From NCBI GenBank assembly GCA_014323545.1, contig CP058647.1, positions 998,001 to 1,062,000 of the forward strand: 64,000 nucleotides of DNA, written 5' to 3'. How positions within the stretch are numbered: the stretch's first letter is position 1; each line of letters begins with the position of its first letter. Under the pieces are notes generated by a model. The model made no database searches and had not been told where the DNA came from. It saw only the letters and a list, made by a program, of their open reading frames with translations. The position numbers and the translations under genes are program-made. This DNA comes from Hyphobacterium sp. CCMP332. Lineage in GTDB: Bacteria > Bacteroidota > Bacteroidia > Cytophagales > CCMP332. Below, one piece after another: positions 1 through 64,000 of this stretch.

Positions 1-959
1 AGCCCGTCGACTACCATTAATTTGTCACCATCCGATTTTATTATGCAATTGTTGGTTTCATTTAACAGCACTTTCCCGTCAATTACATTTTTATTGTCGT
101 CCTTCTTTTTTGTTTCAAAAAGAGATTTCCAAGTTCCCAAATCAGTCCAACCAAAATCAGATGGAAAAACATATACATTAGATGCTTTCTCCATAATGCC
201 ATAATCAATGCTGATATTTCTGCATTGTGAGTAAACACTTCTTATAAAGTCATTCTCATTTTTTGTGTAATATTTGGTCTTATCACTGAAAAATAATTCT
301 GAGACTTCCGGAAGATACTTTTCCAATGCAGATTCTATTGAATTGATATTCCAGATAAAAATTCCGGAATTCCATAAAAAATCGCCGCTTTCGACAAATG
401 TTTTGGCCAGATCTGCATCAGGCTTTTCTGTAAATGTCTTTACTTTTTTAATTGTATTCTCATCGTGATGAAACTGAATATATCCATAGCCGGTATCGGG
501 TCTTGAAGGATGAATCCCCAGTGTTAGAAGAGAATCATTATTTGAAACATAATTCATGCCTTCATTTATCACTCTTTGAAACTCTGTCGTATCAAGTATC
601 ACGTGATCAGAGGGGCAGACTATTATATTTGCTTGCTGATTTAACGTTGAAATTTTACTAACACCGTAAGCAATGCAAGGTGCAGTATTTCTTCCTACAG
701 GTTCAAGGAGGATTTGATCATCTTTTAAAAACCTTAACTGACTTTTTACAATCTCCTTGTAATCTTCATTTGTGACTACATAAATATTTTCTCTTGGAAT
801 TATTCCATCAAAACGATCAATCGTTTGCTGTATGAGTGTTTTTCCGGTTCCCAAAATGTCAAGAAATTGTTTGGGCTCTTTAGAGCGGCTAAAGGGCCAA
901 AAACGACTCCCTACACCACCTGCCATCACTATCAAGAAATTATTATTTATCTGAGTCAC
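1..959 (-). CDS. manC: Mannose-1-phosphate guanylyltransferase (3' end outside window)
   Basis: Makes GDP-mannose from mannose-1-phosphate and GTP for polysaccharide and glycoprotein synthesis in the cytoplasm. Translating the complement from a GTG at 959 gives the nucleotidyltransferase signature AGGVGSRFWPFSR followed by KEPKQFLD, then EPVGRNTAPC, CPSDHVI, FTEKPD, WNSGIF and DYGIMEK, all in the order known for ManC-type enzymes. The frame stays open to base 1, so roughly the last tenth or more of the protein is missing. A stop lies just upstream in frame, and the only internal ATG would cut into the GTP-binding signature, so GTG 959 is the best start. It is divergent from recQ. Confidence 0.9.
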   Translation of the reverse strand, partial: MTQINNNFLIVMAGGVGSRFWPFSRSKEPKQFLDILGTGKTLIQQTIDRFDGIIPRENIYVVTNEDYKEIVKSQLRFLKDDQILLEPVGRNTAPCIAYGVSKISTLNQQANIIVCPSDHVILDTTEFQRVINEGMNYVSNNDSLLTLGIHPSRPDTGYGYIQFHHDENTIKKVKTFTEKPDADLAKTFVESGDFLWNSGIFIWNINSIESALEKYLPEVSELFFSDKTKYYTKNENDFIRSVYSQCRNISIDYGIMEKASNVYVFPSDFGWTDLGTWKSLFETKKKDDNKNVIDGKVLLNETNNCIIKSDGDKLMVVDG

Positions 960-1011
960 TAAATCGTTTTTTTTCTTATCTTAGATATGCTTGTTATAAT
1001 ATCTGGCATCA

Positions 1012-1019
1012 CAAAGGTA
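1012..1019 (-). promoter_or_regulatory. Candidate -7 promoter element for manC
   Basis: The minus strand reads TACCTTTG here, an exact match to the Bacteroidota -7 consensus TAnnTTTG, about 50 bases upstream of the GTG start of the guanylyltransferase gene. I do not see a TTTG at the expected 19-20 base distance upstream, so the call rests on one half of the promoter only. Confidence 0.4.
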
Positions 1020-1189
1020 TTATAATTTAAATATTAAGTCACTTGTCAATCTACCATTCACCATTGAACCTGATTTGTATTATTAAAAGTGAAATTCATC
1101 CAAACAAATTAGGCATTGATCTGCTTGATAATGAGATTATTCAATAAAAAAAAGCGATTTTTGCACCCGTTTTCTAAGTCTGTTCTTTT

Positions 1190-3361
1190 ATGATTAACAC
1201 AGCTCTTGATATTAAATCTAAATTAAAAGAAGTATTTGGTTATGACTCCTTCAGAGGGAAGCAGGAAAGTATTATAGACAATCTTCTCGCTGGCAATAAT
1301 ACGCTGGTAATAATGCCTACCGGTGCAGGGAAATCCCTGTGTTATCAATTGCCCGCTGTACTTTTAGAAGGTACTGCAGTAGTAATATCCCCGTTGATCG
1401 CACTCATGAAAAATCAGGTTGATCAAATGAATGCCATAGGTATAAATGCCAAAGTGCTTAACTCGACACTTTCCAGAAGTGAAATGAACAAAGTCAAAAA
1501 ACAGACTTTAAATGGGGAAGTAAAACTGCTCTACGTGGCACCGGAGTCTCTTTCCAAAGAAGATAATGTCATTTTTTTTAAACAGGTAAATATTTCTTTT
1601 GTGGCCGTTGATGAGGCACATTGTATCTCGGAATGGGGTCATGATTTTCGTCCGGAATATCGAAGAATAAAAGAAATAATTGCTCAACTGGGAGATTTAA
1701 ACGTTATAGCCCTAACTGCCACAGCAACGCCAAAAGTTCAATTGGATATTATCAGAAATCTCCAAATGGAGGACGCTAATATCTTTAAAACCTCATTCAA
1801 CCGAGAAAATCTATATTATGAAATAAGACCAAAAAAAGATTCGAGAAAACAGCTTATAAAGTTTGTCAAAAAACATAAGGGAAAGTCGGGAATTGTTTAT
1901 TGCTGGAGTAGGAAAAAGGTAGAAGAAATTGCGGAATTTTTAAAAGTGAACGGTATTAAATCCCGGCCTTATCACGCGGGGATGGATTCTTCTATCAGGG
2001 AAAAAAATCAAGATGATTTTTTAAATGAAGATGTAGACGTAATCGTTGCGACCATTGCATTCGGTATGGGCATTGACAAGCCCGATATAAGATTTGTTGT
2101 TCACTATGACGCCCCAAAATCACTGGAAAGTTATTATCAGGAAACCGGAAGAGGTGGAAGAGATGGTCTTGAAGGCCACTGTTTGATGTTTTACAGTTAT
2201 AAGGATGTTCTTAAACTTGAAAAATTCAATAAGGATAAAACAGTATCTGAGAAAGAGAATGCTAAAGTATTGCTCGAAGAAGTAATTCACTTTTCAGAGT
2301 CTTCGGTATGTCGTAGAAAAATGCTTCTCCATTATTTTGGTGAGAATTTCCCTAATGATTGCGGCTATTGTGACAATTGCAATAATCCAAAAGAGCAGTT
2401 TCAGGCTGAAGAAGAAGTAGTGCATATCATCAGCACAATTCTCGATACAGAAGAGCGCTTTGGAATTGGTCATATCGCAAATATTTTGAAAGGAAGCAAT
2501 AATCAATATGTATTGAGTTATGATCACAATAAGCTTTCACAATTTGAAAAATTGAAAGATTTTGAATACGATACAATCAAGTCTATGATACGACAATGTC
2601 TTGTTCAAGGCTTCATTGAAAAAGACATAGAAACAGTAGGCGTAATTAAAGTATCAGAATCAGGTAGAGCTTTTCTCAAGAAATCTTTCCCTGTCACATT
2701 CTCCAAAGATCGGGATTTTTCAGATGCTGATTCGGAAAGTTCAGATCCTCAGGTAAATACCAAAGGACATGACGCTGTTTTATTTGATCTTTTAAAAGCA
2801 GAACGAAAAAGCTTAGCTAAAAGAAAAGAGTTGCCTCCATACGTAATATTCCAGGATCCCCAACTGGAGGAAATGGCGACCACATTTCCGACAACTTACG
2901 ATGAACTGGTGATGATAAATGGAATTGGCCAGAGCAAAGCAAGAAAATTTGGAAAATCTTTTCTGGAGCTTATTAAAAAATACCTGGAGGAAAATGATAT
3001 CGAAATTCCTGAAGGTGTATTGGTGAAAACATCAGGAGCTCAATCAAAAGTCAAGCGATTTATCATAGAACAGACCGATAAAAAAGTTGATTTGGAAGAA
3101 ATTGCCACCGCGATCCATATGAGTATGGATGATTTATTGCTTGAAATCGAAAAAATATGTCAGGGTGGTACAAAACTTAATTTGGATTACTACATAGAGG
3201 ACCTTTTAGATGAAGACCTGCAGGAAGAAATATTTGATTATTTTATGAATTCGGAAACTGATGATATTGAGACAGCTCTCAATGAATTGGGCGATGAAGA
3301 TTTTACAGAGGAAGAGATAAGACTTATGAGAGTCAAATTCCTTTCAGAAGTAGCACATTAA
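1190..3361 (+). CDS. recQ: ATP-dependent DNA helicase RecQ
   Basis: A 3'-5' superfamily 2 helicase for recombination and fork repair. Residues 44-49 are the Walker A TGAGKS and 141-144 the DEAH box, followed by CISEWGHDFRPEYRRI, the usual RecQ motif IIa region. Motif VI is QETGRGGRDG. A zinc-binding cysteine set (C-RRKMLLHYFGE then CGYCDNC) lies near 375-400, followed by a winged-helix region and an HRDC domain at about 525-605. About 100 further residues with acidic helices follow the HRDC, which suits the long RecQ form common in Bacteroidota (723 residues against about 610 in E. coli). purD follows after a 43-base gap. Confidence 0.96.
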   Translation: MINTALDIKSKLKEVFGYDSFRGKQESIIDNLLAGNNTLVIMPTGAGKSLCYQLPAVLLEGTAVVISPLIALMKNQVDQMNAIGINAKVLNSTLSRSEMNKVKKQTLNGEVKLLYVAPESLSKEDNVIFFKQVNISFVAVDEAHCISEWGHDFRPEYRRIKEIIAQLGDLNVIALTATATPKVQLDIIRNLQMEDANIFKTSFNRENLYYEIRPKKDSRKQLIKFVKKHKGKSGIVYCWSRKKVEEIAEFLKVNGIKSRPYHAGMDSSIREKNQDDFLNEDVDVIVATIAFGMGIDKPDIRFVVHYDAPKSLESYYQETGRGGRDGLEGHCLMFYSYKDVLKLEKFNKDKTVSEKENAKVLLEEVIHFSESSVCRRKMLLHYFGENFPNDCGYCDNCNNPKEQFQAEEEVVHIISTILDTEERFGIGHIANILKGSNNQYVLSYDHNKLSQFEKLKDFEYDTIKSMIRQCLVQGFIEKDIETVGVIKVSESGRAFLKKSFPVTFSKDRDFSDADSESSDPQVNTKGHDAVLFDLLKAERKSLAKRKELPPYVIFQDPQLEEMATTFPTTYDELVMINGIGQSKARKFGKSFLELIKKYLEENDIEIPEGVLVKTSGAQSKVKRFIIEQTDKKVDLEEIATAIHMSMDDLLLEIEKICQGGTKLNLDYYIEDLLDEDLQEEIFDYFMNSETDDIETALNELGDEDFTEEEIRLMRVKFLSEVAH

Positions 3362-3404
3362 TTTTAAATTTCATTATTTAGTTTCTTCTAACTAATAATT
3401 TCAC

Positions 3405-4688
3405 ATGAATATTCTGGTAATAGGTGGAGGAGGAAGAGAACATGCTTTGGTATGGAAAATTTCCCGCAGTGAAAAATGTGATAAAATATATACATCACCG
3501 GGCAACGCAGGTACGGCAAGCATTAGTACGAATGTCGTTTTAAAGGATTTTAAAGAAATAAAGAATTTCTGTTTAAAGAATGATATTGAACTAGTAGTTG
3601 TAGGTCCGGAACAGCCACTTGTCGACGGAATTGTGGATTATTTTCACAGCGATGAAGAATTAAAACAAATTAAAATACTAGGTCCGGATAAAAGAGCCGC
3701 GCAGTTGGAAGGCAGCAAGGATTTTGCCAATGAATTTATGCGCAAATACAATGTGCCTACTGCCGATTTTAAAACTTTTACTTCTCAAGAATACCAGGAT
3801 GCGCTTGATTATCTGGATACAAAAAAAGCCCCCTATGTTTTAAAAGTTGATGGACTCGCTGCCGGCAAAGGTGTAATTATTGAAGAGAACATTGAAAAGG
3901 CCAAAAGGGCAATTCATGAAATTCTTATCGACAAGAAATTCGGTGAAGCGGGCTCAAAATTGGTAATTGAAGATTTTCTGAGTGGAATTGAGTTAAGTGT
4001 TTTCGTTTTAACCGATGGAAAGAGTTATGTGGTATTGCCTGAAGCTAAAGATTATAAAAGAATTGGCGAGGGAGATACAGGTCTTAATACCGGAGGCATG
4101 GGTGCCATTTCTCCTGTTCTTTTTGCCGATGAAATTTTCTTAAATAAAGTCACTGAAAAAATAATAAAACCAACGATAAAGGGTATAGAAGAAGAGAAAT
4201 TTAATTATAAGGGATTCATATTTTTTGGACTGATCAATGTAGATGGAGAACCCTATGTCATAGAATACAATTGCAGATTGGGTGATCCGGAAACTGAAGT
4301 TGTATTACCAAGAATAAAAAGTGATATTCTTGAATTATTTGAAGCTTGTTTTAATGGAACACTTAGCAACTATAAAATCGATATTGATGAACGTTGTGCC
4401 TCTACGGTTATGTTAGTTTCAGGTGGATATCCTGAACACTACCAAAAGGGAAAAAAAATCAGAAATATCGATTTGCTTGAGGATGTATTGCCGTTTCATG
4501 CTGGAACTTCTTTTGATGATAAGGGAATTGTTATCACTTCAGGTGGACGAGTTATAGCCATCACTGCTTTGGCCAGTAATATAAATGATGCGCTCAACAA
4601 GGCAAATACCGGCGCTGAAACCATCGATTTTGATAAAAAATACTTTCGCAGCGATATAGGAAATGATTTGCTAAACCTCTCGTTTTAA
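3405..4688 (+). CDS. purD: Phosphoribosylamine-glycine ligase
   Basis: Second step of de novo purine synthesis: ATP-dependent joining of glycine to phosphoribosylamine. The 427-residue protein has the normal family length. It starts with the N-domain motif MNILVIGGGGREHALVWKI, followed by VVVGPEQPLVDGI, the ATP-grasp segment YVLKVDGLAAGKGV and the metal and substrate loop NCRLGDPETE. It sits 43 bases after recQ and 5 bases before ricT on the same strand, so the three may share a transcript. Other pur genes are not in the window. Confidence 0.96.
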   Translation: MNILVIGGGGREHALVWKISRSEKCDKIYTSPGNAGTASISTNVVLKDFKEIKNFCLKNDIELVVVGPEQPLVDGIVDYFHSDEELKQIKILGPDKRAAQLEGSKDFANEFMRKYNVPTADFKTFTSQEYQDALDYLDTKKAPYVLKVDGLAAGKGVIIEENIEKAKRAIHEILIDKKFGEAGSKLVIEDFLSGIELSVFVLTDGKSYVVLPEAKDYKRIGEGDTGLNTGGMGAISPVLFADEIFLNKVTEKIIKPTIKGIEEEKFNYKGFIFFGLINVDGEPYVIEYNCRLGDPETEVVLPRIKSDILELFEACFNGTLSNYKIDIDERCASTVMLVSGGYPEHYQKGKKIRNIDLLEDVLPFHAGTSFDDKGIVITSGGRVIAITALASNINDALNKANTGAETIDFDKKYFRSDIGNDLLNLSF

Positions 4689-4693
4689 AATCC

Positions 4694-5851
4694 ATGGGCT
4701 GTTCAAATTGTGCATTGGGGAAAAAAGGTGATATCAAACCGGCTGGTTGCAAAAGCAATGGCTATTGTTCATCCGACGGTTGCAACAAATTCAATGTATT
4801 CGACTGGTTAAACCAAATGGATATTCCCAATGTTGGTCCTTCCTATCCATATGTTGAAGTTCGGTTCAAAAATGGATTCAAAGAATACTTTAAAAATGAA
4901 AATAAAATAGACCTCTACCCTTCCGATTGGGTTGTAGTAGATGTCCCCAATGGCCATCACATAGGAAGAGTTTCCTTACAGGGAGAATTGGTAAGGTTGC
5001 AAATAAAAAAACACAAGATAAAAGAAAAGGATATTCGAAGTATTTACCGGAAGGCGAGTTCAAAAGATCTTGAGAAATTTGAGCAAGCTAAAAACAGGGA
5101 AATATCTTGCCTTTTCCGAAGCAGGGAAATAATTCAGAACCTCAAACTGAATATGAAATTATCAGATATAGAATTTCAGGCTGATAATACCAAGGCGACC
5201 TTCTTTTATTCTTCAGAAGACCGGGTTGATTTTAGAGAATTGATCAAAAAATTGGCAGCTGAATTTAAAATCAGGGTTGAAATGAGGCAAATCAGCTTGA
5301 GGCATGAAGCCGGAAGACTGGGTGGTATTGGTTCATGCGGAAGAGAATTGTGCTGTTCGACCTGGCTTAGTGATTTGAAAGCAGTAAGCACCAGCGCAGC
5401 AAGGTATCAAAACCTCTCATTGAACCCCAGTAAACTTTCCGGACAATGCGGTAGACTGAAATGTTGTCTGAATTACGAACTGGACACCTACATGGCCGTA
5501 CTCAAGGACATTCCAAAGGTGGACAAAGCACTAAAAACTAAAAAAGGTGAGGCAACTCTCATGAGAACTGATATTTTTCGCAAAATCATGTATTTCGGAT
5601 ACAAAGGCGAAAATATCTGGCATTCAGTAGATATAGAAAGAGTTGTTGAAATTCAAAAACAAAATTCAAATGGTATATACCCAGATCAATTGACTGATTC
5701 CGACATCAGTGATGATCAAAAAAGAAAAAGTCTTGACGCAGATACAAACAGCAACGATTTAGAGGCATTGGACAGGAAATACAAATCGAATAAGAAAAAG
5801 AAAAAAAGAAATAAGCATAAACGCTTCCAACAAAAAAAGAATGAAAATTAA
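4694..5851 (+). CDS. ricT: PSP1/RicT (YaaT) family protein
   Basis: Member of the PSP1 family. The B. subtilis homologue RicT (YaaT) works with RicA and RicF in an iron-sulfur complex that affects mRNA processing. The diagnostic cysteine motifs CGRELCC (215-221) and CGRLKCC (252-258) are present. An extra N-terminal set of cysteines (C3, C6, C19, C25, C30) could bind a metal or another cluster. The C-terminal 40 residues are a lysine-rich tail. No RicA or RicF gene is in the window, so its partner here is unknown. The end overlaps the start of gldH by 11 bases, which implies translational coupling. Confidence 0.88.
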   Translation: MGCSNCALGKKGDIKPAGCKSNGYCSSDGCNKFNVFDWLNQMDIPNVGPSYPYVEVRFKNGFKEYFKNENKIDLYPSDWVVVDVPNGHHIGRVSLQGELVRLQIKKHKIKEKDIRSIYRKASSKDLEKFEQAKNREISCLFRSREIIQNLKLNMKLSDIEFQADNTKATFFYSSEDRVDFRELIKKLAAEFKIRVEMRQISLRHEAGRLGGIGSCGRELCCSTWLSDLKAVSTSAARYQNLSLNPSKLSGQCGRLKCCLNYELDTYMAVLKDIPKVDKALKTKKGEATLMRTDIFRKIMYFGYKGENIWHSVDIERVVEIQKQNSNGIYPDQLTDSDISDDQKRKSLDADTNSNDLEALDRKYKSNKKKKKRNKHKRFQQKKNEN

Positions 5852-6317
5852 AAGCTGCTATTTCGGTTTAGTAATTATAGTATTTCTGAGTGCCTGTGGT
5901 GAAAATACGGTTTATCAGAATAACGTTGACCTCAGTAGTGGGAAATGGGCTTCGCAGCACAATATCCTTTTTGACTTTGATGTAAAAGATACTACTGGTG
6001 TTTACAATATTGTATATACCTTAAGAAATGGCCTTGATTATCCTTATTATAATATGTACCTCAATTATACCTTAAAAGACAGTAGCGGTGGTACTATAAG
6101 TTCAGGATTACAGGAATTAATATTAATGGATAAAAAATCCGGTAAACCCTATGGAAGTGGTTTTGGAGATAGATATGATCATCAGTTCGTTTCTTTGAGA
6201 AACTTTAAATTTCCTTACACCGGAAAATATTATTTTAATATTGTTCATTATATGCGTGTAGACTCGCTTCCTGAGCTATATTCAGTTGGATTAAAAGTTA
6301 TTAAAGCCGAGGAATAA
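5841..6317 (+). CDS. gldH: Gliding motility lipoprotein GldH
   Basis: GldH is one of the lipoproteins required for gliding in Flavobacterium johnsoniae and is conserved in gliding Bacteroidota. Here a signal sequence ends in the lipobox LSAC (Cys19), followed by a family-typical core: YNIVYTLRNGLDYPYYNMYL, then FPYTGKYYFNI near the C terminus. The 158-residue length fits the family. The gene overlaps ricT by 11 bases. No other gld gene lies in the window, which is normal because gld genes are scattered in these genomes. Confidence 0.9.
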   Translation: MKIKSCYFGLVIIVFLSACGENTVYQNNVDLSSGKWASQHNILFDFDVKDTTGVYNIVYTLRNGLDYPYYNMYLNYTLKDSSGGTISSGLQELILMDKKSGKPYGSGFGDRYDHQFVSLRNFKFPYTGKYYFNIVHYMRVDSLPELYSVGLKVIKAEE

Positions 6318-6359
6318 ACTCATTGCTGCAGAGTTCTGTTTAGTATAGGAAATAACAAT

Positions 6360-7544
6360 TTGGCTAATCTATACTCCATATTAGAATTACCTGTTTTTTC
6401 AGAAATACAGGAGGTTAAAAAGAGCTTTAAAAAATTAGCGCTTAAATATCATCCGGATATAAATAAGCAAGATTCAGGTACCGAAGAAAAATTCAAGAGA
6501 ATCAATCATGCCTATCAGATTCTTTCAGATGAGTCAAGAAAAAGAAGGTACGATGCCATTCTGAGATATCAATACAACAAGCCAAAAAATCCGGTTTATA
6601 CCAGCTATAGAGCAAGTCAATCCTATTCCAGAAGAAGAACTGCGACTCAATCCAATTACAGGAAATCCAAAACAAAGAAGAAATACTACAATGCGGTGAC
6701 TTTAGGCTTTTTTGGCCTTGGCATTATTCTTTTCCAGGTATTAACGGAATTGAATGAATCCAGACTTGAAAAAAATTATGAAAATAGAATGAGGGAAAGA
6801 AGTGACCTGATTTCAAAATCAAAAAAGGCATTTGCAAGGAATGAATTTAGAAACGCAATTAACTTATTAAATTCAATACATTACAGCTCTACAACTAAAG
6901 AAGTCCTTCAATTAAAAAATCAGTATTTTCAATTTTCTGATTCCATTTCCAGTGAGCAAATGTTGGTCAAAAATTATGATTCAGCGCTTTATCATTTGGA
7001 GTTGATACTAGAGAACAAATCAAAAATAAATGCAAGTATTTACACAAGAATTTCGAATTGTTACAGAAATCTTGGCAAAACAGACGTTGCTATTTCTGTT
7101 TTAAACAACCTTTTAATTGCCAATCCAAATAATTTAACTGCTCACAAGGAATTGGGGCATATCTACAATTATGATTTAGGTGACTACAACTCTTCTTTAA
7201 AGCATTATGAAAGAGCTACCAAGCTAATTGTAGGCAATTATGTAGATTTTTATGGCAAAGCGTATTTGGCCATTATAAATCCAAAAAATCATCCGCCATC
7301 AGACTTCGATGTGTTTCTTGAGAAATCAAAGATTTATTATACGCTCAATCAGGTGGATTCATCTTTGATAGCCAGTCGCTGGGCAACATTCCTGAACCCC
7401 AATGATTCAGAGGCTCATTTTGTGCTTGCATTGTGCTGGTTAAAAAAAGGAGAAAATAAAAGAGCGTGTAAAGAATTTCAAAAGATCAGAAATCTTGGGG
7501 AAATTATTCCCAAACTTGATTCATTGCAAAAAATATCCTGTTAG
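6360..7544 (+). CDS. Membrane-anchored J-domain protein with TPR-like C terminus
   Basis: Residues 1-65 form a J domain with the HPD motif at 31-33, so the protein should recruit and stimulate a DnaK chaperone. A basic, tyrosine-rich linker (about 75-110) leads to one membrane segment at about 111-129. The remaining 260 residues look like TPR helices, for example NCYRNLGKTDVAISVLNNLL and ALCWLKKGENKRACKEF. The start is a TTG at 6360 preceded by AGGA; there is no usable ATG before the J domain. The last codon overlaps the convergent RidA gene by 4 bases. The exact client or site of action cannot be read from the sequence. Confidence 0.82.
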   Translation: MANLYSILELPVFSEIQEVKKSFKKLALKYHPDINKQDSGTEEKFKRINHAYQILSDESRKRRYDAILRYQYNKPKNPVYTSYRASQSYSRRRTATQSNYRKSKTKKKYYNAVTLGFFGLGIILFQVLTELNESRLEKNYENRMRERSDLISKSKKAFARNEFRNAINLLNSIHYSSTTKEVLQLKNQYFQFSDSISSEQMLVKNYDSALYHLELILENKSKINASIYTRISNCYRNLGKTDVAISVLNNLLIANPNNLTAHKELGHIYNYDLGDYNSSLKHYERATKLIVGNYVDFYGKAYLAIINPKNHPPSDFDVFLEKSKIYYTLNQVDSSLIASRWATFLNPNDSEAHFVLALCWLKKGENKRACKEFQKIRNLGEIIPKLDSLQKISC

Positions 7545-7954
7545 TCTATTGTCGCAATACACTTCAGCTCAATAGCAATAGGGGTAGGAAGCTTATTTAT
7601 TTCTATTGTAGTTCTGCAAGGCTGATTCGATTTGAAATATTCAGCATATACCTCATTGTATATCTTGAAATCGCTGTCCATATTGGTTAAAAAAACGGTC
7701 ACATCTACGAGTTGATTCCAGGAACTACCGCAATCTTCTAATATTAATTTTACATTTTCAAATACGGATATGCACTGTTTTCGAATATCATAGGATGTAA
7801 TTTTCCCGTTTTGATCAAGTTCAACACCCGGAATTTCCTTTGTGCCCCTTGATCTTGGTCCTACACCTGATAGAAATAACAAATTCCCTACTTTTCGGGC
7901 ATGAGGATAAAGGCCAACCGGCTCGGGAGCTTTGGATGAATTTCGTATATCCAC
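7541..7954 (-). CDS. RidA/YjgF family protein, 2-aminomuconate deaminase-like
   Basis: RidA-family trimers hydrolyse reactive enamines and imines; one branch deaminates 2-aminomuconate in tryptophan breakdown. The 137-residue protein carries the family core VGNLLFLSGVGP, the catalytic-type arginine in CRTTIEI (Arg114) and the late glutamate in IAIELKCIA (Glu129). The GPRSRGTKEIPGV segment and PHARKVG opening resemble the aminomuconate deaminase branch more than classical RidA. No kynurenine-pathway gene is nearby, so a general imine deaminase role is equally possible. The LRR protein gene ends 3 bases upstream. Confidence 0.85.
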   Translation of the reverse strand: MDIRNSSKAPEPVGLYPHARKVGNLLFLSGVGPRSRGTKEIPGVELDQNGKITSYDIRKQCISVFENVKLILEDCGSSWNQLVDVTVFLTNMDSDFKIYNEVYAEYFKSNQPCRTTIEINKLPTPIAIELKCIATID

Positions 7955-7957
7955 TTA

Positions 7958-8851
7958 CTAATTTTCTTTATCGAAGTAAATTTTTGTATTTGGGAGCAAT
8001 GCCTGGATTTTCTTCTGTTCTGAAGGGGGTATTTTATTACCAACCAAAATCAGTTCATCCAAATTTTTAAGATTAGCAATTTCAATGGGAAGAGTTGTCA
8101 ACTGATTAACTGACAGGTCCAATATTTTAAGATTATTTAAACGGGAAATCGATACAGGAACAGATTCAAAATAATTGTTTCTCAAATACAAAGCCTTAAG
8201 ATTTTTTAATTCACCAAATTCTGAGGGTAAATCTCTAAGTTCATTTTTATTCAAATTAAGCCAGTGCAGATACTCTATTTCTTTAATTTTTGGATTGATA
8301 CTTGTCAGTTTGTTACTACTCAAATCTAAATCAACTAATTCCCCCAAACTTGCAATATCATCTGAGAGCGATACAATTTTGTTATTATATAAATTCAATT
8401 TTACCAATTGAGTAAGCTCTTCAAGATTATGTGGAAGTTCGGTAAGAACACTGCTCGAAAGATCAGCACAAAATACATTTTCTGGAGTAAAAAAGGCATT
8501 TTTCATAGTAAAACAGAAACCCATACAATTTTCTTCAAGAAGATCCATGGCTTCCAATCTTCCATAATTCAATGCATTTACCAGATCATGACATAATTCA
8601 GTGTCAGAAAAACCAATTTGCTTGGCCAACTCATCTTTTGCTTTCGCTCTAAGAAAATAGGCCTCACCATTTTCAGGGTCAATACTTAATACATGCGTGA
8701 ATTCAGCAATTGCTGTTATATAATCGCTCTGATCAAGAGCTGATTTACCTTTAGCAAAGAATTCACCAACTGATGACTGAGCCAATGAATTGCTTGTAAT
8801 GATGAATGCAGTAAATATTATAAGAAGAAATCTGTCCTTCATATTTATCAA
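7958..8851 (-). CDS. Secreted TPR and leucine-rich repeat protein
   Basis: An N-terminal signal peptide (starting at MINM or, more likely, the second Met at 8842) ends around SLAQ, so the protein is exported. One to two TPR-like units follow (ALDQSDYITAIAEFTHVL, AYFLRAKAKDELA). From about residue 130 there are six or so leucine-rich repeats of the LxxLxLxxNxL type, for example LVDLDLSSNKLTSI and LKILDLSVNQLTTL. The architecture points to protein binding; no enzymatic domain is visible. It lies between the RidA gene and a 103-base gap before pepP. Confidence 0.75.
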   Translation of the reverse strand: MINMKDRFLLIIFTAFIITSNSLAQSSVGEFFAKGKSALDQSDYITAIAEFTHVLSIDPENGEAYFLRAKAKDELAKQIGFSDTELCHDLVNALNYGRLEAMDLLEENCMGFCFTMKNAFFTPENVFCADLSSSVLTELPHNLEELTQLVKLNLYNNKIVSLSDDIASLGELVDLDLSSNKLTSINPKIKEIEYLHWLNLNKNELRDLPSEFGELKNLKALYLRNNYFESVPVSISRLNNLKILDLSVNQLTTLPIEIANLKNLDELILVGNKIPPSEQKKIQALLPNTKIYFDKEN

Positions 8852-8954
8852 TCAAATTAATTTAAACTCTTTTTATAATCTATTATAAGTGAAAGACTAA
8901 AAAAAGTTGTCTCTTTTTTATTAAAAACCTTACAAACAAATATAAGCTACTATT

Positions 8955-10247
8955 TTATTTTTCATTCATAAGGTCCTCAATTTCCTCAACTTCAATCGGT
9001 ATTGAAGCCATCAAGTCAATTGGGCCATCTTTTGACACAATTATATCGTTCTCAATTCTTATGCCAAGACTTTCATCCCTTAGGTAAATTCCCGGTTCGC
9101 ATGTAAATGCCATTCCCTCTTTAAAAGGGTGGTATTTATTGCCTACATCGTGAACATCAAGTCCAATGAAGTGAGAAGTTCCATGCATAAAATATTTCTT
9201 ATACAATGGGTATTCAGGATCTTGATTCTTAACTGCAGTAGCATCAAGCAGTCCCAAACTTATTAATTCAGATTCCATTATTTTTCCAACTTCCTTGTGA
9301 TAGTCAATCCAGTTGTTACCCGGGACTAACAATTCTTTAGCTTCTTTCATCACCTTTAATACTGAATTATAAATTTGCTTCTGTCTTTCTGTGAACCTAC
9401 CATTAACGGGGATACATCTGGTCATATCAGAAGCGTAATTGGCATATTCAGCACCAAAATCCATCAATAAAATATCTCCATCGTTTAGCGGTTTATCATT
9501 TTCTACATAGTGCAATACGCAACTGCTAAAGCCACCAGCGATGATCGAAGAATAGGCAGGCCCCCTTGATCCATTTCTCAAAAACTCATGAAAAATCTCC
9601 GCCTCTACCTCAAACTCATTTACTCCTGGTTTTACAAATTTCAAAATCCTTCTAAATGCTTTTTCTGTAATTGAACAAGCCTCACGCATTATTTCAATCT
9701 CAATTGGATCTTTTACTGATCGTAATTTGTGCATGATCGGCGCCAGTCTTTCATACTTATGCAGTGGATAGTCCTTTTGACATTTATCTATAAATCTTCT
9801 TTCCCTTGTTTCCACAAGAACTTTGGCTCTCAAGTGTTCGTTGGTATTCAAATAAATGTTCTCACTATTGGTCGCCACATCTTTGAAAATTGTGTCGAAT
9901 TCTGAAATCCAGAATACATTTTCGATACCTGAGATTTTCTTTGCTTCCTCTTTCGTTAGTTTGTGACCTTCCCAAATAGCTATTTCTTCATTGGTTTCTC
10001 TAAGAAATAGAGCTTCCTTATAATAGGAATAGGGCGCATCTGGAGCCACTAATAAAATGGATTCTTCCTGATCTATTCCACACATCCAAAAAATATCATT
10101 ATTTTGTTTAAAAGGAAGTGTGCCGTCAGCGTTGGTAGGCATTATATCATTGGAGTGAAAAATAGCTACGCTGTCTTTTTTAATTTCTTTTCTGAACCTT
10201 TCTCTGTTTTTTATAAAGAGTTTGGAATCTATATCCTTATACTTCAT
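8955..10247 (-). CDS. pepP: Xaa-Pro aminopeptidase (aminopeptidase P, M24B)
   Basis: Removes N-terminal residues next to proline. The 430-residue protein has the N-terminal AMP_N domain (about 1-150) and the pita-bread M24 domain. The dinuclear metal ligands are all recognisable: the aspartate in LLMDFGAEY, the aspartate in ASDMTRC, the histidine in HGTSHFIGLDVHD, the glutamate in CEPGIY and the glutamate in RIENDI. No signal peptide is visible, so it is cytoplasmic. The GT9 gene ends 15 bases upstream on the same strand, so the two may be cotranscribed. Confidence 0.95.
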   Translation of the reverse strand: MKYKDIDSKLFIKNRERFRKEIKKDSVAIFHSNDIMPTNADGTLPFKQNNDIFWMCGIDQEESILLVAPDAPYSYYKEALFLRETNEEIAIWEGHKLTKEEAKKISGIENVFWISEFDTIFKDVATNSENIYLNTNEHLRAKVLVETRERRFIDKCQKDYPLHKYERLAPIMHKLRSVKDPIEIEIMREACSITEKAFRRILKFVKPGVNEFEVEAEIFHEFLRNGSRGPAYSSIIAGGFSSCVLHYVENDKPLNDGDILLMDFGAEYANYASDMTRCIPVNGRFTERQKQIYNSVLKVMKEAKELLVPGNNWIDYHKEVGKIMESELISLGLLDATAVKNQDPEYPLYKKYFMHGTSHFIGLDVHDVGNKYHPFKEGMAFTCEPGIYLRDESLGIRIENDIIVSKDGPIDLMASIPIEVEEIEDLMNEK

Positions 10248-10262
10248 CTAGGCTTGTTTATT

Positions 10263-11288
10263 CTATTCAAAATTGAAATTTAGCGCATCGTAATAAGCAT
10301 TCAAAAGATTTTTTATTTCAAGATCCTTTGCACACCTGAAATGTCCTTTGGGGCAGGCCCTAAAACCGTGCAATCCACATGGTTTACATTCCAGTCCTTC
10401 TACCTGTACAATCCGGTTGAATTCGGATAATGGTCCAAATCCAAAATCAGGAACTGTCGAACAAAATACAGCACATGTTTTTGCATTTTGAGAGCTCGCA
10501 ATATGCATTGGGGCTGAATCATTCGTGTAGTTTAATACGGCATGTTTCATTAAAACAGCTGTTTGTAAAAAACTGGTTTGGCCTGCAAAGGACAAAATAT
10601 TCCCGCGATTTACTTTTGATATTATTTCATCACAAATTTGCCGGTCATCAGGACCTCCCAATAAATAAATACCGATTTCATCCGGAAGTGAAATTATGAG
10701 TTCAATCCATTTTTCTTTAGTCAATTGCTTTGTATACCAAACAGATGCAGGAGAAATTGTTATATAGGAATCATTTAAGTAGTCTTTAACTTTCACATGG
10801 TCATCCTCGTCCGGATAAAGTCTGACTTTGAATTGATCCGTATCCGTAATTCCCAAAGGAATTAACAATTCAAAATTTCGTTGTACTTCATGTCTGGAGT
10901 TTCCAATATCGTGTTTGATCCTGGTATCCATAAAAAAAGACAAAGGATTTTTATCAAATCCAATTTTAAGATCGGCATGGATTAGCGCAGACATTAAACC
11001 GGTGGTAAAAAACCTTTGCAAATTGATAAGGAGATCGTATTTGCCCTTTTTATTTACTGATTTAATAACCTCAAATAAAGATTGATATTTTCTTTTCTTG
11101 TCCCAAACAATAACCTCATTGAGCTCCGGATGATTCCTTAAAAGATTTTCATTTCCTTTTCGCAAAATAAAATCAATTTTGGCATCAGGAAACTTTTCTG
11201 ACAAAGCTTCAATTAGTGGGGTAGCAAGAATCACATCGCCAATAAAGGCTGTCTGAATAATTAAAATGCGTTTTAAATCCTTTTGCAC
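10263..11288 (-). CDS. Glycosyltransferase family 9 (heptosyltransferase-like)
   Basis: GT9 enzymes add heptose or related sugars to the LPS core on the inner face of the membrane. It starts at a GTG with KRILIIQTAFIGDVILATPL, the standard GT9 opening, and has the acceptor-site NYTNDSAPMHIAS, equivalent to the TxDSG/MHIA signature. The C terminus has four cysteines spaced C-x2-C-x7-C-x6-C ending in CPKGHFRC, also seen in the second GT9 gene at 55594. The sugar and acceptor cannot be told from sequence. It is divergent from the M16 peptidase gene with only about 50 bases between them. Confidence 0.88.
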   Translation of the reverse strand: MQKDLKRILIIQTAFIGDVILATPLIEALSEKFPDAKIDFILRKGNENLLRNHPELNEVIVWDKKRKYQSLFEVIKSVNKKGKYDLLINLQRFFTTGLMSALIHADLKIGFDKNPLSFFMDTRIKHDIGNSRHEVQRNFELLIPLGITDTDQFKVRLYPDEDDHVKVKDYLNDSYITISPASVWYTKQLTKEKWIELIISLPDEIGIYLLGGPDDRQICDEIISKVNRGNILSFAGQTSFLQTAVLMKHAVLNYTNDSAPMHIASSQNAKTCAVFCSTVPDFGFGPLSEFNRIVQVEGLECKPCGLHGFRACPKGHFRCAKDLEIKNLLNAYYDALNFNFE

Positions 11289-11334
11289 AATATTGTTCTT
11301 TCAAATAATGGATTTATCGATGTGAAATTAAGTT

Positions 11335-11342
11335 TATCTTTG
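11335..11342 (+). promoter_or_regulatory. Candidate -7 element for the M16 peptidase operon
   Basis: TATCTTTG matches the Bacteroidota -7 consensus TAnnTTTG exactly. Its last base is the G of a possible GTG start at 11342, so transcription would begin after that GTG and translation should start at the ATG at 11363. Confidence 0.5.
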
Positions 11343-11362
11343 TGAAAATTGGGCAAACCGCG

Positions 11363-12595
11363 ATGGAGATTGATATTTATACATTAAAAAATGGAATTCG
11401 ACTGATTCATAAAAAGGTCAGAAACACTAAAGTCTCGCATTGCGGTATATTTTTCGATGTTGGTAGCCGCGATGAAAATGAATTGGAATGTGGGATGGCG
11501 CATTTTTGGGAGCATATGGCTTTCAAAGGAACAAGAAAAAGAAAAGCATTTCATATAATCAACAGACTGGAATCACTTGGCGGTGAAATTAATGCTTACA
11601 CTACCAAAGAGAAAATATGTTTTTACGCCAGTACACTTGATAGTCATTTTGAAAAATCGATAGAACTATTAAAAGATATCTCATTTCATTCGGTTTTCCC
11701 CGAAAAAGAAATCAACAAAGAAAAAAGTGTCATTCTTGAAGAAATGGGTATGTATTATGACAGCCCCGAAGATTCTATCCATGATGACTTTGAAGAGCTC
11801 TTGTTCCGAGGTCATCCCCTTGCGCATAATATCCTTGGCTATCCTGATACCATAAAGAATTTTCGCCAGTCCGATATTGTAAATTTCATTGGGAAAAATT
11901 TAAATACTCATAAAACGGTAATTAGTGTTGTAAGCAGTATTTCACCGATTCTGGTTAAGCGATATTTTGAAAAGTATTTTAATGAAATTCCTGAAAAAAT
12001 AAATTTTCCAAAAAGACCCGCTTTTTTATCAAGTGAAGTAAAAATCAAGGAGGAACAAAAAAATATAAGCCAAACATATTGCGTGATAGGACAGGAAGCA
12101 CTCTCCTACTCAAATGAAGAAAGACTTCCGCTTTTTCTTCTAATTAATATTTTAGGAGGACCTGCGCTTAATTCCAGATTGAATTTAAGCCTCAGGGAAA
12201 AATACGGTTTGGTGTATAATATCGATGCAAGTCTTAATACTTATACCGACACAGGTCATCTAAATATTTCTTTCAGCACTGAAAGATCGCAATTGGAAAA
12301 AAGTAAAAAGCTGATTTTCAAAGAATTGAAACGACTAAGAGAAAATAGGCTTGGAATTAAACAATTGCACATGGCCAAAGAACAACTGATGGGTCAAATT
12401 GCAATTGCCGAAGAAAATAACGTGAGTTTTATGCTCATGATGGGACGTAGTCTGATTGATATGGATAGAATTGAAGACCTAAATGAAATATTTGAAAAAA
12501 TTAAAACAATTGATTCAGATACACTTCTTGAAATTGCCAATAAATATCTCATTGAAGATAAATTCAATATTCTGACATTTCTTCCTAAAAACTAA
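11363..12595 (+). CDS. M16 family zinc peptidase (single-domain)
   Basis: A processing-peptidase-type metalloprotease. The inverted zinc motif HxxEH is present as HFWEH (47-51), with the third ligand in the VILEEMGMY segment about 75 residues later. The C-terminal half has the typical GGPALNSRLNLSLREKYGLVYNI motif (R/Y region for substrate binding). The ATG at 11363 is preferred over the in-frame GTG at 11342 because a -7 promoter element overlaps that GTG. There is no signal peptide, so it is probably cytoplasmic. The O-methyltransferase gene begins on the base after its stop. Confidence 0.92.
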   Translation: MEIDIYTLKNGIRLIHKKVRNTKVSHCGIFFDVGSRDENELECGMAHFWEHMAFKGTRKRKAFHIINRLESLGGEINAYTTKEKICFYASTLDSHFEKSIELLKDISFHSVFPEKEINKEKSVILEEMGMYYDSPEDSIHDDFEELLFRGHPLAHNILGYPDTIKNFRQSDIVNFIGKNLNTHKTVISVVSSISPILVKRYFEKYFNEIPEKINFPKRPAFLSSEVKIKEEQKNISQTYCVIGQEALSYSNEERLPLFLLINILGGPALNSRLNLSLREKYGLVYNIDASLNTYTDTGHLNISFSTERSQLEKSKKLIFKELKRLRENRLGIKQLHMAKEQLMGQIAIAEENNVSFMLMMGRSLIDMDRIEDLNEIFEKIKTIDSDTLLEIANKYLIEDKFNILTFLPKN

Positions 12596-13231
12596 ATGGA
12601 ACTATTTTCCCAGGAACTTCTCACTTACATAGATGCGCATACGAGCAGTGAAGGTGATTTACTTAAAAATCTGGACCGCGAAACTAATTTAAAAGTAATG
12701 ATGCCCAGGATGCTTTCAGGCAAAGTGCAGGGTCGTTTCCTTTCTTTCATATCAAAAATACAGAAACCCAGACGCATTCTGGAAATAGGAACCTATACCG
12801 GCTATGCCACTATTTGCCTGGCAGAGGGATTGGCGGAAGGAGGGAAAATTTATACTATCGACAAGAATATTGAATTAAAAGCAATGGTGGAAAAATATTT
12901 CAAAGAAGCCGGAATTGCCGATTCTGTCAATTATTTAAATGGAAACGCCATTGAAATTATTCCTGAACTTAAAGAAGAGTTTGATTTAATTTTTATTGAT
13001 GCCGATAAAGTCAATTATAAAAATTATTACGAATTATGCATGCCCAGGCTGTCAAAAAACGGACTAATTATAGCTGATAATGTATTGTGGAGTGGTAAAA
13101 TAACCGATCAGAAAGCAGATAAAAGCACTAAAGCCTTACAGGAATTCAATGACTTGGTTCAGGCTGATAATAATGTAGAAAATGTGCTCCTTTCCATTCG
13201 AGACGGCCTGATGATATTAAGAAAAAAATGA
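12596..13231 (+). CDS. O-methyltransferase family 3 (COMT-like)
   Basis: An S-adenosylmethionine-dependent class I methyltransferase of the caffeoyl-CoA/catechol type. The SAM-binding loop is ILEIGTYTGYA (61-71), followed by GGKIYTIDKN with the acidic ribose ligand, and the metal-binding motif LIFIDADKVNY with ADNVLWSG. The length of 211 residues is normal. The substrate is unknown; related bacterial enzymes include tRNA and small-molecule methylases. It abuts the M16 gene and overlaps the next gene by 4 bases (ATGA), so the three form an operon. Confidence 0.9.
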   Translation: MELFSQELLTYIDAHTSSEGDLLKNLDRETNLKVMMPRMLSGKVQGRFLSFISKIQKPRRILEIGTYTGYATICLAEGLAEGGKIYTIDKNIELKAMVEKYFKEAGIADSVNYLNGNAIEIIPELKEEFDLIFIDADKVNYKNYYELCMPRLSKNGLIIADNVLWSGKITDQKADKSTKALQEFNDLVQADNNVENVLLSIRDGLMILRKK

Positions 13232-14919
13232 AGAAGACATTAACTATTGTTTTAGTTTTTATTTTGTGTAAGTCCTTTTCACAAATCCCGCAGGTTCCAT
13301 CACATATGGAACTGGGAAATATGAAACTAAAAATTACGAGTGGGGCACAAAAAATCCTTCAGGATCACGTTGACGAGTTGCATAAAAATGACAAATACAT
13401 TCAGAAAGTAGCTGATAAAGCACATCTATATTTTCCAATCATTAGTAAAATATTTTATGAAGAAGGTGTTCCGGATGAGTTTAAATATTTATGCATTCAG
13501 GAAAGTGGCTTTAGCGCGGACGCCGTTTCAAGTTCAAATGCAGTCGGTTTTTGGCAATTCAAAGATTTTACAGCCAGAGAAGTCGGTTTATTTGTAGAAA
13601 ATGATGCCGATGAACGGAAACACATCATTTATTCCACTAAGGGAGCAGCAAAATATTTGAAAAAAAATTACTTCTACCTTAAAAATTGGGTTTATACCTG
13701 TCAATCATATCAAATGGGTCTTGGGGGTACTCAAAGATCTGTTGATCAATCTCTTTTTGGTGCAGAAAAAATGACTATAGACAAAGATACCTATTGGTAT
13801 GTAATGAAATTTCTAGCGCACATTATTGCTTATGAAGATATTCTAAAAAGAAAGCCTGCTTTTGAAATTGAAGAATTAAGACCTGTATTAGTTAATAGCG
13901 GAGAGAAATTGAGCGATATCGCCAATAATAATTTTGTAAGTCTCGATATATTGGAGCAAAATAATATCTGGTTAAACAGAAGCAGACTTCCATCCTACCG
14001 TGAATCCTATTATGTAATGATTCCGGGAGAATCCAGACTCGCCGATAACAAAAATCAAAATCTTGAGACCATTACTATCGAGCTGGAAGAAAGCGATCCG
14101 CAGGAAATAACGAGAATAGCTAATCGACGCGTCGTCAATCCTACCATTAGAATAATTCTGAAAATAAATAATAAGAAAGCAATTTTATCCAATTCAGGTG
14201 ATAGTCCGGTTACGCTTGCCTTACGTGGCGGAATTACCAAAGACCAATTGTTAAAATACAACGATATGATTCCTGGCGAAGAAATTGTTTCCAATATGGT
14301 TTATTATCTACAACCAAAGAATAGCAGAAGTAAAATCAGCAGACATATAACTAAAGAAGGAGAAAGTTTATGGGAAATTTCTCAAAAATACGGTGTTAAG
14401 AAAAAATCATTGGTAAGAAAAAACCGGCTTAAATTAGGCGAAGAACCAAAAACAGGCAGAATTTTGTATTTGAGAAAGAAAATGCCTAAGGATGCAGAAA
14501 TCGAATATGTAAAAGTAAAAAACACTATTAAAGTAATTGAACAACAGAGCGATTCGCTTAAGTCAATTCAATCAGATACACCTGAAGTAAACTTATCTGA
14601 AGACAAAGCAAACGAGATCTTAACTGATTCATTAAATAAAAAATTAGAAAAGGATACTAGCGCATTACCTGTGGAAAAAAATATTGAAACAGAAGCTGAG
14701 GAAATTTCAATTAAGGAAAATTTAGAAAAAAACACATCAGATTCAAATCAAGAATTAAAGTCCGAAAATACATCTTTTATTCACACTGTGAGTGCCGGAG
14801 AAACCTTGTATTCCATTTCCAAAAAATACGATGTTAAGGTGGAGGAACTTGTTGAATGGAATCAATTAAATAATCTCTCTTTGTCGATTGGTCAAGAGAT
14901 CAAAATATTAAAAAATTAA
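13228..14919 (+). CDS. mltD: Membrane-bound lytic murein transglycosylase D-like, with LysM domains
   Basis: Cleaves peptidoglycan glycan strands in the periplasm. A signal peptide (about 1-19) is followed by an SLT domain at about 65-200, with the catalytic glutamate in IQESGF (Glu92) and the SNAVGFWQF motif. A weak LysM-like unit lies near 217-265, and clear LysM domains at about 372-413 (ITKEGESLWEISQKYGV) and 517-560 (VSAGETLYSISKKYDV), separated by an acidic, low-complexity linker. The mature protein should bind and cut the wall. Its end overlaps the convergent WG-repeat gene by 4 bases. Confidence 0.92.
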   Translation: MKKTLTIVLVFILCKSFSQIPQVPSHMELGNMKLKITSGAQKILQDHVDELHKNDKYIQKVADKAHLYFPIISKIFYEEGVPDEFKYLCIQESGFSADAVSSSNAVGFWQFKDFTAREVGLFVENDADERKHIIYSTKGAAKYLKKNYFYLKNWVYTCQSYQMGLGGTQRSVDQSLFGAEKMTIDKDTYWYVMKFLAHIIAYEDILKRKPAFEIEELRPVLVNSGEKLSDIANNNFVSLDILEQNNIWLNRSRLPSYRESYYVMIPGESRLADNKNQNLETITIELEESDPQEITRIANRRVVNPTIRIILKINNKKAILSNSGDSPVTLALRGGITKDQLLKYNDMIPGEEIVSNMVYYLQPKNSRSKISRHITKEGESLWEISQKYGVKKKSLVRKNRLKLGEEPKTGRILYLRKKMPKDAEIEYVKVKNTIKVIEQQSDSLKSIQSDTPEVNLSEDKANEILTDSLNKKLEKDTSALPVEKNIETEAEEISIKENLEKNTSDSNQELKSENTSFIHTVSAGETLYSISKKYDVKVEELVEWNQLNNLSLSIGQEIKILKN

Positions 14920-17219
14920 TCCAGGGACTTCATAATCCAGGCCTTCTTTTCTTTATAAAAAAGTCTGTCATTGCATTTGTAAATAGCTGCAAACTTTTTG
15001 TCAATTACCAATTCACCTTTAGAATTAATCAGCTGCCAGTAATCGTTCTTTTTCAAAGCTATTAGATCGACATCAAGCTGCTTTATTTCATCATAGGATA
15101 CCGGCCTGATCTGTTGTGCATTTTCGTCGTAGTATCCATATTTATCTGATTTTTTAACTATAAACGAACCGAATTTAGTTGGAATAATAGCTTGAAACTC
15201 TATTGGTATTAAAGTTTTGTCATTCAAGTTTTTAATCCCAGTCAATTGATTTTTCCAAACCTGAACAAAATTTTCAGAAAGCACTTCTAGGCTATCATTT
15301 AAAGGTTGGAGGATAAATCTTTCTTTTTGATCCAGGAGGCCCCATTTAGAGCGAAACTTAAATGGGATATAATTGAATACCTGACTGTCGAAATTCTCGA
15401 ACTGGGTTGAAATCTTCAAAACACCATTATGATCAACAATTCCGGATAGACCGTTTCTATAAACCTGCCATCTTTTCGTGTCATAAGAATAGAGATCATT
15501 GTAGTAATCACTCAATTGAAAAGTAAAATTACCATTGGTATCAATAATGCCTAGTTTGGAATTTTTTTTAATTACAAAATAGCCGTTTTGGAATGAGCTT
15601 ATGCTATCATAAGAATTTAGTAATATCTTTTTCCAATTATCGGAATTGTACAATACCCAAGCACTTTGCTTTTTAAGAATTATGGAGAAAGGCCCATTTA
15701 TTGAAATGTCTTGGAATTCCTCATTTATTATTTTATTTAACTTCAAATTGTGAAGCGTCCACTTGTTTGATTTATTTTTTAAGGCGATTACCGAATCATT
15801 TACAGAAATTACCGAATCGATTTGACCCATTGAATTAAGAAACCCGGTTTTACCGAAAAACTTAATAGAATCGGAATCCAGGCTACAATTCAATGTATCG
15901 TTGATCTTAATTACATTTTTATAAACAGGGTCGAGAATCCATTTTTTATTAACTAAATCAAATGTTCCGTATTTCCCGCTTCGACATAGTTTTATTTCAT
16001 TTTCAGAAAATTTGAAAAAACTCGAATCTATGTTTGATACAATTGCAGAATTTGCAGATAAGTCCCTTAGGGTCCACTTTTCATTTTTAGTTTTATAGAG
16101 TATTAAATTGCTTTCATTTATTGTTTTGTAATCCAATATATCATCTGAAAGAATATTAAGCGTTTTTGAGAGCAATTGAAATTGAGGAGCTTTTGAATGG
16201 TAAATTTTAACATAGGGTTTGCTAAAAACAATTGAATCACCATCAGAGATATTAAACTTTTTTAATGATTTACAATTCCAGATAAAATAATTCGGGCCTT
16301 CTTCAATTATGAATAAATCATCTGCCAATTCATTTTTAATTTCAAAATTTAGATTCTTGTTTGTTTTAAAATCAGCGTCTGACTCAATCCACGGGCTGGA
16401 TGGTAGATACTGCATAGTATTGTTTCCTATTACATACCTGATCTCTTCATATCCATTTTCATCTATCGGATTTGCTCTTGAATCCAACTGATACCAAAGC
16501 ATCTGATTTTTTACTTTTATATATTCCGAATTTAAACTTTCAACGATTCTATAAACACTATCAGATTGTATAGTCCCTTCATAATTAAATAGTTTATAAG
16601 CCCTTTCAGAACTGTTCTTAGCTGCAATCAGGGCATTGCTCAAAGGAATAACCTCATCATAGTATTGTTCTTTTGGAGCCTTATTATTTATATCTATCCA
16701 GGTCCAGTTCTTATCGTTTCTATACACTGCAAAATGCCCACCTTGGCCATACTCAAGACTATCCCATTCATTTTTGAACAGCCGTCCAGATGCTGAAATC
16801 AAACCCCAATGTTTATCTTTTAAATATGCCAAGAGTCCATTTTCATCATGATAAAAAATCTTCTTTGGAGGGATCAGGTTATTACTTAATGAGAGGTTGT
16901 TTTTGTTCCATTGATAATAACCATCATTGCTCCAGCCGATATAGTTAAGCTTAGGTTTTACAATGTACTCACCATCTATATTTATTAATCCCCACTTCCC
17001 ATTGGTTATAATTTTGGCCTTTCCTACCTTAAACGAAAATGCCTTATCAAATTTAGGGCTGATTATAAACGATTCGCTCTTATCGATAAACCCGTATTTT
17101 CCATTTGAACTCTTTCTTGGAATTAATTCATTCTGAGCCTCAAGAATGTTTTGGCCTACAACCAAAAAGAAGCATGTAATAAAAAAAAGAAAAATTCTTT
17201 GTTTCAAACGACGTGACAC
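14916..17219 (-). CDS. Large secreted WG-repeat protein
   Basis: The protein carries at least ten degenerate WG/KWR repeats, e.g. GKYGFIDKSE, GKWGLINIDGE, KHWGLISASG, KLGIIDTNG, KWGLLDQKER and KYGYYDENA, a beta-rich repeat family of unknown function. A basic N terminus and hydrophobic stretch (RIFLFFITCFFLVVG, cut near LEAQ) form a signal peptide. I favour the GTG at 17219 (767 residues) because GGAGG lies 10 bases upstream; an in-frame TTG at 17270 would add 17 residues. Repeats in the middle third are poorly conserved. It is probably envelope-associated or surface-exposed. Confidence 0.8.
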   Translation of the reverse strand: MSRRLKQRIFLFFITCFFLVVGQNILEAQNELIPRKSSNGKYGFIDKSESFIISPKFDKAFSFKVGKAKIITNGKWGLINIDGEYIVKPKLNYIGWSNDGYYQWNKNNLSLSNNLIPPKKIFYHDENGLLAYLKDKHWGLISASGRLFKNEWDSLEYGQGGHFAVYRNDKNWTWIDINNKAPKEQYYDEVIPLSNALIAAKNSSERAYKLFNYEGTIQSDSVYRIVESLNSEYIKVKNQMLWYQLDSRANPIDENGYEEIRYVIGNNTMQYLPSSPWIESDADFKTNKNLNFEIKNELADDLFIIEEGPNYFIWNCKSLKKFNISDGDSIVFSKPYVKIYHSKAPQFQLLSKTLNILSDDILDYKTINESNLILYKTKNEKWTLRDLSANSAIVSNIDSSFFKFSENEIKLCRSGKYGTFDLVNKKWILDPVYKNVIKINDTLNCSLDSDSIKFFGKTGFLNSMGQIDSVISVNDSVIALKNKSNKWTLHNLKLNKIINEEFQDISINGPFSIILKKQSAWVLYNSDNWKKILLNSYDSISSFQNGYFVIKKNSKLGIIDTNGNFTFQLSDYYNDLYSYDTKRWQVYRNGLSGIVDHNGVLKISTQFENFDSQVFNYIPFKFRSKWGLLDQKERFILQPLNDSLEVLSENFVQVWKNQLTGIKNLNDKTLIPIEFQAIIPTKFGSFIVKKSDKYGYYDENAQQIRPVSYDEIKQLDVDLIALKKNDYWQLINSKGELVIDKKFAAIYKCNDRLFYKEKKAWIMKSLD

Positions 17220-17319
17220 TTTAAAAAAACCTCCAAAATATTTCCCAAGAAGAAAGCTAAGAAAAACCAAATTCAGAATTACAAATAAATTCGAATGGAT
17301 AAGTTTATCGAATCTACTG

Positions 17320-17350
17320 CAAGTATAAGCCCCAACAATAAAGTCTCAAA
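17320..17350 (-). promoter_or_regulatory. Candidate promoter of the WG-repeat gene
   Basis: On the minus strand TTTG (17350-17347) is followed after exactly 19 bases by TATACTTG (17327-17320), one mismatch from the Bacteroidota consensus TTTG-N19-TAnnTTTG. The predicted transcript start near 17313 lies about 95 bases before the GTG start. The rest of the 17220-17745 gap is described under the hairpin entries and the other promoter. Confidence 0.5.
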
Positions 17351-17535
17351 AAATATTCGACAGCATTGAAAAACAGCTATTTATATTTAATTCATTCCAT
17401 AATTAATTTCAAAAAAACAAAATTATTTTTATGTGGATTTGAAAGAAAATGTTAAGTTTAACATCTGAAATATGGATCAGCACATCGCTGTGAAAGAATT
17501 TCGATTTTTTAGTTTACACGATAGTAATCATCCAG

Positions 17536-17564
17536 AAAAGTTATCTGCACCGTGGATAACTTTT
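17536..17564. repeat. Perfect 10-bp inverted repeat with T-run and DnaA-box-like arms
   Basis: AAAAGTTATC (17536-17545) and GATAACTTTT (17555-17564) are perfect reverse complements around a 9-base loop. The plus strand then continues with T to 17567, so the RNA would look like an intrinsic terminator, but no gene on the plus strand ends here. The arms also contain TTATCTGCA on plus and TTATCCACG on minus, resembling the DnaA box TTATCCACA (7 and 8 of 9 bases). It lies between two divergent predicted promoters. Confidence 0.7.
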
Positions 17565-17576
17565 TTTATTGACCTC

Positions 17577-17602
17577 TTTTCTGATAAATTATCATCAGAA
17601 AA
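17577..17602. repeat. Perfect 9-bp inverted repeat
   Basis: TTTTCTGAT (17577-17585) and ATCAGAAAA (17594-17602) are perfect reverse complements with an 8-base AT-rich loop, only 12 bases after the previous hairpin. It is followed by an A-run on the plus strand. Role unknown: operator, RNA hairpin or structural element. Confidence 0.65.
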
Positions 17603-17689
17603 AAACCATTATTTTTTTCCAATCAATTGATTATCAATATTTTAAAAAACACACTTATATACAATAGTTCCATGCAATAGAACAGCAAG

Positions 17690-17720
17690 TTTGTAAATAA
17701 TGTATGTTTAACTAATTTTC
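17690..17720 (+). promoter_or_regulatory. Candidate promoter of the 17746 solenoid gene
   Basis: TTTG (17690-17693), exactly 19 bases, then TAATTTTC (17713-17720): one mismatch from the Bacteroidota consensus. The predicted start near 17727 gives a leader of about 20 bases before the ATG at 17746, so the two hairpins upstream are outside this transcript. Confidence 0.55.
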
Positions 17721-17745
17721 GGGCTGAACCTTTCAGAAAATTAAG

Positions 17746-19251
17746 ATGGATTTACAGCAGTTAATTAATATAATAGGAAAAAAGGGTAAAAGGAATGCAG
17801 TTATTCTTAGCAGTCAGAATGCAAAATCCGATGATCTCAGGGTTCACGACCTCTATACAGGGCTAAAAACTGCTCAGTACAAAGATGAAAGACACGCCGC
17901 TCAAAAAATATTTAATACAGATACTGCTGACAAAAATTACATTAAATTAAGGTCAAAATTAAAAGACGCCCTCTTTCACAACCTCTTTTTTTTAAATTAT
18001 GACAATGACAAACACCCTCAATTTTCACAGGTAGAGTATGAGGTAAGAAAAAATCTTTTGCAGATAAAAATATTGCTGCGAGAAGGTGATAAAGAAAATG
18101 CTGAATGGTTGTTAATGAGGACAATAAAATTAGCAGAGAAATATCATTTTACTGCTGAACTTTTGGAATCCTATAGCCTTTGGCGAAATCAAATTTCTTA
18201 TTCCGGAAACCTATCCAAATTTGAAACGGTCAACAACATGGTTATTCGCTATGAAAAAATTAGCGCGGCAGAGAAAAGAGCTGAGTATTTATTGTACGCC
18301 TCGATGTGCAACATTCTAAAATCCCTTGTCAATAAAAGACGATTTGTTAACAAATTCAAAATCTGGGTAAAGGAAATTGAAGATTTAAGAAAAAAATACA
18401 ATACACCGAATTTATTATTAACAGAATTCAGACTTAAATCAAATTATTACGCCTTGAGCTCAGATTTTGAATCACTTTTAAAATTGTGCAATGACACAGA
18501 GAAAAGTTATTCAAAAGATTCTAATTCTGTACTCCAGACAAAGCGATCTGAAATAGCTTTAAATAAGATCATAGCCTGTTTGAATCTCAAGGAATTTGAA
18601 GAAGGCAAAAAACATGTTAAGAAAAGCCTTAAATACTTCAATAAGGATAATAATAACTGGTTTACATTTATGGAGAACTATTTCATTCTCTGTATGCGCA
18701 CCGGGAATTTTAATAAGGCCGGAGAAGTATTGGATGAAGTCAAATCCAATGTATTTTTTAGAATTCAATCAGAACTGGCCCGTGAAAGATGGTACATATA
18801 CCAAGGTTATTTTGCATTCGTAAGACCGGATCATAAGCCTAAATTTCAAATTCAAAGCTTTTTAGGTAAAATCCCGGAATTCAATAAAAACATGTTCGGA
18901 TACAATGCTGCCATATTAATAATCCATTTTTTCCACCTCTTAAAGGAAAATGACTTTGAAGAGCTGCACATAAGAATGGATGAGATGAAAAAGTATATTG
19001 GAAAGCAAATTAGTCGTTCGGGAAATGAAAGATTGCAAAGTTTCTTGCGATTGTTGCAGGTAGCACATCAAACAGGATTTAATTACAAGGTTACGGTAGA
19101 AAAATCTCAGAATTATTTAAAGAAACTCAAACGCTTTAAAGGTAGAGCAGAAGCTTTCGAAGAATTGGAAATAATGCAATACGAAGATCTCTGGCAAATA
19201 CTTTTGCAATTGCTAAAGGAAAGAAGCAGAAATTATATACGAATAAATTAA
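17746..19251 (+). CDS. Uncharacterised alpha-helical solenoid (TPR-like) protein
   Basis: I do not recognise this 501-residue protein. It has no signal peptide and no membrane segment. The sequence is almost wholly helical, basic and rich in aromatic residues at regular intervals, with TPR-like pairs such as REGDKENAEWLLMRTIKLAEKY, LKEFEEGKKHVKKSLKYF and MRTGNFNKAGEVLDEV. This suggests a cytoplasmic protein-binding or nucleic-acid-associated scaffold. It is monocistronic with its own predicted promoter and meets a convergent permease gene one base after its stop. Confidence 0.7.
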   Translation: MDLQQLINIIGKKGKRNAVILSSQNAKSDDLRVHDLYTGLKTAQYKDERHAAQKIFNTDTADKNYIKLRSKLKDALFHNLFFLNYDNDKHPQFSQVEYEVRKNLLQIKILLREGDKENAEWLLMRTIKLAEKYHFTAELLESYSLWRNQISYSGNLSKFETVNNMVIRYEKISAAEKRAEYLLYASMCNILKSLVNKRRFVNKFKIWVKEIEDLRKKYNTPNLLLTEFRLKSNYYALSSDFESLLKLCNDTEKSYSKDSNSVLQTKRSEIALNKIIACLNLKEFEEGKKHVKKSLKYFNKDNNNWFTFMENYFILCMRTGNFNKAGEVLDEVKSNVFFRIQSELARERWYIYQGYFAFVRPDHKPKFQIQSFLGKIPEFNKNMFGYNAAILIIHFFHLLKENDFEELHIRMDEMKKYIGKQISRSGNERLQSFLRLLQVAHQTGFNYKVTVEKSQNYLKKLKRFKGRAEAFEELEIMQYEDLWQILLQLLKERSRNYIRIN

Positions 19252-19252
19252 T

Positions 19253-20506
19253 TTACTTTGACCTAATTGCGATTACAGGATCAAGCCGTGCTGCGACCAC
19301 TGCAGGGAAAATTCCTGAAAAAACACCTACAATTCCCGCTACTCCCAGGCCGAGGACTATGTTTTTAAACGAAAGCGTGAGATTCAATGCACCTGTTGGT
19401 GCAAAAGTGACCAGATAAACCAGTAACAATCCCGCAGCTCCGCCAATTATGCTCAAAAAGAGAGCTTCAAATAAAAATTGAAATAATATAAAGAAATTCT
19501 TTGCTCCCAGTGATTTTTGAATTCCAATTAGATTAGTTCGTTCTTTTACAGATACAAACATAATATTGGCAATACCAAAACCGCCTACCAAAATTGAAAA
19601 GCCACCGATAATCCAACCGCCAATCCCAATTACATCAAATACTGAGGTTACTATATTGGCCAGCATTTCAGGACGGTTAATCGCAAAATTGTCTTTCTCC
19701 TTTGGCTTCAAACCACGAATTCTGCGCATGTTACCGCGTATTTCATTCTCCAGTTCAATTAATCCCAAATCATCTTCAAATCCCTTCACTGCAATTCTGG
19801 GCATGGTTCCTCCTCGACCTTTGATTTTGAAAATTTTCGTAAAAGAGCCAAGTGGAATAAAAATATTTGTATCATTGCTCGGGGCATTTAAGATATTTTC
19901 ACCCTGTTTTTCCATAACTCCTATTACATAGAATTTTCGATTTACAACTTTAATGGTCTTTCCCAGTGCTTCCCGGTCGCCAAATAATTGCTCCTTAATT
20001 TTTGATCCTATAATGGCCACGTTTACAGCAGCATCAATTTCTCTTTGAGTAAAATACCGTCCCTCATCAATACGTATATCTGAAACTTTATTTTGTTCAA
20101 AGGTAACACCGAGCAAAGCGGCTTCATCAGTGCTGCTGTTTTTGTATTTTGAATTGACAGATCCACGCACTACAAAAAATGAAATGGCGCTGGAATTTTG
20201 AAGACGCTTTCCCAAAAGATCAAATTCTTCAATTTCAACAACGGGGCGTTTTAGAAAATCCCACCAGGGATCACCTGGTTTAAATTCATAGGGCCATTTT
20301 TCGATATAAATTACTTTATCACCTAAAAAACTGAGACTTTCCTTTACACTTTTTTCCAATGAATCTACAACGGTGAATACCGTTATAATGGCAAAAATTC
20401 CAATAGTAACCCCTAACAAAGACAAAATGGTTCTTAGCAAATTGGCCTTCAAAGCCTGAAAGGCAAATCGAAAACTTTCGTAACTCAAACGGAGAAATAG
20501 AAACAT
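19253..20506 (-). CDS. ABC transporter permease, MacB/FtsX type
   Basis: An inner-membrane permease of the MacB family. It has a membrane helix at about 22-46, a long periplasmic MacB_PCD-type domain (about 50-280, with [23 protein letters not shown] and the GKTIKV segment) and three C-terminal helices near 295-320, 345-368 and 383-405, ending in [12 protein letters not shown]. The coupling-loop region [12 protein letters not shown] is typical. No partner ATPase of the LolD/MacB type is adjacent; the ATPase at 22307 belongs to another subfamily. Probably exports a lipoprotein or small molecule, substrate unknown. Confidence 0.9.
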
Positions 20507-20552
20507 GTGAATTGACCTATTACGGAAATATAGAATTATTAACTCAATTTGT

Positions 20553-20560
20553 TAAATTTG
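20553..20560 (+). promoter_or_regulatory. Candidate -7 element for queA
   Basis: TAAATTTG matches TAnnTTTG exactly and lies 42 bases before the ATG at 20602. This excludes the earlier in-frame ATG at 20512 as the normal start. Confidence 0.5.
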
Positions 20561-20601
20561 CGACCTCATTTTTTAACCGGGTTCATTCCTTAAAAATACT
20601 T

Positions 20602-21648
20602 ATGAAATTATCTGAATTTAAATTCGATTTGCCAGAAAAACTCATTGCTCAAAATCCTGCTGATGAAAGAGATCAGTCGCGACTTATGGTTGTCCATAAA
20701 GAGTCTGGTAAAATTGAACACAAAGTCTTCAAAGATATATTGGATTACTTTGATGACGGTGACGTAATGGTAATGAATAATACTAAAGTATTTCCTGCCA
20801 GATTATATGGAAACAAGGAAAAAACAGGTGCCAAAATTGAAGTGTTCCTTTTAAGAGAACTAAACAAGGAAGCCAGACTTTGGGATGTATTAGTTGATCC
20901 CGCCAGAAAAATAAGAGTAGGTAACAAATTGTATTTCGGTGAAGGAGAATTGGTCGCTGAGGTGATCGACAATACAACTTCAAGAGGAAGGACGATACGT
21001 TTTCTTTACGATGGAGAGGATGAACAATTCTATAAAACAATTAACGCCCTGGGCCTTACTCCTCTTCCAAAATATATAAATAGAGAAGCTTCTGAGACAG
21101 ACAAAGAACGTTTCCAAACAATATTCGCATCCAATAAGGGAGCGGTGGCCGCACCGAGTGCCGGTTTACACTTTACTAAGCAAATTGTAAAGAGATTTGA
21201 AATAAAAGGAATTGATATTGTCCCAATTACGATGCATGTAGGTCTTGGAAGTTTTCGGGAAGTTGATGTTGAAGATTTGACCAAACACAAAATGGATTCT
21301 GAAAATTTTGAAGTTCCCGTTCATACCTGTAATGTTGTCAATAAAGCAATAGAAGATAAAAAAAGGGTATGTGCAGTAGGTACTACAACAATGCGTGCCA
21401 TTGAATCTTCAGTATCGGCCAGTAATCGATTAAAGACCAATGCCGGTTGGACGGATAAATTTATTTTCCCTCCATATGATTTTAAAATTGCCAATGCCAT
21501 GGTGACCAATTTTCAAACGCCTGAGTCAACACTTTACATGATGGCTTGTGCATTTGGTGGATACGAGCAAATCAGAGAAGCATATAAGGTAGCCATAAAA
21601 GAGAAGTATCGTTTTCTGGCTTATGGCGATGCTATGCTTATCGTCTAA
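20602..21648 (+). CDS. queA: S-adenosylmethionine:tRNA ribosyltransferase-isomerase
   Basis: Transfers the ribosyl part of SAM to the preQ1 base in tRNA, making epoxyqueuosine in queuosine synthesis. Starting at ATG 20602 gives 348 residues, the family length, opening with [20 protein letters not shown]. Further motifs are [33 protein letters not shown] and the late [13 protein letters not shown]. An upstream in-frame ATG at 20512 would add 30 unrelated residues and lies before the predicted promoter. ispD follows 9 bases later. Confidence 0.96.
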
Positions 21649-21657
21649 TTTTAAACG

Positions 21658-22323
21658 GTGTATTTTGCAATAATTACAGCGGGAGGTACGGGCCAAAGAA
21701 TGGGCACCGAATCACCAAAACAATTTATTAAAATTGGTTCAAAGCCAATAATTGTTCATACAATTGAAAAATTTATTGCATTTAATTCTTCTATAAATCT
21801 CATTCTCACTTTGCCGGAAGAGTATTTTAATTCATGGCAAGAAATTAAGAATGAATATTTACCAAATCAGCAAATTACATTGGTGAAAGGTGGAATTTCC
21901 AGATTTGATTCTATAAAAAATGCCCTGGCCTTAATAGATGATCAAGAGGGAATAGTTGCAATTCACGATGCGGTAAGACCATTTCTAAGTCTTAAAATTA
22001 TTGAGGATTGCTATGAAAGCGCGGAAAAAACAGGTTCAGGAGTAGCAGCCATTTCCTTAAAAGACTCTATCAGGGAAACGAATAGGAATAAGTCATTTGC
22101 CCGGGACAGAAACAACTATAAATTAATGCAAACACCTCAAACCTTTGATATTAAAAAGATAGTAAAAGCTTACACAAACGCTAAAGATAAATCCTTTACC
22201 GATGATGCCGGGGTTTGGGAAAATGCGGGATTCGAAGTTAATCTGGTTGAAGGTGGAAGATTGAATATCAAAATAACCTATCCTGAAGATTTACTATTGG
22301 CGGAAGCTATTTTAAAAGCTTAG
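21658..22323 (+). CDS. ispD: 2-C-methyl-D-erythritol 4-phosphate cytidylyltransferase
   Basis: Third step of the MEP pathway to isoprenoids: MEP plus CTP gives CDP-ME. The 221-residue protein opens at a GTG with FAIITAGGTGQRMG, the CTP-binding signature, and has IAIHDAVRPF, KDSIRE, the LMQTPQTF motif and DDAGVWE. No ATG precedes the signature, so GTG 21658 is the start. It follows queA by 9 bases and its 3' end overlaps the convergent ABC ATPase gene by 17 bases. Confidence 0.95.
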   Translation: MYFAIITAGGTGQRMGTESPKQFIKIGSKPIIVHTIEKFIAFNSSINLILTLPEEYFNSWQEIKNEYLPNQQITLVKGGISRFDSIKNALALIDDQEGIVAIHDAVRPFLSLKIIEDCYESAEKTGSGVAAISLKDSIRETNRNKSFARDRNNYKLMQTPQTFDIKKIVKAYTNAKDKSFTDDAGVWENAGFEVNLVEGGRLNIKITYPEDLLLAEAILKA

Positions 22324-23026
22324 GATCTTCGAGTATTTCCCTTTGATTTGTCAACTCATCCTCGGTGATTTCTTTCAAACTTAGATCGCCTGAGGTTAGA
22401 TTTATAAAGCTTCCCTTAATATTTTTTAAATATTCTATATCATGTGTAACAAGAACAACAAGTTTATCCTGCTTGCTTTGCTCCGAAATAAGGTCAAAAA
22501 CTTTTCTTTTGTTTTCTAAATCCAGTTGAGATGTAGGTTCATCCAGAACAATAATCGGTGTTTCCTGTATAAAGCTTTGACAGATCCACACTAATTGCTG
22601 TTCACCCCCGGATAATTCCTGAAAAAAACTATTTCTGTAACTAAGTATACCCAGTCTTTCTAACCAGAAATCAACTTTTTTATAATCTTCTGAATTGTAA
22701 TTTCCAAAAACGGATTTGAATCGGTATCTGCCCATTACAACCAATTCACTAACTTTTAAATTAATTGATATTGAATTTTTTTGGTGCAGATATGAAATAT
22801 TTGTTGCCCTTTCAGAAACGGATATTGATTTCAAATCAATTCCTCCCCATTTAATTAATCCTCTATAGGGCTGTTGTTGAGCAATACATTTTAATAAAGT
22901 GGTTTTCCCAGATCCATTTTTACCTAAAATGCAAAAGGTACCGGGATGAGAAGTGGATAAGCTCAGTTCATTAATTAAGACATCGTCATAACCGGAGCTT
23001 AGGTTTATTATTTCTAATTCAGCCAA
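22307..23026 (-). CDS. ABC transporter ATP-binding protein (FecE/BtuD/HmuV-type)
   Basis: ATPase subunit of the iron-siderophore, haem or cobalamin uptake class. Walker A is GKNGSGKTTLL near residue 35, the Q-loop region SYLHQKNS is present, the signature is LSGGEQQLV and Walker B is IIVLDEPTS with the switch histidine in VTHD. The 239-residue length is typical. No permease or binding-protein gene is adjacent, so the partner must be encoded elsewhere. It precedes the convergent ispD and follows the DUF2795 gene on the same strand by 8 bases. Confidence 0.9.
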   Translation of the reverse strand: MAELEIINLSSGYDDVLINELSLSTSHPGTFCILGKNGSGKTTLLKCIAQQQPYRGLIKWGGIDLKSISVSERATNISYLHQKNSISINLKVSELVVMGRYRFKSVFGNYNSEDYKKVDFWLERLGILSYRNSFFQELSGGEQQLVWICQSFIQETPIIVLDEPTSQLDLENKRKVFDLISEQSKQDKLVVLVTHDIEYLKNIKGSFINLTSGDLSLKEITEDELTNQREILEDPKLLK

Positions 23027-23034
23027 AACACAGG

Positions 23035-23256
23035 CTAGTATTCGTCTTCATTGAAGAAAAAGTCATCTTTTGTTGGGTAATCAGGCCATATTTCCTCTAT
23101 GCTTTCAAAAGGTTGGCCATCATCTTCCAGTTCCTGAAGGTTTTCTACCACCTCCATAGGTGCACCTGATCTTATTGAAAAGTCAATAAGTTCTTCCTTG
23201 GTTGCAGGCCATGGGGCATCTTCAAGATAAGAAGCAAGTTCTAGCGTCCAATACAT
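23035..23256 (-). CDS. DUF2795 family small acidic protein
   Basis: A 73-residue protein, MYWTLELASYLEDAPWPATK onward, ending in the conserved DDFFFNEDEY. It is strongly conserved across Bacteroidota and belongs, by recollection, to the DUF2795 family of unknown function. A longer version beginning at a TTG at 23292 is unlikely because that TTG sits inside the -7 promoter element; the ATG at 23256 leaves a leader of about 27 bases. It is followed 8 bases later by the ABC ATPase gene. Confidence 0.85.
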   Translation of the reverse strand: MYWTLELASYLEDAPWPATKEELIDFSIRSGAPMEVVENLQELEDDGQPFESIEEIWPDYPTKDDFFFNEDEY

Positions 23257-23289
23257 ATGTAATTCTTTTGCTGGCTTTAAATTTGAGCG

Positions 23290-23320
23290 CAAAAATAAAT
23301 TTTAATTACAACTAAGCAAC
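23290..23320 (-). promoter_or_regulatory. Promoter of the DUF2795 gene
   Basis: On the minus strand GTTG (23320-23317), exactly 19 bases, then TATTTTTG (23297-23290): the -7 element is a full match and the -33 element has the core TTG. Start predicted near 23283. Confidence 0.6.
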
Positions 23321-23377
23321 GCTTGCTAAATTTATTTGTTCCGTTATTTAAAATTGTTTTGAAAATGATCGCTAATT

Positions 23378-24742
23378 CTACTCAATTTCATTCAAGAGCG
23401 ACTCTTTTATTTTTAACCGGAACTTTTGCCCTCTAAGTTTAGAAATCAGGTCCTGACTGCGTCTATCCTGATTTTCCATGACCCCGGATTGATTAAGATT
23501 ATCTTCAAATAATTTTATTTCACCTTTATCTCTCCTGATCATTTCCTTTAAAGTAGATATACGAATAATTTTTTGTTCTGTCTTACTTTTTCCGGAAAAA
23601 ACAGTATGTTTTTTCCTTATTTCAGTTTCAAGGTGATTTTTTTCAAAGATCAAGGCAATGGTTTCCCTGAATTTATTATAAATACTTCGTATTTCAGGAG
23701 CTGATGATTTGCCAGATTTTAACCATTTATCCTGAAGCTCTCTGGCCAAAGGTAAACTTTTGTCAATTGGCAACTCTTTTAGTTCTAGCGCCATACTTAA
23801 AAGTTTAGACTTTTGTTCGTGTAGTATTTTAAATTCTTCTTCATTCCTTTCATTGCTTTGATAACCTTGCCTTCGGGGGCTGCTATCTCTTTCGCGATAA
23901 TTTGGCCTGTTTTGAAAATCTCTTCGATTATTTCCCTGATGCTGGCCAATTCGTCTCCTTCGTTTTGGATTTTTAAGATTTTGTATGCTCTTGGCTAATT
24001 TACCTTCCAGTGATTTCATCAGCCTTTCCGGAATTTCACCAATACTTTCCCAATCTTTCTTAATTCCCTGAATCCTATTAATTATCACATCCTTATCCTG
24101 CTCATACATTAATTTCCTTACCTGGGAGATTAAGTATTTATACTGTTTTGACCTTTCTGCAATGATTTTCCTCTTTTGTTCATTGTATTTCTTCTTTTCC
24201 TCAAAAAAATGATTTACAGTGTTGTGAAAGGTCTGTTCAAGTTCTTCCTGTTTATCTTCGACTACAGCCCCCGTCCTTACCCAATTAAGGCGCAACTCTT
24301 TCATTTTTTCGGCTGTTTCTTCCCAGTCTTTACTGTCTTTAAGCGCGAGGGCATCTTTCAAAAGTGCCTCCTTGATTTCGAGATTTTTAATTCTGTTTTC
24401 AGCAATGTTCTCCTGAAGCCTGGATTCTATTTTGTCCAAACGTTCTATCAATGCTTCAAAATCACCGATGCCCTTATAGGTTGCCATTTTATCCTTCATG
24501 TGAAGGAGTTTCATCAAAAACGAACCTTTATTGGTGGCTTCATCTACAGATTTTTCTAATTCTTCAACTTTTTCTTGTAAACTGAGAAATCGTTCGACAA
24601 AATACTGGATGCTTTTTTCTTTGGTTTCGCGGACAATGCCTATTTCAAGGTCCTTATTTTTTAAGAAAGCTTTTCTGAAAACTTTCCCATCCTTTACGTA
24701 ACCGTATTCTTCAGGTTTATAATCTGGTTTCATGTCAGACAT
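23378..24742 (-). CDS. DUF349 coiled-coil protein with arginine-rich segment
   Basis: A 454-residue cytoplasmic protein made of long charged helices. Three or four DUF349-like three-helix units can be seen, for example KDSKDWEETAEKMKELRLNW and VIINRIQGIKKDWESIGEIP, each centred on a conserved tryptophan. Between about 270 and 310 there is an Arg/Asn/Gln-rich low-complexity stretch (NPKRRRRIGQHQGNNRRDF) suggesting nucleic-acid contact. DUF349 proteins are widespread in Bacteroidota and poorly understood. The gene is monocistronic, between DUF2795 and the divergent gamma-carbonic anhydrase gene. Confidence 0.82.
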   Translation of the reverse strand: MSDMKPDYKPEEYGYVKDGKVFRKAFLKNKDLEIGIVRETKEKSIQYFVERFLSLQEKVEELEKSVDEATNKGSFLMKLLHMKDKMATYKGIGDFEALIERLDKIESRLQENIAENRIKNLEIKEALLKDALALKDSKDWEETAEKMKELRLNWVRTGAVVEDKQEELEQTFHNTVNHFFEEKKKYNEQKRKIIAERSKQYKYLISQVRKLMYEQDKDVIINRIQGIKKDWESIGEIPERLMKSLEGKLAKSIQNLKNPKRRRRIGQHQGNNRRDFQNRPNYRERDSSPRRQGYQSNERNEEEFKILHEQKSKLLSMALELKELPIDKSLPLARELQDKWLKSGKSSAPEIRSIYNKFRETIALIFEKNHLETEIRKKHTVFSGKSKTEQKIIRISTLKEMIRRDKGEIKLFEDNLNQSGVMENQDRRSQDLISKLRGQKFRLKIKESLLNEIE

Positions 24743-24885
24743 TATTAGACTTAATTTAAGTAATAATGAATTTTAAGTAGATTCAAGACAAATTCAGGAC
24801 TTGTCTTTTCATTTCTTCATTAAAATCCGATCTTAGGATTATCTACAATTTTGTTTTGTAACTCAAAAATAATAAAAAAGCGCAA

Positions 24886-25413
24886 ATGGCATTAATTTTA
24901 CCCGTAAAGGGAAAAACTCCTAAAATTGGTAAAAATTGTTTCCTTGCTCCGAATTGCACTATAGTTGGAGATGTAGAAATAGAAGATAATTGTTCTATCT
25001 GGTTCAATGTGGTCATTAGAGGAGATGTAAATTCAATAAGAATTGGGAAACAATGCAATATTCAAGATGGAGCAGTATTGCATTGTACATATAAAAAAAC
25101 ACAAACCATACTTGGAGATAAAGTGTCAATAGGCCACAATGCAATTGTACACGGTTGTGAAATTGAAAATGATGTTCTGATCGGTATGGGGGCAATTGTT
25201 ATGGACCGCAGTATAATCCATCAAAATTCTATTGTAGCTGCTGGTTCCGTTGTTTTGGAAGATACAATTGTTAAAGAAGGGTCCATTTTTGGAGGAATTC
25301 CGGCTAAATTTCTAAAAAATGTAGATAGTAAAAGGTCAGATGTATTTGAGAGAACGGCCAGGAATTATGTCAAATACGCCTCATGGTTTGATCCGAATAT
25401 TAGGGAGATATAA
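24886..25413 (+). CDS. Gamma-carbonic anhydrase family protein (hexapeptide repeat)
   Basis: A left-handed beta-helix trimer of the YrdA/CaiE/gamma-CA group. Hexapeptide repeats run from about 10 to 150. The expected zinc ligands are present: the histidine in AVLHCTY and two in IGHNAIVHGC, along with NVVIRGD containing the conserved Arg and Asp. The 175-residue length fits. Whether it hydrates CO2 or acts on another substrate is not settled for most family members. It ends just before a shared bidirectional terminator. Confidence 0.9.
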   Translation: MALILPVKGKTPKIGKNCFLAPNCTIVGDVEIEDNCSIWFNVVIRGDVNSIRIGKQCNIQDGAVLHCTYKKTQTILGDKVSIGHNAIVHGCEIENDVLIGMGAIVMDRSIIHQNSIVAAGSVVLEDTIVKEGSIFGGIPAKFLKNVDSKRSDVFERTARNYVKYASWFDPNIREI

Positions 25414-25421
25414 AAATGAGA

Positions 25422-25452
25422 AAGCTCATTGATTAACAATGAGCTTTTTTTT
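25422..25452. terminator. Bidirectional intrinsic terminator between gamma-CA and icd
   Basis: AAGCTCATTG (25422-25431) and CAATGAGCTT (25437-25446) form a perfect 10-bp stem with a 5-base loop, followed by a T-run to 25452 on plus. The minus strand stem is followed by only a short T stretch, so it is strongest for the plus-strand gene. Confidence 0.85.
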
Positions 25453-25470
25453 AATTCTTGATTGTATTAA

Positions 25471-26733
25471 TTATAAATTTTTAATGATTTCAGTACCAAA
25501 TTCAGAACACTTTAGAAGTGTTGCCCCTTCCATCAATCTATGAAAATCATAAGTCACTTTTTTAGAAGCAATTGTTTTTGCAAGTGATGCGTAAATCAGG
25601 TCTGCTGCTTCTTTCCAGTTCATATACTCCAACATCAATGCACCTGACAATATCACAGAACCGGGATTCACTTTATCCTGACCTGCGTATTTTGGTGCAG
25701 TTCCATGTGTTGCTTCAAATATTGCTGCGCCGGTGGTATAATTGATATTTGCACCAGGTGCAATCCCTATTCCGCCTACAATGGCAGCAAGTGCATCAGA
25801 AACATAATCTCCATTAAGATTCAATGTGGCTATAACTGAGTATTCCGAAGGTCTCAATAAAATTTGTTGCAAAAATGCATCTGCTATTGAATCTTTGATT
25901 AATATTTTACCTGCGTCAGTGGCTGTTTTTTGCGCCTTGTCTGCTGCACTTTTCCCTTCTTTTTCAACAATCTGATCGTATTGTTGCCAGGTAAATACCT
26001 TATCGGAATAATCTTTTTCAGCAATATCGTAGCCCCATTTTTTAAAGGCGCCTTCGGTAAACTTCATAATATTTCCTTTGTGCACCAGAGTTACTGAAGG
26101 TTTCTTTGCTGCAATAGCGTAATCGATGGCTGCTTTTACCAATCTTTCGGTTCCTTCTTTGGAGACAGGTTTTATTCCAATTGAAGAAGTCTCCGGGAAT
26201 CTGATTTTATTTACAGACATCTCATCCTTCAAAAACTTCTTAATTTTTTCAGCCTCCGGAGTCCCGTGCATGTATTCAATACCGGCGTAAATATCTTCGG
26301 TATTTTCCCTGAAAATGACCATGTCCGTTTTGCTTGGATCCTTTACCGGTGAAGGCACACCTTCAAACCATCTTACCGGCCTTACGCAAGCATAAAGATC
26401 TAATTCCTGTCTTAAGGCAACATTTAGTGATCTGATTCCACCACCTACCGGAGTTGTCAAAGGTCCTTTAATACCAACTAAATAGGTTCGGAATGCTTCT
26501 AGTGTCTCTTCCGGAAGCCAGGATCCGTTTTTATTAAAAGATTTCTCTCCAGCGAAAACTTCTTTCCAATCTATTTTTCGCTTTCCACTATAGGCTTTTT
26601 CCACAGCAGCATCCAACACTCTTTTTGATGAGGCCCAAATATCGGGACCGGTACCATCACCTTCTATAAATGGGACTATAGGATTATCTGGTACGTTTAA
26701 CTTACCATTGGATATGGTTATTTTTTCTGACAT
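25471..26733 (-). CDS. icd: Isocitrate dehydrogenase, NADP-dependent
   Basis: TCA-cycle enzyme converting isocitrate to 2-oxoglutarate. It aligns along its 420 residues with E. coli Icd: [20 protein letters not shown] at the start, [20 protein letters not shown] with the serine of the isocitrate-binding loop, [31 protein letters not shown] and [17 protein letters not shown]. The Lys-Tyr in APKYAG is the NADP-specific pair, so NADP rather than NAD is the likely cofactor. Monocistronic. Confidence 0.96.
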
Positions 26734-26780
26734 CTTATAATGATATTGTGTTTAACAAAATGGAGCGTGAATTTAGGATT

Positions 26781-27494
26781 TTAAAACTCAAATTCTAAAC
26801 CTAATCTCTTTTTTAGCTCTATCAAGGCGGGGTTTTTTTGCGACAGATAGTCAAACTTTTCCTGAGGAGTATAAACAGTCTTTACTTTTTCAAGTTCAAT
26901 CCGTTTTATTTCCATCTGAAGGCTTTTATTTTTTACCTTTTTTCTGAGAAATAACAATAAATCCGATTTGATATCATTGTATCTGGCTTCATCGACAGGG
27001 CTGTCGATTATTATGTAAAGTTTTCCTTTTTCAAACTCAAATTCCTTTTGAAGAAGCTTGGCTTCGCCTATTTTATTTTTGGCTTTTAATACTTTGGTGT
27101 ATTCTGTTATGGCTTTTCGAATATCCTTATCAGTGTAATTCTCATCTACAAAATCGAAATCATCTTCTTCTTCCTCTTTTTCAGTCTTGTTATTAAAATC
27201 ATTAAGGTTAACAATAGGTTTTATTTTCGCTTTGATTTGTGATTTAGAGCCAAGGATGTTTTCCTTCTCAACATTGACTTTCTCTTGTGCTTGAGGCTTC
27301 GATATTTTGTTTTCCTTTTCCTTTTTATCTTCCTTGTCCTTCTCACTGGTAGATTCCATCAAATTGGAATCATCAGAATGAAATTCGTCAATGTTTTTTT
27401 CATCGGGCTCACTGCCGTAAGACTCAGAGAAATTTTCAAAGACCTGATTTGAGGAATTGTCTAATTCTGGCTTAGACTCAGGACTTTTTTTTTT
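26781..27494 (-). CDS. dnaX: DnaX tau-specific C-terminal region, read after a -1 frameshift
   Basis: This frame is open from the A10 run at 27494-27485 to a stop at 26781 and carries no independent ATG near its start. The first part is an acidic and lysine-rich linker; the last 100 residues are a folded domain ending KFDYLSQKNPALIELKKRLG, which I recognise as the usual end of Bacteroidota DnaX tau. It is offset by -1 from the frame of the ATPase domains. It should therefore be made as a fusion with the upstream frame, giving a tau of about 600 residues that could bind the polymerase alpha subunit and the DnaB helicase. An indel error in the A-run is the alternative. Confidence 0.8.
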   Translation of the reverse strand, partial: KKKSPESKPELDNSSNQVFENFSESYGSEPDEKNIDEFHSDDSNLMESTSEKDKEDKKEKENKISKPQAQEKVNVEKENILGSKSQIKAKIKPIVNLNDFNNKTEKEEEEDDFDFVDENYTDKDIRKAITEYTKVLKAKNKIGEAKLLQKEFEFEKGKLYIIIDSPVDEARYNDIKSDLLLFLRKKVKNKSLQMEIKRIELEKVKTVYTPQEKFDYLSQKNPALIELKKRLGLEFEF

Positions 27495-28588
27495 GAGGCT
27501 TCTTCTTTCAAAGCCTCTCCATCAAGTAGAAACGGAATGTGCGCCATCTTCATTAGCGCTACTTCCACATGCAATCTCTGGTTTTTGGCAGATTTAAAAT
27601 TTAGATCACATTGATTGCCCAGGTGAAGGGCTGTCATTAGAAATGAATAATCGGCCTTTTGACCTTGCGATTTATAGGTTTCAGCGAGCTTTTCGGTGAC
27701 ATCAAGCAAGGAAATGGTATTTTTATCTCGAGCCATTATCAGATTTCTAAAATGTTCGCTAAGGCCAAGGATAAAATTATGTTCATCAAATCCTTTTTTT
27801 AGGATTTCATCAAATGAAGTGAGGATTCCAGCAACATTCGAGCTTAAAATATCATCTGTAATCTTAAAATAATAGTCATAATCCAGAATATGTAAATTAG
27901 AAACCACATCCTGATAGGATATTTTGCTATCAGATGAATAGGTCACCATAAGATCAAACAATGAAAGTGCATCACGAAGTGCACCATCTGCTTTTTGAGC
28001 GATCAGATGCAATGCCTCTGCATCAGCGCTTACTTTCTCTTTATCAGCAATATTTTGAAGATGCCCGGAAATATCACTAACTCCAATTCTGTTGAAATCA
28101 AAAATCTGACATCTTGATAATATAGTTGGAAGTACTTTGTGCTTTTCAGTAGTAGCTAAAATAAATATGGCATAGGGCGGTGGTTCTTCAAGCGTTTTAA
28201 GAAATGCATTAAATGCCTGAGAGCTAAGCATGTGAACCTCATCAATGATGTAAACTTTGTATTTTCCAAATTGAGGTGGGTAGCGAACCTGATCGATTAA
28301 ATTCCGAATATCATCAACAGAATTATTGGAAGCGGCATCGAGTTCATAAATATTCAATGCTGTACTATTTCCCTCCCCTCCTTTTTCATCAAAGTCATTA
28401 ATTAATCTGGCGAGGATTCTTGCACAGGTAGTTTTACCCACACCTCTGGGTCCGCAAAACAATAGTGCCTGCGCTAAATGGTTGTGCTCAATCGCATTAT
28501 TTAGGGTTGTTGTTATGTGCTCCTGTCCGACAACTTCTTCGAAATTAACAGGTCGGTATTTACGAGCGGATACAACAAAATTTTCCAT
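27461..28588 (-). CDS. dnaX: DNA polymerase III gamma/tau subunit, ATPase and clamp-loader domains (gamma form)
   Basis: Core of the clamp loader. Residues 1-365 hold the AAA+ module: Walker A GPRGVGKTTCARIL, Walker B VYIIDEVHMLS, sensor 1 FILATTEKHKVLPTILSRCQIF and domain III. The zinc-binding cysteines found in E. coli DnaX between Walker A and DAAS are absent; the segment NDFDEKGGEGNSTALNIYEL replaces them. After SKKK (A10 run) the frame ends within eight codons at VLSLSQN, giving a gamma-like 375-residue product. The tau region continues in the -1 frame. Confidence 0.93.
   Translation of the reverse strand: MENFVVSARKYRPVNFEEVVGQEHITTTLNNAIEHNHLAQALLFCGPRGVGKTTCARILARLINDFDEKGGEGNSTALNIYELDAASNNSVDDIRNLIDQVRYPPQFGKYKVYIIDEVHMLSSQAFNAFLKTLEEPPPYAIFILATTEKHKVLPTILSRCQIFDFNRIGVSDISGHLQNIADKEKVSADAEALHLIAQKADGALRDALSLFDLMVTYSSDSKISYQDVVSNLHILDYDYYFKITDDILSSNVAGILTSFDEILKKGFDEHNFILGLSEHFRNLIMARDKNTISLLDVTEKLAETYKSQGQKADYSFLMTALHLGNQCDLNFKSAKNQRLHVEVALMKMAHIPFLLDGEALKEEASKKKVLSLSQN
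27485..27517 (-). promoter_or_regulatory. dnaX slippage site: A10 run with a hairpin just upstream
   Basis: On the coding strand a perfect 7-bp stem, GAGGCTT (27517-27511) with AAGCCTC (27501-27495) and a 9-base loop, directly precedes ten A residues (27494-27485) and a G. In the zero frame this reads TCA AAA AAA AAA GTC; a -1 slip gives AAA AGT CCT and enters the open tau frame. This fits the A-AAA-AAA slippery class known from E. coli and Thermus dnaX. Here the obvious stem is upstream rather than downstream. Confidence 0.7.
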
Positions 28589-28702
28589 GTTTCGAAAATA
28601 GTAAAAAGGACTAAGGTGCCTGAATAAATTATGAACATTTTTTCCACTTTTGCTGTATTAGTTTTGAATTGATTAAATCAGCTTAGGGAAAAACAAATTA
28701 CA

Positions 28703-28710
28703 TACCTTTG
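28703..28710 (+). promoter_or_regulatory. Candidate -7 element for ssrA
   Basis: TACCTTTG matches TAnnTTTG exactly, 20 bases before the mature tmRNA 5' end, which leaves a short leader to be removed by RNase P. No good TTTG at -33 is seen. The rest of the 28589-28729 gap shows nothing else. Confidence 0.5.
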
Positions 28711-28729
28711 CAAAGTTCTTTGATATTTT

Positions 28730-29131
28730 GGGGCCGACCGGTTTTGACAGGAAGGCAAAATGCAATGCTTGCATACCGGGTGAAGAGTGTACATCCGCAA
28801 TCAATATACTCGATTTTTACTTGGCGAATCTAATTACGCCATGGCCGCCTAATTCTGAATTGAATTCAGAATAGAGGCTTAATTGATTTTGGCAATAAAC
28901 CAGAATCAGGCCACATCTCACCTGCCTACGCCTTGCTGGCGGGATTTTGGGGTGTCGAAACGCAAGACTAGTGCTGACCCATGTTGCCAAGTCAGTGCGA
29001 AAATATCGCAACTAGCCATAAACTAGGAGGTTGTCATCCGGGTTTATGGTAAAACTAAATTGACAACTATGTATGTAGACGGCCTTGGATTTCCTTGTCT
29101 GGACGTGGGTTCGACTCCCACCGGCTCCACC
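28730..29131 (+). ncRNA. ssrA: Transfer-messenger RNA (tmRNA)
   Basis: Rescues stalled ribosomes by tagging the nascent chain. The 5' GGGGCCGACCGG and 3' end form the acceptor stem: GGGGCCG pairs with CGGCTCC at 29122-29128 with one G-U. The T-arm is GTGGGTTCGACTCCCAC. The tag reading frame at 28823-28849, ending in TAA at 28850, encodes GESNYAMAA, a typical Bacteroidota tag with a terminal AA degron. After the discriminator A (29129) the genome has CCT rather than CCA, so the CCA end appears to be added enzymatically. Confidence 0.97.
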
Positions 29132-29134
29132 TTC

Positions 29135-29202
29135 GCTTGCCATAGCCCTTTAGGGCGCTTTGCTTCGCTAAAGCTACGCGAAAGCAAAGAAGGCAAGCTT
29201 TT
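29135..29202 (+). terminator. Nested hairpin downstream of tmRNA
   Basis: Outer arms GCTTGCC (29135-29141) and GGCAAGC (29192-29198) followed by TTTT; inner arm CTTTGCTTCGC (29158-29168) pairs with GCGAAAGCAAAG with one bulged A; a small GCCCT/AGGGC hairpin (29145-29156) lies in the left half. It is likely the tmRNA terminator, more elaborate than usual. The remaining AT-rich 29203-29350 shows nothing I can name. Confidence 0.55.
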
Positions 29203-29350
29203 ATTTCAATATTCGACTTAATTCATTTCTAGTTCTACTAGCTCAAGCTTCGGTGCACTCAGTCCACTTAATTCTGAATACCATTTTCAATAATTAATTA
29301 GTCAACCACACAATTGTGTTAGTTGAATGCCAAATAATATAGGTTAAGAA

Positions 29351-30820
29351 TTAAACTGATTTAATTGGAATTTCGATAGTAAATCTGGAACCTTTCCCCA
29401 ATTCAGATTCTACTTTTATCTTACCCTTTAGCTTTTCCACCGAGTGTTTGACGATATACAATCCCAATCCTGATCCCGAACTAAAATTGGAAGCACGGTA
29501 AAACATTTTAAAAATATTCTGTAGTTCTTCTTTTGGAATTCCAATACCTTCGTCTTCGATGATAAATTGCAGTTTGTTATTTTTGACTGTACATTCAAAA
29601 TGACATATCCTTTCGCTTTTCTTGCTATACTTAAAGGCATTGGAAATCAAGTTTAACAGGATAATCCTCATCCGTATAGGATCGCCACTTATTTGTTTGT
29701 CAAGATTTATTTTCTTCTTTAAAATATTTTTTTCACCGAAGGATGTCATTTCAAGATCTTTTTCGATGGTTACTATTATATCTTCGATATCGACCTGCCT
29801 GACTCCTATGGGACTTCTGGTGTTTTGAAAATAATCCGTTATTTCCCTGATGGTTTCATCCAGTCTTACAATTGATTTTTCAATCAATTCCAGATAAGCC
29901 AATTTTGTTTCATTGTCAATATCGTGCCGTAACAGATTTACAATTCCCAAGGTTGATGACAATGGAGATCTTAAATTGTGTGAGGTGCTGTAAACAAAAT
30001 AATCCATTTCCTCATTGACCTGCTTTAATTGAGCGTTTTTTTCTGAAAGTGATATTTGATGACTTTTGATGTCAGTGTAATCCCTATTAATTCCTATAAT
30101 CTTTACAAGTCTTCCTTTTTCATCATTTATTGGCCTTGCACTTCCATTGATCCATCTCACTTCTCCGTCCGGTCTTTTTATGCGAAACTCGATATTAAAA
30201 ACTTCCTCTCCCTGAAATACTTTTCCCATGGCTTGCAAAGCCAATTCATAGTCTTCGGGAAATACAAGTGTGGTCCAAAAATTATAATCTATCTCAAATT
30301 GCTCCCTACTGATACCATAGATATCTAAAAGCACATCATTCCAAATTATTCTATTGGTTTCAGGATCCATCTCCCAAATCCCCAATTCAGCAGTGTCTAC
30401 TGCAAGATGTAAATCCTCATTTAAACGATTTAGCAATAATTCATTTTTTTTGCGATCTGTTATATCCTTGGATACTCCTGCTATGGCAATCACTTTGTTG
30501 TACTCATCAAACATTGGAGTCAGTAAGACATCCAGCCAGAGCACCTTCCCATCACTTCTTTCGAGTTTCCAGTCTAATCGCAGTTCTGAAATTTCACCTT
30601 CCTGTAAACGCTCAGCTATCTTCTCAATTTTAAAATCGGGATTTCTTTCCTCAACTCTTTTGCCTATCATTTCTTCACGTGGAATCGCAAAGATATTTTC
30701 TGCACCTTTATTCCAATACAATACCTCTCCGTTGAGGTCAATGATAATAATGCTGTCGTTCAGATTATCAATTAACTGAAAAAGCTGGTCAGAAATTGTT
30801 TGTTGCTTTTCAAAAGGCAT
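29351..30820 (-). CDS. PAS-domain sensor histidine kinase (soluble)
   Basis: Two PAS/PAC sensor units (about 10-125 and 130-255; PAC motifs VIAIAGVSKDITDRKKNE and VKIIGINRDYTDIKSH) are followed by a HisKA-type dimerisation helix with the phospho-accepting histidine in YSTSHNLRSPLSS and a HATPase_c domain with N box LNLISNAFKYSKKS, G1 DEGIGIP and G2 GSGLGLYIVKH. No membrane segment, so it senses a cytoplasmic cue. The HNLRSP variant in place of HELRTP is common in Bacteroidota PAS kinases. No response regulator is adjacent, so it is an orphan. Confidence 0.93.
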   Translation of the reverse strand: MPFEKQQTISDQLFQLIDNLNDSIIIIDLNGEVLYWNKGAENIFAIPREEMIGKRVEERNPDFKIEKIAERLQEGEISELRLDWKLERSDGKVLWLDVLLTPMFDEYNKVIAIAGVSKDITDRKKNELLLNRLNEDLHLAVDTAELGIWEMDPETNRIIWNDVLLDIYGISREQFEIDYNFWTTLVFPEDYELALQAMGKVFQGEEVFNIEFRIKRPDGEVRWINGSARPINDEKGRLVKIIGINRDYTDIKSHQISLSEKNAQLKQVNEEMDYFVYSTSHNLRSPLSSTLGIVNLLRHDIDNETKLAYLELIEKSIVRLDETIREITDYFQNTRSPIGVRQVDIEDIIVTIEKDLEMTSFGEKNILKKKINLDKQISGDPIRMRIILLNLISNAFKYSKKSERICHFECTVKNNKLQFIIEDEGIGIPKEELQNIFKMFYRASNFSSGSGLGLYIVKHSVEKLKGKIKVESELGKGSRFTIEIPIKSV

Positions 30821-31030
30821 GCAGCAGAAAAAATAATTATTGTTTGTTGTTATACAATTCAGTAATATCTGAATTTTCTATTTAAAAACCATAGGTTTTA
30901 ATTCATCTTTTCAAATTTTTTTAGTAAAAGGTAAATGAATTATTATGAAGGGAAAATTTATTTATTAGAAAATTGAGATGGAATCTGAACTTTTCATTCG
31001 AAATTGAAATTATTACCTACGATCGATTAT

Positions 31031-31957
31031 ATGCGTAAATCACTTTTACTCTTAAGTCTTGGCCTGATACTAACATCATTCACTTTTGCCGGAAGTTCAA
31101 AAAATGAAAATCCGGAAGATAATCTTGTGTTCTCACATGAAAATTACAAACTGGAAAATTTCAGTTTTATCTCAAAGAACTTTTCAATCGGGCTGGTCAA
31201 TTCATCTTTTCAAAAACAAAGTCTGGTAATTCTCTACAATAAAGAAAATCTGATCGTAGATTCCATTTTTACAGATTGGAAAGTTGAAAAAATCATACCG
31301 GAAGATGATTCCTCTTTTTATTTAGTAAGTGAAAATCAAACCATTAATTGTTTGATTCGAAACAACAACCTTTTTATAAATGGAATGTATGCCGGTAATA
31401 ACAGCAACATGGCATATGAAAAACTGGCCTATTATTCTCTGCCATTGAATAGGGGTGAATTTCAAATTGTAAAAAGTTCGCAGACTAAAAAAGAATTTGC
31501 TCTCCAGCTAACTAAGCAGGATAATTCATTGATTTATTACCCGTTTTCACAAAGAAAAAAACAAATTGATATAGACCTTTTTGCAACGCAAAATGACATT
31601 TACGTATATCTTCCAGATAAACAAAAATTAATTCAGGTCGATAAAGAAAAACGTCAGTTTGATGAAATCATTTTAAGCAAAGCCGGTGGCTCCTGGTTGT
31701 TCTATCACGACTATATCGAAAACCAATCGTATTTGTTAAATAAGTATAAATCAGAGCGAAAATTATATACATTGGACAGCAATAGTGAATTGGAATTTAT
31801 AAAAGATCTCGATTTTATCCCCGAAGCAATTTTTAATGGGTCGCTTCATAAAAAAACTGAAAAGGGTAAAAACTATTCTCATTATTTAATCCCACTCAAG
31901 GCCAAAGACAAAGAAAAAACTATACATTTGAAAGGTGTGACCATTAGTTCTGAATAG
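31031..31957 (+). CDS. Secreted protein of unknown function
   Basis: The ATG at 31031 gives a clean signal peptide, MRKSLLLLSLGLILTSFTFA, with likely cleavage before GSS; an in-frame TTG at 31004 would put nine extra residues before it and is less likely. The mature 290 residues are beta-rich and polar with no cysteine pairs or domain I recognise. Segments such as KLIQVDKEKRQFDEIILSKA recall beta-propeller blades, but this is weak. It is 9 bases upstream of the M61-like gene, so the two are probably cotranscribed and act in the same compartment. Confidence 0.7.
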   Translation: MRKSLLLLSLGLILTSFTFAGSSKNENPEDNLVFSHENYKLENFSFISKNFSIGLVNSSFQKQSLVILYNKENLIVDSIFTDWKVEKIIPEDDSSFYLVSENQTINCLIRNNNLFINGMYAGNNSNMAYEKLAYYSLPLNRGEFQIVKSSQTKKEFALQLTKQDNSLIYYPFSQRKKQIDIDLFATQNDIYVYLPDKQKLIQVDKEKRQFDEIILSKAGGSWLFYHDYIENQSYLLNKYKSERKLYTLDSNSELEFIKDLDFIPEAIFNGSLHKKTEKGKNYSHYLIPLKAKDKEKTIHLKGVTISSE

Positions 31958-31966
31958 AATCCTTAA

Positions 31967-33757
31967 ATGACACTTTTCAAGACAAATACAAAAGTATTAT
32001 TTGTCCTTTGCACAATATTATTGAGTTTATTCTTGATTGAAAGTGCGCATTCACAATTCGATGAACTAAAAGTTAACCTCAGCAATGCAAGGGGTTCGAA
32101 ATTCAAGGCCACTTACATTCCACCTGAGGGATTTCGCAATGACCCCATTCAATTCAGACGCTATTCCAGACTTTGCTATTTCCCACTTTTAAAACACTCC
32201 TTTATTTCAAAGCCAAAAGCCTACGATTCAAACAATCAAAGAATTAAGGTAAATAGCTCAGATGATAGGTTTATTCCTCAAGAAAAGGTTGCCTTTTGGG
32301 AATACTTTATTGATGCCTCTAAATTTCCTGAATATATTAATCTGCCATTGCGTAGTACAATTATTTCAGGTAAGAGCGCACTAATCTACCCGAGCCTCTT
32401 TTATCCCTTTCTTGATAAACCGGAGTTAAGTCATAGAATAGCCATTAAAGATGATATTTCTAAAGACAGTTCCACTATTGAGAGAATTGACTTTGAAGAG
32501 TACCTGGATATAGATGAGTTTATATACAGTACTTATGCCAAACAATTAACCATTAGTGACTCAATTGACTTTCACATAAATCTACTTGGTCGATTCAATA
32601 AATTAGATGAATTTGAAATTCAATCAATTATTGAACAAATAGTACTGGCTTTTAAAAAAACTACGGGAAAGAATTTACCGCAAAATTTTGAATTCAATAT
32701 TTCGGAAGCATCCCTTGATAGATCAAATAAACTTCCTGTTTCGGCGGTTTACAAAAATTCCATAACTGTAATGGTCGACAAGTCATTTGATGAATACCAG
32801 CAAAAAACCATAATTATAGAAAACAGCATGTGGCAATTATTCAGATGGTTGAGCCCCATACACAGTCATGATTCAAGCTGGGCCTATCTCGATCCTAAAA
32901 ATGGCAAGCACTCTATCCACCTTTGGTATTATGAAGCTGTAACCGAATACCTGTCCTTGATATGTCTGATTAAAAATAAATTGATTTCAGAGTCTTATTT
33001 CACCCAAACGATTCAAAAAAAAGTCAGCAGGAGTCTGAAAGAACCCAGTTACAGTTTGATTCAATTGGGGAAAGATTTTAGTTCACAATCAGGAAAAATT
33101 CAGATTAAGAATAATCTAAAGGCCTATGATGTTTTAAGTAATCGGGGAGTAATCGCAGCACTTATAATGGATATTGTATTATTGAATGAATCCAATGGAT
33201 ACAATGGCTTACTTCAGGAATATTTAAATATTCACAAAACATATGAGAGTGATGCTTTTCCAACGGATCGTTTTATAAGTCTAATTGCAAAAGGTCACAG
33301 CAAGGATTTTAAAATTGTATTGGAAAAATATGTATTGGGAATCGATCAGTTTCATTTAAAAAGTTATTTTGAGTTGATCGACTGGCAATTTTTTAGAAAA
33401 GGAGAAATTCATAAATCCTTTATGAAAAGAGGACATCTCACCTATTTCCCTGAAATTGAAAAATACGTTTGCACCTCAGCCGGAAAAAATAATGTAGGCC
33501 TTGAAAAGGGTGATATAATCTTATCCATTAATAATGACACACAGATAAGTACATTTGATTTAAATGAAATAATTCTACCGGCCAAAGGGGGTTTTAGAAA
33601 TGAAAACAGGGTGAAAATAGAAATTTTCAGAGATGGGAAGGAAATGGTTTTGAGAGGAAAAGCTGAATTCAAAGCAAAAGTTAAGAATGATATTATCATT
33701 CCTTTGTTTAATCCCAGCAGTGATGGCTATCAACTGCGAAAATCAATGATCCATTAA
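31967..33757 (+). CDS. M61-like secreted protein with PDZ domain, catalytic motif lost
   Basis: Signal peptide ending near AHSQ (29/30). The middle part follows the M61 glycyl aminopeptidase plan: a catalytic-like region, then HLWYYEAVTEYLSLI (equivalent to the LWxxEGFTxYY motif, Glu323) and YDVLSNRGVIAALIMDI (equivalent to the YxKG region). A PDZ domain follows at about 480-560 (VGLEKGDIILSINNDTQIS). At the place of HExxH the protein has NSMWQ (286-290), so both zinc histidines and the general base are missing. It is probably a non-enzymatic relative that binds peptides or proteins in the envelope. Confidence 0.72.
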   Translation: MTLFKTNTKVLFVLCTILLSLFLIESAHSQFDELKVNLSNARGSKFKATYIPPEGFRNDPIQFRRYSRLCYFPLLKHSFISKPKAYDSNNQRIKVNSSDDRFIPQEKVAFWEYFIDASKFPEYINLPLRSTIISGKSALIYPSLFYPFLDKPELSHRIAIKDDISKDSSTIERIDFEEYLDIDEFIYSTYAKQLTISDSIDFHINLLGRFNKLDEFEIQSIIEQIVLAFKKTTGKNLPQNFEFNISEASLDRSNKLPVSAVYKNSITVMVDKSFDEYQQKTIIIENSMWQLFRWLSPIHSHDSSWAYLDPKNGKHSIHLWYYEAVTEYLSLICLIKNKLISESYFTQTIQKKVSRSLKEPSYSLIQLGKDFSSQSGKIQIKNNLKAYDVLSNRGVIAALIMDIVLLNESNGYNGLLQEYLNIHKTYESDAFPTDRFISLIAKGHSKDFKIVLEKYVLGIDQFHLKSYFELIDWQFFRKGEIHKSFMKRGHLTYFPEIEKYVCTSAGKNNVGLEKGDIILSINNDTQISTFDLNEIILPAKGGFRNENRVKIEIFRDGKEMVLRGKAEFKAKVKNDIIIPLFNPSSDGYQLRKSMIH

Positions 33758-33799
33758 AAAAGCCCCTTATACGAACAATTTCGATAATAAGAGGCTTTT
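33758..33799. terminator. Bidirectional terminator between the M61-like gene and tsf
   Basis: Arms 33758-33770 and 33787-33799 pair over 13 positions with one mismatch (AAAAGCC-C-CTTAT with ATAAG-A-GGCTTTT). On the minus strand the stem is followed by a T6 run, so it should end the ribosomal-protein/tsf operon. Confidence 0.8.
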
Positions 33800-33816
33800 C
33801 ATTAAGCAAAAAATTA

Positions 33817-34647
33817 TTAACCGATTGAGACTCTTTTAAAATCGGTTACAGTTAAACCTTTCGAAACTGAATCAAGATATTTGGAAACAGACATGCTTCC
33901 ATCTTTCACAAAATCCTGGTTTAAAAGCGTATTTTCTTTGTAAAACTTATTGAGCTTACCCATGGCAATTTTTTCCAATAAGTTATCTGGTTTACCTTCG
34001 GCCTTGGCTTGTTCTTTACCGATTTCAATTTCTTTTTGAATAATTTCAGCATCAACACCGTCTTTATCCAAAGCAACCGGATTCATAGCAGCAATTTGCA
34101 TAGCTACATCCTTGGCAGCATCTTCAACAGATGCGCCATTTGTATTTTCCATAGCTACTAAAACACCGAGTTTGCTGCCCAGGTGAATATAGGGCACTAC
34201 CTTCTCTCCTTTTACATGTTCAAAGGCACTGATCTCTATTTTCTCACCGATTTTACCAATCATGTCAGTAATATGTTCATTGACTGATCTACCCCCAATG
34301 CTTAAAGCCATGATTTCTTCAACACTTGATGGCTTTTCAGAGGCGACCTTATTGATGATGTTTTCGCCGAGCTTTACGTACTCTTCATTTTTTGCGACAA
34401 AATCCGTTTCGCAGTTCAAGGCTATCATAAAACCTTCGCTTCCATCCGAACTGGTGCTGACAAAAACCGAACCTTCAGAAGATTCCTTATCGGCCCTTTT
34501 CGCTGCAACTTTTTGCCCTTTCTTTCTTAATATTTCTACTGCGGCATCAAAATCGCCATTTGATTCAACAAGTGCTTTCTTGCAGTCCATCATCCCTGCA
34601 CCTGTTGCTTTTCTTAATTCATTAACTTCTTTAGCGCTAACTGACAT
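33817..34647 (-). CDS. tsf: Elongation factor Ts
   Basis: Nucleotide exchange factor for EF-Tu. The 276-residue protein has the UBA-like N terminus VNELRKATGAGMMDCKKAL, the key TDFVAKNE motif that contacts EF-Tu, and two globular subdomains. It is the last gene of rplM-rpsI-rpsB-tsf, but a strong hairpin terminator lies between rpsB and tsf, so tsf level may be set separately. Confidence 0.97.
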   Translation of the reverse strand: MSVSAKEVNELRKATGAGMMDCKKALVESNGDFDAAVEILRKKGQKVAAKRADKESSEGSVFVSTSSDGSEGFMIALNCETDFVAKNEEYVKLGENIINKVASEKPSSVEEIMALSIGGRSVNEHITDMIGKIGEKIEISAFEHVKGEKVVPYIHLGSKLGVLVAMENTNGASVEDAAKDVAMQIAAMNPVALDKDGVDAEIIQKEIEIGKEQAKAEGKPDNLLEKIAMGKLNKFYKENTLLNQDFVKDGSMSVSKYLDSVSKGLTVTDFKRVSIG

Positions 34648-34671
34648 TTTTTAAATTTTTATGATTTAAAC

Positions 34672-34704
34672 AAAAAAACATTGAGTCGCGAAACCCAATG
34701 TTTT
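34672..34704 (-). terminator. Intrinsic terminator or attenuator between rpsB and tsf
   Basis: On the minus strand AAAACATTG (34704-34696), a 12-base loop and CAATGTTTT (34683-34675) form a perfect 9-bp stem continued by three more T (to 34672), giving a run of seven T from 34678. It lies 31 bases after the rpsB stop. Partial read-through would be needed for tsf unless tsf has its own promoter. Confidence 0.75.
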
Positions 34705-34735
34705 AATTTCTTATTATGAATTTTCAAGGGTTTGT

Positions 34736-35530
34736 TTAAGACTCTTTCGCTGTTGATTCTTTTTCTTCAACAACTTCTTCGCCTTTATCCTCTTTTATCT
34801 TCTGCTCTTCCTCTTCCTTGAGTTTTTGCTCCTCACGTTCTTTCTTTCTTTCATCCAAACCATCTTCAATTGCAGAAGCTATGTAAGAAATGATAAGATT
34901 GATAGATTTAAAAGCATCGTCATTGGCAGGAATTGGAAAATCAGCCACATCCGGATCCGAATTGGTATCGACCATTGCAAATACCGGGATGTTTAATTTC
35001 TGAGCTTCGGCTACGGCAATATGCTCTTTCTTAACATCAATTATAAAAAGTGCTGCCGGAAGTCTTGTGACATCTTCTATACCACCTAAAACTCTTTTAA
35101 GTTTTTCCTTCTCCCTGGTTTTCATCAATCGCTCTCTTTTCGCAAGATTTTCAAACGCTTCATCTTTCATGAGCTTTTCAATCGATTGCATTTTTTTAAG
35201 CGACTTTCTCACTGTTACAAAATTGGTAAGCATTCCGCCTAACCATCTTTCTGTAACGTATGGCATTTTAAGTCTTTTGGCTTCAGTTTCAACGACGTCC
35301 TGTGCCTGTTTTTTAGTAGCTACAAACATTACTTTCCTTCCGGATTTCACTACATTTTTTATGGCAAAGGCTGCAGCTTCCATGCTGGCCAGAGTTTTAT
35401 TTAGATCGATTAAATGAATCCCATTTCTCTCCATGAAAATGTACGGAGCCATTTTTGGATTCCATTTTCTTGTCAGGTGACCAAAGTGTACACCTGCATC
35501 TAAAAGTTCTTTATATGTTACTTCCTTCAT
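34736..35530 (-). CDS. rpsB: 30S ribosomal protein S2
   Basis: Component of the small subunit. It opens with the conserved YKELLDAGVHFGHLTRKWNPKM and has RKVMFVATKKQAQ, ERWLGGMLTNF and the ADFPIPANDDAFKS motif. The 264 residues include a lysine- and glutamate-rich C-terminal tail common in Bacteroidota. It follows rpsI by 7 bases. Confidence 0.98.
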   Translation of the reverse strand: MKEVTYKELLDAGVHFGHLTRKWNPKMAPYIFMERNGIHLIDLNKTLASMEAAAFAIKNVVKSGRKVMFVATKKQAQDVVETEAKRLKMPYVTERWLGGMLTNFVTVRKSLKKMQSIEKLMKDEAFENLAKRERLMKTREKEKLKRVLGGIEDVTRLPAALFIIDVKKEHIAVAEAQKLNIPVFAMVDTNSDPDVADFPIPANDDAFKSINLIISYIASAIEDGLDERKKEREEQKLKEEEEQKIKEDKGEEVVEEKESTAKES

Positions 35531-35537
35531 TTAAGAA

Positions 35538-35924
35538 TTAACGTTTACTGAATTGGAAACTTCTTCTTGCTTTTCTCTTACCGTATTTCTTTCTTTCAAC
35601 CATTCTTGGGTCTCTGGTAAGTAAGCCATCTTTCTTTAACAATGGTCTGTTTTCTTCATCAATTTCAACTAGTGCTTTAGAAATTGCGAGTCTTACGGCC
35701 TCAGCCTGACCATTAAATCCACCTCCTCTTACATTTACATGAAGGTCGTAATTCCCTTTGGTATTTGTAAGTTCAAATGGTTGGTTGATAATTAATTGAA
35801 GTACTTCTGTAGGAAAGTATTCTTTATAATCTTTGTTATTGACTTCAATTTTCCCCTTGCCTTCTTTCATGTAAATTCTGGCAATTGAGGTTTTTCTTCT
35901 TCCGAGTGAGTTTATTACGCTCAT
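35538..35924 (-). CDS. rpsI: 30S ribosomal protein S9
   Basis: Small-subunit protein whose C-terminal tail reaches the P-site tRNA. Motifs: [17 protein letters not shown] near the start, [22 protein letters not shown] in the middle, and [18 protein letters not shown] at the end with the invariant terminal Lys-Arg. 128 residues, normal. It is 3 bases after rplM. Confidence 0.98.
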
Positions 35925-35927
35925 AGA

Positions 35928-36371
35928 TTAAAGTTCTAATGTTTTTGGTTTCTGCGCTTCATGCGGATGCTCCGTTCCTGCATACACATAAAGATTGGTA
36001 AACATCTTGCGACCCAATTTATTCTTAGGAAGCATTCCCCTCACCGCTCGTTCTACAACCTTTTCAGGCGTTTTTGCCAAAACAGTTTTTGGAGTACTTA
36101 TCCTCTGTCCACCCGGATAACCAGTGTGTCGGATGTATTGTTTATCTTCTAATTTCTTTCCGGTCAATCTGATTTTTTCAGCATTGATCACAATCACATT
36201 ATCACCACCATCTATATGCGGTGTGAAGCTCGCTTTGTGCTTACCTCTGATAATTGAGGCAACTTTTGAAGCAAGTCTTCCTAGTACCTGGGAATCAGCG
36301 TCTACAATGACCCAATCCTTTTGGACATCTTCTTTTCTCTGTGACTTCGTTGTGTAACTTAAAGTATTCAA
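35928..36371 (-). CDS. rplM: 50S ribosomal protein L13
   Basis: Early-assembly large-subunit protein. Conserved segments include WVIVDADSQVLGRLASKVAS, GDNVIVINAEKI, the HTGYPGG motif and VRGMLPKNKLGRKMF. 147 residues. First gene of the operon, with a near-perfect Bacteroidota promoter about 40 bases upstream. Confidence 0.98.
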   Translation of the reverse strand: MNTLSYTTKSQRKEDVQKDWVIVDADSQVLGRLASKVASIIRGKHKASFTPHIDGGDNVIVINAEKIRLTGKKLEDKQYIRHTGYPGGQRISTPKTVLAKTPEKVVERAVRGMLPKNKLGRKMFTNLYVYAGTEHPHEAQKPKTLEL

Positions 36372-36409
36372 ATCTCGAATAAATTTACGCGTTTCGAAAA
36401 AACGGAGTG

Positions 36410-36440
36410 CAAATGTAGGGACATTTTAATTAAAACCAAA
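36410..36440 (-). promoter_or_regulatory. Promoter of the rplM-rpsI-rpsB-tsf operon
   Basis: On the minus strand TTTG (36440-36437), exactly 19 bases, then TACATTTG (36417-36410): a full match to the Bacteroidota consensus TTTG-N19-TAnnTTTG, at a suitable distance from the rplM ATG at 36371. This is the clearest promoter in the window. Confidence 0.8.
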
Positions 36441-36465
36441 ACCACAATTCAAGAATAAATTCAAT

Positions 36466-37182
36466 TTATTTTGACTTTAGTAACTGCTTCAAACTGGCCT
36501 GGAAATCTTTGGGATAGGGAGCCTCAGCAAGAATATCCTTTCGATCTAAATCCATGAACTTGATTTTAAACGCATGTAATGCTGTTCTGGCTAAAAGCGG
36601 TTTTTCTTCATCGTATTTTCCAATGGAGAATTTCTTTTTGATTGAAGACAAATAAAAGGCCTGGCCTCCATATTTTTCATCCCCGACTATTGGTGCATCT
36701 AAATATGCTAAATGTGCGCGAATTTGATGGGTTCGTCCGGTAAGCGGCATGCATTCTACAAGTGTAAATTGATGAAGTACTGAAATAGTCTCAATGATGG
36801 TGGAGGAAAATTTACCTGCCTTGTCAACTTTAGTTATCCCGGATGAATGGCTCAAATTAAGTTCTACAACTCTTTCTTCAAATTTATGTCTTCCATGAAC
36901 AATGGCATGATATATTTTCGCAACCTCTCTGTGCTCCAATTGTAAAGCAAGATTTTTATACGCGTCCGCCGATTTAGAAAAAACCAGAATTCCACTCGTT
37001 TCCTTATCCAATCGATGACAGACCTGGGCATTTGAATTGTACTCTTTTGCAAGTTCAAGTAAGGAGGGTAAATTGGAGTCAGAGCGATCGTCCAATACCG
37101 AATAGGATATTGGTTTATTTATTATAAAATAATGATCATTCTCAAATACAATTGAATCGGCTAATTTAAATCTCTTCGACAC
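36466..37182 (-). CDS. RluA-family RNA pseudouridine synthase
   Basis: Converts uridine to pseudouridine in rRNA or tRNA. The catalytic motif HRLDKETSGILVFSKS is intact with its aspartate, and the family motifs KIYHAIVHG and LTGRTHQIRAHLA are present. There is no N-terminal S4 RNA-binding domain, so it belongs to the shorter RluA/RluC-like branch; the target base cannot be predicted. It overlaps the sensor kinase gene by 17 bases, so it is translationally coupled to the PhoR/PhoB-like pair. Confidence 0.9.
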   Translation of the reverse strand: MSKRFKLADSIVFENDHYFIINKPISYSVLDDRSDSNLPSLLELAKEYNSNAQVCHRLDKETSGILVFSKSADAYKNLALQLEHREVAKIYHAIVHGRHKFEERVVELNLSHSSGITKVDKAGKFSSTIIETISVLHQFTLVECMPLTGRTHQIRAHLAYLDAPIVGDEKYGGQAFYLSSIKKKFSIGKYDEEKPLLARTALHAFKIKFMDLDRKDILAEAPYPKDFQASLKQLLKSK

Positions 37183-38251
37183 TCTCTTTTTTGACTTTCT
37201 CTTTTAGCGCTTTTTCCAGATTAAAAGTAAAAACTGTTCCAATTCCCAGTTTACTTTCCACTTGAATTTCAGATCCGTGGGCCTCAATGATATGCTTTAC
37301 AATTGAAAGACCGAGTCCGGAACCTTTCTTTGATGTGTTTTTATTGCGGCTTTTATCTACCATAAAAAATCTTTCAAATACTCTATTCAAATGTTCCTGA
37401 GGAATACCGGCACCATTGTCCCTTACGGACACTTCAACAAAATCCTGTTTGTTTCTAAAACTTATTTGGACAAATCCCTCAATTTCCCGGCCGTATTTAA
37501 TAGCATTTTCCAAAAGATTGGTAATTACCTGATTGATCCTCATTTTGTCAGCAATCACAAATACCGGATTTTTATTTTCTTCATCGATCACAATATTTGT
37601 CCCCTGTTTTGAGGCTTTTCTTTCCAATTGATCGAGTACTTCAAAAGCCAGGGCCCGAATATCAAATATTTCTTTTTGCATGGTAATCGCTCCTATTTCC
37701 ATTTGAGAAACAGTAAGTAGATCTTTCACCAATCTGTCGAGACCATCTAAACTTTTTGCAGCCTTTTTCAGGAATTTCATCCTGATTCTTTTATCATCAA
37801 CCGCCCCTTCCAGCAGGGTGTAAATAAATCCTTGTGCAGCAAAAATCGGAGTCTTTAATTCATGCGATACATCTGCCAGGAATTCCCTTCTAAAACGATT
37901 GGTCCTTTTCAATGCCTCAATTTCAGCCTGCTTATTGGATGCAAAGCTTTTAATTTTCTGATTGATTCTTTTTAAAGGGTTTATTTGAGCTCTCGAATCC
38001 TGGTCGATCTCATCTTCAAATGATTCTTCATTTTTTAATTCATTCAAGACCTCATGGATATCTTTAATTTCTTTGAAGATTAAAAATTCCAAAGTCAGAT
38101 AACAGAGTAAGAATGTACAGGAAAAGGAAATGGCTCCAGCCACCAATAAAGCGACACTAGAGGTCCCTTCAATTAAGGAAAGAAATGCCGTGGTGACAAG
38201 CGAAATAGTCGCCGCAAGCAGGAAAGCTGTTGCCCGCGAATTAACATCCAT
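37166..38251 (-). CDS. PhoR-like sensor histidine kinase
   Basis: Membrane-bound kinase with two transmembrane helices (about 8-27 and 32-58) and almost no periplasmic loop. The HisKA helix has the phospho-accepting histidine in FLADVSHELKTPIFAAQGF; the HATPase_c domain has NLLENAIKYG, DNGAGIP and GSGLGLSIVKHI. The very short external loop argues against direct ligand sensing; in PhoR this class responds to a transporter complex. It overlaps the response regulator gene by one base and probably phosphorylates it. Confidence 0.92.
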   Translation of the reverse strand: MDVNSRATAFLLAATISLVTTAFLSLIEGTSSVALLVAGAISFSCTFLLCYLTLEFLIFKEIKDIHEVLNELKNEESFEDEIDQDSRAQINPLKRINQKIKSFASNKQAEIEALKRTNRFRREFLADVSHELKTPIFAAQGFIYTLLEGAVDDKRIRMKFLKKAAKSLDGLDRLVKDLLTVSQMEIGAITMQKEIFDIRALAFEVLDQLERKASKQGTNIVIDEENKNPVFVIADKMRINQVITNLLENAIKYGREIEGFVQISFRNKQDFVEVSVRDNGAGIPQEHLNRVFERFFMVDKSRNKNTSKKGSGLGLSIVKHIIEAHGSEIQVESKLGIGTVFTFNLEKALKEKVKKESVEEI

Positions 38252-38946
38252 CAGCTTATATTTTCATCAAATTTATAACCCACGCCTTTTACAGTAGAAA
38301 TGTATTCACTTCCAATTTTCTCTCTTACTTTTCGAATATGCACATCAACGGTTCTAGCCAAAACATAAACATCGGTTCCCCATATATTTTTTAAAAGATC
38401 GTCTCTGCTAAATACTTGATTTGGGTTCTGAGCTAAAAAATAAAGCAGCTCAAACTCCTTTTTTGGCAAAACAACGGATTGTCCATCGATGCTTACCAAA
38501 TAGCTGGATTTATCAATTTCCAATTTACCAATGGTGATTTTCTCATTCTTCTTATTGTCCTTGACCTCTCTTCTGAAAAACGCCTTGATCCGGCTCATCA
38601 AAGCCCGTGGTTTAATTGGTTTTACAATATAGTCATCCGCTCCAACATTAAAGGCAGCTATTTCTGAGTATTCTTCTGCCCGGGCAGTGAGAAATATAAT
38701 GTACATGCCATTGAGGTCCGGATTTTCGCGCATTAACCGACATGCCTCTACCCCGTCCATAACAGGCATCATAATGTCCAGAAGCACAATATCAGGAATA
38801 AAACTTGCAGCCACTTCGACGGCCTCCCTGCCATCTCCGGCGATTTTAACCTTATAACCTTCTTTTTCAAGATTGTATTCAAGCATTTCTGCTATGTCCG
38901 ACTCATCCTCAACCACCAGAATTTTATGCTTTGATTTGTCACTCAT
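38251..38946 (-). CDS. PhoB/OmpR-family response regulator
   Basis: Receiver domain (1-120) with the acidic pocket VVEDESD, phospho-acceptor Asp57 in VLLDIMMP, the conserved Thr in FLTARAEE and Lys in VKPIKPRAL. The C-terminal winged-helix DNA-binding domain (about 135-231) includes LPKKEFELLYFLAQNP and ARTVDVHIRKVREKIG, the recognition helix, ending KGVGYKFDE. Start of the pair that continues with the PhoR-like kinase and the pseudouridine synthase. Likely phosphate or envelope control, which is an inference from the kinase type. Confidence 0.94.
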   Translation of the reverse strand: MSDKSKHKILVVEDESDIAEMLEYNLEKEGYKVKIAGDGREAVEVAASFIPDIVLLDIMMPVMDGVEACRLMRENPDLNGMYIIFLTARAEEYSEIAAFNVGADDYIVKPIKPRALMSRIKAFFRREVKDNKKNEKITIGKLEIDKSSYLVSIDGQSVVLPKKEFELLYFLAQNPNQVFSRDDLLKNIWGTDVYVLARTVDVHIRKVREKIGSEYISTVKGVGYKFDENIS

Positions 38947-38953
38947 TGCTGTA

Positions 38954-40294
38954 CTAGTTTGCTCCTAATATTTCCTTTATCTTATTTTCCAGACTGGATC
39001 CTCTGAGGTTTTTTGCAATAATTACACCATTCTGATCCAATAAAAATGTAGCAGGAATTCCCCTTACACCATATAAGGCGGCCGCCTGCGATCGCCAGCC
39101 TTTTAAATCTGAAACATGACTTTCCCAACTCAGATTATCTTTTTGAATTGCATTTACCCATTTGTCCTTACTGTTGTCCAGAGATACACTGTAAATGGTG
39201 AAGCCTTTATCTTTATATTCTTCATAAGTCCTGACTACGTTTGGATTTTCCCTTCGGCAAGGTCCACACCAGGAAGCCCAAAAATCCAGCAGTACCACCT
39301 GCCCTCTTAAAGAAGACAATGCAACTTGTTCTCCCTGAGGATTTTCAAGCAAAATATCAGGTGCTTCATCTCCAATGTCGGGTGGCCCCTGAGGAAATGA
39401 TGAAAAATAAGCTTTAGCTATGTCTGAATTTGGAAATTCATTGAGATAGGCTTTAGATATTTTTCCAGCAAATGCTTTGTCGGATTGTGCAAATGATTCG
39501 ATTATTGCGGCATATAGAATTTCCTTTGAAGGACCATCGATCTTTGTTCTGATCATTTCCTGGGATTTATTTTTTAAAACCTGAAAATTTGAACCAAGAA
39601 ATTGCTGATAATAAATCAGATATTTTGTCTTAAACATATCTCCTCTAAGCAATTCGGGATCATTCAATTCATTCAATCCCAAATATTGGTCAGGGCCCTC
39701 TCCTTCTTCTCTTGCAAAATAATTACTGATCTTTCCAACGAATGTTTTTGGATTCGCCTCGTATAATTTTTTAAATTCGATGTGTTGCCACTTTACAAGT
39801 GTATCGTAATCTGACCTTATTTTATTAATCGCTGCTTCAAACTGTTCCTGATTATTCCCAAAATCCGAACGGGCTTTTGATACCCTTTGATTTATTGATT
39901 GTATGCCCGAATTACTTGTTGATACTATTTTCTGATATTCTATAAATAGCTCATTTTCTTTTGAGTTCAGAATTTCTGCTTTCGCCAATTGACCTTTTTT
40001 CCCTTTGATTTCGATATTCTCATCGGCAATAATCAAGATTTTACCGCCCTCCTGACCAAATCCAATTTTGTAAAAGCCCCTTGGAATGTTTTCAGAATAT
40101 TCAAATGTAAATTCTCCTGATGTCATCTCTGCCGTATCAACAGGTAAGGTTTGAGATCCAAAAAACTCATACAGAATGATTTGTTCATTCTGGGCATTTT
40201 CAATTTTTCCTTTGATTTTTTGCTTAGCTGAAATTGAAAGATTTACAGATAAGAGAAGAATAACGAATAAGTATAAAAATTTGATGCTTTTGAT
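38954..40294 (-). CDS. TlpA-like thiol-disulfide protein with DUF4369 domain; non-standard start
   Basis: The C-terminal half is a TlpA/ResA thioredoxin fold with WASWCGPCRRENPNVV and the cis-proline segment YGVRGIPATFLLDQNG, working in the periplasm. The N-terminal region is a DUF4369-type domain (IKGKIENAQNEQIILYEFFG). The first in-frame ATG, at 40126, lies inside this domain. Upstream the frame stays open and encodes a good signal peptide (KSIKFLYLFVILLLSVNLSI, then SA), but it contains no ATG, GTG or TTG. The best candidate start is an ATC at 40294, giving 446 residues; a sequence error is the other explanation. Confidence 0.8.
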   Translation of the reverse strand: MKSIKFLYLFVILLLSVNLSISAKQKIKGKIENAQNEQIILYEFFGSQTLPVDTAEMTSGEFTFEYSENIPRGFYKIGFGQEGGKILIIADENIEIKGKKGQLAKAEILNSKENELFIEYQKIVSTSNSGIQSINQRVSKARSDFGNNQEQFEAAINKIRSDYDTLVKWQHIEFKKLYEANPKTFVGKISNYFAREEGEGPDQYLGLNELNDPELLRGDMFKTKYLIYYQQFLGSNFQVLKNKSQEMIRTKIDGPSKEILYAAIIESFAQSDKAFAGKISKAYLNEFPNSDIAKAYFSSFPQGPPDIGDEAPDILLENPQGEQVALSSLRGQVVLLDFWASWCGPCRRENPNVVRTYEEYKDKGFTIYSVSLDNSKDKWVNAIQKDNLSWESHVSDLKGWRSQAAALYGVRGIPATFLLDQNGVIIAKNLRGSSLENKIKEILGAN

Positions 40295-40338
40295 AGTATT
40301 TGATTTAAAGTTTAAAACTAAAGAGAATTTAAATGAAT

Positions 40339-40346
40339 CAAATTTA
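40339..40346 (-). promoter_or_regulatory. Candidate -7 element for the TlpA-like gene
   Basis: The minus strand reads TAAATTTG, an exact TAnnTTTG match, about 45 bases before the ATC at 40294. This supports a translation start well upstream of the ATG at 40126. Confidence 0.45.
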
Positions 40347-40368
40347 ATTAATTGTTAATTAATATAAA

Positions 40369-41163
40369 TCAGAGTCTTTCGGTTAGTCCTTTGTATGATC
40401 TTAAGTCACATTCAATAGCCCCAATGAACATCGAAGCCTTTATTTTTAATGGTATTTTGTTTTTATCATCAGAATAATAAACTAAAATCGTATTTGCCCC
40501 ATTCTCAAAAAGCTCATTATTTGGGATAATTGGCGTGAATACATGCGTATTTTTTTTGCCAAATTTGGTTTTAATTTCTTCGGTGCCTAAATATTTCACC
40601 TCAGCTTTATAAAAAGTATCTTCAAAAAAAGTATTAACCGGAATCAATTCTCCGGGACTCAGATTATTAAAATCCAAAGCCCGTATATAATAAAAACCCG
40701 AAATCAAATCTTGAGTATACTCTTCTATGCTGTATTCCTTGTTGAATTTTTTATAACCATTCCTTTTTCTTTCAGTTACAGTAGCAATTTTGCGATCAGG
40801 GTCAAAATAAGTGGTCTCTTCCGTAAAATAATTGCCTTCTTCGATATGCCGGTAAAATTTTACTGGCGTTACTGAATTTTTATCAATAAAAGTTCTCCAG
40901 GTATCGCGAACACGTAAAACCCAGTCAAAGGGCCCTGTGGTTCTACCGAATACATTGACCTGATAACATTCATTATTTTCAATTTCATGCAATTTATCGT
41001 CAACCGTAATAGTGGCTTCTCCCGCATTGATCAATCCATAATGTACTCTGAATTTCAATTCTTCTCCTTTTTTAAAAGGAATTGAAGTAATTTTCTTTTG
41101 TGCCATTGTAGTAAGTGCACAAAAAAGAACTACAGATAAGAATATTATGAATTTAGCCCTCAT
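40369..41163 (-). CDS. DUF3108 family exported protein
   Basis: A signal peptide (FIIFLSVVLFCALTTMAQ) is followed by the DUF3108 opening FKKGEELKFRVHYGLINAG. The 264-residue length is normal for Bacteroidota members. Function is not established; the family has a beta-rich lipocalin-like look. It follows the aminopeptidase gene by 29 bases on the same strand, in a run of envelope genes. Confidence 0.85.
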   Translation of the reverse strand: MRAKFIIFLSVVLFCALTTMAQKKITSIPFKKGEELKFRVHYGLINAGEATITVDDKLHEIENNECYQVNVFGRTTGPFDWVLRVRDTWRTFIDKNSVTPVKFYRHIEEGNYFTEETTYFDPDRKIATVTERKRNGYKKFNKEYSIEEYTQDLISGFYYIRALDFNNLSPGELIPVNTFFEDTFYKAEVKYLGTEEIKTKFGKKNTHVFTPIIPNNELFENGANTILVYYSDDKNKIPLKIKASMFIGAIECDLRSYKGLTERL

Positions 41164-41192
41164 ACAGCATATACATTAAAAACCGTACCAAA

Positions 41193-42218
41193 TTAATTTT
41201 CAGCATACCTGTTAATTAATGTGTCAACGTATTCTTGAAAAGAAAGATATTCCGAAGCCAGATATTCCTGTTCAAATGAGTTTTGCATCGAGTTATATCT
41301 CAGATAGGACATAAAAAATGTATTATTTGGTAAATCTTTTAACGCCCTGATTCTAAATCCTCTATACGATTTGAATTTTAAAGTGTCAATTCCAGTTACC
41401 CAACGATCAATAAATATCCTTTTTAAACTTGATTTGATTGTTGAATCAATACTTTCATCAAATGTATTATACAAAGAGTCCAAAGCCTTTGCACCTTCAA
41501 TTACATATTCTGTGAATTCTTTTTCTTCTTCAAGTTCATTGAAATATTCAAAGTAAATGCGGTGATCTTTTCCATATTTCAGCTCTAGATATTTTAAAGC
41601 ACCATAATCACCGACAAATGTTGCGAGATTTTCGTTTATATCTATCTCGTCTTTTATAAAAATTTCAGAGTGAGTCAATTCGTGTATTATTGTGTTAGCA
41701 AGATCGCCTTCGGATTTTTCAAGCATCCTTGATAAAATCGGGTCTTTGAACCAGCCCAAGGTAGACCATCCGCTTACTGAACGGATATTGGTATCGTATC
41801 CCTTTTCTTTTATCTTTTCTGCTTCCTGAAATGCCACATCCAAATCAAAAAATCCCTTGTAAGGGAAAGTACCGAACAATGGAAATCGCCATTCATATGC
41901 TTTTAATTCAAATTCCGGGCATGCAGTGACAATCCACAATATGTCTTTCCCTTTTTGATCGTAAACCGTAGTGTAATTCTCCGATTTTTCATATCCAAGA
42001 TGTTCATTTGAAAACTCTTTTATCTCCCTTATGATTTTCAATTTAATTTTTAATGAATCGGGAAATTCATCGGAGACAAGAACTTCATCAAGTTCCTGCG
42101 CTGCCATTAGAATTTTAATTTGTCCTTTTAACTGGACCAATCCATAGTGAACATTATTCCAATTTGAGACCAAAAAAAATAAAAGAATTAAGCCAAGGAA
42201 AAGAAAAATATATTTCAA
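41193..42218 (-). CDS. Membrane-anchored putative aminopeptidase (PF10023-like)
   Basis: A gluzincin-type zinc peptidase. One N-terminal membrane segment (residues 1-20) anchors it. The zinc motif is HELTH (179-183) with the third ligand glutamate in INENLATFVG (Glu196), as in the putative aminopeptidase family that I know as PF10023. The SGWSTLGWFKDPILS stretch just before is also characteristic. Substrate unknown. Its start overlaps the end of the barrel-protein gene by 4 bases, showing they are one transcript. Confidence 0.85.
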   Translation of the reverse strand: MKYIFLFLGLILLFFLVSNWNNVHYGLVQLKGQIKILMAAQELDEVLVSDEFPDSLKIKLKIIREIKEFSNEHLGYEKSENYTTVYDQKGKDILWIVTACPEFELKAYEWRFPLFGTFPYKGFFDLDVAFQEAEKIKEKGYDTNIRSVSGWSTLGWFKDPILSRMLEKSEGDLANTIIHELTHSEIFIKDEIDINENLATFVGDYGALKYLELKYGKDHRIYFEYFNELEEEKEFTEYVIEGAKALDSLYNTFDESIDSTIKSSLKRIFIDRWVTGIDTLKFKSYRGFRIRALKDLPNNTFFMSYLRYNSMQNSFEQEYLASEYLSFQEYVDTLINRYAEN

Positions 42219-43369
42219 TTATTGCCTGGTTTAATATTCAGAAGTTTAAAATATTCCTGAAATCTCACATAAAGTCCGAATGACAATCCCCATTTATTAT
42301 CTCTGATATTGTAATTAGGTTCCATCCTTGGAAGGATTCTCAAATTATTTTTGAGCTTGATATCATTAAGGAGTCTCAAAATGATTATTTCTCTCTGGTT
42401 CTGCAAAGCAAAGGGTTCCCTCCAATTTTGACTGGTAGACTGATATAATGCACCTCCATTCCAGGCACTGAACTCATCTCCATTCCAATAACTCAACATT
42501 ACAGAACCCATATGTGAATTAATGGTCAAATTGAGATAATATCCATAACCGTCTTTAAAAGGGGGAATTATTAATTCGGTAGATTCAAGAGAGTTGAATG
42601 TAAGAAAATATCCCTGGAACCTTAGAGAATTGATAAAACCTTCGCCTGTTTTTGCAAAGACATCTAACCCACTTCCCAAATTATACACAGTTCTTGCAGG
42701 TTGAGGATCATCATCAATTTGACCTCCGAGATGTGTAACAACCCATTGTAATGGAATGCTGAGTTTATATGATTCATTATTAACAAATTTAACACTTCCG
42801 GAAGCCCCGCCATTAAACTCCTCCCGAAAAGGAGATCTGTCGTAAATGGTTCTGTTCCAGGAAATCCATCCATCAGCATCAAAATATTTGGAATTGAAAA
42901 GCACCTGTAAACCATTTTCGGGATTATCCGAAACGATTCTCTCAAAATCATATAATGGTTCAACGTAATTATGTTCAAGAGGTCCCCTTATGGTACCAAA
43001 GAGAAATTTGAATTTCTTATAATCATATCTTAATAAAAATGTAGGTTGAGTTAATGTGAAATCATTGTTTCCAAAATCCTTTCTCGTAATAATCCCAACT
43101 TTAACATAGAAATCCTTATGAAGATGATATGAAATTTCAGGTCTAAAAAGGTGGCCAAATAAGGTGTAACCTGTCACCGTTTTCTCATAATACTCATTAT
43201 TTTTATTGAAAGCCAATCCGTAGATCTCCAAATTCAGATCTCCTACTTGAGAAGAATCCATATTTCTAAAATCATAAAACAGTCCTGAATTATCCAATTG
43301 TGCGGATAGTTCGGAAATCAAAGCGACAAGAAAAATGAAGAACAAAAACCAAACTTTTTTCATTTTCAT
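42215..43369 (-). CDS. Probable outer-membrane beta-barrel protein
   Basis: The in-frame Met at 43369 starts a clear signal peptide (MKMKKVWFLFFIFLVALISE, cleaved near LSAQ); an earlier Met at 43435 would add 22 residues that do not fit. The mature 370 residues alternate polar and hydrophobic positions, are rich in Tyr, Phe and Gly, and end in an amphipathic strand (WGLSFGLYVRFQEYF), all suggesting a porin-like barrel. I do not recognise the family. Coupled by 4-base overlap to the membrane aminopeptidase. Confidence 0.7.
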   Translation of the reverse strand: MKMKKVWFLFFIFLVALISELSAQLDNSGLFYDFRNMDSSQVGDLNLEIYGLAFNKNNEYYEKTVTGYTLFGHLFRPEISYHLHKDFYVKVGIITRKDFGNNDFTLTQPTFLLRYDYKKFKFLFGTIRGPLEHNYVEPLYDFERIVSDNPENGLQVLFNSKYFDADGWISWNRTIYDRSPFREEFNGGASGSVKFVNNESYKLSIPLQWVVTHLGGQIDDDPQPARTVYNLGSGLDVFAKTGEGFINSLRFQGYFLTFNSLESTELIIPPFKDGYGYYLNLTINSHMGSVMLSYWNGDEFSAWNGGALYQSTSQNWREPFALQNQREIIILRLLNDIKLKNNLRILPRMEPNYNIRDNKWGLSFGLYVRFQEYFKLLNIKPGNN

Positions 43370-43469
43370 CAGGCTGCGCAGATAGACTGCACACTTATAT
43401 GACTTATTTGCAAAACGAAATAAATAAATTTCCAATATAGTTGTAATTTCACTTCAAATTAGCAGGAAA

Positions 43470-44525
43470 ATGGCCGAAAATTCAGAAAAACTTAAAGCAC
43501 TACAAATAACAATAGATAAACTTGAGAAAACCTATGGCAAAGGAACTGTCATGCGTCTCAATGACGAGAACGTTGTAGATATTCCGGCAATATCAACTGG
43601 ATCTCTGGGATTAGACCTTGCCTTAGGCGTTGGAGGATTTCCGAGAGGGCGTATAATTGAGATATACGGACCAGAATCTTCCGGTAAAACAACTTTGTCA
43701 ATGCATGCGATTGCAGAGGCTCAAAAAAAAGGTGGTCTTGCTGCATTTATTGATGCTGAGCATGCTTTTGACAAATCCTATGCTGAAAAACTGGGTATTG
43801 ATCTGGAAAATTTACTTGTTTCTCAACCCGACAATGGTGAGCAAGCGTTGGAAATTGCAGAACATTTGATTCGTTCAGGTGCCATCGATATTATTGTTAT
43901 TGACTCCGTGGCGGCTTTGGTCCCCAAAGGTGAAATAGAGGGAGAAATGGGTGATAGTAAAATGGGACTTCAAGCCAGGTTGATGTCGCAGGCTTTAAGG
44001 AAATTGACAGGAACAATTCACAAAACAAGCTGTACCTGCGTTTTTATAAACCAATTAAGAGAAAAAATCGGGGTAATGTTTGGTAATCCAGAAACCACAA
44101 CCGGTGGTAACGCCCTTAAATTTTATGCCTCTGTACGACTTGACATTCGAAGGATAGGTCAGATTAAGGAAGCTGCTGATAATGTATTGGGAAACAGGAC
44201 TAAAGTAAAAGTAGTGAAGAATAAGGTTGCCCCGCCTTTCAAAGTTGTTGAATTTGATATTATGTACGGATTGGGTATTTCCAAAGAAGGTGAGATTCTC
44301 GATATGGGAGTAGAACTGGATATCGTACAAAAATCGGGTTCCTGGTTTTCTTATGCGGGAAACAAACTTGGTCAAGGAAGAGATGCTGTGAAGAATCTTT
44401 TAATCGATAATCCTGAATTGGCGGAGGAAATTGAAAAAAAGATCAGAGATGTAATCAATGGAGTGCCTTCAAAAGAAGATAATAAAACTAAAAAAAGAAG
44501 ACAAAAAGAAGTCGAACAGGACTAA
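43470..44525 (+). CDS. recA: Recombinase RecA
   Basis: Strand-exchange protein for homologous recombination. Walker A is GPESSGKTT near residue 70, with [30 protein letters not shown], the L1/L2 loops and [25 protein letters not shown]. The 351-residue length is normal. It shares one base with the acylphosphatase start (TAATG), so the two are coupled. No LexA gene is near. Confidence 0.98.
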
Positions 44526-44788
44526 TGAACGTCCGAATAGTAGTTGAAGGCAAAGTCCAGGGTGTGTTTTACAGGGCCTCGACAAAGGCGAAGGCCAGAC
44601 AGCTATCTTTAAATGGCTTTGTAAAAAATCAAAGTGACGGCTCTGTATTAATTGAAGCACAGGGTTCTGAAAATAATATTGAAGTCTTAATAGAATGGTG
44701 TAAAACGGGACCACCCGCTGCAAAAGTCGAAAACTGTCAATGGGAAAAAATAGGCCATCGAAGTTATTCCAAATTTGAAATACAATAA
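44525..44788 (+). CDS. acyP: Acylphosphatase
   Basis: Hydrolyses acylphosphates such as acetyl- or carbamoyl-phosphate. The 87-residue protein has the catalytic arginine in VEGKVQGVFYRASTKAKA (Arg18) and the catalytic asparagine in LNGFVKNQSDGSV (Asn35), in the normal spacing. Coupled to recA by one shared base and ended by a perfect hairpin terminator. Confidence 0.95.
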   Translation: MNVRIVVEGKVQGVFYRASTKAKARQLSLNGFVKNQSDGSVLIEAQGSENNIEVLIEWCKTGPPAAKVENCQWEKIGHRSYSKFEIQ

Positions 44789-44789
44789 A

Positions 44790-44813
44790 AAAAGCCGGCT
44801 AATGCCGGCTTTT
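44790..44813. terminator. Bidirectional intrinsic terminator after recA-acyP
   Basis: AAAAGCCGGC (44790-44799), TAAT loop, GCCGGCTTTT (44804-44813): a perfect 10-bp GC-rich stem with T on both sides (T7 on the minus strand). It serves acyP and the convergent Omp28/T9SS gene. Confidence 0.92.
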
Positions 44814-44833
44814 GTTTTATTATTATCTCCTTA

Positions 44834-46564
44834 TTATTTAATTACAACTCTTTTACTAAATACGCCATCCGCGGTTTGGAATCTCAATATATAGAGTCCG
44901 GAATTTTCATTGCTGAGATCAAGATCAAAAATTCCCTTAGTTCCCATTGATTTCTTAGTAATCAACTCGCCCGTCATTGTGTAAACCTCTACTGATTTGG
45001 CCATATGCGATATTGAGTTGATGTGTACAATTCCCTTACTTGGATTCGGATATACATTAACTGTTTTTGCAATATCGTAAACCGGAAGATTGCCCAATGT
45101 CGTCGATGAAATAACATATTTATGTGCTTCATCATTGACACTGAGGTCATCAGATGTATTTTGACCAGCACCGTTAATATTATCGATCCAGACCTCAACT
45201 TTATGCAAGCCGGTACTGGCTGGCATCCATTGAGTAGAGTGTGTAAAAGTCATTGAGTCACCTTTTGACAGCAAAACCCCACTTACATTTTCTCTTTGTT
45301 CTGTTCCACCATCAATTCTGTAAACTACATCAAATGAATTGATTTGTGTATTCTGATTATTTACAATTATACCTTCAATATTGGCATTTTCATTTACCAG
45401 TACATTTTCAGCTGTTGTAATTGATGCAAATGACAAATCGAGATTGGTTTGTTTATCCGTACTGTAAGAAGCATGGAATACGTCCTTAGAGCCAACGTTT
45501 TGAACCCAAATAATTACGCCTAGATCCGTAAATTCCTCAACCGAATGTTCAGTAGAATGATTTATAGGATTCGTGGCATTTGAAGGTAATCTATAATTAC
45601 CCTGAAAAGTATAGCTCAATTCATATGTCAAAGGCTGACCGGTATATATATTTCCGACATAGGTTCCATTCTCATTTGGCACCATTTTTTTCATTACATC
45701 ATGAAATACTGTCTCTCCATTGCTTTTTACATTGTTAAAAGTTGTTTTTTCTATAATCGCACAATGTAATTTGTTATTTCCTTTCAGGTCTTTTAATGGT
45801 TTGATGGCTAAATTAATATCAACGGTTTTTCCGGTCACGGTAAAATTACTTTCAACTTCAAGAAATGCCGGAATATCTGAATAGGATTCTAAAATTGCAT
45901 TGGTGTAAGAGTTGGAATTGCCATTCCAACCACCATCAATTTGCATGTTTGGAACCGAATTAACATTGTAATAATTTCTTCTTGCATTTCCTTCAGTGGT
46001 ATAATAAGGATCACCCGTTCCAGGCCATGACATCTGATACTTTATAATTACAGGTGTACGCGAACTACCATTCCATACATTATCAGTATTTACATTGCCC
46101 GGATTACAAGGACCGCAGGTAGAAGAAGTAAATACTTCGTGAAAGGCATCTCTGCTTACAAATTCATCATAAACTTCAACCGATTTCGAAAGAGTATCGT
46201 TTAGGTTGTTAACATCCGTTGAACCACCATTTATATTTGTTACCCACATGGTAATTGTATATCGACCCAACATTTCGGGATTCCATGCATTTAATCTTGT
46301 TAAATTATAATTTTCACCCTGAGCCAAGGTCAATCCTGAAATTGGAAATACCACAGCCGCGCCGCCATCAACGCTCATTCCTACGTCAAATGAATTGACA
46401 GTCACGTTTCCAATATTTCTAATTACCGCTTCAGCATTAACTGGAGTATTATTCAAATTTACGAAGTCAGACATGGTAATCTGATTAAGAGCAAGATCAA
46501 GTCCTTGAGCCTTAATGATATACGATCCAAGAACTAAGATGGTGAGAATTAAAAATCTTTTCAT
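44834..46564 (-). CDS. Omp28-type thioredoxin-fold protein with T9SS C-terminal sorting domain
   Basis: Starts at ATG 46564 with signal peptide MKRFLILTILVLGSYIIKAQ. Residues about 25-120 look like a CARDB-type beta domain (SVDGG, then AQGENYNLTRLNAW), followed by an Omp28-like thioredoxin module with the CxxC pair in STCGPCNPGN, then a second CARDB-like domain. The last 75 residues are a type A T9SS sorting domain (NVYPNPSKGIVHI, then ending FSKRVVIK). It should cross the outer membrane by the type IX system. An in-frame Met at 46621 is upstream of the promoter. Confidence 0.87.
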   Translation of the reverse strand: MKRFLILTILVLGSYIIKAQGLDLALNQITMSDFVNLNNTPVNAEAVIRNIGNVTVNSFDVGMSVDGGAAVVFPISGLTLAQGENYNLTRLNAWNPEMLGRYTITMWVTNINGGSTDVNNLNDTLSKSVEVYDEFVSRDAFHEVFTSSTCGPCNPGNVNTDNVWNGSSRTPVIIKYQMSWPGTGDPYYTTEGNARRNYYNVNSVPNMQIDGGWNGNSNSYTNAILESYSDIPAFLEVESNFTVTGKTVDINLAIKPLKDLKGNNKLHCAIIEKTTFNNVKSNGETVFHDVMKKMVPNENGTYVGNIYTGQPLTYELSYTFQGNYRLPSNATNPINHSTEHSVEEFTDLGVIIWVQNVGSKDVFHASYSTDKQTNLDLSFASITTAENVLVNENANIEGIIVNNQNTQINSFDVVYRIDGGTEQRENVSGVLLSKGDSMTFTHSTQWMPASTGLHKVEVWIDNINGAGQNTSDDLSVNDEAHKYVISSTTLGNLPVYDIAKTVNVYPNPSKGIVHINSISHMAKSVEVYTMTGELITKKSMGTKGIFDLDLSNENSGLYILRFQTADGVFSKRVVIK

Positions 46565-46585
46565 ATTGTTTGTGTTTTTGATTTT

Positions 46586-46617
46586 CGAAGTTAATGCTAT
46601 GATTTCAGCTTGGCAAA
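46586..46617 (-). promoter_or_regulatory. Candidate promoter of the Omp28/T9SS gene
   Basis: On the minus strand TTTG (46617-46614), 20 bases, then TAACTTCG (46593-46586), one mismatch in the -7 element. It supports the ATG at 46564. Confidence 0.4.
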
Positions 46618-46728
46618 TCATCGCCCCAAGAAAATGATGATCTTGCGTCAGTTTTCATCCATTATATAGCTCCTAGAATAGATTCCCTGTCGAGCATTTT
46701 CTAAAAAAACTAAATTCATTTTCTTATC

Positions 46729-46736
46729 TATTTTTG
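46729..46736 (+). promoter_or_regulatory. Candidate -7 element for plsC
   Basis: TATTTTTG matches TAnnTTTG exactly and ends only 4 bases before the ATG at 46741, so the transcript would be leaderless or nearly so. Confidence 0.4.
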
Positions 46737-46740
46737 CGCG

Positions 46741-47478
46741 ATGCGCATACTTCAATACATATACATGGTCTGGGTTGCAATCGTTTTTACATTCTGGATG
46801 ATTGTTATTCTGCCATTACTGCTAATCCCTTATATTTTTGGTTTAAAGATTGGCGGAGATATAGCCTACTTTTTCCTTAAAGTATGGTCCTATTTATTCA
46901 GCTGGATGAATTTCATTTATTTTCGGGTAAAGGGCAGAGAAAAAATAGACAAAAACAATGCAAGTATTGTCATCAGCAATCATACGTCATTTTTGGATGC
47001 TCCCGCATTTGCAATTGCCATGAATGGACAATGCCGGCCGCTGGGAAAAATTGAAATGACCAAATTCCCGATTTTTGGCTGGATTTACAGAATGAATGTA
47101 GTTCTTGTAGACAGGAGCAGTCAGGAGAGTCGCAAAAAGAGTTTTGATGAATTGAGAAGAACCATTGCAAAGAATATATCTATTTTGATTTTTCCGGAGG
47201 GCACTATGAACCGTGGAGATACCCTTTTGCAACCATTTTATGATGGAGCTTTCAGATTGGCGAAACAATTAAATGTTAATATTCAACCAATGGTCATTGA
47301 AAATGCCATAAATTTAATGCCCAGATCCGGGCCATTTTCAATAAAACCCGGTACAGTCAGGATTCAGTTTCTCGAACCTGTGTCACCTGAAAATTATACT
47401 GAAAAAGATTTGAAAGAACATTGTTTTCAAATTATGCATGATTTTTTGAACCGTAAAAACACAAATAAAAACTCCTGA
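46741..47478 (+). CDS. plsC: 1-acyl-sn-glycerol-3-phosphate acyltransferase
   Basis: Second acylation in phosphatidic acid synthesis, at the inner membrane. One or two N-terminal membrane helices (about 5-35) precede the HX4D motif NHTSFLDAP (His81, Asp86), and the glycerol-phosphate motif FPEGTMNRGD. The 245-residue length fits. A -7 promoter element lies directly before the ATG. Monocistronic. Confidence 0.92.
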   Translation: MRILQYIYMVWVAIVFTFWMIVILPLLLIPYIFGLKIGGDIAYFFLKVWSYLFSWMNFIYFRVKGREKIDKNNASIVISNHTSFLDAPAFAIAMNGQCRPLGKIEMTKFPIFGWIYRMNVVLVDRSSQESRKKSFDELRRTIAKNISILIFPEGTMNRGDTLLQPFYDGAFRLAKQLNVNIQPMVIENAINLMPRSGPFSIKPGTVRIQFLEPVSPENYTEKDLKEHCFQIMHDFLNRKNTNKNS

Positions 47479-47558
47479 CAAACATTATTGACCTTTAGAG
47501 TATTTTAAGTACTGAGCTTTAAAAGAAATCTAGAAATTGAAACACGAACTATATAAAA

Positions 47559-50429
47559 ATGAAGAAAATATTAACACTAGTCACTTTAGCCATTTTTACC
47601 ATGGGGTCTAAGTCAAATGCTGATACCAAAATGGTAGAAAAAGTCGCCCAATCTACAGACAAACTTGTCATCCCTTATGAGAAATATATTCTCGATAATG
47701 GATTAACACTGATCATACACGAGGATCATTCCGATCCGGTCGTTCATATAGATGTAACATACCATGTAGGTTCTGCCAGAGAAGAAATTGGCAAATCCGG
47801 GTTTGCACATTTTTTTGAACACATGATGTTTCAGGGCTCTGAAAATGTCGGCGATGATGAACACTTTAAAATTGTGAATGAATCAGGTGGAACTCTCAAT
47901 GGTAGCACAAATAAAGACAGAACCAATTATTTTGAAACATTACCTTCTAATCAATTGGAGATTGGACTATGGCTCGAAGCCGACAGAATGGGCTATTTAT
48001 TAGACGCTGTAACTCAGGAAAAATTTGAAATCCAACGCGCTACTGTAAAAAATGAAAGAGGCCAAAACTACGACAACAGGCCATATGGCCTTGCAGGAGA
48101 GTACAGCTCCAAAAATCTATATCCATATGGGCATCCATATTCATGGTTGACCATAGGATATATTGAAGATTTGAACAGAGTTGATGTTAACGACCTAAAG
48201 AAATTTTTCATGCGTTGGTACGGACCCAACAATGCCACCTTAACCGTTGGCGGTGATGTGAATCCTAAAAATGTACTGGCACTTACAGAAAAATATTTTG
48301 GAAGTATTCCAATGGGGCCCGAAGTTAAAAACATGGATAAGATGATTCCTACGATTGAATCTGACCGATATGTTTCTTATGAAGATCAGATTAGATTTCC
48401 AATGCTTCGAATGACCTGGCCTACCGTTCCGGTTTATCATGAAGATGAAGCAGCCATTGATTGTTTTGCGAGTATTATTGGTGGAGGACAAACTTCGATT
48501 CTTCATAAAAACTTAATCAAAACTCAAAAAGCTGTACAGGCATCGGCCTTTCAACCCTGTTACGAACTTTCAGGTGAATTTACCATGTTGGCCCTCGCCA
48601 ATCCGGGTACACAGCTAGCAGAAATTGAAAAAGTTTTCAGGGAATCACTCAAGGAATTTGAAGAAAGGGGTGTGAAAGATGAGGATGTAAGAAAATATGC
48701 TGCCCAGCGCGAATCATCGGTGATTTTTGGTCTTTCCACTGTTCGTGGAAAAGTATCTCAGCTCGCTCAATACGCAACTTTCACAGAAAGTCCAAATTAC
48801 ATTCAAAAAGATCTCGAGAGATATCAAAATCTAACAACCGAGGATGTAATGAATGCCTATAATAAATATATCAAAAGCAAAGCCTCCGTTATTTTGAGTG
48901 TATATCCTGAAGGCGCCAAGGACCTGATAGCCGCAGATGACAATTTTGAAATTGACAAATCGAATTACAAAGCAGGTCCGGATGAATATTCGGATTTAGT
49001 CTATAATAAACCCAAAGATGATTTTGACAGAGGTGTTAGACCTCCATCAGGTGAAAATCCGGTAATTACCATTCCAGAAACCTGGCGTCATGCATTGCAA
49101 AATGATATTCCAATCATCGGCACAAGCAGCAATGAAATTCCCGTTGTAAATATTCTTCTGACTTTGGAAGGTGGACAAAGATTGGAAGCAAAGGATCCAT
49201 CCAAGGCAGGAATAACCAATCTTATGACCAGCTTGATGAACGAGTCAACGCAAAACAGAAGTGCGGAAGACATGGCAAAAGCCCTGGAATTATTGGGAAG
49301 CTCAGTCTCTGTAAGGGCTTCAGATAATCAAATTACTGTCAATATAAGGACTCTGAAAAAATACCTGGGTCAAACAATGGAATTGGCCAATGAAATTTTA
49401 TTTCAACCGGGTTTTAAAGAAGAAGATTTTAATCGTTTAAAAAAGCAGCAACTCGAATATATTGCCAATCAAAATACACAGGCTCCGGCAATAGCAACGA
49501 AGGTTTATAATAAAATTTTATACGGTCAGAACAACATATTGGGGATTCCTTCAATAGGTACTACCGAAACTGTTGAAAATATTAGTCTGGCTGATGTCAA
49601 ACAATATTATGCAAGAGTCTTCTCCCCTTCCACAGCAAACATTGTAGTTGTGGGGCAGGTAGAAAAAGAAGAAATCATTCCTTTAATGAATAGTTTTCAA
49701 CAATGGAATGGCAAAGCGGTTGAAATTCCCAAGGAATTTAAAATTCCAATACAGGAGAATACCACAGTGTATTTGGTTGATAAAGAAAAATCGGCTCAGT
49801 CTCAGGTCAGAATTGGAAAGTACACCGGCCTGACCTACGATGCAACGGGTGAATATTACAAAACCACTTTAAGTAATTACCCTTTAGGAGGTTTCTTTAA
49901 TTCAAGAATCAACATGAATTTGAGAGAAGATAAAGGTTATACTTATGGAGCCCGTTCCAGTTTTAGTGCAGATAAATACGATGGAACATTTACGGCTTAT
50001 GCAGGCGTAAAACTTGATGCAACTGCTGCTTCAGTGAATGAATTTATGAGTGAGATTTCAAACTATTACCAAAACGGAATGACGGATTCGGAATTGGAAT
50101 TTATGAAAAATTCCATTGGTCAAAGAGAAGCGTTGTCCTATGAATCTCCTTATCAAAAAGCATCCTTTCTTCGAAGAATCATAACATATAATCTGGAAGA
50201 TGATTTCACACAGAAGCAAAATGAAATCTTACAAAATATTAAGAAAGAGGAACTGGATATGCTTGCCAAAAAATACCTTGACCCCGATAAAATGAATATC
50301 ATTGTTGTGGGAGATAAATCAGTTATAAAAACAGATTTAGAAAAATTGGGCTTTCCTGTCAAGGAACTCGACAAGGACGGGAACGAAATAGTCAGTCCTG
50401 ATACAGATAAACTAAAAGATAAAAAATAA
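47559..50429 (+). CDS. M16 peptidase, two-domain, exported
   Basis: A pitrilysin/PqqL-type zinc protease with a signal sequence (MKKILTLVTLAIFTMGSKS), so periplasmic or outer-membrane associated. The N-terminal half carries the active inverted motif HFFEH (84-88) and the downstream glutamate in VKNERGQNYDN; the C-terminal half keeps the fold (GITNLMTSLMNEST, FNSRINMNLREDKGYTYGA) but lacks HxxEH, as normal in this family. 956 residues. Monocistronic, ended by a hairpin terminator. In many Bacteroidota such genes occur as inactive/active pairs; here both halves are fused. Confidence 0.93.
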   Translation: MKKILTLVTLAIFTMGSKSNADTKMVEKVAQSTDKLVIPYEKYILDNGLTLIIHEDHSDPVVHIDVTYHVGSAREEIGKSGFAHFFEHMMFQGSENVGDDEHFKIVNESGGTLNGSTNKDRTNYFETLPSNQLEIGLWLEADRMGYLLDAVTQEKFEIQRATVKNERGQNYDNRPYGLAGEYSSKNLYPYGHPYSWLTIGYIEDLNRVDVNDLKKFFMRWYGPNNATLTVGGDVNPKNVLALTEKYFGSIPMGPEVKNMDKMIPTIESDRYVSYEDQIRFPMLRMTWPTVPVYHEDEAAIDCFASIIGGGQTSILHKNLIKTQKAVQASAFQPCYELSGEFTMLALANPGTQLAEIEKVFRESLKEFEERGVKDEDVRKYAAQRESSVIFGLSTVRGKVSQLAQYATFTESPNYIQKDLERYQNLTTEDVMNAYNKYIKSKASVILSVYPEGAKDLIAADDNFEIDKSNYKAGPDEYSDLVYNKPKDDFDRGVRPPSGENPVITIPETWRHALQNDIPIIGTSSNEIPVVNILLTLEGGQRLEAKDPSKAGITNLMTSLMNESTQNRSAEDMAKALELLGSSVSVRASDNQITVNIRTLKKYLGQTMELANEILFQPGFKEEDFNRLKKQQLEYIANQNTQAPAIATKVYNKILYGQNNILGIPSIGTTETVENISLADVKQYYARVFSPSTANIVVVGQVEKEEIIPLMNSFQQWNGKAVEIPKEFKIPIQENTTVYLVDKEKSAQSQVRIGKYTGLTYDATGEYYKTTLSNYPLGGFFNSRINMNLREDKGYTYGARSSFSADKYDGTFTAYAGVKLDATAASVNEFMSEISNYYQNGMTDSELEFMKNSIGQREALSYESPYQKASFLRRIITYNLEDDFTQKQNEILQNIKKEELDMLAKKYLDPDKMNIIVVGDKSVIKTDLEKLGFPVKELDKDGNEIVSPDTDKLKDKK

Positions 50430-50436
50430 GTAAATG

Positions 50437-50467
50437 AGCGGAGGAATTAAATCTTCCGCTTTTTTTT
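50437..50467 (+). terminator. Intrinsic terminator of the two-domain M16 gene
   Basis: AGCGGAGGA (50437-50445) pairs with TCTTCCGCT (50452-50460, one G-U) over a 6-base loop and is followed by seven T. The T-run overlaps the stop codon of the convergent cystathionine beta-synthase gene. Confidence 0.88.
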
Positions 50468-51833
50468 AGTTTCTAACCGCTTCTGCAAGAAGATCAGCTT
50501 CTGTTATAATGTGTACCGTGTTAGATTCATCTCTTACCAGTAATGCTCCGTGTTTACTAATCATTGAAGATAAAGTATCAACAGTGGTATCCATAGCCAC
50601 AAATGGGAAGGGTTCTTCCATCACATCCTCTACTTTTTTGTTTTTTAGTTCCGGGTCGGAGATGATTTTCTTTAAAAGTCGCGAATCCACAATACTCCCT
50701 ACGATTTCATTGTGTCCGTTTTGAACGGGAATTTGAGATATGGCCTTTTTATTAAGAAGATTGATGACATCCGAAACCTTATCTTCTTTGGATACTGTAA
50801 TTAATTTACCTTGTCGCTCAGCGATTTCTCTTGCATTAGAAAACTGTCGGTTTTCTAAAAATCCTCTTTCCTTCATCCAGTCATCGCTATATACTTTTCC
50901 CAGATATCTCGTACCATGGTCTGGTAGTATAATTACCATGACATCCTCCTCTTTTAAATTTTCTTTAGCGTAATCGAGGGCTCCGGCCACTGCAGAACCA
51001 CAAGACCACCCAATGAACAATCCTTCTTCACGTGCCAGCCTTCTCGCCATAATTGCACCGTCCTTATCTGTTACTTTTACAAAATGATCAATCACAGAAA
51101 AGTCAACATTTTTTGGAAGAATATCCTCTCCGATACCTTCGGTTAAATAGGGATAAACTTCTTTTTCATCAAATACGCCGGTCTCTTTGTATTTTTTAAA
51201 TACCGATCCATAAGTATCAATACCAACAGTAACCACCTCTTTATTTTGCTCTTTTAAGTATTGGGCTGTTCCGCACATGGATCCTCCAGTACCTACTCCG
51301 GCGGCATAATGTGTAATCTTTCCCTCAGTATCCTTCCAAATTTCAGGCCCGGTAGTTTCATAATGGGCTTTCGTATTCGACATGTTATCGTATTGATTAG
51401 GATAAAAAGAGTTTTCAATTTCCTCATTGAGCTTTTTTGCAACAGAGTAATACGATCGCGGGTCAGTAGGCTCCACATTGGTAGGACAAACAATAACTTC
51501 CGCCCCCATGGCTTTAAGGATGTCGATTTTCTCTTTGGATTGTTTATCAGCTAATGTAAAAACACATTTATAACCTTTGGCAATGGCAGCAAGGGCCAGC
51601 CCCATCCCGGTATTGCCTGAAGTACCCTCGATAATGGTCCCTCCCGGTTTTAATTTGCCTTCCTTTTCAGCATCTTCTACCATTTTAATGGCCATTCTGT
51701 CTTTCATTGAATTACCCGGATTGAAATATTCAACCTTGACTAAAATGGTCCCTTTTATTCCCCTGTTGACCTTATTTAATTTAATTAAAGGTGTATTTCC
51801 AATGGTTTCAATGATAGAGTTAAGGTATTTCAT
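50466..51833 (-). CDS. cbs: Cystathionine beta-synthase (PLP domain plus CBS pair)
   Basis: Condenses serine or a related donor with homocysteine, or makes cysteine, using PLP. The catalytic domain (1-320) has the Schiff-base lysine in NPGNSMKDRMA (Lys44), the phosphate-binding EGTSGNTGMGLA and VGTGGSMCGTAQYL. Two CBS modules follow (about 340-455), likely binding SAM or adenine nucleotides. Length 455 agrees with CBS rather than a plain cysteine synthase. The haem-binding N-terminal part of mammalian CBS is absent. Own promoter directly upstream. Confidence 0.92.
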   Translation of the reverse strand: MKYLNSIIETIGNTPLIKLNKVNRGIKGTILVKVEYFNPGNSMKDRMAIKMVEDAEKEGKLKPGGTIIEGTSGNTGMGLALAAIAKGYKCVFTLADKQSKEKIDILKAMGAEVIVCPTNVEPTDPRSYYSVAKKLNEEIENSFYPNQYDNMSNTKAHYETTGPEIWKDTEGKITHYAAGVGTGGSMCGTAQYLKEQNKEVVTVGIDTYGSVFKKYKETGVFDEKEVYPYLTEGIGEDILPKNVDFSVIDHFVKVTDKDGAIMARRLAREEGLFIGWSCGSAVAGALDYAKENLKEEDVMVIILPDHGTRYLGKVYSDDWMKERGFLENRQFSNAREIAERQGKLITVSKEDKVSDVINLLNKKAISQIPVQNGHNEIVGSIVDSRLLKKIISDPELKNKKVEDVMEEPFPFVAMDTTVDTLSSMISKHGALLVRDESNTVHIITEADLLAEAVRN

Positions 51834-51853
51834 TATTTGTATTTGATTTATTG

Positions 51854-51861
51854 CAAAGATA
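51854..51861 (-). promoter_or_regulatory. Candidate -7 element for the CBS gene
   Basis: The minus strand reads TATCTTTG, an exact TAnnTTTG match, about 20 bases before the ATG at 51833. The nearest TTG upstream is 21 bases away, slightly longer than the norm. Confidence 0.5.
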
Positions 51862-51892
51862 AAGTTCAGCGGCAGCTAAATACAATTTAATT

Positions 51893-52825
51893 TTAAGAGT
51901 TTTTGACTTTTCCCGCCAAAAGATACAAGACAGCCATTCTTATTGCCACCCCATTTTCTACCTGGTCGAGGATAATGCTGTGATCCGAGTCAGCAACATC
52001 GCTGTCAATTTCCACTCCTCTGTTGATGGGTCCGGGGTGCATTATCAGAATTTCCTTATCCAGCTGATCCAGAATATTTTTGTTGATTCCGTAATAGAGT
52101 GAATATTCTCTAAGCGAAGGAAAATATTTTGCCTTTTGTCTTTCCAGCTGAATTCGCAAAACATTGGCAACATCACACCATTCCAGGGCCTTTATTAAAT
52201 CCAATTCCTTTTTAACCCCTAGTTTTTCAATATATCTTGGAATTAAAGTATTCGGACCACAAACCATTATTTCCGCACCTAATTTTTTTAATGCGAAAAT
52301 ATTCGATAATGCCACTCTTGAATGTGTAATGTCTCCAATTATAGCCACTTTTTTCCCTTTTATCTGACCCAAAGACTTTCTTATAGAATAGGCATCTAAA
52401 AGTGCCTGTGTCGGATGTTCATGTGTTCCGTCGCCGGCATTTATTATTGCCGCATCAATATTTTTTGAAAGAAAATGACATGCTCCGGGACTGGAATGTC
52501 GCATCACAATCATATCCACTTTCATTGCCAAAATATTGTTAACGGTATCAAGAAGCGTTTCCCCTTTCTTCAATGAACTCGATGAACCCGAAAAATTGAC
52601 CACATCAGCCGAAAGCCTTTTTTCCGCAAGCTCAAAGGATATTCTGGTTCTTGTGGAATTTTCAAAGAATACATTGGCAATGGTAATATCTCTGAGCGAT
52701 GGGACTTTTTTGATAGGTCGATTAATAACTTCTAAAAAGTTATCTGCAGTTTCAAAAATTAAATGTAGATCCTCTTTATTCAGTTCGTGTATTCCTAAAA
52801 GATGATCGACGCTCAGATTTGTCAT
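51893..52825 (-). CDS. pyrB: Aspartate carbamoyltransferase catalytic subunit
   Basis: Committed step of pyrimidine synthesis. Carbamoyl-phosphate motif STRTRISFELAEKRL, HPTQALLDAYSI, and the HPGPINRGVEI loop identify PyrB. The 310-residue length is normal. No pyrI regulatory chain follows, as usual for Bacteroidota-type organisms with pyrR-pyrB. The gene begins 1 base after the pyrR stop, so they are one transcript. Confidence 0.96.
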   Translation of the reverse strand: MTNLSVDHLLGIHELNKEDLHLIFETADNFLEVINRPIKKVPSLRDITIANVFFENSTRTRISFELAEKRLSADVVNFSGSSSSLKKGETLLDTVNNILAMKVDMIVMRHSSPGACHFLSKNIDAAIINAGDGTHEHPTQALLDAYSIRKSLGQIKGKKVAIIGDITHSRVALSNIFALKKLGAEIMVCGPNTLIPRYIEKLGVKKELDLIKALEWCDVANVLRIQLERQKAKYFPSLREYSLYYGINKNILDQLDKEILIMHPGPINRGVEIDSDVADSDHSIILDQVENGVAIRMAVLYLLAGKVKNS

Positions 52826-52826
52826 G

Positions 52827-53372
52827 TTATTCTTCTTCTAAATCTATAAGCCAAACTTTATTTTTAATATCCTTTTCATCCCATTGCACTTTTACTCTTT
52901 GTGAGTTCAAAGTATTTACTGTTCTTCCAATATAATCCGGTTTGATTGGTAATTCCTGAGAGTTTTTTCGATTTATTAGAATCATTAACTCCACAGATTT
53001 TGGTCTCCCGAAAGCAATCATCGCATCTAGTGCGGCTCTCACCGAGCGGCCGGTAAACAATACATCGTCTACAAGAATTACGTGTTTATTTTCTATTAAA
53101 AATGGAACTTCAGTGCTGCTCGCCTTGATCGGCTCAGATTTTCTTCTGAAATCATCCCTGTAAAAGGTCACATCCAATTGACCAAGGGCAATTTCCTTAT
53201 CTAATAAATCTTTAATTCTTTTTTGAATACGGGAAGCGAAAAGAGTTCCTCTGGGTTGCATTCCCAAAATAACGGTATCCTCAAAATTGGAATAATTTTC
53301 AATTAGTTCCTGACACAGCCGGCTAAGCGTTATGTTCAGTTGTCTGGTGTCGAGAATACAGCGTTTCTCCAT
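52827..53372 (-). CDS. pyrR: PyrR-family uracil phosphoribosyltransferase/regulator
   Basis: In Bacillus PyrR binds pyr leader mRNA and controls termination; it also makes UMP. The PRPP-binding motif VILVDDVLFTGRSVRAALDA is intact, with LGMQPRGTLFASRI before it. 181 residues. A -7 element sits 11-18 bases before the ATG, so the 5' leader would be only a few bases, leaving no room for a pyr attenuator. Its role here is therefore probably enzymatic or on a distant target. Confidence 0.92.
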   Translation of the reverse strand: MEKRCILDTRQLNITLSRLCQELIENYSNFEDTVILGMQPRGTLFASRIQKRIKDLLDKEIALGQLDVTFYRDDFRRKSEPIKASSTEVPFLIENKHVILVDDVLFTGRSVRAALDAMIAFGRPKSVELMILINRKNSQELPIKPDYIGRTVNTLNSQRVKVQWDEKDIKNKVWLIDLEEE

Positions 53373-53382
53373 GAGGCTTCGG

Positions 53383-53390
53383 CAAAATTA
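53383..53390 (-). promoter_or_regulatory. Candidate -7 element for pyrR-pyrB
   Basis: The minus strand reads TAATTTTG, an exact TAnnTTTG match, 10 bases from the ATG at 53372. There is no clear -33 TTTG at 19-20 bases. Confidence 0.45.
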
Positions 53391-53406
53391 GTAATTGTTT
53401 AGGTAA

Positions 53407-53823
53407 TTAATAAATCGCGATGGCCTTAAGTTTTTCTTTATCAAGTGATAATATGCGATACTGCAATACTCTGGGCTGAGCGTATTCATTGCCCGGAATT
53501 TCAATTGTTAAAACTCCTTCATCAAATGACCATTTGGCATTTTCAAATTTCATAGGAAAATCTGTAGGGCTTATCGCATGATATAATACTTTGCCCTCTT
53601 CTTTTAATTTAAACCCTTCTCTACCTCTTGACATCGGAAAATCATACGTCTCTGGTCTGTAATAAATTGTATCTCCACTTGTTTCCTCACCGGCAAAATA
53701 CCAAACCTGCTCTTTTAACAAATCAAAATCGAAGCTTTTCTCTTCTGCTTCTTCTTTTTTGCAAGAGGGGGCTATTAAAATAAACACAAGCGATGTGAGG
53801 ATTATACTTTGTAATATTTTCAT
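53407..53823 (-). CDS. Small lipoprotein, lipocalin-like, unknown function
   Basis: The ATG at 53823 gives MKILQSIILTSLVFILIAPS followed by the lipidated Cys21 and KKEE, a good Bacteroidota lipoprotein signal. The mature part, about 118 residues, alternates short strands and loops (WYFAGEETSGDTIYYRPE, KWSFDEGVLTIEIPG), suggesting a lipocalin-like fold. An in-frame Met at 53931 upstream would bury the signal. No known family can be named. Divergent from the PolX-like gene. Confidence 0.75.
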   Translation of the reverse strand: MKILQSIILTSLVFILIAPSCKKEEAEEKSFDFDLLKEQVWYFAGEETSGDTIYYRPETYDFPMSRGREGFKLKEEGKVLYHAISPTDFPMKFENAKWSFDEGVLTIEIPGNEYAQPRVLQYRILSLDKEKLKAIAIY

Positions 53824-53898
53824 ATTGTGAATTTCAAATTCTTGAAACAAGTTTACATAATTATCTTTACCAAATATTGCACCAAATAACGAAAACAC

Positions 53899-55590
53899 TT
53901 GGACAATAAGAGCATCTCTAAAATACTTCAAAAAGCTGCAAAACTATTGGAATTGCATGAAGCAAATCCATTTAAAGTGAGATCCTATCAAAATGCGGCC
54001 TTCAATATTGAGAAAATTCCGGTTTCTATTGCTGAAACAGCACCTGAAGAGTGGCAAAATATAGATGGTATTGGTAAAAATCTGAATGACAAACTCGCGA
54101 GTATCTTAGAAAATGGATCATTTAAGGAGCTCAATGAACTATTAGAAAAAACACCTGAGGGTATCGTTGAAATGCTCGATGTCAAAGGTGTTGGCCCTAA
54201 AAAAATAAGGGTACTTTGGAAGGAATACCATATTCAAAATAAAGATGAGCTACTAAATGCGGCAAAGGAAGGCAAACTGGCCGATTGGAAAGGGTTTGGC
54301 GATAAAACACAGAAAGCAATTCTGGATTATTTGCTATTTGCCAAAGAGCAAAGTGGAAAAGTATATTATGCAGAAGCTGAAAATATCGCAGAAATAATTC
54401 TTGAAGAACTTAAGCCTGAAGTGGAAAGAATCGAATTGGCAGGCGAGGCAGCGCGGTTACTTGAGGTGGTCGAATTATTGCAGTTTCTGGTTATTGCCGA
54501 TTACGATAAATTGCTGGATAAATTAGAAACCATGCCGGGAATTGATCTGAATTTCAAAACTTCCGGACCTTTTTCTCTTAAAGGGATTATTAAAGAAAAA
54601 GAGCTGGCTATTGAATTTTTATTTGCAGACAAAGCCGATTTTGGTAATAGATTAATTTATTTAAACAGTGATGCTGATCATTTCAATAAAAGCAATGCCG
54701 AAGGGCAAAGTTTTGGAGAGTTTTTGAATAAGACATCCTTTCAAGAAGAAAGTGAAGTCTACACTGCATTTGGTGCAGAATGGATTCCTCCAGAACTCAG
54801 GGAAGGAATGAATGAGTGGGAATTGATGAAGGAAGGTAAATTGAATGAACTTTTACAAGATCAGGACCTCAAAGGAACAATTCACAATCACAGCACCTAT
54901 TCTGATGGACGTAATACCTTAGAGGAAATGGCCAGGGCTGCAAAAGAAATGGGCCTTGAATACCTCGGAATCAGCGATCATTCAAAATCAGCCTTTTATG
55001 CCAACGGGCTCGATGAAAGTCGTATTATTCTGCAGCATAAAGAAATTGATGAGCTAAATAAAAAAATGTCAGCATTTAAAATATTTAAAGGCATTGAATC
55101 GGATATTTTAAATGACGGCTCCCTGGATTATTCGGATGATGTTCTTAAGTCCTTTGATTTTATTGTTGCAAGTATTCATTCCGGATTAAGTATGGATGAA
55201 AGAAAAGCTACAGCAAGACTAATCAAAGCAATAGAAAATCCATATACTACCTTTTTAGGCCATCCAACGGGAAGGTTGTTATTAAAACGAAAAGGATATC
55301 CCATCAATCATAAAATGATTATTGATGCCTGTGCAGAAAACGATGTGATTATTGAAATTAATGCAAATCCCTGGCGTTTGGATTTATCATGGGAGTGGGT
55401 TTCATATGCCATAGAAAAAGGATTATGGTTGAGCATCAATCCGGACGCACATGAAATAAAAGGTTACAAAGACATGCATTATGGTGTTTGTGTTGGAAGA
55501 AAAGGTGGCCTGACCAAAGACAGAACATTTAATACCTTAAGTACAAAAGATGTGGAGTCCTATTTTTCAAAAAAGAAATCAAAGGCCTGA
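53899..55590 (+). CDS. PolX/PHP family protein with degenerate polymerase site
   Basis: The layout is that of bacterial PolX: N-terminal helix-hairpin-helix region (about 1-110, IDGIGKNLNDKLASIL and LDVKGVGPKKIRVLW), a nucleotidyltransferase-like palm, and a C-terminal PHP domain. The PHP metal-binding set is intact: IHNHSTYSDG (His329, His331), GISDHS, GIESDI, SIHSG, GHPTG and NPDAHE. In the palm, the GSxRR motif is GEAAR (182-186) and the catalytic DxD is replaced by LLQ (193-195), so polymerase activity is unlikely. The start is a TTG at 53899. It is probably an exonuclease or phosphoesterase in repair. Confidence 0.85.
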   Translation: MDNKSISKILQKAAKLLELHEANPFKVRSYQNAAFNIEKIPVSIAETAPEEWQNIDGIGKNLNDKLASILENGSFKELNELLEKTPEGIVEMLDVKGVGPKKIRVLWKEYHIQNKDELLNAAKEGKLADWKGFGDKTQKAILDYLLFAKEQSGKVYYAEAENIAEIILEELKPEVERIELAGEAARLLEVVELLQFLVIADYDKLLDKLETMPGIDLNFKTSGPFSLKGIIKEKELAIEFLFADKADFGNRLIYLNSDADHFNKSNAEGQSFGEFLNKTSFQEESEVYTAFGAEWIPPELREGMNEWELMKEGKLNELLQDQDLKGTIHNHSTYSDGRNTLEEMARAAKEMGLEYLGISDHSKSAFYANGLDESRIILQHKEIDELNKKMSAFKIFKGIESDILNDGSLDYSDDVLKSFDFIVASIHSGLSMDERKATARLIKAIENPYTTFLGHPTGRLLLKRKGYPINHKMIIDACAENDVIIEINANPWRLDLSWEWVSYAIEKGLWLSINPDAHEIKGYKDMHYGVCVGRKGGLTKDRTFNTLSTKDVESYFSKKKSKA

Positions 55591-55593
55591 TTG

Positions 55594-56601
55594 ATGAAAA
55601 TTCTAATTGTGAGATTTTCTTCCATTGGAGATATCGTTTTGACAACTCCGGTCATAAGAACTTTGAAAAATCAGTTAAATGCCGAGATTCATTATTGCAC
55701 CAAGGCCCAATATTCAGATATTCTTTCTGCCAACCCTTATTTAAACGGTATTCACCTTTTAGACGATAAATTCTCTACCCTGGTTAAAAAACTAAAAAAA
55801 GAAAATTTTGATATACTCATCGACCTCCACAATAATATCCGAACCAAACGATTAAAATTGGCTTTAGGGATTAAATCCACTTACACTTTTAATAAGGTCA
55901 ATTTCAAAAAATGGCTTCTGGTTAACTTTAAAGTCAATAAGCTTCCAAATGTTCATATTGTCGATCGATATATGGATACGGTAAAAGCGTTGGGTGTTGA
56001 AAACGACAATTTGGGTTTGGAATATTTTATCGATGAAAAAGATGAAATCGAAAAAGAATGGCTACCTGAAAGCCACCGAAAAAAATACGTTGCCTTTGTA
56101 ATTGGCGCCAAGTTCAATACAAAAAAATTGCCTGTTGAAAGGATGATCGAACTTTGTGACAAGATCAACAAACCCATAGTTCTAATTGGTGGTCCGGAAG
56201 ATGCATCCAATGCTAAAATTATAGAAGAGTTTTTTGAACGAAAAGAAGAAAATGCCTCCTATGAAGAAGGATTGAAGGAATTGGGTAAAAAAACTGAAGT
56301 ATTTAACGCTTGTGGTAGGTTTTCCATTAATCAAAGTGCGGATTTAATTAGGAAAGCAAGTCATGTTTTTACACATGACACCGGAATGATGCATATTGCT
56401 GCGGCTTTTAAGAAGAATGTTTTCTCCATCTGGGGGAATACAATACCATCTTTTGGTATGTACCCTTATCAAACGAAATTCACTGTGCTTGAAAACAATA
56501 AAATTTCGTGCAGACCTTGTTCAAAAATAGGTTATAATAAGTGCCCCAAAGGGCATTTTAAATGCATGAATGATATTGTATTTGACTTTTATATCCCCTG
56601 A
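55594..56601 (+). CDS. Glycosyltransferase family 9 (heptosyltransferase-like)
   Basis: Second GT9 enzyme in the window. It opens with MKILIVRFSSIGDIVLTTPV and has the donor-site motif VFTHDTGMMHIAAAFKKNVF, equivalent to TxDSGxMHIA. The C-terminal cysteine set C-x2-C-x7-C-x6-C ending CPKGHFKC is the same as in the gene at 10263. The ATG at 55594 is 3 bases after an in-frame TTG and is the better start. Likely LPS core assembly. The PolX-like gene ends 3 bases before it. Confidence 0.9.
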   Translation: MKILIVRFSSIGDIVLTTPVIRTLKNQLNAEIHYCTKAQYSDILSANPYLNGIHLLDDKFSTLVKKLKKENFDILIDLHNNIRTKRLKLALGIKSTYTFNKVNFKKWLLVNFKVNKLPNVHIVDRYMDTVKALGVENDNLGLEYFIDEKDEIEKEWLPESHRKKYVAFVIGAKFNTKKLPVERMIELCDKINKPIVLIGGPEDASNAKIIEEFFERKEENASYEEGLKELGKKTEVFNACGRFSINQSADLIRKASHVFTHDTGMMHIAAAFKKNVFSIWGNTIPSFGMYPYQTKFTVLENNKISCRPCSKIGYNKCPKGHFKCMNDIVFDFYIP

Positions 56602-56603
56602 AA

Positions 56604-57590
56604 TTACAGAAATACTTTTCGCATCATTTTTTCCAGTCTTTTTGAGGTTCTCATATTTTGGCTAAAAATAACTGAATCGTTTTCTACACGAATATAATAG
56701 CTGAAAATCGAATTGTAATTCTCCGATCGGCAATTTTGTGGTCCGTATCTCAAATCATTGATTTCATAATAATTCGAATCTTTTTTTGTAATACTCAAAT
56801 AACCTCTGCTCAAATTAAATAAGGGATACAAATCGATTAATTCCGAGATTTCAATAAAGTAATATTTGTTTTTTGGAATTGTGTAATAATCAAGCTCATC
56901 TGTTTGAAATACGCTTATTGCGCTATGCGATACATAGAATGTATCGGGATGTTCAATTACAGCTCTATATTTAAAAGGTTCAAAAAGTACCGGTTGCGTG
57001 GCTACCCTAAGAGCCTCATCAAATCTTGCTTCTTCTCTAATTAAAACTTTAAAATATTCCTGGTAAGCTAAAAGCATAGCTAAATAAGTACAAGACAATA
57101 ACAATGTCCAACGATTGGTTTTAAAGGCCCAGTTTTTATTTTGAAATACGAATAGTAGTGCCAATCCCGAACCGAGGCTAAAAGAGTATATAAGATCAAT
57201 TACATATATACTTTGTGTGGCAATTCTCGTATCGAGTGGCCAGAAAAGTTGGGTGCCCCAGGTGGTCAAACAATCGAGAAAAGCATGACTGAGCAATACG
57301 AGAAAAATACAGATGAAGAGTCGAAAATTGCTGGTGTTTTTTACAATCGGTAAATAGCGGTTAAAGAATATTATTAGAAATGACAATAGCAGAAACGGAA
57401 GAACGGCATGCGAAAATGAACGATGCAAGATCAATTCTTCATAATCACTGACATTAAACATCAGAAACATATCCAAATCCGGAATTGCAGCTATAATCGC
57501 ACCCAAAAAAATCGCCCTTCTTGGATTTTCCGATTTTAAGATTTGCGATGAGACCGCGCCTCCCAATGCCATTTGAGTTAAAATATCCAT
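56604..57590 (-). CDS. YdjM-like inner-membrane protein (metal-dependent hydrolase family)
   Basis: The N terminus, with IPDLDMFLMFNV and LHRSFSHAVLPFL, is the HxxSH-type signature of the YdjM/DUF457 family, which are inner-membrane proteins annotated as putative metal-dependent hydrolases. Four or five membrane helices occupy residues 20-190; the last 140 residues are soluble and less conserved. Function in Bacteroidota is unknown. Convergent with the GT9 gene and divergent from a methyltransferase gene. Confidence 0.85.
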   Translation of the reverse strand: MDILTQMALGGAVSSQILKSENPRRAIFLGAIIAAIPDLDMFLMFNVSDYEELILHRSFSHAVLPFLLLSFLIIFFNRYLPIVKNTSNFRLFICIFLVLLSHAFLDCLTTWGTQLFWPLDTRIATQSIYVIDLIYSFSLGSGLALLFVFQNKNWAFKTNRWTLLLSCTYLAMLLAYQEYFKVLIREEARFDEALRVATQPVLFEPFKYRAVIEHPDTFYVSHSAISVFQTDELDYYTIPKNKYYFIEISELIDLYPLFNLSRGYLSITKKDSNYYEINDLRYGPQNCRSENYNSIFSYYIRVENDSVIFSQNMRTSKRLEKMMRKVFL

Positions 57591-57620
57591 TTTTGTCTAC
57601 TGAATCAAAAGTCCAAAATA

Positions 57621-58325
57621 TTGAAAAAAGATCCTTTGGGTGCTGCACTTATAGATTATATCTCCGGAAATAAAAGAGAATTTATAAAAGTCGCCTCCAG
57701 TCTCGGAGAAGAAGATAACTTATGGGTCAAACAGTTCTTTAGAACTTATTTGGAAATGCCGGAAGTCGAAAGAATGGCCTTAAAGCATTGCAAAGGAAAA
57801 GTATTGGATGTGGGAGCAGGAGCCGGTGCTCATTCCCAATATTTAAAAACCAAAGGCTTAGATGTTTATCCGATTGATATTTCAGAGGGCGCGGTAGAAG
57901 TGATGAAAAAAAGGAGCCTTGAAAAAGCGAGAAAGATCAATTTTTTCGATTTGACTTCTGAAAAATACGATACCATTTTAATGTTGATGAATGGGATCGG
58001 GATTACCGGAACGATTGATAAGTTAGGATTATTCTTTCAAAAAGTGACTGAATTGCTAAATGATGATGGTATTCTGATTTTTGACTCGTCTGATATCATA
58101 TACATGTTTGAAGATGAAATTGGCAATTTTGAATTGAATCATGAGAATTATTACGGAGAAGTAAAATACACCATGAGCTATAAAAACATTAAAGGCGACT
58201 CTTTTGACTGGCTTTTTATTGACTTCCATACTTTTAAATCTATTGCTGAAAAAAACAATTTTCATACGAAGATTTTATCGAAACAAAACAATAATGCATA
58301 TACTTGTATGTGTTCCAAAGTGTAA
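57621..58325 (+). CDS. Class I SAM-dependent methyltransferase
   Basis: The SAM-binding motif I is KVLDVGAGAGAHSQYL, followed by DVYPIDISEGAVEVM and LMLMNGIGITG (motif IV-like). The C-terminal domain is beta-rich (ENYYGEVKYTMSYKNIKG). The start is a TTG at 57621; no ATG lies before the conserved region. Substrate unknown; the size of 234 residues fits small-molecule or protein methylases. Nothing in its context fixes a pathway. Confidence 0.85.
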   Translation: MKKDPLGAALIDYISGNKREFIKVASSLGEEDNLWVKQFFRTYLEMPEVERMALKHCKGKVLDVGAGAGAHSQYLKTKGLDVYPIDISEGAVEVMKKRSLEKARKINFFDLTSEKYDTILMLMNGIGITGTIDKLGLFFQKVTELLNDDGILIFDSSDIIYMFEDEIGNFELNHENYYGEVKYTMSYKNIKGDSFDWLFIDFHTFKSIAEKNNFHTKILSKQNNNAYTCMCSKV

Positions 58326-58471
58326 TGAATCAAATATAATTGGCAATAAGTAGTACGATTTATTTAAATATTAATCATTTCTTTTTTTAATTGCCTTGTT
58401 TGGCATAATTTCGGGGTTTATAATCCTGGAATGAATATTGCCTGGAGTAATAGAATCAAATATTATATAGT

Positions 58472-59155
58472 ATGAAAAAATTAGTATTTATCCTTCTTGG
58501 CGCCTTCCTAAGTCTAAGCGTAATGAGTCAGGATTTTGAAGGTACCATACAGTTCAAAGTGAAAATTTCCGGAGAGGAATTTGACAGGTACTCCAAAGCA
58601 TTTCCCGAATCAATTCAATTGAAAATAAAGGGTCACAATATGCGAGGTAAAACTAGCGGCGGTCAGATTACGTCATTGATGAGCGGTTTTATTTTTGATG
58701 GCGATCACAAGACAGCATATGTTATTTCAGATGCATTCCAGACAGCATTTAAATTGAAATCTGCAGATTTTGATGAAAATTCCAAGGAGCACGCTACAAA
58801 ATTTGAAATCACCAATACCGGTGAGAAGGAAACCATCGCGGGTTATGAATGCACCAAATATATTGCAAAAGAACAAGGCAAAAGTACAGTAATCACCATT
58901 TGGACAACCGATCAATTCACTATTTCTAAACCTACTAACCTGGCAAATCTCACTGGAAATATATTTCTTGAAGGTGTAGAAGGATTTCCGATGAAGGCCA
59001 TCACTAGTCAAAATAATACGAATATGCTGGTTGAAGTTGCCGATGTCAGGAAAGAACCTGTCGATGTTTCGGCATTTGAAATTCCAACAGGTTACAGAAT
59101 CCAGGATTTTGACTTTAGTATGTTTAATGCTATGTTGCCTAATGGTGGTAATTAA
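58472..59155 (+). CDS. DUF4412 family exported protein
   Basis: Signal peptide (MKKLVFILLGAFLSLSVMSQ), then the DUF4412 plan: DFEGTIQFKVKISGEEF, LKIKGHNMRGKTSGGQ, and ECTKYIAKEQGKSTVITIW. This family is related to LolA-like beta folds and is common in Bacteroidota, with no assigned function. Followed 37 bases later by a paralogue carrying a lipoprotein signal. Confidence 0.85.
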   Translation: MKKLVFILLGAFLSLSVMSQDFEGTIQFKVKISGEEFDRYSKAFPESIQLKIKGHNMRGKTSGGQITSLMSGFIFDGDHKTAYVISDAFQTAFKLKSADFDENSKEHATKFEITNTGEKETIAGYECTKYIAKEQGKSTVITIWTTDQFTISKPTNLANLTGNIFLEGVEGFPMKAITSQNNTNMLVEVADVRKEPVDVSAFEIPTGYRIQDFDFSMFNAMLPNGGN

Positions 59156-59192
59156 GAATAATTAGGAGCGTTTTTATTATCCAAATCAAATT

Positions 59193-59939
59193 TTGCTCAA
59201 GAGATTAATTCATAAACACATTCAAAGAATTACAGGTCATGTTTATGTATGGCCCGTGTTTTTCCTTTTGATCCTGGTCAATAGCAGTTGTCAAAAGGAT
59301 GATCGTTTTGAAGGGGTAATTAATTTTGATGTAATCATCAATAATGATGAAACAGGTAAAATGAAATCTCTTGCTCCGGAGAAATACCATTTTAAAATCA
59401 AAAAAAACAGGATAATATTTACCACTGAAGGTGGCCTTTCATCTACACTCTTTGGAGGAATGATATTCGACGGTCAGAAAGACGAAGGTTACTTGCTGAT
59501 GAAATCAAGTCAGCTTGCCTATAAAATGGCTAGAGGCAAAGATTCAAAATTGGCAAAAAAAGCTTCTGAAGTCACTTCCGAGATTAAAACAACCAATGAG
59601 AAGGATAAGATATTGGGCTATTCGGTGGAAAAATTTATCGTGAAAAGTACAGAAGAAGGTAAAACCACTACCAATGAAGTTTGGGTCACAAAGGAAATTA
59701 ACATTGACTTCCCTAAAAGTTTGGTAGAAAGTACCCCGGATATGTTTTTTGGAGCCTTTGAAGGATTTCCTCTCAAGGTAATCACCACCTCTCAAACTGG
59801 CCGTGAAATTACCCTCATTGCCAGCGAGATAGATGAAACAAGCATTTCATCGAGTGCTTTTGATATTCCGGATAACTATAAGGTGACGGAAGACGATCCG
59901 AGTGACATGATCAACATGTTTCGGCAATTTCTCAAGTAG
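59193..59939 (+). CDS. DUF4412 family lipoprotein
   Basis: Paralogue of the preceding gene: RFEGVINFDVIINNDETGK, KIKKNRIIFTTEGGLSS, GYSVEKFIVKSTEEGKTTTN, FEGFPLKVITTS correspond position by position to the first protein. The N terminus has a membrane segment (YVWPVFFLLILVNSSC) with a possible lipobox at LVNSSC, so this copy is likely lipidated while the first is soluble. The start is a TTG at 59193. Its end overlaps the convergent oxidoreductase gene by 8 bases. Confidence 0.82.
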   Translation: MLKRLIHKHIQRITGHVYVWPVFFLLILVNSSCQKDDRFEGVINFDVIINNDETGKMKSLAPEKYHFKIKKNRIIFTTEGGLSSTLFGGMIFDGQKDEGYLLMKSSQLAYKMARGKDSKLAKKASEVTSEIKTTNEKDKILGYSVEKFIVKSTEEGKTTTNEVWVTKEINIDFPKSLVESTPDMFFGAFEGFPLKVITTSQTGREITLIASEIDETSISSSAFDIPDNYKVTEDDPSDMINMFRQFLK

Positions 59940-60594
59940 AAATCCCTTTTCTTATTTTATCACTTTCAATGATGTGTACGCCCTCCTTATTCAGTTTGGA
60001 GAATTCAATCATGGCTTTAGCAATGTCCCTGGCCTGAACACCTTTGTATTTTGACATTGATTTGGGCAATATCGGGTCTATGATTGAAGTGACTTTTTTT
60101 GCTATTTCTTCACCTAATCTGGTTTCTTTTCTTTCGCCGAGTATCAATGCCGGTCGAAATATTCCAATCGTCTTAAATGGCAATTTGGATATAGCCTCTT
60201 CCATTTTACCTTTAACTCTGCTGTAGAAAAACATACTCCTTCTATTGGCTCCCATCGAGGATACGATGAACATTCGTTTTGCACCATGTTGCAATCCTAT
60301 TTCAGCTAATTTCAAGGGGTAATCAAAATCGACTTGTATAAATTTTTTTTTCGAGCCTGCTTTTTTCATGGTTGTACCCAAACAACAATAAATATCGTCC
60401 ACTTCATTATTAAACTCCATGGAGTCCAAATCCTTAAATGCAACCAGACGTTCTCTTAAAACCGGATGACTCATGCCGCTGGGTCTTCGTACAAAAGTCA
60501 CAATTCTCTCGTAATCACCTTTTTCTAGTAAAATATCAAGTAGATGAGAACCTACTAATCCTGTTGATCCTGCTATAATTGCTTTTTTAGACAT
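59932..60594 (-). CDS. NAD(P)-binding Rossmann-fold protein (TIP30/HIM1-like)
   Basis: The N terminus has the dinucleotide motif IIAGSTGLVGSHLLDILL. The protein is short (220 residues) and resembles atypical SDR proteins of the TIP30 group: VDDIYCCLGTTMKKAGS and FIVSSMGANRRSMFFYSRVKGKMEE with the YxxxK pair. Substrate unknown. It starts directly after the thioredoxin-like gene on the same strand. Confidence 0.85.
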   Translation of the reverse strand: MSKKAIIAGSTGLVGSHLLDILLEKGDYERIVTFVRRPSGMSHPVLRERLVAFKDLDSMEFNNEVDDIYCCLGTTMKKAGSKKKFIQVDFDYPLKLAEIGLQHGAKRMFIVSSMGANRRSMFFYSRVKGKMEEAISKLPFKTIGIFRPALILGERKETRLGEEIAKKVTSIIDPILPKSMSKYKGVQARDIAKAMIEFSKLNKEGVHIIESDKIRKGIST

Positions 60595-61212
60595 TTAAAT
60601 ATTTTGCAATAAGGCTAATATTTCGTTCTGCAAGGTCATACTTTTATCCTTATTATACCAACTCTGCACATCTTCATAGAATTTTTGCTTTTCGGTCCAT
60701 GGTTTTAATTTAAATTCCAATACCATTTTTTGAAGAGGTTCAGGCCTCGGTCCCCAGGTAACTATTATATTCAAATTTTCATCCAATTGGATAATTTTAG
60801 GAATACTTCTGGTACCATTCGTCAGAAAAATATCGATCAATTCAGGATTTTCATCTCTTAAAACCAATCTCAAATTTAAAAAATCATTGTATTGACTTAC
60901 TTCATGAAAAGCCGGTAGGTTTTGGGCTGCATCTCCACACCATGGTTCGGTGATCACCAGCCATGTAATCCTTCTATCCAATTTTTTGACTTCTTCCAAA
61001 AGTCTACTCTTTATCCTGAATTGCTTATGGATGCGTTTTGAACGTTGAAAATTCAATTTTGTGAAATTGATCATTTCTTCGCTTTGTTCATGCCAATTGG
61101 TTTTTTCTTCATATACCAGACTTTCAAAAAAGTTGTGGTATTCAGCATATGACATTGATTTTTGTATGTATTTATTGAGGTTTATCATTATTAAATAATG
61201 GCTATCGAACAC
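60595..61212 (-). CDS. Thioredoxin-like protein with a single active-site cysteine
   Basis: A thioredoxin-fold protein found in many Bacteroidota. The active-site stretch is ITEPWCGDAAQNLPAF: CxxC is reduced to CGDA, so only the first cysteine remains. The cis-proline region NGTRSIPKIIQLDENLN is kept. No signal peptide, so cytoplasmic. It may reduce or bind a thiol via a one-cysteine mechanism. The first Met (61212) is used here; a second at 61188 is also possible. The stop codon abuts the following gene. Confidence 0.82.
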   Translation of the reverse strand: MFDSHYLIMINLNKYIQKSMSYAEYHNFFESLVYEEKTNWHEQSEEMINFTKLNFQRSKRIHKQFRIKSRLLEEVKKLDRRITWLVITEPWCGDAAQNLPAFHEVSQYNDFLNLRLVLRDENPELIDIFLTNGTRSIPKIIQLDENLNIIVTWGPRPEPLQKMVLEFKLKPWTEKQKFYEDVQSWYNKDKSMTLQNEILALLQNI

Positions 61213-61260
61213 TAAATGTCAATTCCATTAAATAAAATCCTCAAATCACATTATTGTTTG

Positions 61261-61268
61261 TAATTTTG
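61261..61268 (+). promoter_or_regulatory. Candidate -7 element for adk
   Basis: TAATTTTG matches TAnnTTTG exactly, 22 bases before the adk ATG at 61291. No clear TTTG at the expected -33 distance. Confidence 0.45.
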
Positions 61269-61290
61269 CCGACTTTAAATCAAATTTCTG

Positions 61291-61860
61291 ATGATGAACA
61301 TCATAATTTTTGGCCCACCGGGAGCAGGAAAAGGAACACAAAGTGAGAAACTCATCGAAAAGTATGGCATGGTTCATATTTCGACCGGAGACCTGTTTCG
61401 CTGGCACACCAAAAACGATACTGAATTAGGTAAAAAGGTTAAAGAAATAATGAATAGCGGGCAATTGGTACCTGATGAAATCACCATAGCCATGCTTAAA
61501 GAAGAAGTCGATAAACATCCGGAAGCCGCCGGCTTTTTATTCGATGGTTTTCCAAGAACGGTTCCTCAGGCAGAAGCCCTGGATGCCTTTATGGATGAAC
61601 AGGGGTCAAAAATAAATAAAGTCATAGCACTCGACGTCAGTGAAGAAGAGGTTCGCAAAAGAATAGCCAAAAGGAGAACCCTTGAAAATCGCAGCGATGA
61701 CGGTGAAGATAAACTTCAAAGAAGGATCAACGAATACTTCAATAAAACCATACATGTTCTCCCCTATTACGATAAAAAAGGCAGACTGCACTCTGTAAAT
61801 GGTGTTGGGGATATTGATGAGATTTTTGGCAATATTGTTTCGCTGTTAGACAAGGAATAA
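61291..61860 (+). CDS. adk: Adenylate kinase
   Basis: Interconverts ATP, AMP and ADP. The P-loop GPPGAGKGTQSEKL is at the start, with HISTGDLFRWH, the DGFPRTVPQAEAL motif, and the short-lid form RRTLENRSDDGEDKLQRRINEY. The 189-residue length fits the short Adk class of Bacteroidota. Followed 3 bases later by obg, so one operon. Confidence 0.97.
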   Translation: MMNIIIFGPPGAGKGTQSEKLIEKYGMVHISTGDLFRWHTKNDTELGKKVKEIMNSGQLVPDEITIAMLKEEVDKHPEAAGFLFDGFPRTVPQAEALDAFMDEQGSKINKVIALDVSEEEVRKRIAKRRTLENRSDDGEDKLQRRINEYFNKTIHVLPYYDKKGRLHSVNGVGDIDEIFGNIVSLLDKE

Positions 61861-61863
61861 GCA

Positions 61864-62853
61864 TTGTCTTCTCCCAACTTTATAGATTATGTAAAAATCT
61901 GTGGCCGTTCAGGTCAGGGGGGAGCCGGTTCAACTCACTTCAGAAAAGAAAAGTTTGTCCCTAAAGGAGGGCCTGATGGAGGCGATGGCGGCCGTGGTGG
62001 ACATATTATTCTGAGAGGGAATACCCAAATGTGGACTCTACTCCATTTGAAATACCGCAAACATGTCATTGCAGGTAATGGCGGCCATGGCGAAGGAGGA
62101 AACAGAACAGGAAAGCAAGGTGAAGATATTATTCTCGAAGTACCGCTTGGAACGGTTGCAAAACATGCCGAATCAGAAAAAGTATTATTTGAAATAACTG
62201 AAGAGGGCCAAGAGCAAATACTTGTAGAAGGCGGAATGGGCGGTCTTGGAAATACCAATTTCAAAAGTTCTACCAATCAGGCGCCGCTTTATTCACAACC
62301 GGGGCAATCCGGACAGGAAGAATGGTTTGTTCTTGAACTAAAACTATTGGCCGATGTAGGATTGGTCGGATTTCCCAATGCCGGAAAATCAACACTCTTA
62401 TCGGTAATTTCTGCCGCCAAGCCAAAAATTGCCAATTATGCCTTTACGACCATTACACCAAATGTAGGGGTCGTTGAATACCGTGATTATAAGTCTTTTG
62501 TAGTGGCGGATATACCTGGGATTATTGAAGGTGCCGCAGAAGGAAAAGGTCTGGGAACACGGTTTTTAAGACATATCGAAAGAAATTCTGTTCTTCTGTT
62601 TATGATTCCTGCAGATAGCATGGATGTCAATGAAGATTATAAGGTTCTATTAGATGAGCTCAAACAATACAATCCGGATCTTCTGGACAAAAAGAGACTT
62701 TTGGCTATTACAAAATCCGATTTATTGGATCAGGAATTAATGGAAGAATTAGAGGCCGAAATAAAAGCGGATATTCCGGTTATTTTTATATCATCCGTAA
62801 CACAATTCAATATTCAAAAATTAAAAGATGAATTGTGGAATATTATCAATTGA
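61864..62853 (+). CDS. obg: GTPase Obg/CgtA
   Basis: Ribosome-assembly and stress GTPase. The N-terminal glycine-rich Obg fold ([33 protein letters not shown]) is followed by the G domain with G1 [12 protein letters not shown], switch [18 protein letters not shown] and G4 ITKSDLLD. No C-terminal OCT domain, as usual in this phylum. It starts at a TTG at 61864. Cotranscribed with adk. Confidence 0.96.
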
Positions 62854-62925
62854 CTGTCAAAGTGGCACAGATTAGGGATTGGCAAAAATATTGCACCCTC
62901 AAGATCATTAGATTTTTTAACAAAT

Positions 62926-63510
62926 ATGGCGAAGAATAAAAAAAAGAAAGAGTTAGAACACGAAGAGGTCATTCAAAAGGAAAAACACGAGCTATTTGAA
63001 GACAATACCAATGAGGAGGATTTTGCCGTTCACGAGGAGGAAATCGAAAAAGAAGACATCCCAAAGGAAGAAAAGCTTCAGAAAGAACTCGATGAGTATA
63101 AAGACAAATATTTGAGGCTTTACTCGGAATTTGAAAATTTCCGAAGACGCACCAATAAAGAAAAATACGAAGTGATCAGCAATGCAAATGAAAGGTTACT
63201 CGTTGATATTCTTCCGATAGTCGATGATTTTGAACGGGCGGAACAATCTTTTAAGGAAGCCAAAGATCTTAAAGCCATAAAAGAAGGAGTCGATCTTATA
63301 TATAATAAATTTTTAAAAACGCTTGAGAGCAAGGGTGTCAAAAAAATGAAATCCAAAGGAGAGGTTTTGGATACAGAAAAGCACGAGGCCATTACTCAGA
63401 TACCTGTCGAAGAAAAAAAGAAAAAAGGCAAGATCGTCGATGTGATAGAGGAAGGATATACGCTCAATGATAAAGTGATACGATACGCCAAAGTGGTAAT
63501 TGGCCAATAA
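62926..63510 (+). CDS. grpE: Nucleotide exchange factor GrpE
   Basis: Releases ADP from DnaK. A highly charged N-terminal region (1-75) is followed by the long coiled-coil helix ([30 protein letters not shown]) and the C-terminal beta-wing ([37 protein letters not shown]). 194 residues, normal. It precedes dnaJ by 10 bases. Confidence 0.96.
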
Positions 63511-63520
63511 AGAACAAGCA

Positions 63521-64000
63521 ATGGCAAAAAGAGATTTTTACGAGATATTAGGTGTAGACCGGAAAGCCACAAAGGATGAAATTAAAAAGGCTTATAGAAA
63601 AATAGCCATTAAATATCACCCTGATAAAAACCCCGGAAATGAAGAAGCAGAGGCAAAATTTAAAGAAGCTGCCGAGGCTTATGAAATATTGAGCAACGAC
63701 GAAAAGAGATCTCGTTACGATCAATTCGGACATGCCGGAATGGGCGCCGGAGGCGGTGGATTCAGCGGCGGAGGCATGAGCATGGAGGACATCTTTTCTC
63801 AATTCGGAGATATTTTCGGAGGTGGTGGAAGCCCATTTGACAGCTTTTTTGGAGGTGGAAGATCCGGTGGCGGAAGACGCAGAAAAGGAAGTAATCTCAG
63901 AATTAAATTAAAACTAAATCTCAAGGAGATTGCTCATGGGGTTGAAAAGAAACTGAAAGTCAAGCGAATGCTTGTAGCCGATGGCGTTTCTTTTAAAAAC
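63521..64000 (+). CDS. dnaJ: Chaperone DnaJ (cut by window end)
   Basis: The J domain [20 protein letters not shown] is complete with HPD ([10 protein letters not shown]), followed by the G/F-rich linker ([24 protein letters not shown]) and the start of the substrate-binding region ([17 protein letters not shown], equivalent to the CTDI entry). The window ends at residue 160, before or at the zinc-finger region. It is a distinct gene from the membrane J-domain protein at 6360. Confidence 0.95.

Follow-up and report, generated by a model that had tools for sequence, protein, structure and literature searches.

The dnaX gene of Hyphobacterium sp. CCMP332 is split over two reading frames at a run of ten A, and we conclude that it probably gives rise to two clamp-loader proteins, gamma and tau, by programmed slippage of RNA polymerase at this run. 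A run of nearly the same length is found at the homologous place in most dnaX loci compared across the phylum, although the frame in which the tau-specific part is encoded varies freely among these genes. Positions refer to the window, i.e. the whole stretch of 64,000 nucleotides that was analysed (contig CP058647.1, positions 998,001 to 1,062,000 of the forward strand).

An initial annotation, made from the letters of the window, had described dnaX as divided at A10, with the ATPase frame ending eight codons past the motif SKKK and a recognisable Bacteroidota tau C terminus in the -1 frame; all of this was borne out (Table 1). The run consists of exactly ten A, the TAG stop is the eighth codon after SKKK, and the zero-frame ORF translates into a protein with the last residues EEASKKKVLSLSQN. 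No stop interrupts the -1 frame where it passes through the run (stop to stop 27521-26781, reverse strand); read from the run, it contributes 234 codons to a tau of about 602 aa, the other 368 codons being shared. All frames except that of tau end within seven codons past the run.

Table 1. Features of the split dnaX gene of CCMP332 (window positions)
Feature	Position	Strand	Details
dnaX zero frame, gamma-like protein	27461..28588	-	ATPase domains I-III, 375 aa, ATG at 28588
Candidate hairpin stimulating polymerase slippage, perfect 7 bp, adjoining the run upstream	27495..27517	-	arms 27517-27511 with 27501-27495
Slippage run A10	27485..27494	-	codons (TC)A AAA AAA AAA, from residue 365
TGA closing the third (+1) frame	27478..27480	-	1.3 codons past the run
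Gamma stop TAG, zero frame	27461..27463	-	7 codons past the run, eighth codon after SKKK
tau-specific C terminus, -1 frame	26781..27485	-	234 codons and TAA stop (26783-26781)

Both parts matched the NCBIfam model PRK14971 (614 positions): the zero-frame protein covers positions 1-372 of the model (E 5.3e-189), and positions 420-613 are covered by the -1 frame part (E 1.1e-18). Thus, the two parts are the two halves, in order, of one PRK14971-family protein. The bit score of each half alone was under the whole-protein cut-off (685), as expected because each query is half a protein. In Pfam, domain III (PF12169) extends to residue 352 of the zero-frame protein, i.e. it ends before the run at residue 365, and the -1 frame part had no match. 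The gene product has the makeup of DnaX (gamma/tau) of Bacteroidota, i.e. an AAA+ clamp-loader ATPase with domain III, followed by a PRK14971-family tau C terminus. The genome (one contig, 3.33 Mb) contains a single full dnaX; two weaker matches were judged by their low identity to be other ATPases. After the Walker A motif, DnaX of CCMP332 lacks the zinc-module cysteines, with one Cys remaining. Among 192 DnaX proteins, these cysteines are absent in 48, which belong to several distinct groups, Flavobacteriaceae among them. Divergent from dnaX lies a tmRNA gene (28730-29132, forward strand; RF00023, 141.9 bits), which is overlain by small ORFs at 28817-29221.

For comparison, dnaX loci were collected in two sets. 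A search of relatives found dnaX in 115 of 118; the open frames fell into two length classes, one of about 365-460 aa and one of about 550-840 aa. From this search, 113 loci, including that of CCMP332 itself and a second dnaX copy of one genome (G038, L197), entered the first set together with 80 named loci; the latter are biased to close relatives because they are the best 80 of 594 matches. The phylum sample, in which 107 of 109 genomes had a match and all 103 new ones were taken, is free of this bias. Left out were two other ATPases (L002, L003), two loci at contig ends (L186, L195), a fragmented case (G109), one duplicate and L248, which lies at the same place as L159. For the first set, the search for the run covered residues 335-430; for the phylum set, it covered residues 335-460. 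Two short dnaX genes, L193 (448 aa) and L196 (362 aa), come from genomes of 1.6 and 0.7 Mb, respectively; a tau frame was looked for in both and none was found.

In the first set, an A9-A11 run was present just past domain III in 172 of 192 loci (A9, 12; A10, 147; A11, 13). In the phylum sample, it was present in 22 of 23 loci from other orders of the class and in 52 of 80 loci from other classes. Combined, 246 of 295 loci have the run at the homologous place (A9, 38; A10, 190; A11, 18), while 49 lack it, among them L339, one of the 80, which is cut off before the site. The comparison of relatives that the initial annotation had proposed as a check therefore came out in its favour, with the same -1 split in 98 loci. 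It had also reasoned that relatives with one continuous frame and no conserved run would speak against programmed slippage; many relatives are indeed continuous, yet they have the same A10 run. The arrangement is commoner than it had supposed.

The run is retained in 42 loci with a G+C content above 50% (among the first 234 counted), and elsewhere in dnaX of the first set only 21 A/T runs of at least 9 occur in 340 kb. In the CCMP332 genome (3.33 Mb), there are 18 A10 matches, which after merging correspond to 14 distinct runs. The A10 run in dnaX is not there by chance. The genome-wide counts for CCMP332, 586 for A8 and 97 for A9 followed by the 14 distinct runs of at least 10, are suggestive of an avoidance of long runs, which is not absolute; we give this argument little weight because several of the 14 runs sit in open frames. 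Runs of ten A or T lie within apparently in-frame genes for coaBC, a GT4 glycosyltransferase and a molybdate permease (in-frame run positions G000:C1:2696406 (L213), 231322 (L200) and 720612 (L205)). Some Bacteroidales dnaX genes are without the run (L047, L065, L096, L098, L102, L110), and L096 has a G7 run near the homologous place, at residue 371.

Among the 246 run-bearing loci, the tau-specific part lies in the zero frame in 143, in the -1 frame, as in CCMP332, in 98, and in the +1 frame in five, two of which have A9 or A11, where a miscount of the run could be the cause. A10 was the commonest length in each class of the first set (zero, 84 of 99; -1, 62 of 70; +1, 2 of 4), so that it is the length and not the frame that is kept. 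When the N-terminal parts of 192 DnaX proteins were placed on a tree, the tau-frame label needed 40 changes compared to 77 when shuffled, and the -1 class alone needed 28, at least 13 of them forced by well-supported branches; these numbers are approximate because the tree is a quick FastTree with long branches. Sister species can differ, i.e. tau is in the zero frame in Aquimarina mytili (L055) and in the -1 frame in Aquimarina sp. RZ0 (L062), both with A10. That the run is conserved while the tau frame varies strongly supports programmed slippage with the reversal of roles suggested by the initial annotation, in which the zero frame would give the short form and slippage would give tau.

Both frames other than that of tau are closed soon after the run. 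Both stop within eight codons in 154 of 172 loci, compared to 18.8% at linker control positions in the same genes. The +1 frame is the telling one, since it is never entered by -1 ribosomal frameshifting. It stops within eight codons in 87 of 98 loci with tau in the zero frame (null 0.399, binomial p 9e-24) and in 63 of 70 loci with tau in the -1 frame (null 0.487, binomial p 3e-13), relatedness being ignored in both p values.

Taken together, the fixed length, the indifference to frame and the closure of both wrong frames agree better with slippage by RNA polymerase, of the kind seen in Thermus dnaX, than with -1 ribosomal frameshifting. Moreover, according to Antonov et al. (PMC3711429), as far as their report is accessible, shifts in both directions among orthologues are a mark of transcriptional realignment; by this criterion, the 98 loci at -1 and five at +1 point to the same process. 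Thus, the 'likely programmed -1 frameshift' of the initial annotation stands as far as programmed slippage is concerned, but the ribosome that its wording implied is not what the pattern favours, which is RNA polymerase and one extra A.

The polymerase would now and then add or lose an A while transcribing the run. An unslipped A10 mRNA would be read in the zero frame up to the stop seven codons on and yield gamma (375 aa); an mRNA with one A more, or two fewer, would be read in the -1 frame and yield tau; and a transcript that lacks one A or carries two extra would enter the third frame, meet the TGA almost immediately and again end like gamma. In the nascent RNA, the hairpin would come to lie behind the RNA-DNA hybrid of 9-10 bp, and it may raise slippage. 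While the anatomy of the gene, the conserved run, the variable tau frame and the closure of the wrong frames are seen directly in the sequences, we infer that RNA polymerase is the agent that slips, and likewise the ratio of gamma to tau and what the hairpin does.

The initial annotation had regarded the perfect 7-bp hairpin directly upstream of the run as unusual. The stem exists: in CCMP332 it folds with 7 bp and one G-U pair at -11.9 kcal/mol (z -3.72), and 2 of 200 shuffles were as good. It is not odd for polymerase slippage, as for a Roseiflexus IS630 element an upstream stem-loop in the nascent RNA, just before the slippage tract, is described as stimulating slippage by the polymerase; that element differs in that the gene encodes a transposase and the tract is of the U5C5 type without an A-run (PMC5009743).

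Over the loci, stems of at least 6 bp (G-U allowed) that end within 2 nt of the run occurred in 46 of 171, whereas 100 synonymous-codon shuffles gave 18.9 on average and 28 at most; after thinning at 80% identity, they occurred in 20 of 91 (mean 10.0, maximum 16). The enrichment is thus about twofold. By position, stems of at least 6 bp (G-U allowed) were found at distance 0 in 17.4% of loci and at greater distances upstream mostly in 1-6%, although a second, smaller peak of 11% occurs near -44. The 39 nt upstream of the run formed more stable folds than their synonymous shuffles did (mean z -0.59, compared to -0.15 at control places). Watson-Crick-only stems of at least 5 bp were not above shuffles (20 vs 12.1, maximum 22). 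We rejected the hairpin as a conserved element, as its sequence is not conserved and the stems differ between loci; an abutting hairpin is not a general feature because only 46 of 171 loci have one. It is plausible that the upstream hairpin is a lineage-specific enhancer of slippage and not a required part.

For the Bacteroidota in the sense of GTDB, including the Chlorobium-like classes, we lean, with some reserve, towards a slippage by the polymerase that would be ancestral, tuned by length and indifferent to frame. A run of about 10 and the stops would be under selection, and the frame of tau would drift as slippage supplies all three frames; nascent-RNA hairpins, recurrently replaced by unrelated sequences, would enhance slippage in about a quarter of the lineages.

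A -1 programmed ribosomal frameshift in the style of E. coli dnaX, with roles reversed and slippage on A_AAA_AAA or A_AAA_AAG within the run, is in our judgement unlikely. Slippery heptamers are available in every phase of the run, and the split loci mostly need -1 (98 vs 5). However, 7 nt would suffice for a heptamer, whereas the run lengths cluster around 10, with A7 or A8 as the longest A-run in just five loci (L016, L143, L191, L267, L341); moreover, five loci need +1, and stops close off the +1 frame no less tightly than the other frames. A downstream stimulator was rejected, as no structure signal was detected in the 60 nt downstream of the run in 172 loci (mean z -0.42, compared to -0.40 at random places in the gene) or in the 80 nt downstream in CCMP332 (z 0.20). 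From the known size of the ribosomal footprint, the stems nearest the run would fall inside the decoding ribosome. Shine-Dalgarno-like tetramers shortly before the run, at -8 to -4, are enriched over the set (86, compared to 51.3 in synonymous shuffles); this excess would be in keeping with a stimulator of the ribosome, or else stem from the choice of GAG over GAA; CCMP332 dnaX has no such tetramer at -8 to -4. Of 33 tRNA matches, 30 loci were read, and the only lysine tRNA among these is tRNA-Lys(UUU); a single tRNA-Lys(UUU) is a condition thought to favour ribosomal slippage. Given the tetramer excess and this lone tRNA, a mixed or ribosomal mechanism retains some probability.

Sliding of ribosomes on poly(A) in both directions, without slippage of the polymerase, would account for the dependence on length and for the use of both wrong frames, and we consider it very improbable. 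Such sliding is known from E. coli extracts and cells; in the accessible part of that report, however, in vitro translation showed little sliding and little truncated product at A9 and A10, and A11 was needed for much of it (PMC4363877). Stems abutting the run on its upstream side are also not expected from sliding.

A separate C-terminal protein made by reinitiation or from an internal start has next to nothing to recommend it. In its favour is a TTG at 27362, the first start-like codon in the -1 frame of CCMP332; against it, none of 70 split loci has an ATG in frame with tau less than or equal to 20 nt from where gamma stops (5.1 expected), and the C terminus is fused in frame in 143 of 246 run-bearing loci. 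We rejected it on the lack of a nearby ATG and on the in-frame fusions in relatives.

Homopolymers are error-prone, and a few A9 or A11 loci may be sequencing or assembly errors, but as a general explanation error is refuted by the conserved run and split. The identical split occurs at the same run in 98 loci of many genera, the split is not an indel error because a homologous A9-A11 run recurs across the phylum, and a decaying gene is contradicted by there being only the one full dnaX in the genome; we see virtually no chance for either. Phase variation of tau at the level of the DNA, through slipped-strand replication, to which a homopolymer in a coding region and the A9 of L151 inside a clade of A10 loci might point, was rejected with equal confidence, since the run varies little in length (A10 in 190 of 246) and its length does not depend on where tau is encoded, contrary to what a length-switching tract would show, and clamp loader function is essential.

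In E. coli, dnaX undergoes a -1 ribosomal frameshift at A_AAA_AAG with an upstream Shine-Dalgarno-like element and a downstream stem-loop, and tau is the zero-frame product. CCMP332 dnaX resembles it in that one gene would give gamma and tau at a lysine A-run and differs in its 10-nt run, compared to a short heptamer, in having no downstream signal and in the frame of tau. Another related case is dnaX of Thermus thermophilus, where transcriptional slippage occurs at A9 (Larsen et al. 2000, as related in the accessible parts of PMC1088944 and PMC5009743). Both have an A-run of at least nine at the border of gamma and tau and nearby stops in the two frames other than that of tau, with two products in Thermus; in Thermus, however, tau is the zero-frame product and gamma arises by slippage, while in CCMP332 tau would need slippage. 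The relatives with tau in the zero frame have the Thermus arrangement, but CCMP332 dnaX does not.

The reversed type has been known since 2013. As far as their report is accessible, Antonov et al. described 17 split dnaX genes from 12 genera, nine with A10, as a new type in which tau needs recoding, and proposed transcriptional realignment (PMC3711429). CCMP332 dnaX is one more of this kind: like them, it consists of two ORFs with a -1 shift at the DNA level, an A10 junction, a zero-frame gamma stop directly after it and a tau that needs recoding, and the arrangement recurs in relatives (98 of 246 run-bearing loci). The accessible part of Atkins et al. 2016 mentions both the reversed type and the Thermus case. 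In a search of open-licence papers, we found none on a phylum-wide dnaX run. Relative to the accessible part of the 2013 report, the constancy of the run across the phylum, including fused genes that have it, the wandering frame of tau, the test of the stops and the upstream stems are added here.

Through the comparison, what looked like a sporadic curiosity becomes a rule for the phylum, and one whose mechanism can be tested. The frame of a core replication gene could wander because its transcript would be read in all three frames. Finally, the short DnaX annotated in many such genomes would not represent truncated genes; tau there would depend on slippage.
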